Origin: Clostridiales bacterium
GTDB lineage: Bacteria > Bacillota_A > Clostridia > Saccharofermentanales > Saccharofermentanaceae
Reading direction: 5' to 3'
DNA length: 6,080 bases
NCBI GenBank assembly: GCA_024695545.1
Contig: JAILHZ010000144.1
Coordinates: 1-6,080 of the forward strand
Shown here: positions 1-6,080 of the stretch, piece by piece
How positions within the stretch are numbered: position 1 is the stretch's first letter
Layout of the letters: each line of letters starts with the position of its first letter
The notes under the pieces: model-generated
Told to the model about the DNA's origin: nothing
Databases searched by the model: none
The model's input: only the letters and a program-made list of their open reading frames with translations
Program-made: the position numbers and the translations under genes

Positions 1-1
1 G

Positions 2-922
2 TCTGTTATCACAGAATACCTCGGTTCTGCTGAAAATATCGTAGGTATCCACCCGGTATCTATGAGTGCTGCAGAGAATGGTCTTCTCGGCCAGATCTAT
101 CCTGAGATCCTTAAGGCAGATACCGGCTGGATCTCCGGTGATGAGGTCAACCTCGAAGAGCTCCTGCTTCTCAAGCCGGACATTGTCATCGGTGTTGGTG
201 AAGAGCAGGCAAAAGCGATCCGCGAGGCAGGCATCCCGGCACTGGCAACATCTGCGTCTGCCTGGAATTACGATATCATCGTTACCTATGAGCACTGGAT
301 CGATCTTCTCGATCAGGTATTTGGCGGCAGTGATTTTGCCAAGGCGGCAATGAGCAAGACAAACGAGATCCATGCAAATATTGTCGAGAAGACGAAGAAT
401 ATTAAGGACGAAGATAAGGCACGCGTACTCGTACTCTTTAAGTATTCAGATGCAGCGATGGTTGCTTCCGGTGTGAATTTCTTCGGACAGTGGTGGTGTG
501 AATCTGTCAATGCGTATAACGTTGCCAGCGAAGTAGACGGCGGATCGATCCTGAAGATCTCCATGGAGCAGGTATACCAGTGGAATCCGGATATCATTAT
601 CATCACGAATTTCTGCGGCACACAGCCAGAGGATCTTTATAACAACGCGATCGGAAATGATGACTGGAGCACCGTAAATGCGGTAAAGAACAAGAAGGTC
701 TATAAGATGCCTCTGGGTCTTTACAGAAGTTACACACCGGGTGGAGATACTCCGGTTACCATGCAGTGGATGGCACAGACAATCTATCCGGAACTCTTCT
801 CCGATATTGATATCCGTGAAGTTGCGAAGGCTTACTATAAGGAAATGTGCGGCTACGATCTTACTGATGCGCAGCTTGACATGATGTTCATTCCTTCCCG
901 CGATGCGGCCAGAGGTCTCTAA
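2..922 (+). CDS. Class-III ABC transporter substrate-binding protein (iron-complex/cobalamin type), 5'-truncated
   Basis: The frame is open from base 2 to the TAA at 920-922, so 306 residues are visible and the signal peptide and true start lie upstream. The ATG at 62 is an internal methionine: the residues before it (VITEYLGSAENIVGIHPVSM) are typical of the first lobe of COG0614 binding proteins. The family layout follows: lobe 1 with LLLLKPDIVIGVG, a long bridging helix (about visible residues 95-135), lobe 2 starting at ARVLVLF, then ISMEQVYQWNPDIIII and a C-terminal stretch with KNKKVYKMPLG and YPELFSDIDI. Proteins of this family are exported, usually lipid-anchored in Gram-positives, and deliver iron-siderophores, heme or corrinoids to a FecCD permease. 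The permease and ATPase genes follow directly, which fits. The ligand cannot be read from sequence; the WW-C and Tyr/Trp-rich second lobe might line the pocket (inference). Confidence 0.9.
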   Translation, partial: SVITEYLGSAENIVGIHPVSMSAAENGLLGQIYPEILKADTGWISGDEVNLEELLLLKPDIVIGVGEEQAKAIREAGIPALATSASAWNYDIIVTYEHWIDLLDQVFGGSDFAKAAMSKTNEIHANIVEKTKNIKDEDKARVLVLFKYSDAAMVASGVNFFGQWWCESVNAYNVASEVDGGSILKISMEQVYQWNPDIIIITNFCGTQPEDLYNNAIGNDDWSTVNAVKNKKVYKMPLGLYRSYTPGGDTPVTMQWMAQTIYPELFSDIDIREVAKAYYKEMCGYDLTDAQLDMMFIPSRDAARGL

Positions 923-930
923 TAGATCGT

Positions 931-943
931 AGGTGGGAATTTG
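931..943 (+). promoter_or_regulatory. Ribosome binding site and TTG start of the permease
   Basis: AGGTGGG at 931-937 lies 3-4 bases before a TTG codon at 941-943. No in-frame ATG nearby would give the usual FecCD N-terminus, and the TTG gives MKKKTEILWVIG, a normal charged start before the first membrane segment. The short spacing and non-ATG start may keep permease translation below that of the binding protein (inference). Confidence 0.6.
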
Positions 944-1939
944 AAGAAGAAAACAGAAATCTTATGGGTGATCGGTATTCTTGTGGCACTTGTGGCTTCC
1001 TTCATAGCGGCGCTGGTGATCGGAAGATACCAGATCCCGGTCAAAGACTGTGTCAAAGTCCTCCTTGGCATGAAGGTCGATGATCCGAATGTAAAAACCG
1101 TACTCTATAAGATCCGACTTCCGAGGTCGATCCTTGCGATCATTGCGGGAGCAGGTCTGGCAGTGGCCGGTGCGGCCTTTCAGAGCATGTTTTCGAACCC
1201 GCTGGCGACACCCGATACACTGGGCGTCGCCACGGGCGCTTCTTTCGGAGCGACACTCGGAATTATGTTCCATCTTCCTTCTCTGGGAATTCAGGGAACG
1301 GCATTCATCATGGGTCTTGTCGCAGTCGGACTGGTGTATATGATCAGCCGGGTCAAAGGTGAGTCCACTCTGGTTATGCTGATCCTTTCCGGTATGGTGA
1401 TCAGTTCGCTCTTCGAAGCATTGGTGTCTCTGATCAAGTATGTCGCCGATCCGCAGGATGTTCTTCCCGAGATCACATACTGGCTCATGGGAAGCCTGGC
1501 AGGCACCAGTTTCAAGAAACTCTATATCGGAACGATTCCGATGCTTATCGGTATCGTGATCCTTTTCTGCCTGAGATGGAAACTGAATGTCCTTTCATTG
1601 AATGATGATGAAGCAAAGGCAATGGGTATCAATCTCAAGCTTATGCGCGGACTGACCATCGTGTCCTCGACCATGATTACCGCTTCGGTAATCGCCATGT
1701 GCGGCAAGGTCGGCTGGATCGGTATTCTGATTCCGCATATCTCACGTATGATGTTCGGAAATAACAACAAATATGTTATTCCTGCCAGCATCGGACTGGG
1801 TGCGACGTATCTGCTCCTCATCGATACGATCGCAAGATCCGCGACGGCGGCAGAACTGCCGATATCCATACTTACAGCAATTCTCGGAGCACCTGTATTT
1901 ATCGTGCTCCTGCGTCGGACAGGAGGTGTGAAAACATGA
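941..1939 (+). CDS. FecCD-family ABC transporter permease
   Basis: This is a 332-residue, very hydrophobic protein of normal length for the FecCD/BtuC family, whose members have about ten membrane helices and act as homodimers. The first membrane segment is at residues 7-28. The family signature follows: RLPRSI at 59-64, then a GAGLAVAGAAFQ helix and NPLATPDTLG at 86-95. The loop DDEAKAMGINLKLMRG (about 222-237) is where these permeases contact the ATPase, and GWIGILIPHISR at 258-269 matches the conserved G-x-I-G-L-x-x-P-H-x-x-R block. The C-terminus ELPISILTAILGAPVFIVLL is also canonical. Its stop overlaps the ATPase start (ATGA at 1936-1939), so the two are translationally coupled. Known substrates of the family are iron-siderophores, heme, cobalamin and some metal chelates; the exact one is not determinable here. 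Confidence 0.95.
   Translation: MKKKTEILWVIGILVALVASFIAALVIGRYQIPVKDCVKVLLGMKVDDPNVKTVLYKIRLPRSILAIIAGAGLAVAGAAFQSMFSNPLATPDTLGVATGASFGATLGIMFHLPSLGIQGTAFIMGLVAVGLVYMISRVKGESTLVMLILSGMVISSLFEALVSLIKYVADPQDVLPEITYWLMGSLAGTSFKKLYIGTIPMLIGIVILFCLRWKLNVLSLNDDEAKAMGINLKLMRGLTIVSSTMITASVIAMCGKVGWIGILIPHISRMMFGNNNKYVIPASIGLGATYLLLIDTIARSATAAELPISILTAILGAPVFIVLLRRTGGVKT
1886..1910 (+). repeat. 7-bp inverted repeat in the last codons of the permease gene
   Basis: GGAGCAC (1886-1892) and GTGCTCC (1904-1910) are perfect inverted copies separated by 11 bases. In RNA this could form a hairpin ending 10 bases before the ATPase ribosome binding site. It is inside coding sequence and has no T-run, so it is not an intrinsic terminator. 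It may be chance. Confidence 0.4.
1921..1938 (+). promoter_or_regulatory. Strong ribosome binding site inside the permease 3' end
   Basis: AGGAGGTG at 1921-1928 is an almost full anti-Shine-Dalgarno match, 7 bases before the ATG at 1936. It lies inside the last codons of the permease gene and fixes the ATPase start at 1936, overlapping the permease stop. Confidence 0.8.
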
Positions 1940-2853
1940 ATTTCGAAGTCGAACATGCATCTTTTGGTTATAGAAAAGAACCTGATATCCTTAAGGATAT
2001 TCATTTCCAGATCGGAAAAGGTGAGATCCTTTCTATATTAGGTTCAAATGGTGTAGGTAAAACTACGCTTCTAAAGTGTACACTCGGTTTCCTGCCATGG
2101 AGATCAGGACAGACTCTGATCGACGGGAAGCCATGGGGTGAGTGGAAGAATCAGGATATCTGGAAAAGGATCGGCTATGTACCGCAGGCGAAAAGATCTG
2201 CGTTTTCCTATACGACGGAAGAGATGGTGCTGCTTGGCAGAAATGCCCATCTGGGACTTCTTTCCCAGCCAAGTAAGAAAGACTACGATCATGCGAAGGA
2301 GTGTCTCGAGATGGTCGGCATGAGCCGTCTGATCGGCAAGCTCTGTAATGAGATCTCCGGCGGTGAGTTGCAGATGGTCCTGATTGCCAGAGCACTGGCG
2401 ACAGATCCGGAGCTTCTGATCCTCGATGAGCCGGAATCGAATCTTGACTTTAAAAACCAGTTGATCGTTATTCATACGATCCGGGATCTTTGTAGAGAAC
2501 GGGGTATATCTTCCATAGTAAATACACATTATCCGGAACATGCGCTGGCGATCTCACATAAGGCGCTGATACTGAATAGAGATGGCACGAATGCTTTCGG
2601 CAATGCTGAAGAGATCATCAATGAAGAGCGTCTGGCCAAGGCTTTTGACGTAGATGTGCGTATCCGTTCCTTCATGGTGGCAGAGAATACGCACACGTGT
2701 GTACTTCCAATCGATATCGTCAGGAAAAGCACCCGTGAACGCGGCGATGGCGAGATCCGTGTAGCTATGGAAGAAGATGAACAGGAGTCGTACCGGGATA
2801 CCCGCAGAAAGCGGGTATCGAAGAAACAAACTATCAGGAAAGAGGTGAGCTGA
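1936..2853 (+). CDS. ABC transporter ATP-binding protein (FecE/BtuD-like) with a charged C-terminal tail
   Basis: This 305-residue ATPase powers the FecCD permease. All nucleotide-binding motifs are present: Walker A GSNGVGKTT at 36-44, Q-loop Q84 in RIGYVPQ, signature ISGGE at 140-144, Walker B LLILDEP at 160-166 with D164 and catalytic E165, D-loop SNLD at 168-171, and switch His198 in NTHYPEHA. ISGGE and the D-F-x-N-Q segment after the D-loop are usual for siderophore/cobalamin ATPases. Such proteins are usually about 250-265 residues; here roughly 45 more follow, acidic first (EEDEQES) and then strongly basic (RDTRRKRVSKK). That tail is unexplained and may be regulatory or protein-binding (inference). 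The start overlaps the permease stop, and the next gene begins two bases after its stop. Confidence 0.95.
   Translation: MNFEVEHASFGYRKEPDILKDIHFQIGKGEILSILGSNGVGKTTLLKCTLGFLPWRSGQTLIDGKPWGEWKNQDIWKRIGYVPQAKRSAFSYTTEEMVLLGRNAHLGLLSQPSKKDYDHAKECLEMVGMSRLIGKLCNEISGGELQMVLIARALATDPELLILDEPESNLDFKNQLIVIHTIRDLCRERGISSIVNTHYPEHALAISHKALILNRDGTNAFGNAEEIINEERLAKAFDVDVRIRSFMVAENTHTCVLPIDIVRKSTRERGDGEIRVAMEEDEQESYRDTRRKRVSKKQTIRKEVS
2794..2819 (+). repeat. 9-bp perfect inverted repeat with an alternative 4-bp stem, near the ATPase 3' end
   Basis: GATACCCGC (2797-2805) and GCGGGTATC (2811-2819) are perfect inverted copies with a 5-base loop (AGAAA). An upstream CGGG (2794-2797) could instead pair with CCCG (2801-2804), so two mutually exclusive stems are possible. 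It lies in the basic-tail codons of the ATPase, 36 bases before the next gene, between the transporter genes and the three intracellular genes. There is no T-run after it. A role in mRNA processing, stability or attenuation is inference. Confidence 0.5.
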
Positions 2854-2855
2854 AG

Positions 2856-3809
2856 ATGAGTGTTTGTGAAATGAATGAGGAACTCCACTATACTGCGGAG
2901 AATAAAAATGCAGGATTCCTGGGACGTGTTCCATGCGTAGTCCAGCTGCCGTTTCAGGATTATCTGGACAGCATCTTCAAGAGCCGCGAAGAGTATAACA
3001 TTGCGCTGGCCGAATTTGGGGTGGACTGGCTGAAGAATGTGTTTGAGACTTGCGACCCGGATGTGCTGATGGGCGCGGGAATCGAAGGTTTTGTTTCCGA
3101 ACCGGAAATCGAGAAGAGAGGATACACCAGAGTGCATCCTGAACTTCTGGACAATCCGGACTTCCGGGATTTCAAAGATCCCAAAGGAATCTTCGATATA
3201 TATTCCTGTATTCCGCTGGTCATGGTTGTCGATAAGATGGCGGCAGCAGGAAGAGAGCTTCCGAAGAGCTTCGCTGATCTTCTTTCTCCGGAATATGCCC
3301 ATTCGATCGTGTTTCCGGATGACGGGCACATGTTCGATGGGATCATTCTGACCTATGTTCACCAGGTGGCCGGTGATGAGGGAATAAAGCGACTTCGTGA
3401 AAATATCCACTCGATCGTTCATCCCTCGCAGATGATCAAGCCGGGCGGAGTGGAAGGAAAGCCTTTTATCTATGTGATGCCGTGGATCTTCGGGACAATC
3501 AAAGCGCGTCAGGCATATATGGAACTGATCTGGTTTTCCGATGGTGCACCGATCCTTCCTGTTGTGGTTACCAGTAAGAATACGCCTTGCGCAGAATCAA
3601 TGACCAAGGGCCTCTTTTCGAAAAAAGCAGGAGAGATCTTCAGAAATGACGGATTCTTCCCGAGTAATGTCACGGATGTAGATAACCGGCTTCCGGGGAA
3701 ACTCCGTTTTGTCGGCTGGGATTATATCTATCGTGAAGAGCTTCCTGAAATCATTGCCCGCTGTAAATCACTGATATCCGGGGATGACCCGGACAGCGGG
3801 AACAAGTGA
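2856..3809 (+). CDS. Cytosolic solute-binding-protein-like protein (AfuA/ThiB/PotD-type fold), no signal peptide
   Basis: This 317-residue protein resembles the COG1840-type binding proteins of iron, thiamine and polyamine importers. The clearest match is LPKSFADLLSPEYAHSI with VFPDDG (residues 135-156), the hinge-region block normally read as P-x-S-W-x-D-L-L-D-P-x-Y-x-G-K-I. The C-terminal half (AESMTKGLFSKKAGEIF with NDGFFPSN) matches their usual 'A-x-x-F-x-x-F-L-x-S-x-x-G-Q-x-I-x-x-x-x-G-F-x-P' ending. The N-terminus is polar (MSVCEMNEELHYTAENK) with no hydrophobic segment and no lipobox, so it should stay in the cytosol. The ATG at 2856 is preceded by AGAGGTG at 2841-2847; ATG 2871 is a less likely alternative and also gives no signal. 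It sits two bases after the ATPase and just before a metallochaperone-like GTPase. An intracellular carrier or sensor of the imported ligand is plausible (inference); the ligand is unknown. Confidence 0.75.
   Translation: MSVCEMNEELHYTAENKNAGFLGRVPCVVQLPFQDYLDSIFKSREEYNIALAEFGVDWLKNVFETCDPDVLMGAGIEGFVSEPEIEKRGYTRVHPELLDNPDFRDFKDPKGIFDIYSCIPLVMVVDKMAAAGRELPKSFADLLSPEYAHSIVFPDDGHMFDGIILTYVHQVAGDEGIKRLRENIHSIVHPSQMIKPGGVEGKPFIYVMPWIFGTIKARQAYMELIWFSDGAPILPVVVTSKNTPCAESMTKGLFSKKAGEIFRNDGFFPSNVTDVDNRLPGKLRFVGWDYIYREELPEIIARCKSLISGDDPDSGNK
3777..3793 (+). repeat. 6-bp inverted repeat near the 3' end of the cytosolic binding-protein gene
   Basis: TCCGGG (3777-3782) and CCCGGA (3788-3793) are perfect inverted copies around a 5-base loop, 13 bases before the stop codon. 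A hairpin there would precede the ribosome binding region of the GTPase gene. It is GC-rich but has no T-run. It may be chance. Confidence 0.35.
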
Positions 3810-3831
3810 GTTGAGGAATGGAGACTAAGAC

Positions 3832-4515
3832 ATGAAACTTGTAACTTTCGCGGGTCCTCCTGCGACCGGGAAGACGACGGTCATGACCCGTATCGTAAAA
3901 GAACTGGAGAATTTGGGCAACCGCATCGGAGCATGCAAATTCGATTGCCTTCAGACAGAAGATGACAAACTATACGCTGCGTCCGGCATCCCTTCCATCA
4001 AGGGATTGTCGGCGGAGCTCTGTCCCGACCATTATTACATTACCAACATTCAGCTGGTATATGACTGGGGGCAAAAGGAAGGATTTGACTTCCTGTTTAC
4101 AGAGAGTGCCGGGCTTTGTAACCGCTGCTCTCCGTATATTAAAAACGTACTGTCCGTATGTGTGATCGATCAGCTCTCCGGGATCCATGCCCCGAGGAAG
4201 ATCGGACCGCTTCTGAAACTGGCGGATATTGTTCTGATTACCAAAGGGGACATCGTTTCTCAGGCGGAGCGCGAAGTTTTCTTAAGAAGAGTGGAGATCT
4301 CCAATCCCAGAGCGCGCATCTTCCACGTAAACGGATTGACCGGTCAGGGTATATCCGAAGTGGCAAACTCGATCCGGGAACTGGCGCAAGAGAGAAATAT
4401 CGACAATGAGACACTTCGTTTTCCGATGCCGATGGCGCTTTGCTCCTATTGCCTGGGTGAAACCAAGATCGGTAAGGAATACCAGATCGGAAACGTCAAG
4501 CATATAAAGCTCTGA
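3832..4515 (+). CDS. UreG/HypB-like P-loop GTPase, Cys-rich, putative metallochaperone
   Basis: This 227-residue protein follows UreG, the GTPase that delivers nickel to urease, block by block. P-loop GPPATGKT is at 8-15. T-E-D-D (42-45) is followed by E-L-C-P-D-H (62-67), corresponding to UreG T-x-E-D and its metal-binding C-P-H. FTESAGLCNRCSPY (89-102) corresponds to the E-S-G-G-D-N...F-S-P-E segment. VIDQLSGIHAPRKIGP (111-126) corresponds to V-I-D-x-x-x-G-D-x-x-P-R-K-G-G-P, and ITKGD (136-140) stands in for the N-K-x-D base-recognition motif. UreG normally has few cysteines; here there are C35, C39, C64, C96/C99, C110 and a C-terminal C204/C207 pair, suggesting thiol metal or cluster binding. 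The G4 Asn-to-Thr change could alter guanine specificity. ATG 3832 is preceded by GGAG at 3820-3823. No urease or hydrogenase gene is in view, so the client is unknown. Confidence 0.8.
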   Translation: MKLVTFAGPPATGKTTVMTRIVKELENLGNRIGACKFDCLQTEDDKLYAASGIPSIKGLSAELCPDHYYITNIQLVYDWGQKEGFDFLFTESAGLCNRCSPYIKNVLSVCVIDQLSGIHAPRKIGPLLKLADIVLITKGDIVSQAEREVFLRRVEISNPRARIFHVNGLTGQGISEVANSIRELAQERNIDNETLRFPMPMALCSYCLGETKIGKEYQIGNVKHIKL

Positions 4516-4550
4516 GAAAATCACAGTTAATCCCGAAAGGACATCTATCC

Positions 4551-5537
4551 ATGATCAAGACAAATCTTAAAGATCTTCTGATCTCCTGCCCGTATATTTC
4601 ATATTATCTCGATGATTTTGAAGAGGATTTTGATAAAGAGATTTCTTTTGAAGAAAACCTCCGAAAGTTTCCGGATTATTTCTTCGAACAGAGAAAAATG
4701 AGCCGGGAGGAAGTCGCAGAAGAATTCGAGACGTACATTCGAGCAGCACAGGAGAGGCTTCATCAGGAGATCAAGAGCGTAACATCTGTGACGATCCTTC
4801 CGGGACGCGGAAAGGACGGAACAAAGGAGATTTTTGATCCGATTGAGATCCGGAAGGGCGAAATGGTGGCGATCGTCGGTGAAACCGGAAGCGGAAAAAG
4901 CCGTCTTCTGGAAGATATTGAATGGCAGGCGATGGGGGATACCCCCACGGGCAGGACAGTTCTCATCGACGGGATGAAAAAGACCGAGTATCGAAGGAAA
5001 GGCGGACGCTCACGTGCAATCGCACAGCTTTCCCAGAATATGAATTTTGTTCTCGACATGAATGTCGGGGAATTCCTTACCATGCATGCTGAGTGTTTCC
5101 TTAGAAAAGAGGAGATCCCGGAGAAAGTTCAAAAGGTATATGATGTTGCCGCTTCTCTGGCAGGAGAGACTTTCTCCATGGATACAGCGGTCACAGCTTT
5201 AAGCGGGGGACAGTCACGTGCTCTGATGATCGCAGACTGTGCTTTTCTTTCCCGTGCACCGATCGTGCTGATCGACGAGATCGAAAACGCCGGCATCGAC
5301 AGAAGACGAGCCATGGATCTTCTGACTGGTAACGATAAGATCGTACTTATCGCGACGCATGACCCGATCCTCTCGCTTATGGCTCCGAAACGTATCACGA
5401 TCCGAAACGGTGGTATTTCCAGCATTCTGCTTCGTGATGAGCAGGAAGAGGCTGTGCTTCTCCGTGCAGAGAAGATGGATCATGAACTGATGATCCTTCG
5501 GAATGCGATCCGAAGAGGAGAGAGGATATCTATCTGA
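4551..5537 (+). CDS. Stand-alone ABC ATPase with an extra N-terminal domain, no partner permease
   Basis: This 328-residue protein has a polar, acidic N-terminal domain (about 1-75) and then one ABC domain. Walker A GETGSGKS is at 110-117, a Q-loop candidate at Q159 or Q162, signature LSGGQ at 217-221, Walker B IVLIDE at 238-243 with catalytic E243, an AGID segment at 247-250 in the D-loop position, and switch His270 in ATHDP. No membrane protein is encoded nearby to serve it, and it has no membrane segment. Known soluble ABC proteins without permeases include SufC (Fe-S assembly) and component A2 of methyl-CoM reductase activation, so ATP-driven cofactor assembly or protein remodelling is a reasonable guess (inference). 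The N-terminal segment (P14 onward, then SREEVAEEF at 51-59) faintly recalls DUF1858/ScdA-N helical domains but lacks their cysteines. The ribosome binding site AAAGGA (4536-4541) is 9 bases before the ATG; the 35-base gap to the GTPase gene shows no promoter. Confidence 0.8.
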   Translation: MIKTNLKDLLISCPYISYYLDDFEEDFDKEISFEENLRKFPDYFFEQRKMSREEVAEEFETYIRAAQERLHQEIKSVTSVTILPGRGKDGTKEIFDPIEIRKGEMVAIVGETGSGKSRLLEDIEWQAMGDTPTGRTVLIDGMKKTEYRRKGGRSRAIAQLSQNMNFVLDMNVGEFLTMHAECFLRKEEIPEKVQKVYDVAASLAGETFSMDTAVTALSGGQSRALMIADCAFLSRAPIVLIDEIENAGIDRRRAMDLLTGNDKIVLIATHDPILSLMAPKRITIRNGGISSILLRDEQEEAVLLRAEKMDHELMILRNAIRRGERISI

Positions 5538-5548
5538 CAGTTGGTTTT

Positions 5549-5556
5549 GACCGGTC
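5549..5556 (+). other. 8-bp palindrome GACCGGTC upstream of the regulator promoter
   Basis: GACCGGTC is a perfect palindrome 11 bases after the ABC ATPase stop and just upstream of the predicted -35 region. It could be an operator half or a binding site for the regulator encoded downstream, but a single 8-mer is weak evidence. Confidence 0.2.
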
Positions 5557-5558
5557 TA

Positions 5559-5587
5559 TAGTCGAAACAGTGAGTCTGTGATATAAT
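5559..5587 (+). promoter_or_regulatory. Extended -10 sigma-A promoter for the AraC-type regulator gene
   Basis: TATAAT at 5582-5587 is a perfect -10 box preceded by TG at 5579-5580, giving the extended form TGATATAAT. The -35 position 17 bases upstream (5559-5564, TAGTCG) is poor, as is common for extended -10 promoters. A start near 5594 is expected. This makes the regulator gene its own transcription unit, though no clear terminator separates it from the operon upstream. Confidence 0.65.
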
Positions 5588-5593
5588 CTGTCG

Positions 5594-5609
5594 GTTAGCG
5601 AAGGCTAAC
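5594..5609 (+). promoter_or_regulatory. Leader hairpin at the predicted 5' end of the regulator mRNA
   Basis: GTTAGC (5594-5599), loop GAAG, and GCTAAC (5604-5609) form a perfect 6-bp stem. It begins 7 bases after the -10 box, so it would sit at the very 5' end of the transcript and leave the ribosome binding site (GAGAGG, 5617-5622) free. The bases after it (ATTTGAC) are not a T-run, so it is a poor terminator for the upstream operon. A 5'-end stability element, or a DNA operator overlapping the start site, are both possible. Confidence 0.4.
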
Positions 5610-5628
5610 ATTTGACGAGAGGTAGATT

Positions 5629-6080
5629 ATGACTAAGATTCATTTCAGCGATACGTATATTACTGTCATGCCATCTTATGAGCAGACGAAGGAGCATAGC
5701 CACAGTATGCTTCATGTTTTTTTCGGGAAAGACACGCTGAAACTTGATGATACCTATGGCAGAATGATCATTCTTGAACAGAATGTCATTCATAAGCGTC
5801 CGGAAGGAGAGATATTCTTCTTCCTTTTTGTAGACCCGACCTCACGTCTGGCAGAGATCCTTCGAAAGAATTATTTGAAAGGCGATAAGGTATTTGCAAC
5901 GATGAATATGTCTTTGTTGATCGAATCAGCCTGTAAGGCAGGAGAAGAATGCTCCATGGAGAGAATTGAGAACTGTCTTACTGATCTCTTCGGTGAGGTG
6001 TTGCACACCAAAAGAGACGGAATCGATCCGCGTGTTCTTCCCATCCTTGAGAAGGCGGACAGATTTGAGTATCTGGATAA
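5629..6080 (+). CDS. AraC-family transcriptional regulator, N-terminal part (3'-truncated)
   Basis: The frame opens at ATG 5629 with GAGAGG at 5617-5622 (6-base spacing) and stays open to the window end, giving 150 residues with no stop. The N-terminus looks like an AraC-type cupin sensor domain: HSH at 23-25, His29, a short beta-rich stretch, ILEQNVIHKRP with His55 (48-58), and IFFFLFVDP (62-70). A helical linker follows, and DPRVLPILEKADR (133-145) resembles the start of the first helix of the AraC DNA-binding domain, which would lie beyond the window. Full-length members are about 260-300 residues. The His residues could bind a metal or simply be the cupin fold's conserved positions. Its location just after the metal-handling operon, with its own promoter, suggests a local regulator, but it might instead control genes further downstream. 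The family call is moderate because the helix-turn-helix is not visible. Confidence 0.6.
   Translation, partial: MTKIHFSDTYITVMPSYEQTKEHSHSMLHVFFGKDTLKLDDTYGRMIILEQNVIHKRPEGEIFFFLFVDPTSRLAEILRKNYLKGDKVFATMNMSLLIESACKAGEECSMERIENCLTDLFGEVLHTKRDGIDPRVLPILEKADRFEYLD

Follow-up and report, generated by a model that had tools for sequence, protein, structure and literature searches.

The window, the 6,080-nucleotide stretch of DNA analysed here, joins importer genes to three intracellular genes, which encode a binding-protein fold, a UreG/HypB-like GTPase and a soluble ABC ATPase and form a conserved unit spread across many phyla and many anaerobes. We propose, with about even confidence, that the three proteins work in the cytosol as an uncharacterised module for moving iron or an iron-sulfur precursor, used for nitrogenase-like import here and for stress repair elsewhere. 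Gene linkage and regulation of the set are well supported; we infer the metal, ligand and chemistry of the module, as well as its part in metal-cofactor delivery. The predicted regulatory sites point to iron, and elsewhere to nitric-oxide stress, rather than to nickel.

Genes for a FecCD permease, an importer ATPase, the binding-protein fold, the GTPase and the ABC ATPase occur in this order, on the + strand only, behind the 3′ part of a gene for the FecB/BtuF-like substrate-binding lipoprotein of the importer (2–922, + strand; PF01497, 1.1e-17). The permease gene (941–1939, TTG start; PF01032, 1.4e-87) overlaps that for the FecE/BtuD-type ATPase (1936–2853; PF00005, 2.8e-30) by 4 bp. The binding-protein gene (2856–3809) follows after 2 bp, and 22 and 35 bp precede the GTPase (3832–4515) and ABC ATPase (4551–5537) genes, respectively. 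Checking of open frames thus confirmed the initial annotation, which had described a FecCD-type importer running into three further genes with gaps of 2–35 bp. Pfam assigned Peripla_BP_2, FecCD, ABC_tran, SBP_bac_6 (2.6e-36), cobW/HypB/UreG (5e-08) and ABC_tran to the window proteins. The FecBCD importer is represented by its binding protein, permease and ATPase together, and in locus L002, a relative of the window, the full-length lipoprotein gene encodes 414 aa with an N-terminus of lipoprotein type. The nearest models for the window permease are B12, siderophore and similar FecCD proteins, and the L002 FecCD clusters with those of other nitrogenase-like loci (tree of 14 rows, support 100/99). 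Promoter-like sites inside the window show no excess (8 vs 6.4 expected), and terminator-like sites in the same type of scan do (11 vs 4.0 expected), so a terminator may lie within the gene run. No riboswitch or other RNA family reached its gathering score in the window or in L002.

The protein encoded at 2856–3809 (+ strand) is, as the initial annotation had proposed, a cytosolic binding-protein fold, and it belongs to the ferric-binding-protein class. It has no signal peptide by hydropathy (best N-terminal 15-residue mean of 1.21 vs 2.59 for the L002 lipoprotein) and does not show the export feature of the periplasmic ferric-binding protein FbpA. The same measure reaches a maximum of 1.65 in 71 relatives (median 0.59). 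The structural model (pLDDT 89.3) matches FbpA and FutA with E around 1e-12, and ferric-binding proteins account for most of the best structural matches. Foldseek ranks P5PA, a binder of pyridoxal phosphate, first, and binders of sugar-phosphate, thiamin and spermidine are listed too. The fold by itself is thus not enough to identify iron as the ligand. The predicted likeness to FbpA and FutA is limited to the fold; differences are the missing signal peptide, the invariant residues Cys27 (nt 2934–2936) and His189 (nt 3420–3422), and, in standalone relatives, a longer N-terminus that includes a DUF1858 domain in the one scanned.

The last gene of the set (4551–5537, + strand) encodes a soluble ABC ATPase (ABC_tran) with a helical N-terminal domain of approximately 75 residues. 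There is no permease partner for it in the window, in agreement with its earlier description as permease-less. In one genome (L112) the GTPase and the ABC ATPase are a single fused protein, encoded next to genes for the binding protein, FecCD and FecE. The ATPase is similar to SufC of the SufBCD and SMS systems in lacking a permease and in lying beside a cysteine desulfurase gene in Bacteroidales; structure searches returned SmsC, although only among generic matches. Nothing resembling SufB or SufD was noticed in the neighbouring genes read. The SBP_bac_6 domain together with an ABC ATPase could indicate an ordinary ferric importer of the FbpABC type, with parts that merely lie behind a second importer. 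We consider this extremely improbable, given a binding protein with invariant Cys and His and no signal peptide, an ATPase without a paired permease in the window and fused to the GTPase in L112, and the conservation of the set in many phyla.

The GTPase (3832–4515, + strand) includes an invariant CPDH motif (4021–4032), present in 13 of 13 aligned rows and also in 9 of 9 diverged rows, and two further invariant CxxC pairs, one within GLCxRC (4117–4128) and one at 4441–4452. Together these are a candidate metal site, as judged from sequence. UreG and HypB, both nickel proteins, are the nearest solved relatives over the whole fold, and the profile match covers the GTPase domain. The Cys-Pro of CPDH aligns with that of the UreG Cys-Pro-His motif, which binds nickel, with the His one residue later. 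However, scores are far below the NCBIfam equivalog cut-offs (hypB 35.5 bits vs 121.2; ureG 21 vs 204.2), and the extra CxxC pairs and the partnership with an ABC ATPase and a binding-protein fold distinguish this protein from both. A metallochaperone set for nickel (or molybdenum), comparable to UreG or HypB and acting on an unseen metal enzyme, would account for the retained candidate site. It could also account for a small CxxC gene found 3′ of the set in 42 of 81 loci (the best 80 of at least 577 confirmed relatives plus one further record), which recalls the HypA–HypB pair, and for the ModD or MoeA-like genes that accompany a few loci. Nevertheless, the one CxxC protein scanned matches HypA only weakly (E 0.0016, under the cut-off), the gene was not found in window-type loci, and the partners differ from those of HypB. 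No urease, NiFe hydrogenase or CO dehydrogenase was found among the few neighbours annotated (L002 and a few other loci), and the regulatory sites are an iron box and nitric-oxide-type sites. The sub-threshold hypB and ureG scores further weaken the analogy, and we regard a nickel set as very doubtful.

The three intracellular genes are conserved together. The initial annotation would have been undermined had homologues not been found together; in all 81 loci (again the best 80 of at least 577 relatives plus one) the GTPase and ATPase genes are adjacent, and 79 of the loci also have the binding-protein gene. The two that lack it (L035 and L061) have the GTPase gene at a contig end. The order binding protein–GTPase–ATPase occurs in 75 of the 79 loci, the exceptions being L017, L019, L030 and L065. 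The GTPase gene was missed by the open-frame pass in L056, L062, L065, L066 and L075 and was recovered in each by tblastn. In several lineages the set is placed with importers, in partial support of the initial interpretation. However, FecCD occurs within 9 kb of the set in just 16 of the 81 loci, so the set is not chiefly an adjunct to importers. We found no paper describing the three-gene set in the literature searched, in line with the earlier remark that no described pathway is known to use exactly these genes.

Immediately upstream of the region equivalent to the window, L002 encodes a nitrogenase-like system, and the gene order there is nflHDK, FecBCD, three-gene set. The window itself encodes no client enzyme, as noted initially, but the target is less open than was assumed, as nflHDK is a candidate client. 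All 9 window-type loci have NflD and NflK beside the set, in two gene orders, and 8 of them also have NflH; the ninth, L004, is cut off at a contig end. The L002 proteins are a NifH-like ATPase (PF00142, 2.6e-92) and two NifD/K-like subunits (PF00148 twice). They score below the cut-offs for nitrogen-fixing nitrogenase (nifH 331.9 vs 394.35; nifD 25.5 vs 653.55). NflH is near the NifH and CfbC models, under both cut-offs, and NflD matches BchN models weakly. Like CfbCD, DPOR and MarHDK, the system has a P-loop and cysteines 120 and 156 in NflH (invariant in 15 grouped rows of 18), which we take to be Fe-S ligands, and keeps some cysteines near the N-termini of NflD and NflK. Unlike those systems, Nfl forms a separate clade linked with a FecBCD importer and an iron box. 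PMC9147875 describes MarDK as group IV-C, and PMC10418091 assigns the Mar-like genes found close to mlp clusters to group IV-A. No paper giving a role for the FecBCD-linked nitrogenase-like kind was found in the literature searched.

Co-occurrence profiling, suggested initially as a check, ties the set to this clade. In 115 genomes of the family of the window's relative, the GTPase is encoded in eight, and the same eight encode NflD with at least 66% identity (Fisher p 1.7e-12, relatedness ignored). NflD homologues, mostly distant (E up to 1e-15), occur in 49 of the 115; those in the 41 further genomes are at most 33% identical, and all 41 lack the GTPase. In another sample, 20 of the 21 genomes with an NflD homologue had no GTPase. 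As the GTPase is thus missing from the majority of NflD-encoding genomes, Nfl in general does not require the set.

The run appears to be iron-regulated. The palindrome GTTAGn6CTAAC occurs in 14–44 copies per genome in nine genomes (reversed control 0–4), and lies upstream of at least one feoB in all eight of these genomes in which feoB was found. It precedes 12 of 23 feoB loci (control 0), and on this sequence evidence it is the mark of an iron regulon. A copy in the window, GTTAGCGAAGGCTAAC (5594–5609), lies 5′ of a gene for an AraC-family regulator, of which the 5′ part is included (5629–6078, + strand; 233 aa and PF12833 2.1e-16 in the L002 copy). A two-palindrome pattern, loosened to admit the variant in L008, has 11 matches in the nine genomes (control 0), and by coordinates nine are before nflH and two before a separate cassette in G007 and G008. 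Thus, all occurrences of the paired palindromes were at the promoter of nflH or, in two genomes, at that of the set itself. L098–L101, L105 and L107 showed no box before nflH; in these loci nflH follows FecE, and the promoter may therefore be elsewhere. DtxR was considered as the box regulator but not adopted: the half-sites are alike, but the gap is 6 bp, compared with 1 bp in the published consensus (PMC1382209).

The same iron box bears on another reading, in which the set would act on a tetrapyrrole or corrinoid brought in by the importer, inserting or removing metal or modifying the ring, with Nfl akin to the CfbCD or DPOR reductases. The CfbC and BchN matches and the B12-type permease models would be consistent with this, as would SUMT genes inside TonB–FecBCD–cassette clusters of Chlorobi. 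However, SUMT is near the set in only 6 of the 81 loci (best 80 of at least 577 plus one; five Chlorobi and one Bacteroidota), the box ties the operon to feoB, and the box targets read included no recognisable gene of a tetrapyrrole pathway. We consider this reading quite unlikely. Because of these six loci, and of cassettes that have MoeA-like or ModD-type (molybdenum) genes close by (L115, L019, L042 and L045), the cargo could nevertheless be another metal or a tetrapyrrole.

Under our preferred reading, that the module moves iron or an iron-sulfur precursor, the window would be the 3′ part of a single iron-regulated operon of nflH-nflD-nflK, the FecBCD importer and the three-gene set. FecBCD would import an iron-bearing chelate, siderophore-like or tetrapyrrole-like, and NflH and NflDK would carry out ATP-driven, low-potential reduction of the chelate or its metal. 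The cytosolic ferric-binding-fold protein, with its invariant Cys and His, may then hold the released iron or chelate. The GTPase and the soluble ABC ATPase may act as one machine that supplies cluster assembly, or the client, with iron or an Fe-S precursor. As Nfl is tied to an importer and an iron regulon, its role is directly testable.

Outside the window type, many sets are predicted to fall within an HcpR-type regulon, which responds to nitric oxide. Of 36 exact sites of this type (GTAACn4GTTAC), 20 are before the set, 13 are before hcp, and none are in the window-type loci L002–L010. The window has no exact site; a single match with 1 mismatch falls within the ABC ATPase gene. Sites precede the set in 20 of 72 upstream regions, all set types together, and in 19 of 26 evaluable Fusobacteriota sets (17 of 23 once overlap with the earlier group is removed). 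Many standalone sets are thus predicted members, in contrast to the HcpR2 regulons of F. nucleatum and other taxa, for which a 2005 reconstruction (PMC1274295) predicts hcp genes only. None of the standalone loci checked has an exact iron box near the set, and many carry HcpR-type sites; a single common cargo is therefore an assumption. A divergent CRP/FNR gene beside nflH was not called HcpR, as it shares only 21% identity with the CRP-type gene that accompanies the L080 set.

The HcpR-type sites could also indicate that the set serves to mature or repair complex Fe-S enzymes. It would insert or rebuild the cluster of NflDK here and those of others, including Hcp, elsewhere, with the importer feeding metal and Nfl a client rather than an iron-releasing enzyme. 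Consistent with this, Hcp is within 9 kb of the set in 17 of the 81 loci (best 80 of at least 577 plus one; 16 by one seed and one by a short-Hcp seed), and the GTPase is UreG/HypB-like. In diverged Bacteroidales loci, moreover, the GTPase–ATPase pair adjoins a cysteine desulfurase gene (9 of 10) and one for an FeS-domain protein (8 of 10), an Fe-S link that also counts for our preferred reading. Against it, GTPase and Hcp are distributed independently in 98 Fusobacteriota genomes of unstated completeness (37 with both, 18 with GTPase only, 28 with Hcp only, 15 with neither; p 0.83). Four genomes with HcpR-type cassette sites (G371, G377, G413 and G415) lack Hcp over the cut-off, and the GTPase is missing from most genomes with an NflD homologue. 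We judge this reading rather unlikely, though it deserves consideration. Hcp was rejected as a universal client, given this independence and its occurrence in 0 of 9 rumen-type genomes in a search that matched 12 of 24 genomes.

More tentatively than for the module as a whole, we suggest that the GTPase and ABC ATPase are an unrecognised machine, widespread in anaerobes, in which hydrolysis of GTP and ATP drives the loading of iron or Fe-S units. It may have been placed behind FecBCD importers more than once, and come under an iron regulon with a nitrogenase-like reductase, under a nitric-oxide regulon, and next to a cysteine desulfurase gene. Here, in the window, it would complete a nitrogenase-like pathway for iron-chelate assimilation. 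If the pair does load iron or Fe-S units, one more machine would join a short list, and the rebuilding of metal centres by some anaerobes under nitric oxide would be accounted for. The pair is deeply conserved, the Deferribacter GTPase still showing 57–58% identity, and is predicted to belong to both iron and nitric-oxide regulons; the literature searched yielded no description of it. Only well-supported clades of the GTPase tree were used, as it has long branches (L118 above all) and uncertain joins of deep clades.

The binding-protein gene (2856-3809), the UreG/HypB-like GTPase gene (3832-4515) and the soluble ABC ATPase gene (4551-5537) are well supported as a set conserved as a unit. A single scan of genome contigs confirmed at least 577 GTPase relatives, and the best 80 of these, plus one public record, gave 81 loci for a neighbourhood survey. 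The initial annotation would have been refuted had homologues of the three genes not been found together in other genomes; among these loci, the ABC ATPase gene adjoins the GTPase gene in 81/81 and the binding-protein gene is present in 79/81; in both misses the GTPase gene lies at a contig end. The order binding protein, GTPase, ATPase is found in 75 of the 79. In 42 of the 81 loci a CxxC protein of ~80 aa is encoded 3' of the standalone set (e.g., L026:11832-12083 and relatives); the one scanned has a weak match to HypA.

Re-reading of the frames gave the gene order, open frames and gaps previously described for 1936..5537, and a Pfam search bore out the domain assignments. The 2856-3809 protein lacks a signal segment by hydropathy, unlike the lipoprotein of L002 (contig JAFWSW010000005.1, the window's near-identical relative from a sheep omasum MAG); thus, its earlier reading as a cytosolic binding protein is supported. 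Its Cys27 and His189 are kept in 33/33 rows. The structural matches of its model (pLDDT 89.3) are mainly ferric-binding proteins, with P5PA at the top. Standalone binding proteins are mostly ~400 residues, some 90 longer than the window copy, and the single one scanned has an N-terminal DUF1858, a part that the window copy lacks. The GTPase has a CPDH motif where UreG has CPH, the two aligning at Cys-Pro; CPDH and two CxxC pairs are invariant in nine diverged rows. The Walker, signature and H-loop motifs of the ABC ATPase are all kept.

The importer upstream also includes a binding lipoprotein, the 3' part of which occupies 2-922. The proposed joining of importer and set holds in the window, where FecBCD is present, but not as a general rule: FecCD occurs within 9 kb of the set in 16 of the 81 loci (best 80 of at least 577 relatives plus one record), leaving the majority of copies without one in the vicinity. 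A GTPase-ATPase fusion is well supported at L112:6965-8554 (-), one 529-aa frame directly behind genes for a binding protein, FecCD and FecE; a standalone copy (L111) is present in the same genome, which belongs to the family of G009. A FecCD tree places the permeases found with nitrogenase-like (Nfl) genes (14 rows) in a clade of their own, separate from those of L112, L115, L018 and Chlorobi. The set thus became associated with importers on more than one occasion, and the GTPase tree agrees where its clades are well supported. L115:658-4524 contains FecCD and FecE genes together with DUF364 (assigned in Pfam to putative heavy-metal chelation) and a MoeA-like gene that falls below cut-offs; a standalone set lies ~2.4 kb away.

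The initial annotation reported no client enzyme in the window. None is encoded there, but a candidate, nflHDK, lies just upstream, outside the window: L002 has a NifH-like and two NifD/K-like genes 5' of FecBCD. The genes from nflH to the ABC ATPase gene probably form one transcript. Nfl genes lie alongside the set in the nine window-type loci (nflH in eight, L004 being cut off), upstream in L002-L007 and downstream in L008-L010. In one family, the GTPase is encoded in 8/115 genomes and a close NflD (at least 66% identical) in the same eight; in another 41 genomes, every NflD homologue is distant (33% identity or less). Among 200 sampled genomes of the G009 family, nine have the GTPase and 21 an NflD homologue, with an overlap of one, where NflD is 61% identical. 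Thus, a single Nfl clade accompanies the set. Nfl units fetched without the set mostly carry FecBCD: FecCD and FecE are present in 7/9 wider loci (exceptions L109 and L110), and FecE and a binding protein at the edges of 4/4 short loci. In more than 20 genomes of the 115-genome family, a single contig encodes two distant NflD homologues ~7 kb from each other; these genomes lack the GTPase. A CRP/FNR-family regulator gene (L002:1702-2409 (-)) is divergent from nflH across a common intergenic region; visual inspection showed similar genes in L120, L132 and L102.

Promoter sites common to the set and this nitrogenase-like clade are well supported. In the window-type loci examined, an iron box (GTTAGn6CTAAC) lies 5' of nflH, preceded at a near-constant 48-49 bp by a second palindrome (GTTGCn4GCAAC; one mismatch in L002). 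In L008-L010, the set is a unit separate from nflH. Both sites precede it 40 bp apart in L009 (iron box exact, second palindrome with one mismatch) and L008 (one mismatch in each), and L010 has the second palindrome with one mismatch and a more degenerate iron box. Nine whole genomes were searched with a two-palindrome pattern loosened to admit L008. By coordinates, the 11 matches are nine before nflH and two before the set (G007 and G008); the reversed pattern gave 0. The pattern derives from these promoters themselves, so the informative part is that it matches nothing else. The set and the nitrogenase-like genes are thereby tied to a common regulon.

This regulon is for iron, and membership of the set is well supported. 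The single iron box occurs 14-44 times per genome, versus 0-4 for the reversed control, and precedes at least one feoB in each of the eight genomes where feoB was found (12/23 feoB loci; the control gave 0 in 76 kb); the ninth has no FeoB above threshold. Targets scanned include FeoA, FeoB, DUF3793, a Trep_Strep membrane protein, an ABC exporter and an HMA protein. Boxes before enolase and xylose isomerase genes (L002:14438 and L002:17431) indicate a regulon not confined to iron uptake. In the window, a box at 5594-5609 lies in front of the AraC gene. A literature search that covered a minority of subscription papers found neither the set nor an iron-regulated Nfl with FecBCD described.

Outside the window type, HcpR-type (nitric-oxide) sites at the set are well supported. 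The motif, from a 2005 publication (PMC1274295), was used as GTAACn4GTTAC. Of 72 regions upstream of the set, 20 have an exact copy (0.0 expected from shuffling). The 81 loci (best 80 of at least 577 relatives plus one record) contain 36 exact sites (expectation ~1.3; control 2), of which 20 precede the set, 13 precede hcp and three lie elsewhere. No exact site was found in window-type loci. A further Fusobacteriota sample (30 loci out of 55 genomes with a match, 26 evaluable) has the site before the set in 19/26, or 17/23 without three loci that are the same DNA as first-set loci; a Leptotrichia copy (L175) is among the seven lacking it. Maturation of Hcp was considered as a general role of the set. 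GTPase and Hcp presence are independent across 98 Fusobacteriota genomes (both 37, GTPase only 18, Hcp only 28, neither 15), four genomes that carry the site 5' of the set lack an Hcp above the cut-off (their completeness is not stated), and Hcp is found in 0/9 rumen-type genomes (G001-G009), which together argue against this role. The Fusobacterium vincentii record L001 (NZ_CP084075.1, 2.1 Mb) is recorded as a plasmid; its size suggests a chromosome. Another nitrogen-oxide hint is a YgbA_NO-type gene that adjoins the set in L044, L047, L050 and L073 (Deferribacterota and a Desulfuromonadaceae genome).

Iron, or an Fe-S precursor, is the inferred cargo of the set. A sample of 198 genomes from one Bacteroidota order includes 16 that encode the GTPase (E up to 1e-60), and ten of the 16 copies are diverged (39-44% identical). 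A cysteine desulfurase gene adjoins the diverged pairs (in the range L183-L196 and L199) in 9/10 and an FeS-domain protein gene in 8/10; the binding-protein gene had no match at these loci. The desulfurase of L193 scores above an IscS-subfamily cut-off, and in L195, CysE/EpsC- and CysK-type genes lie further behind the pair, the desulfurase and the FeS-domain genes.
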